Both the position numbers and the translations under genes were made by a program. A stretch of DNA of 11,070 nt, from the NCBI GenBank assembly GCA_018920255.1, contig JAHLMR010000014.1, positions 1 to 11,070 on the forward strand, written 5' to 3'. Positions 1-11,070 of this stretch are shown here, piece by piece. The stretch comes from Candidatus Aenigmatarchaeota archaeon (GTDB lineage Archaea > Aenigmatarchaeota > Aenigmatarchaeia > Aenigmatarchaeales > JAHLMR01). Under the pieces are notes generated by a model that saw only the letters and a list, made by a program, of their open reading frames with translations, did not search any database and was not told the DNA's origin. How positions within the stretch are numbered: the stretch's first letter is position 1; every line of letters starts with the position of its first letter.

Positions 1-184
1 TCAATTAATGCACATATAGACATAAATAAAAACTAATATCAAAAGTTATTTCTCAAAAGCAAGTAAATCAGGTGAAATCAATAAATTTTTAACATTATCT
101 GAAGCATCAAAAAAATATGAAAAATTAGAAGAGAAATTAGTAGATATTTTATCATTTAAAAAAATAAAATCATATAGAGATTTT

Positions 185-508
185 ATGATAAAAACAAATA
201 GATTTAGATATGCTGAATTCTATTCTCAATCTTCAGGAAAATATACAAAAGAACTTTTGAATAAATTAAAAACAAAATTCCCAGATATGGCTAATGATAT
301 AAAAAATAAAATTATAAGAAAATCTAAATATCTTTTAGGTGTCTTACCATTATCAACATTATCTATGAAAGCAAATTCAAAAAATACATATAGTAATTCT
401 TTAAGTAATAAAAGTTATGTAAATAATTTTAAATCATCATTAAAAACTTTATCAAATTCTATAAGTAAATATTTTTCTTCATTTAAATCAAATTTTTTTA
501 GAAAATGA
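185..508 (+). CDS. Unrecognised small basic Ser/Asn/Lys-rich protein
   Basis: I do not recognise this 107-residue protein. It has no signal peptide or clear membrane segment. The N-terminal half is lysine-rich and probably helical. The C-terminal third (from about residue 62) is low-complexity, dominated by Ser, Asn and Lys, and ends in a basic tail (FFRK). The start is uncertain. ATG 185 has an AT-rich box (tttaaaa, about 155-162) roughly 27 nt upstream, as expected for a leaderless start. However, the same frame stays open and looks coding back to position 26, with no ATG, GTG or TTG in that stretch. It may therefore be the 3' part of a longer or frameshifted gene. The next gene starts 6 nt after its stop on the same strand, so the two may be co-transcribed. 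Function unknown. Confidence 0.5.
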   Translation: MIKTNRFRYAEFYSQSSGKYTKELLNKLKTKFPDMANDIKNKIIRKSKYLLGVLPLSTLSMKANSKNTYSNSLSNKSYVNNFKSSLKTLSNSISKYFSSFKSNFFRK

Positions 509-514
509 TAAGCT

Positions 515-1288
515 ATGAATGAAAAACAAATAGAACAAGAAATTCAAAGAAATATAAATTATGATTTTGATAGAATTTCTTTAAGATATTTACTTTATGA
601 TTATCCCTTAAAGGTATATAAAAAACAAATTATTAAAAATAAAAAATTCTCAAAAGAAGAAATTAAATTTGCAACAAAGTTTGTTAATAATTTTTTTCAT
701 GATTTTTTTAATAAAAAAACTGATATCTTTTCTTATTATAAGGAAGATATAAAAATAAATATAAAGCAAATAAGAGATAGAAAAAATATAATTGCTATTA
801 GTATATTAAGTGATTTAAATGAAAATGATAACCCGTCAATATATCTAAATACTCTTTATCATGATTTTATAATAGAAAACCTTAAGCAAATTTTATTACA
901 TCAAACCATGCCTTTTTGTATATATCTTAATAATTTTCAGAAAAAATATTTTCCAAAAAAGTTATTAAAAGATAAAGTTTTGTATGATGCTGTTTTATAT
1001 GAAACTATTTTAAATCATTCTTGGTTGCAAAAATTTTCAAAAAGAATTTATAAAATAAGAGAAAAATTAATTGATTATTTATGTTTTATATTTGATAAAA
1101 ATTATTATAATTTTTTCATTAGAATAAATGGTTTTAAAAATTACAAATATAATAAAAAAATTTCTAAATCTGATTTTGAGAAAGATTTTAAAAAAGATAT
1201 GCTTAACTTTTCAAAAATACTTTATGAAGAAAAAAGAAAAATTATAAAATCTTTTAAGAAAGAATATTTTTCTAAGAAAGATTTTTAA
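515..1288 (+). CDS. Unrecognised 257-aa Lys/Asn/Phe-rich protein
   Basis: This is an unrecognised, very AT-rich gene. The predicted protein is strongly basic, rich in Lys, Asn, Ile, Phe and Tyr, and probably mostly helical. It has no signal peptide, no convincing transmembrane helix and no cysteine or histidine metal site. The C-terminal third is a run of charged amphipathic helices ending in KKDF. ATG 515 follows the previous stop by 6 nt. There is no GGTGA-type ribosome site, but a tttaaat box at 482-488 lies about 30 nt upstream, so it may have its own leaderless promoter. Its 3' end overlaps the convergent taw1 gene by 17 bp. The long open frame in such AT-rich DNA supports a real gene. 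Base and amino-acid composition are more extreme than in the housekeeping genes to the right, which could reflect fast evolution or transfer. Confidence 0.72.
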   Translation: MNEKQIEQEIQRNINYDFDRISLRYLLYDYPLKVYKKQIIKNKKFSKEEIKFATKFVNNFFHDFFNKKTDIFSYYKEDIKINIKQIRDRKNIIAISILSDLNENDNPSIYLNTLYHDFIIENLKQILLHQTMPFCIYLNNFQKKYFPKKLLKDKVLYDAVLYETILNHSWLQKFSKRIYKIREKLIDYLCFIFDKNYYNFFIRINGFKNYKYNKKISKSDFEKDFKKDMLNFSKILYEEKRKIIKSFKKEYFSKKDF

Positions 1289-2237
1289 TTTTTAACTCAC
1301 ATCCATTAGGATTTTTTAATAAAACAACTCTACTAGGCATATTTTCATCTTTTATTTCCCAACTAAGAAGCTTTGAAAGTTTTTCAGAAAATTCTTTTAT
1401 TTCTTCAAAGGTTAGCATAGAATTATAAGGAAGACGTTTAGTAGAATAACCAACAGACATATAACTTTTAACTTCAACAAAATCAACATTACTAACTTTT
1501 ATTAGTTCCGAATATTCTTCAATATTTTTATTATTTAAATCTCTAATTAAAGTTAACCTTATTACTTTTCTGGTTTTTATTTCTGGCAAAAATTTTAAAG
1601 TATTAACAATATTATTCCAAAGATTTTTTGAAATTGGATTTTGTATTTTTTCAAAAATTTTTTCATTTGGAGAGGTTAGTGATACATATAATTGATCTGG
1701 AAGATTTTTTAATTCTTTTATTTTTTCAGGAAACGTCCCGTTTGTTACAAGAAAAACAGAAAAATTCCTTTTCTTATATCCTGCTATAAGTTCATCTATA
1801 TAAGGATACATCATAGGCTCCCCTTCTAAAGAAATAGCAACTTGGTTTGGTGTCATTGCTTCTTTAAGAAATTTTTCAGAGTGAGGAACCCCGCCCAATC
1901 CTGTTAAAAGGTTTTTTTGTGCTTTTATAGATTCTTCAATAATTTCTTCTGGTGAATCTATATTTGAGTCTTCTGTAGGTTTCCAGTTTTCATATGCAGA
2001 TGTTGTATCTCTCCAACAATGAAGACATCTTAAATTACAAAATGGAAGAGAAGGTGTCATTTGTATACATTTATGACTTTTAATTCCATAAAATTGCTGC
2101 TTATAACAAACCTCCTTTCCACCTGTTTTTATAGATTTTTTACACCATAAACAAAGCTTAACAGCACTATGCATATTTTTTCCAATTAATTTATAGCTTG
2201 CTTTTTGTAATCTTTTTCTATATTCTAAATCTATCAT
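1272..2237 (-). CDS. taw1: tRNA 4-demethylwyosine synthase (TYW1/Taw1), radical SAM
   Basis: Taw1 condenses pyruvate with N1-methylguanosine-37 of tRNA-Phe to form the tricyclic 4-demethylwyosine, the first committed step of archaeal wyosine synthesis. Numbering from the start chosen here, the radical-SAM CxxxCxxC motif is C67, C71 and C74 (FCNLRCLHCWRD). The TYW1-specific second [4Fe-4S] cluster is most likely held by C29, C44 and C57. Other family blocks are YGIKSHKCIQMTPS, AISLEGEPMMYPYIDEL, FLVTNGT, RLTLIRDLN and VEVKSYMSVGYS. The frame is open to ATG 2255, but I prefer ATG 2237 (321 aa). It aligns with the N-terminus of the Methanocaldococcus enzyme as I remember it, and it lies 27 nt from the TATA box at 2260-2269. 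The gene is divergent from the pilin-like gene and overlaps the convergent 515-1288 gene by 17 bp. Function is very secure; the start is less so. Confidence 0.95.
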   Translation of the reverse strand: MIDLEYRKRLQKASYKLIGKNMHSAVKLCLWCKKSIKTGGKEVCYKQQFYGIKSHKCIQMTPSLPFCNLRCLHCWRDTTSAYENWKPTEDSNIDSPEEIIEESIKAQKNLLTGLGGVPHSEKFLKEAMTPNQVAISLEGEPMMYPYIDELIAGYKKRNFSVFLVTNGTFPEKIKELKNLPDQLYVSLTSPNEKIFEKIQNPISKNLWNNIVNTLKFLPEIKTRKVIRLTLIRDLNNKNIEEYSELIKVSNVDFVEVKSYMSVGYSTKRLPYNSMLTFEEIKEFSEKLSKLLSWEIKDENMPSRVVLLKNPNGCELKIKNLS

Positions 2238-2259
2238 ATTGTATTTATTTAACATAAAG

Positions 2260-2269
2260 TTTATAAAAA
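2260..2269. promoter_or_regulatory. Shared TATA box for taw1 (-) and pilin-like gene (+)
   Basis: The sequence tttataaaaa, preceded by aaag, reads as a TATA-like element on both strands. Its centre, about 2264-2265, is 27 nt from ATG 2292 on the + strand and 27 nt from ATG 2237 on the - strand. That is the spacing expected for leaderless archaeal mRNAs in both directions, and it is the main reason for choosing those two starts over the outer ATGs at 2277 and 2255. Confidence 0.55.
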
Positions 2270-2291
2270 TTATAAAATGAATATATTCTCT

Positions 2292-2678
2292 ATGAAAAAA
2301 GGGCTATCAAATTTAGTAATTTTAATTTTATTAGTCTTATTATCTATTTTATTAGTTTCCCAAGTATATGTATGGTCACAATCATCTTTGAAACTTTCTT
2401 ACCCAGAAAAATTAACAGATAAGTATTTAACAATAAGGGGCTGTATTCATATTTTAGATGCTAATAAAACATCAATTTTAATAAAAAATTGCGGTTTAAC
2501 TACAATAAAAAACGGTGCTGTATATATTAATTATATAAAAAAAGCAGAATTTTCAAGAGAAATAGAACCACAAAAATCAATTTGGATAAATTATAACGAA
2601 CAAATTGAATCTGGTACTTATAGTTTTATTGTTGTAGCTGATGTTGCAACAAGTCCAGAATTTAAATTAACAGTATAA
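2292..2678 (+). CDS. Pilin-like protein with N-terminal membrane anchor
   Basis: This 128-aa protein begins MKKGLSN followed by about 18 hydrophobic residues (LVILILLVLLSILLV). That pattern, a short basic leader then G and a hydrophobic helix, matches archaeal class III (type IV pilin/archaellin) signal peptides, with likely prepilin-peptidase cleavage after KKG. The remaining roughly 100 residues are beta-rich, with alternating hydrophobic strands around residues 37-110. They resemble the beta-sandwich head of archaeal pilins or of archaellum stator-like proteins. ATG 2277 is in frame upstream, but ATG 2292 fits both the signal-peptide length and the TATA box 27 nt away. A second protein of similar architecture begins 35 nt downstream, suggesting paired minor pilins or pseudopilins. 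No ATPase or assembly platform gene is nearby. It could instead be a simple membrane-anchored surface protein. Confidence 0.65.
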   Translation: MKKGLSNLVILILLVLLSILLVSQVYVWSQSSLKLSYPEKLTDKYLTIRGCIHILDANKTSILIKNCGLTTIKNGAVYINYIKKAEFSREIEPQKSIWINYNEQIESGTYSFIVVADVATSPEFKLTV

Positions 2679-2685
2679 AAAAGTT

Positions 2686-2697
2686 TAAATTTATAAA
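2686..2697 (+). promoter_or_regulatory. Candidate TATA box of second pilin-like gene
   Basis: The sequence taaatttataaa lies in the 34-nt gap between the two pilin-like genes, with its centre about 21-23 nt before ATG 2713. The spacing is slightly short for a leaderless start, so read-through from the first gene is an alternative. There is no GGTGA-type ribosome site before ATG 2713. Confidence 0.35.
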
Positions 2698-2712
2698 AAA
2701 TTAATTTTTTTT

Positions 2713-3144
2713 ATGCACGGAATAAGTGAATATGTTATAATTTTATTAATTTTATTGATTTCAATTTCAATTTTATCAACATTTTATTTTTTTATTTCTC
2801 AAACTCAATTCAATATTCAAAGTAGTATTCAAAATCAAACCTCAGAAATACAAAAACAAACTGGTTCAGAAATGAAAATATTAAATATTTTAAATGTTGG
2901 ATCTTGTTCAATAAATATAACTTTATTAAATTCAGGAATTTATGAATTAAATAATTTTTATGTGTATGTAAATAATATTCCTTGGAATAATGTCGTTTTA
3001 ATAAATAATCTTAAACCAGGAGAAGTAGGAATAATAAAAGTTAATTTAGATAATTCTTATGATGGTAAAAATGTTGAAATTAAAATAACAACACCATATA
3101 CTATGAGAACAGCAAGAAAAATTGTAAATTGTTCTGGAGAATAA
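2713..3144 (+). CDS. Second pilin-like membrane-anchored protein
   Basis: This 143-aa protein starts MHGISEY and continues with about 20 hydrophobic residues (VIILLILLISISILSTFYFF). It looks like a class III signal peptide with a very short leader and possible cleavage after G3. A Gln/Ser/Asn-rich linker follows (residues about 28-52). The C-terminal domain is beta-rich with small conserved-looking elements, NVGSC..N..LLNSG and LKPGEVG. The LNSG...VYVNN and LKPGE pattern parallels the NCG...VYINY and IEPQKS pattern of the preceding protein, so the two are probably distant paralogues sharing a beta-sandwich head. Two cysteines (in VGSCS and NCSGE) could form a disulfide outside the cell. Assignment as a pilin-like surface subunit rests on architecture only; a generic membrane-anchored protein is the alternative. 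Confidence 0.55.
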   Translation: MHGISEYVIILLILLISISILSTFYFFISQTQFNIQSSIQNQTSEIQKQTGSEMKILNILNVGSCSINITLLNSGIYELNNFYVYVNNIPWNNVVLINNLKPGEVGIIKVNLDNSYDGKNVEIKITTPYTMRTARKIVNCSGE

Positions 3145-3203
3145 TTTTATAGATCTTCAAGTTTAAATTTATATCAATTGCATTTGATTCTATGCTTAAG
3201 AAA

Positions 3204-3213
3204 CTTTTAAAAA
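3204..3213 (+). promoter_or_regulatory. TATA box of the methyltransferase gene
   Basis: The sequence cttttaaaaa is centred about 29 nt before ATG 3238, consistent with a leaderless transcript. No Shine-Dalgarno-like sequence precedes the start. Confidence 0.4.
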
Positions 3214-3237
3214 TTAATAATAAATTTAAGTAAATAT

Positions 3238-3978
3238 ATGGTAAAGGAAATAGAAAAATGGTGGGATGAAGCTTCAAAATGGTTTCAAGAAGAAATTAAA
3301 ATACCTACGCATACAGTACATTGGGGTATACATGCTCCTTATGAAAAAGAGTTAAAGTTACTCGGTAATGTTAAAGGAAAAAGAATTTTAGAATTAGGTT
3401 GCGGAGGCGGACAAAATTCAATAGCCTTAGCAAAAAAAGGAGCAATATGTACAGGAATTGATATATCAATAGAGCAATTGAAATTTGCTAAGAAATTAGC
3501 TGAGAAAGAAAAAGTAAAAGTCAAATTCATAAAGGGAAATTTTCAAAATTTAAGTAGATTTAAACAATGCAGTTTTGACATAGCTATTTCAGCATGGTCT
3601 TTCCAATATTCACCAAATCTTAAAAAATTATTTAAAGAAGTTTATAGGGTTCTTAAGAGAAACGGATTATTTGTATTTGGTTATCCAAATCCGTATCATG
3701 ATATAATAAATGTTAAAACCTTTAAAATTGAAATGAGTTATTTTAAAATAGGAAGATATGAAGAAATAGAAATTTGGCCAGATGGAAGCAAACATAAATT
3801 TGTTAGGTATCAAGTAAAAATAAGTGACATTTACAATAATTTAGTAGATGCAGGTTTTTTCGTTGAGAGAATTATTGAGCCTCTATCATTAAAAGATAAA
3901 AGTTTTGAAAAATATTACCCTACAAAATTATCAAAATTAATTGGCCCAACAATAATATTTAAAGCAAGGAAAATATAG
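3238..3978 (+). CDS. Class I SAM-dependent methyltransferase
   Basis: This 246-aa Rossmann-fold methyltransferase resembles the UbiE/type 11 group. Motif I is ILELGCGGGQNS (about residues 50-61). The acidic end of strand 2 follows in GIDIS (about 73-77), with QLKFAKKLA after it. Motif post-II is FIKGNFQNL, and the motif IV region is FDIAISAWSFQY (about 113-124). Motif VI-like RVLKRNGLFVFGYP follows. The N-terminal segment with W...VHWGIHAPYEKELKLLG, followed by VKGKRILELGCG, is seen in a broad family of small-molecule or uncharacterised methyltransferases. The substrate cannot be read from the sequence. Despite the presence of taw1 nearby, it lacks the features of the wyosine-pathway enzymes Trm5/Taw2/Taw3, so I do not link them. 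The gene stands alone, is convergent with the zinc-finger/RNase Z operon, and probably has its own promoter. Confidence 0.85.
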   Translation: MVKEIEKWWDEASKWFQEEIKIPTHTVHWGIHAPYEKELKLLGNVKGKRILELGCGGGQNSIALAKKGAICTGIDISIEQLKFAKKLAEKEKVKVKFIKGNFQNLSRFKQCSFDIAISAWSFQYSPNLKKLFKEVYRVLKRNGLFVFGYPNPYHDIINVKTFKIEMSYFKIGRYEEIEIWPDGSKHKFVRYQVKISDIYNNLVDAGFFVERIIEPLSLKDKSFEKYYPTKLSKLIGPTIIFKARKI

Positions 3979-4076
3979 CGATGTTTTGCTTGTTACTACA
4001 AAATTTTCAAATAATTATTAAGCTTTTCTTTCTAACAGCAGCAAACGTTATATTAACAATTACTAAATAGCTATAA

Positions 4077-4223
4077 CTATATTTTTTTAAATGAGGAGCA
4101 TCTTTTACATAACCCTGTTGTTGTATCAAAGTCATTTGCACAAACTCTTGCTCCGCATTTCCAACAAGAATAAATTTGTATAGTGGCTTTTCCGCATATA
4201 TTACATATTCCAGCTTTATGCAT
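4077..4223 (-). CDS. Small zinc-finger protein (48 aa)
   Basis: This very short gene is supported by composition and position. The protein begins MHKAGICNICGK and carries CxxC (C7, C10), CxxC (C20, C23), C28 and CxxC (C39, C42). That gives four pairs or near-pairs of metal ligands in 48 residues, typical of a double zinc finger of the kind CxxCG...CWKCGARVC...GLCxRC. I recall similar tiny zinc-finger proteins in archaea, but I cannot name a characterised family or function. ATG 4223 lies 4 nt after the RNase Z stop codon. It is preceded by a GGTGA ribosome site (4228-4232, - strand) that overlaps that stop, so the two genes are almost certainly one operon. A longer overlapping open frame from GTG 4231 has no such features and should be disregarded. 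The protein might bind RNA or assist RNase Z; that is inference. Confidence 0.83.
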   Translation of the reverse strand: MHKAGICNICGKATIQIYSCWKCGARVCANDFDTTTGLCKRCSSFKKI

Positions 4224-4227
4224 TTTT

Positions 4228-4232
4228 TCACC
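4228..4232 (-). promoter_or_regulatory. Ribosome-binding site of the zinc-finger gene
   Basis: GGTGA on the - strand, overlapping the RNase Z stop codon, lies 4 nt before ATG 4223. It is complementary to the 3' end typical of archaeal 16S rRNA. It decides the frame in favour of the zinc-finger protein over the overlapping GTG-initiated frame. Confidence 0.6.
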
Positions 4233-5133
4233 TTAATACTATTTTCATATTATCATGTGCAACTTCAACATTTTTAAAATATTTTTTAGCAACCTTTAAA
4301 ATTTCTTTTGTATCCTTATATCTTCTACTAAAATGAGTTAATATTAGTTTTTTAACATTACTTTTTTTAGCATTTAAACATACTTTTTGAACTGTTGAAT
4401 GATATCTTTCTTCAGATATTTTTCCATCTATAAAAGTTGCATCATGAATTAGTAAATCAGCATTTTTTGCATTAGAAAAAATATTTTTTGAAACTTTTGT
4501 ATCCCCAGAATAAATTATTTTTCTACCATATCTTAATTTAGCAACTTTATTCAAAAGTATTTTTTTATTATTCTTTAAAATATAACCTTTATTTTTTATT
4601 TCTTTAAGTTCTTCTTTTTCTATTCCATATTTTTTTGCAAGTTTTGGAATTATATGCCATGTATCTTTTTCTTTAAAAAAATAACCTACAGCAGGTACAG
4701 AATGTAAAGCCCTTATACTATAAATTTCAAATCTATCATTTTGAAAAATTAAATCTTTATTTTTTTCATAATCAATATCAATTGGTTTTATTTCAAATCC
4801 TATTCCCCAATAACTTAATTCAAGCAATCCAGAAACAAATCTTTCTGCTTCGGGTGCATATATTTCAAGCGGAGCTTTTCTACCTTCCATATGTAATGTT
4901 TCAATTAATGGAAGAAGACCGCCAAAATGATCAGCATGCCAATGTGTTATAAAAATTTTATTTATTTTAAGAGGCGAAATTCCATTTTCAAGAAGTCTTG
5001 TTTGAGTTCCTTCGCCGCAATCAAAAAGAAAATAATTTCCAGAATATCTTAATAATATTCCAGGATGTTGTCTATCTTTTAACGGAATCCCCGACCCACA
5101 ACCTAAAATTATTATTTCTATTGGTTCTGGCAT
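4228..5133 (-). CDS. rnz: Ribonuclease Z (tRNA 3'-processing endonuclease)
   Basis: RNase Z cuts the 3' trailer from tRNA precursors so that CCA can be added. This 301-aa metallo-beta-lactamase-fold protein has the short-form RNase Z length. The N-terminal strand-loop is LGCGSGIPLKDRQHPG. The zinc signature THWHADHFGG gives H64, H66, D68 and H69. H144 (RALHSVPAVGYFF), D211 (IYSGDT) and H267 (LTHFSRRY) complete the two-zinc site. The exosite region between these includes a Lys/Glu-rich insertion at about 160-195 that should contact the tRNA elbow. Start ATG 5133 has a tttaaa box on its strand about 26 nt upstream (5154-5162), so it is probably leaderless. It heads an operon with the zinc-finger gene and sits next to the CCA-adding enzyme, which acts on its product. 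Confidence 0.96.
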   Translation of the reverse strand: MPEPIEIIILGCGSGIPLKDRQHPGILLRYSGNYFLFDCGEGTQTRLLENGISPLKINKIFITHWHADHFGGLLPLIETLHMEGRKAPLEIYAPEAERFVSGLLELSYWGIGFEIKPIDIDYEKNKDLIFQNDRFEIYSIRALHSVPAVGYFFKEKDTWHIIPKLAKKYGIEKEELKEIKNKGYILKNNKKILLNKVAKLRYGRKIIYSGDTKVSKNIFSNAKNADLLIHDATFIDGKISEERYHSTVQKVCLNAKKSNVKKLILTHFSRRYKDTKEILKVAKKYFKNVEVAHDNMKIVLR

Positions 5134-5153
5134 ATTAAAATATTAAAATTTTT

Positions 5154-5162
5154 AATTTAAAA
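5154..5162 (-). promoter_or_regulatory. TATA box of rnz
   Basis: On the - strand, ttttaaatt lies about 25 nt before ATG 5133, the leaderless spacing. It is separate from the + strand box at 5177-5185. Confidence 0.45.
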
Positions 5163-5176
5163 GGTTTTAATAAATG

Positions 5177-5185
5177 TTTAAATAG
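5177..5185 (+). promoter_or_regulatory. TATA box of the 40-aa orphan gene
   Basis: The sequence gtttaaata is centred about 25-26 nt before ATG 5207, the leaderless spacing seen elsewhere in this window. This is the main evidence that the small gene is transcribed. Confidence 0.45.
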
Positions 5186-5206
5186 TTTTTTATTTATTAA
5201 TAAAAT

Positions 5207-5329
5207 ATGTGTGATGTACCAGAAAGTTGGGAAGATGTATACAAATGGTGTGGGATTGATCGTAAAGATGTTTTACCAAATGGCTCAAAAGAAATAATAA
5301 TTTATCCTACATTAGACGATTATGTTTAA
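5207..5329 (+). CDS. Small orphan protein, 40 aa
   Basis: ATG TGT GAT opens a 40-codon frame encoding a compact, acidic peptide. It begins MCDVPESWEDVYKWCGID and ends LDDYV. It contains two Cys (2 and 15), two Trp and a mid-chain LPNGSKEIII turn-and-strand. Trp, Cys and Gly codons and the varied codon use are unusual for non-coding DNA in so AT-rich a genome. A well-placed TATA-like box lies about 25 nt upstream. I do not recognise the family. It sits alone on the + strand between rnz and cca, and its last 18 bp overlap the 3' end of the convergent cca gene. It could be a small regulatory or metal-binding protein, or a remnant of a larger gene; no function is claimed. Confidence 0.55.
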   Translation: MCDVPESWEDVYKWCGIDRKDVLPNGSKEIIIYPTLDDYV

Positions 5330-6715
5330 ATCTTCTTCAAAGATTTCTCTTAAAAAAATTCTAAATTCTTCAGAATATTCTTTAGCTAATTCAAAAAATT
5401 TGTTATCATAGTAAAGAAAGGAATTAGTAAAACTATCAACAATTCCTGCTGGAATTCCAATTTCTAATAATTTTTCTTTATCAAGTTTTATTAACCAATT
5501 AAATAATTCTTCTACTCTTTTAAAATCTCTTAATTTTTCAACACACCATTTATCATTTTTAATTTTTATTTTCCACTCTTTATATCTATTTAAAAATCCT
5601 TCTGCATGCTTATCATAAATACTTGGACCATAATGTCTTTCTATTTTAGAAACTCTCCAGTTTTCAAGTTCAAATAAAAGTAAACAATTTTCTTTATCAA
5701 TAAAAATTTCATTCAATATAGTTTTAAAATTATTTTCTTCTAAAATTTTTGCTATTCTATTAGAACATTTTAACATCTGAGGATACAATATATCATCAAT
5801 AATTTCAGGCCTTTTAAATTTAATAACAAATATTCTACTTCCTCTTGCTCTTAAAGTTCTCATTAAATCTATTACAGAATAAGGAATTTTCTTTCTAGGA
5901 AGAAAGAAATTAACTGATGGAGAAAAAAGAAAATCTCTTGCTGTACAAATAAATTTAAATAATTTTTCTGAAGAAACAGCTGCAGCAACATTCCTATTTT
6001 TATCAACAGGATCTATAAATATAAGGGGAGATTTTTCAAATTTTATTTTTTCTGTTTTTTCAATTGATAAGATAATTCCACCAAATTTCCAATTTGCAAC
6101 ATTTTTTATACAATTTAAAAAACTTCCATATTTTATAATTAATAATTCACATAAATATCCGGAAAAACCTTTAGTTTTTACATCAGCACCATAACATTCT
6201 GCAGATTTCATAAATGCTTTTAATAATCTTGCTTCATCTGGATTTTTTAAATTTCTTATAACATATTTTACATGATGAGGTGTTCTATCAACAGCAGATT
6301 TTATTTTATTTGCTGGAACATCATAACAAGGTACAATATCAACATCAAAAACAGTATTTTCAAAGAATATTCTTGCATTTAAATAAGGATGTTCTGCATA
6401 TGCAATTTCCCACTTTCCTCTAAGTTCTTCTACAATTTCCTTTCCTATTTCTATACCAAATTTAGTTAATTTATCTTTTTGTAGTGAGGGATGAAAAATC
6501 ATAAAAAGATCTGTCTCATATTTTCCCTTTAAATTAGTATTTTTAGCAACAGAACCACATATCATTGCTCTTGCATTAAATTGCTTAAGTTTTTCATTTG
6601 CTATTTTTAATAGTAATTCTGAAAATTTTTTATTTTTTATCTCTTCTTCTTTTGATGGTTTTATAAGTTTGATAGCATCATTACAAATTTTTTTATAAGT
6701 AGCATCCTTTACCAT
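5312..6715 (-). CDS. cca: Archaeal CCA-adding enzyme (class I tRNA nucleotidyltransferase)
   Basis: This enzyme adds or repairs the 3'-terminal CCA of tRNAs without a nucleic-acid template. The 467-aa length fits the archaeal class I family (about 430-470). The N-terminal nucleotidyltransferase motif is MICGSVAKNTNLKGKYETDLF, with catalytic carboxylates E67 and D69 in the archaeal ExD arrangement. The third carboxylate is D126 in VDIVPCYD. It is followed by the typical AVDRTPHHVKYV element (about 141-152). GADVKTKGFSGYLCELLI (about residue 175 on) belongs to the central domain, followed by the tail region with FFLPRKK and the ERHYGPSIYDKHAEGFLNRYK block. ATG 6715 has GGTG 5 nt upstream (6721-6724, - strand). 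It lies upstream of rnz on the same strand with the 40-aa gene between, so co-transcription is uncertain. The two enzymes act consecutively on tRNA 3' ends. Confidence 0.96.
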   Translation of the reverse strand: MVKDATYKKICNDAIKLIKPSKEEEIKNKKFSELLLKIANEKLKQFNARAMICGSVAKNTNLKGKYETDLFMIFHPSLQKDKLTKFGIEIGKEIVEELRGKWEIAYAEHPYLNARIFFENTVFDVDIVPCYDVPANKIKSAVDRTPHHVKYVIRNLKNPDEARLLKAFMKSAECYGADVKTKGFSGYLCELLIIKYGSFLNCIKNVANWKFGGIILSIEKTEKIKFEKSPLIFIDPVDKNRNVAAAVSSEKLFKFICTARDFLFSPSVNFFLPRKKIPYSVIDLMRTLRARGSRIFVIKFKRPEIIDDILYPQMLKCSNRIAKILEENNFKTILNEIFIDKENCLLLFELENWRVSKIERHYGPSIYDKHAEGFLNRYKEWKIKIKNDKWCVEKLRDFKRVEELFNWLIKLDKEKLLEIGIPAGIVDSFTNSFLYYDNKFFELAKEYSEEFRIFLREIFEEDLNIIV

Positions 6716-6729
6716 TTAAACACCGATAA

Positions 6730-6737
6730 TTTTATAA
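6730..6737 (+). promoter_or_regulatory. Candidate TATA box of the CBS-DUF371 operon
   Basis: The sequence tttataag in the cca/CBS divergent gap predicts transcription starting near 6760. That leaves about 20 nt of leader containing the GGTGAT site at 6770-6775. Confidence 0.4.
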
Positions 6738-6761
6738 GTAAAAATTAATAAATAAAGATTA

Positions 6762-7211
6762 TTGTTTAAGGTGATTTTTATAATAGTAGCAGATATAATG
6801 AATAAAAGACCAAAATTTGTAACCCCAAATACTACAGTTCAAGAAGCTGCAAAAATAATGTCTGAGTTTAGAATAGGTTCTGTTATAGTTATTGATAATG
6901 GTAAAGTTGTTGGTATTCTTACAGAAAGAGATATTTTAACTAAATTAGTAAGTAAAGGAGAAAGGCCAGAAACTACTCTTGTAAAGGATATTATGACAAA
7001 AAAAGTTCATTTTATAAATCAAAAAGCAAGTTTAGAAGATGCTGCAAATATGATGGTTAAATATGAAATTAAGAAACTTCCTGTAATAGATGATAATGAA
7101 AATTTAGTTGGAATAATAACCGCAAGCGATATAATAGCTTTTGAAAAGAAATTAATAGAAAGAATTTCATTTCTAATGGTTTCAAGAAAAGAGACATATG
7201 TTGGTGGATAG
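6762..7211 (+). CDS. Paired CBS-domain protein
   Basis: This stand-alone protein carries two CBS domains, modules that usually bind adenosyl ligands (AMP, ATP, SAM) and act as energy or ligand sensors. CBS1 runs from VADIMNKRPKFVTPNTTVQEA to VVGILTERDIL. CBS2 runs from VKDIMTKKVHFI to LPVIDDNENLVGIITASDII. The short tail ends YVGG. No catalytic domain is attached. The coordinates use the longest frame (TTG 6762), but the start is uncertain. The family usually begins right at M-x-V-x-D-I-M. The perfect SD GGTGAT at 6770-6775 places initiation at an AUA codon (6783 or 6780), while the first in-frame ATG (6798) would cut into the domain. The gene precedes a DUF371-like gene by 5 bp and clearly forms an operon with it, so the partner may be the regulated protein. 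That link is inference. Confidence 0.92.
   Translation: MFKVIFIIVADIMNKRPKFVTPNTTVQEAAKIMSEFRIGSVIVIDNGKVVGILTERDILTKLVSKGERPETTLVKDIMTKKVHFINQKASLEDAANMMVKYEIKKLPVIDDNENLVGIITASDIIAFEKKLIERISFLMVSRKETYVGG
6770..6775 (+). promoter_or_regulatory. Shine-Dalgarno site of the CBS gene
   Basis: GGTGAT matches the archaeal anti-SD core exactly. Spacing to the in-frame AUA at 6783 is 7 nt and to AUA 6780 is 4 nt. It lies inside the reading frame if TTG 6762 is used. Confidence 0.5.
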
Positions 7212-7216
7212 AAACT

Positions 7217-7630
7217 ATGATTGAAGATATTATAATTGCTAAGGGAAATGAAGATATTGTTGCTATGGATCCTCAAAAGATTATCATAACAAAATCAAAC
7301 GTGGCTTTTGATGATTCTGTTATAGGTACAAATGCTGATAAATCTGCAAATGATTTAAGTAATGAAATAAAAGAAGCATTAAAGTCTAGAAAAAAAATTC
7401 ATGTTGTTATAAGAGCTGGAGATGTTGAAGATGAAATCATAGCGTTTGGTTCTTTTGATATTAAAGCTTCTGATAGACAAAATATAATTTTAACAAAAAC
7501 AGATTTTATAGATTCCGCAACAATAGGAGTAAAATCAAATAAATCAGCAAGACAATTAAGTAGAGAATTAGTAAAACAATTAAGAATTCCGGACAATTTA
7601 ATTGAAATATATCTTAGAATCAAGGAATAA
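7217..7630 (+). CDS. DUF371-like archaeal protein with internal duplication
   Basis: This 137-aa protein resembles the archaeal DUF371 family in length and in the pattern IIIAKG..DI.A....KIIITK...D.SVIG.NADKSA.DLS. The biochemical function of DUF371 is unknown to me. The protein is visibly made of two related halves. Residues 13-55 (DIVAMDPQKIIITK...IGTNADKSANDLSNEIKEAL) align with residues 81-122 (DIKASDRQNIILTK...IGVKSNKSARQLSRELVKQL), with a strand pair between them. Typical members, as I recall them, have histidines near the N-terminus (GH and a TH-like position). Here these are Asn and Asp, so any metal or nucleotide site may be lost. ATG 7217 has GGTGGA 8 nt upstream inside the end of the CBS gene. 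The stop is 3 bp from the convergent aIF5A stop. Confidence 0.72.
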   Translation: MIEDIIIAKGNEDIVAMDPQKIIITKSNVAFDDSVIGTNADKSANDLSNEIKEALKSRKKIHVVIRAGDVEDEIIAFGSFDIKASDRQNIILTKTDFIDSATIGVKSNKSARQLSRELVKQLRIPDNLIEIYLRIKE

Positions 7631-7633
7631 GCT

Positions 7634-8029
7634 TTATTCGCTTCTTATACTTACTATCATTTTTCTACCTTCTATAATCCAATACTGAACTTCTATACCT
7701 TGAGTAATTTTATCTTTCAATTCTTCTGGAATTTGACATTCAAATGTTTCATATGTTTCTAAATCCATTAGTTGAGCAGTATTACCAACTATTGAAATTA
7801 CTTGAGCATTTTTCTTTTCTACTATTGGCACATCTATTTCAGTATCTGCAGGTTTAACAATTGATCTTTTTTTCATATCAAAAATTCCTATTGCATCTAA
7901 TCTTGCCTTTGCACCCCCATGCTTTCCAGAAGTTGAAACAACAACCTCTAAAACTTTACATGGTTCACCATCTATTATACAAAATTTTCCTTCTTTAAGA
8001 TTTTTAATAGCTGTTTTTGTTGTAGTCAT
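7634..8029 (-). CDS. eif5a: Translation factor aIF5A
   Basis: aIF5A binds the ribosomal E site and relieves stalling at difficult peptide bonds such as polyproline. It is the archaeal homologue of eIF5A and bacterial EF-P. At 131 aa it has the usual length. The N-terminal SH3-like domain carries the hypusination/deoxyhypusination loop STSGKHGGAKAR, with K36 as the modified lysine. The C-terminal OB domain (about 70-131) contains AQLMDLETYETFECQIPEEL and GIEVQYWIIEGRKMIVSIR. The histone stop codon and this start overlap by one base (taATG). A GGTGA ribosome site (8036-8040 on the - strand, 6 nt spacing) lies within the final histone codons, so the two genes are translated from one mRNA. No deoxyhypusine synthase gene is in the window. 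Confidence 0.98.
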   Translation of the reverse strand: MTTTKTAIKNLKEGKFCIIDGEPCKVLEVVVSTSGKHGGAKARLDAIGIFDMKKRSIVKPADTEIDVPIVEKKNAQVISIVGNTAQLMDLETYETFECQIPEELKDKITQGIEVQYWIIEGRKMIVSIRSE

Positions 8030-8229
8030 TATTTCTCACCTGCCGCAAGTTTTATATCATCTTCAAATATAGTTTTTCTTTTTGCATATTTTGCATATTT
8101 TGCTGCATCTAAAGCAATTTTAATTGCAATTTCATCAATAGTTTTTTGTAATAAATTTAATGCATCAGGAGATATTTTTTTAATTTCTGCTTCCTTTGCA
8201 ATTTTCTTAATAACTGTTTTGGGGATCAT
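8029..8229 (-). CDS. Archaeal histone
   Basis: This 66-aa single histone fold without tails is the typical archaeal form that dimerises and wraps DNA. Helix 1 is about residues 3-15 and the long helix 2 about 21-48 (PDALNLLQKTIDEIAIKIALDAAKYAKYA). The RKTIFEDDIKLA segment contains the R51-T53...D58 group that forms the RT pair and salt bridge in HMf-type histones. The N-terminus MIPKTVIKKIAKEAEIKKIS matches the family core with a shortened lead. ATG 8229 is about 25 nt from the AT box at 8250-8258, so it is probably leaderless. It is the first gene of an operon with aIF5A and is divergent from nob1. Such a short, basic protein at the head of a translation-factor operon should be abundantly expressed. 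Confidence 0.95.
   Translation of the reverse strand: MIPKTVIKKIAKEAEIKKISPDALNLLQKTIDEIAIKIALDAAKYAKYAKRKTIFEDDIKLAAGEK
8036..8040 (-). promoter_or_regulatory. Ribosome-binding site of eif5a
   Basis: GGTGA on the - strand, formed by the Gly-Glu codons at the end of the histone gene, lies 6 nt before the aIF5A ATG. It shows that internal operon genes here use SD sites, whereas first genes appear leaderless. Confidence 0.65.
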
Positions 8230-8249
8230 AAAATAATATTTGATGTCTT

Positions 8250-8258
8250 ATTTAAAAA
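8250..8258. promoter_or_regulatory. Shared TATA box for histone (-) and nob1 (+)
   Basis: The tatttaaaaagt block in the middle of the 51-bp divergent gap is centred about 8254. That is 27 nt from ATG 8281 (+) and 25 nt from ATG 8229 (-). No second AT box at the right distance is evident, so both leaderless genes probably use the same element on opposite strands. Confidence 0.55.
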
Positions 8259-8280
8259 GTTTTACAATTATAAAAATAAT

Positions 8281-8703
8281 ATGATATATGATAGTTCAGT
8301 ATTATTAAATTCATCATGTAACTTTGATGAAATAATAACAGTTCAAGAAGTAATAAATGAAGTTAAAGATAAATATAGTAAACTGCATTTATTAGGTAGA
8401 AATATAAAAATTTTAGAACCATCTAAAGAATATATAGAAAAAATAAAAATAGCAGCAGAAAAAACTGGAGATATTTATAAATTAAGTCAGACAGATATAA
8501 AACTTCTTGCTTTAGCATTAGAAACAAATGATGTTATTATAACAGACGATTATGATATTCAAAATTTAGCTAAATTTTTAAAAATAAAATATAAAACATT
8601 TAAGCAGACAGGGATAAAAAAAATATATATTTTTAAAAAAAGATGTAAATATTGTAAAAGAGAAATAAAAGGAAATATTTGTGAATTTTGCGGTAATCGA
8701 TAA
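8281..8703 (+). CDS. nob1: Nob1-type rRNA maturation endonuclease (PIN domain + zinc ribbon)
   Basis: Nob1 makes the final cut at the 3' end of 16S rRNA within pre-40S/30S particles. The 140-aa protein has a PIN domain at residues 1-115. The acidic nuclease residues are probably D4 (IYDSS), E27 or E23 (VQEVINEVK), D72 (KTGDIYKLSQTDIKLLALAL) and D89/D90 (IITDDYDIQNLAKFL). The KTGD...LS.TD...LALAL and TDDYDIQN blocks are specific to the Nob1 group rather than to toxin (VapC) PIN proteins. A C-terminal zinc ribbon CKYC...CEFCG (C122, C125, C134, C137) completes the architecture; it is shorter than in many archaeal Nob1 proteins. ATG 8281 lies 27 nt from the shared TATA box, so it is probably leaderless. 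Divergence from the histone-aIF5A operon keeps it in a translation-related setting. Confidence 0.87.
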   Translation: MIYDSSVLLNSSCNFDEIITVQEVINEVKDKYSKLHLLGRNIKILEPSKEYIEKIKIAAEKTGDIYKLSQTDIKLLALALETNDVIITDDYDIQNLAKFLKIKYKTFKQTGIKKIYIFKKRCKYCKREIKGNICEFCGNR

Positions 8704-8712
8704 AACAAAAAT

Positions 8713-8720
8713 TTTATAAA
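8713..8720 (+). promoter_or_regulatory. TATA box of the secreted cysteine-motif gene
   Basis: A perfect tttataaa centred about 27 nt before ATG 8743, in the 39-nt gap after nob1, indicates an independent leaderless transcript. Confidence 0.55.
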
Positions 8721-8742
8721 TTATTTAACATATATTTTATTT

Positions 8743-9558
8743 ATGAAAATAAAACTATTTATTATATTTATTTTACTTTTTTCATTATCTACTTTTTCAT
8801 ATCAAATTCCGTTAGAAGCAATTAAATCACATGTGGAAGCAGGGAAACCAATAGAAATTCCTTTTATAAATGCAACAAAAGTAAAAGAAATTCCAGAGAC
8901 ATGTAAAAACTTATGTGGCGATGGAATTTGTCAAGAAATTGTTTGTATGGCTATAGGTTGTCCTTGTCCAGAAACAAAAGAGTCATGTCCACAAGACTGT
9001 GGAAATTATAATGAAACATTTGAAAAAGTACCTGTTATAAGTTTACCAACAGAAACATCAATAAAAATTAACCCAGCTGAAGTACTAGCAATAAATATTA
9101 ATGAAAAACCTGTTAATTTTACTGGAATAAAAGAAATACCCATTATTTCTATGAAAGTAAAAGAATTAAATAAATCAAAGGAAGTTGATGTTAATATTGA
9201 AATAAATAAAGAACAAAAAATAATAAATATTTCTGTTGGAGATACAGTTGCAATAACTCATGAAATAATTAAATTCGAAAATAAAACATTAAAAATAGAA
9301 ACTCCAGGTACTTCAATTTCTATTAACATTTTACCACATTCAGCTAAAGAAATAGTTATTTCAAAAGAAAATCAAGAAATAAAAAACATGGAACTTGTTC
9401 GTGTACAAACAAGAGCTTCTTATGAAATTCATGGAGAAAAAGAAGTAAAGATTTTAGGAATAATTCCTGCAAAAATGGAAATAAAAACGAGTTTAAATGC
9501 TGAAAACGGAAATATAGAAAAAATAGAAAAGCCTTGGTGGAGCTTTTTAGCAATTTAA
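8743..9558 (+). CDS. Secreted protein with CGDGIC-type cysteine motif
   Basis: This 271-aa exported protein has no assigned function. Residues 1-19 form a Sec-type signal peptide (KIK, then LFIIFILLFSLSTFS). After a short spacer, eight cysteines fall between residues 54 and 86 (C54, C58, C63, C68, C73, C75, C82, C86) in the pattern C...CGDGIC...C....C.C.......CPQDCG. I recall this CGDGIC...CPxDC motif as frequent in predicted surface proteins of DPANN archaea; four disulfides, or metal binding, are possible. Residues about 95-240 are beta-rich with regular Lys/Glu/Ile alternation. The C-terminal region KILGIIPAKMEIKTSLNAE...EKPWWSFLAI has the look of a conserved end. There is no C-terminal anchor, so it is either secreted or held by partners. 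ATG 8743 fits the TATA box. Confidence 0.8.
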   Translation: MKIKLFIIFILLFSLSTFSYQIPLEAIKSHVEAGKPIEIPFINATKVKEIPETCKNLCGDGICQEIVCMAIGCPCPETKESCPQDCGNYNETFEKVPVISLPTETSIKINPAEVLAININEKPVNFTGIKEIPIISMKVKELNKSKEVDVNIEINKEQKIINISVGDTVAITHEIIKFENKTLKIETPGTSISINILPHSAKEIVISKENQEIKNMELVRVQTRASYEIHGEKEVKILGIIPAKMEIKTSLNAENGNIEKIEKPWWSFLAI

Positions 9559-9573
9559 TTCTCTAATTTTTTA

Positions 9574-10137
9574 ATGAAAAAAGAGATGTTTATGAAACAA
9601 ATTAATCAAGATTTTTTTGCAAGAAACACTCTTGTTGTGGCTAAAGAATTATTAGGCAAAATTATTAAGGTTGGTAATGTTTCTGGAATGATTGTTGAAA
9701 CAGAAGCTTATAGAGATGATCCTGCAAGTCATGCATATAATAAAACTTTGCGTTCAAAGCTAATGTATGATACATGGGGTCATGTTTATGTTTATTTTAT
9801 ATATGGAAATCATTGGTGTCTTAATTTTACAACTGAAAAAAATAAACCAGGTGCGGTTTTAATTAGAGCATTACAACCTTTATCTGGAATAGATTTAATG
9901 AAAAAAAGAAGGAAAACAGAAAATATAAAACAACTAACAAACGGTCCTGGTAAACTTACTCAAGCATTAGGAATAACAAATAAATTTAATGGAGAAGTTA
10001 TTGGCAAACATATAAAAGTTTTTGATAATAATTTAAAATTTGAAATTATTCAAACAACAAGAATTGGTATTTCTGTTGCAAAAGATTTACCTTGGAGATT
10101 TTATATTAAAGGAAATCCTTGGGTTTCAAAATTTTAA
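9574..10137 (+). CDS. mpg: 3-methyladenine DNA glycosylase (AAG/MPG family)
   Basis: This monofunctional base-excision enzyme removes alkylated purines such as 3-methyladenine, and hypoxanthine, from DNA. The 187-aa length is typical of prokaryotic members. FFARNTLVVAKELLGK is the N-terminal family block. The active-site block is GMIVETEAYRDDPASHAYN, where E44 corresponds to the catalytic Glu of human AAG and Y46 and H53 to base-stacking/contact residues. VYVYFIYGNHWCLNF carries the intercalating tyrosine region, followed by AVLIRALQPLSG (R98) and LTNGPGKLTQALGI. The start is ambiguous among ATG 9574, 9586 and 9592, all before the conserved core; the first is used here. It begins 15 nt after the secreted-protein gene with no clear SD, so it may be transcribed by read-through. 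No other repair gene is adjacent. Confidence 0.93.
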   Translation: MKKEMFMKQINQDFFARNTLVVAKELLGKIIKVGNVSGMIVETEAYRDDPASHAYNKTLRSKLMYDTWGHVYVYFIYGNHWCLNFTTEKNKPGAVLIRALQPLSGIDLMKKRRKTENIKQLTNGPGKLTQALGITNKFNGEVIGKHIKVFDNNLKFEIIQTTRIGISVAKDLPWRFYIKGNPWVSKF

Positions 10138-10259
10138 GTTTTCTTGAAAAATATAGAAGTTAAGATTAGAATTTTAGAATCATAAACACAAGCAAAAAGT
10201 TATTGGGTTTTCTTAAATTAATTTTTGGTTTTAGATTAACTTAACAAATAGTAGAAAGA

Positions 10260-10267
10260 TTTATAAA
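10260..10267 (+). promoter_or_regulatory. TATA box of the repeat-protein gene
   Basis: The sequence tttataaa with a purine-rich gaaaga just upstream (BRE-like) is centred about 27 nt before ATG 10291, predicting a leaderless transcript. Confidence 0.55.
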
Positions 10268-10274
10268 TTTTTTC

Positions 10275-10290
10275 ATTACTATATAGTAAT
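10275..10290. promoter_or_regulatory. Perfect 16-bp palindrome abutting the start codon
   Basis: The sequence attactatatagtaat is its own reverse complement and occupies positions -16 to -1 relative to ATG 10291, between the TATA box and the predicted start of transcription. This is where an archaeal repressor would block RNA polymerase, so an operator is plausible. No cognate regulator is recognised in the window. Confidence 0.45.
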
Positions 10291-11070
10291 ATGAAATCAT
10301 ATAACTATGACGTTGATAAAAAGATAGCCCAAGCACTGGAAGAATGTGGATTAACAGAAGAACAAATTCAGCAGGTTTCAAAGGAAATTAAAACAAATGT
10401 ATCATTTCTATCTGGAATTAAAGAGGATTCTTCTTTTTGGAATTTTAAGGAAAAAATAGAGGAGGTAGTTAAAAAATTCGAAAATGAAGGTCTTACAGTT
10501 GAAAAATATCTTAAAGTTGCATACAAACAACCACAACTATTCTATCAATCCCCAGATACAATAGAATCTAATATTAGAAATTTAGTTAAAAAATTCGAAA
10601 AAGAAGGCCTTACAGTTGAAAAATATCTTAAAGCCGCATGTGGTCAACCATCACTATTCTATAGATCCCCAGATACAATAGAATCTAATATTAGAAATTT
10701 AGTTAAAAAATTCGAAAAAGAAGGCCTTACAGTTGAAAAATATCTTAAAGCTGCATACAAACGACCACAACTATTCTATCAATCCCCAGATACAATAGAA
10801 TCTAATATTAGAAATTTAGTTAAAAAATTCGAAAATGAAGGCCTTACAGTTGAAAAATATCTTAAAGCTGCATGTGATCAACCATCACTATTTTGTCAAT
10901 CCCCAGATACAATAGAATCTAATATTAGAAATTTAGTTAAAAAATTCGAAAAAGAAGGTCTTACAGTTGAAAAATATCTTAAAGCCGCATGTGGTCAACC
11001 ATCACTATTCTATAGATCCCCAGATACAATAGAATCTAATATTAGAAATTTAGTTAAAAAATTCGAAAAA
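10291..11070 (+). CDS. Tandem 39-residue helical-repeat protein (partial, 3' end off window)
   Basis: The frame is open from ATG 10291 to the window edge (260 codons). Residues 1-59 are a charged helical N-terminus that includes GLTEEQIQQVSKEI, which looks like a degenerate zeroth repeat. Five complete 39-residue repeats follow (60-98, 99-137, 138-176, 177-215, 216-254), with a sixth cut off at 255. The consensus reads VKKFEKEGLTVEKYLKAA, then a short variable patch, then P.LF..SPDTIESNIRNL. The helix-GLT-helix-P.LF-SP..I layout resembles mTERF-type alpha-solenoids, which bind nucleic acid in eukaryotic organelles. TALE-like repeats are a weaker comparison. No signal peptide or membrane segment is seen, so it should act inside the cell unless exported otherwise. 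Codon use (gcc, ggc, tcc) is less AT-biased than in its neighbours, suggesting recent acquisition or expansion. Function unknown. Confidence 0.85.
   Translation, partial: MKSYNYDVDKKIAQALEECGLTEEQIQQVSKEIKTNVSFLSGIKEDSSFWNFKEKIEEVVKKFENEGLTVEKYLKVAYKQPQLFYQSPDTIESNIRNLVKKFEKEGLTVEKYLKAACGQPSLFYRSPDTIESNIRNLVKKFEKEGLTVEKYLKAAYKRPQLFYQSPDTIESNIRNLVKKFENEGLTVEKYLKAACDQPSLFCQSPDTIESNIRNLVKKFEKEGLTVEKYLKAACGQPSLFYRSPDTIESNIRNLVKKFEK
10468..11070 (+). repeat. 117-bp tandem repeat, five full copies plus a partial
   Basis: Copies begin at 10468, 10585, 10702, 10819, 10936 and 11053 (truncated at the edge), with an exact period of 117 bp, or 39 codons. Most of each unit is identical at the nucleotide level. 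Differences cluster in a segment of about 30 bp encoding repeat residues 17-27. From the end of its first third to its end, copy 5 is identical to copy 2, which suggests a three-unit higher-order period produced by unequal exchange. The array continues beyond the window. Confidence 0.97.

Follow-up and report, generated by a model that had tools for sequence, protein, structure and literature searches.

The window, one entire contig of 11,070 bases, ends inside a gene that probably encodes a sequence-specific, DNA-occupying archaeal solenoid of the mTERF type and of bacterial origin (Table 1). From sequence comparisons and a structural model, we infer that the protein binds DNA and reads its bases, that it has a regulatory role, and that the gene moved from bacteria to the archaeon. 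The host genome (552 kb in 25 contigs) has an assembly completeness of 94.6% and an estimated contamination of 0.01, which makes the original prediction of a reduced archaeon a fair one, and the label of a DPANN-type genome fits the host. Neighbors of the gene on the contig are archaeal and include RNase Z; because the contig also carries TYW1, an archaeal CCA-adding enzyme, aIF5A, and a histone, we take the host to be archaeal. The reading frame starts with the ATG at 10291 and stays open through 11070, the final base of the contig. When the repeat DNA was searched against the host's own assembly for the missing 3' end, no other contig yielded it. The C-terminal part of a bacterial relative was not found in the host genome, a result that covers that particular C-terminus only. 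Searches of phage, plasmid, and viral contigs did not recover the repeat, and a search of NCBIfam gave no usable name for the gene product.

Table 1. Features of the repeat gene and its upstream region in the window
Feature	Position	Strand	Details
TATA-box-like promoter element (TTTATAAA)	10260..10267	+	Hexamers at -31 to -29 from ATG, leaderless-type spacing
Tandem-repeat mTERF-like protein gene	10291..11070	+	260 codons present, 3' end missing at contig edge
N-terminal cap: helices and degenerate leading repeat (apparent), residues 1-59, without sigma region	10291..10467	+	AlphaFold2 helices 6-18, 23-36, 38-42, 47-50; comparison with bacterial relatives
Repeat unit 1 (VKKFENEGLTVEKYLKVAYKQPQLFYQSPDTIESNIRNL)	10468..10584	+	39 residues (117 bp)
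Repeat unit 2	10585..10701	+	
Repeat unit 3	10702..10818	+	
Repeat unit 4	10819..10935	+	
Repeat unit 5	10936..11052	+	
Repeat unit 6, beginning only, cut by contig end	11053..11070	+	

Five perfect-period repeats of 117 bp running off the edge had been noticed previously, and our analysis confirmed them: units of 39 residues begin in perfect register at protein residues 60, 99, 138, 177, and 216, and the contig edge interrupts a sixth. Tandem Repeats Finder reported 5.2 copies with a period of 117 and zero indels. Self-identity at a lag of 117 was 76%, compared to at most 39% in 200 codon shuffles (best of any lag from 60 to 200). DNA identity between units ranges from 88.9 to 99.1%, and the single base that separates units 2 and 5 is synonymous. 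The units follow the pattern VKKFE[NK]EGLTVEKYLK[AV]A[YC][KGD][QR]P[QS]LF[YC][QR]SPDTIESNIRNL. Ahead of them, residues 1 to 59 form cap helices in the model and, judged from the sequence, seem to include a degenerate leading repeat.

To characterize the fold, we predicted the structure of the window protein with AlphaFold2 from 16 overlapping repeat segments, its own and 15 of bacterial relatives. The model is a solenoid (pLDDT = 90.7, pTM = 0.83) with three helices per unit, stacked as in human MTERF1, MTERF3, and MTERF4. In a Foldseek search of the PDB, complexes of MTERF1 with DNA ranked at the top (E = 2.4e-6, probability = 1.0, TM = 0.66), followed by MTERF4, mitoribosome chains, and MTERF3. 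The top 19 matches were all MTERF1, MTERF3, or MTERF4 structures or mitoribosome chains, and the TALE dHax3 appeared at E = 0.09. The original prediction had proposed comparing mTERF and TALE structures; mTERF came out ahead with VIA-align Z scores of 13 to 14 (MTERF3, 13.9; MTERF1, 13.6; range of 12.7 to 13.9 for MTERF1 and MTERF3) and TALEs stood well behind at 6.7 or less, and a Z of about 13 is not far beyond the range reachable by unrelated helical repeats. The Pfam mTERF family (PF02536) matched the whole protein at 37.4 bits, in a single stretch (51 to 221) across four units, and at 34.1 bits in a genome scan; both exceed the cut-off of 23.1, but repetition inflates Pfam scores, and unrelated families pass their own cut-offs on the same protein. 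Matches to DUF4817, Vps23_core, RuvA_C, HTH_36, and other Pfam families were disregarded, being short matches that the repetition multiplies. Since repetition lifts these families over their cut-offs as well, we relied on the fold together with the mTERF motif, which consists of a proline at position 8 and hydrophobic residues at 11, 18, and 25 (PMC11417379). The motif (P8/L11/L18/L25) is present as P22/F25/I32/L39 in all five units. By sequence, phmmer gave only a weak match to MTERF1 (E = 8e-4), and a profile of the repeat family recovered no mTERF chain from PDB sequences, returning chance matches only, which is why we turned to fold comparison and why the case for homology is founded mainly on fold and motif. 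With mTERF structures leading the fold search and Pfam mTERF above its cut-off, the predicted mTERF-like appearance is supported.

The protein can be set against three known systems. Like the mTERF family (PF02536; MTERF1 to MTERF4 and plant mTERFs), whose MTERF1 on DNA was the best Foldseek match, it has three-helix units, a proline/hydrophobic motif, and a solenoid fold. Proteins of that family are known mainly as organelle factors. Their units are degenerate, whereas ours are archaeal, near-identical tandem units of 39 residues, and about 18% of residues are identical when the structure is aligned with MTERF1. TALE and TALE-like proteins (AvrBs3, dHax3, STAR), the second-best fold match, also consist of near-identical tandem helical modules with few variable loop positions, but their units have 34 residues and two helices rather than 39 and three. 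A prokaryotic precedent is pTERF, the tandem mTERF-like repeat proteins that Hu et al. reported in 2024 from bacterial gut MAGs (PMC11417379). Sequence-specific DNA binding in vitro was shown for two pTERF proteins, with a Kd of 1.87 nM for one of them; the source genomes were all placed in Bacteria, and the main text contains neither "archaea" nor "sigma" (PMC11417379). Because these bacterial DNA binders have been described, the archaeal protein is a variant of an already known prokaryotic mTERF-like kind, with which it shares tandem repeats in a prokaryote and a gut-MAG source. On the published descriptions, pTERF differs in being bacterial only, in a naming scheme that spans periods of 15 to 35, and in pTERF1, which is stated to be without the mTERF motif residues (PMC11417379), while the archaeal units have a period of 39 and carry the motif throughout. 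No paper linking mTERF with Nanoarchaeota turned up in a literature search, and ours is apparently the first mTERF-like tandem-repeat protein of the pTERF kind in Archaea.

Variation among the units is concentrated where an mTERF protein would meet DNA. Ten of the 39 unit codons vary, two of them silently (8 and 25) and eight with a change of residue. Residue variation is confined to position 6 and positions 17 to 27, so that seven of the eight variable columns fall inside 11 of 39 positions; the nominal hypergeometric P value of 1.5e-4 is only indicative, because the units share ancestry, and the range was picked after viewing the data. MTERF1 has its motif prolines along the major groove and uses R162, R202, R251, R350, and R387 for base reading (PMC4705650). 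Counting on the printed structural alignment, with numbering anchored on the known mutant residues of 3mvb, we mapped R162 to P-2 (unit position 20), R202 and R350 to P+1 (position 23), and R251 to P+9 (position 31). Positions 20 and 23 differ among the archaeal units, while position 31, the third class of MTERF1 contact, is Thr in every unit, a point against the base-reading model. Comparisons between units of the same protein in seven bacterial relatives showed differences in 45% of cases at positions 20, 21, 23, 26, and 27 versus 22% elsewhere; position 26 is the most variable (69%), and positions 34 and 16 vary as well. We read this pattern as what modular base reading would leave behind, not as proof of it.

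Similar repeats had been suspected in host-associated bacteria, and such repeats were indeed present there. A contig scan with short exact peptide patterns retrieved six loci: four from Gastranaerophilales, one from a goat-duodenum bacterium, and one from an uncultured bacterium. The close relatives in gut Gastranaerophilales MAGs have the same units of 39 to 40 residues at 59 to 74% identity. A wider search near one bacterial locus matched 11 of 145 genomes, in part at 30 to 45% identity, and the bacterial family is therefore diverse. An N-terminal match to sigma-70 region 4 is common to four of the Gastranaerophilales proteins (L007, L008, L009, and L012). The N-terminal part of L009 alone matched this region in Pfam at E = 1.1e-7, and the profile of all four matched SigA, in the stretch ending in region 4, at a best E of 4e-7. 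By eye only, a sigma region 2 is suggested. In the L009 model, sigma-like helices follow a disordered N-terminus and precede a solenoid of 10 or more units and a C-terminal alpha/beta domain; the model superimposed on a sigma region 4 structure at 1.8 Å over 57 columns, with a poor E-value. Two relatives (L010 and L059) have no sigma part, so the fusion is common but not universal. Where complete, the fusions carry the alpha/beta domain behind units like the archaeal ones, whereas no sigma region is present in the archaeal protein, whose gene is cut at the 3' end. Two of the sigma-solenoid genes have divergently oriented neighbors (L009:1598-5173 and L012:2627-5152, both on the minus strand) that encode large, mutually related proteins, the former with tandem repeats of its own. 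A short F-x-G-like motif, maybe a sorting signal, recurs after the variable N-terminus in L007, L008, L009, L012, and L010 (INFCGKE, ISFCGNE, INFKGKE, ISFGAKQ, and ISFGNN).

The archaeal consensus unit is 74 to 82% identical to seven bacterial consensus units, about as close as these are to each other; the relationship is judged by identities, since 39-residue units are too short for firm tree placement. We compared codon usage and promoters with 135 ORFs sampled from the host, including 12 further contig stretches. The codon preference of the repeat gene lies near the bacterial loci, with only one of the 135 ORFs more donor-like, and its nonrepeat part shows this foreign codon usage too. TATA-like hexamers in the 135 ORFs peak at -30/-29 before the ATG, which implies mostly leaderless mRNAs; in the repeat gene they stand at -31, -30, and -29, a host-typical position that fits archaeal expression. 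Foreign codon usage combined with an archaeal-type TATA position can be read as transfer from bacteria followed by residence in the archaeon. Both the codon usage and the placement of the archaeal units within bacterial diversity support horizontal transfer, as originally proposed. A Gastranaerophilales-like gut bacterium is the probable source of the gene, the direction resting on these comparisons, and a third donor is possible.

We propose that the mTERF-type alpha-solenoid winds around DNA along its major groove, reading the sequence module by module, with conserved helices forming the coil and variable residues around the S-loop proline (20, 21, 23, 26, and 27) contacting bases. In the putative donor lineage, where such solenoids frequently have a sigma-factor region attached, the fusions could direct RNA polymerase to selected sites. 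Archaea have no sigma factors. The archaeal copy, without a sigma region and behind a TATA box, would act by occupancy as a repressor, roadblock, or terminator at sites of its own. Several mTERF proteins (MTERF4 and many plant members) work on RNA or ribosomes, and the structural matches include MTERF4-NSUN4 and mitoribosome chains, as expected if the solenoid bound rRNA, tRNA, or mRNA for ribosome assembly or RNA processing. We consider such a role unlikely: Foldseek favors MTERF1-DNA complexes, the bacterial relatives carry a sigma region, whose target is promoter DNA, and nearly uniform units that differ in their loop residues are well suited to reading bases repeatedly along a duplex. It is more doubtful still that the protein serves as an effector or protein-binding repeat in interaction with another cell rather than in regulation of its own genes. 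The archaeal protein begins directly at the cap helices with no evident export signal, and no secretion genes were recognized within the contig, even if the host genome is reduced, the bacterial relatives combine a variable N-terminus with the F-x-G-like motif, and TALEs, whose solenoid is comparable, are effectors delivered by injection.

The location of the gene at a contig edge, codon usage that differs from the rest of the contig, and close relatives that are bacterial could also reflect an assembly or binning artifact in which a bacterial repeat gene was fused to the end of an archaeal contig. This is very improbable, the least favored of the explanations considered, given that the TATA box stands at the genome's modal distance from the start codon, that the unusual codon usage extends to the N-terminal cap, which the bacterial relatives do not share, and that estimated contamination is low. 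We therefore retain the DNA-occupying solenoid of bacterial origin as the preferred reading. A broader proposal is more tentative: the 39-residue mTERF-type units may form a modular DNA-reading repeat that can be re-coded and that differs from TALEs, with a code at S-loop positions 20/21/23/26/27, used by gut bacteria in solenoid-aimed sigma factors and moved into an archaeon with the sigma part dropped. The near-identical archaeal units would offer a clean test for a readable module-by-module mTERF code, as in TALEs, and the bacterial fusions suggest a natural route for aiming RNA polymerase by a repeat solenoid. The original prediction was right about the repeat, the fold, and the likely transfer, but it missed the bacterial sigma fusions, the pTERF literature, and a second mTERF protein in the host.

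The distribution among archaea suggests that the gene passed between a reduced archaeon and bacteria of the gut. A search of 94 other related archaeal genomes did not find the 39-residue repeat in any of them; one encodes an mTERF protein (32% identical). Any mTERF match occurred in 3 of the 156 genomes surveyed from the host's phylum (phylum and class searches returned the same set). The expectation that such a solenoid would be unusual in a reduced archaeon was borne out. The second mTERF protein of the host (L014:5734-6702, minus strand, contig C4) is degenerate, with 322 aa and 107 bits to PF02536; it matches human MTERF1, MTERF3, and MTERF4 by sequence and aligns with the window repeat family in hhalign at E = 9e-6. 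In a third genome of the class (G087), an mTERF protein (L006:1291-2037, plus strand; 55 bits) is cut by a contig end. Another archaeon of the host's class (G138) encodes a 408-aa protein (L016:1162-2388, plus strand) with near-uniform mTERF-like repeats of 31 residues (93 bp), a period unlike that in the window.
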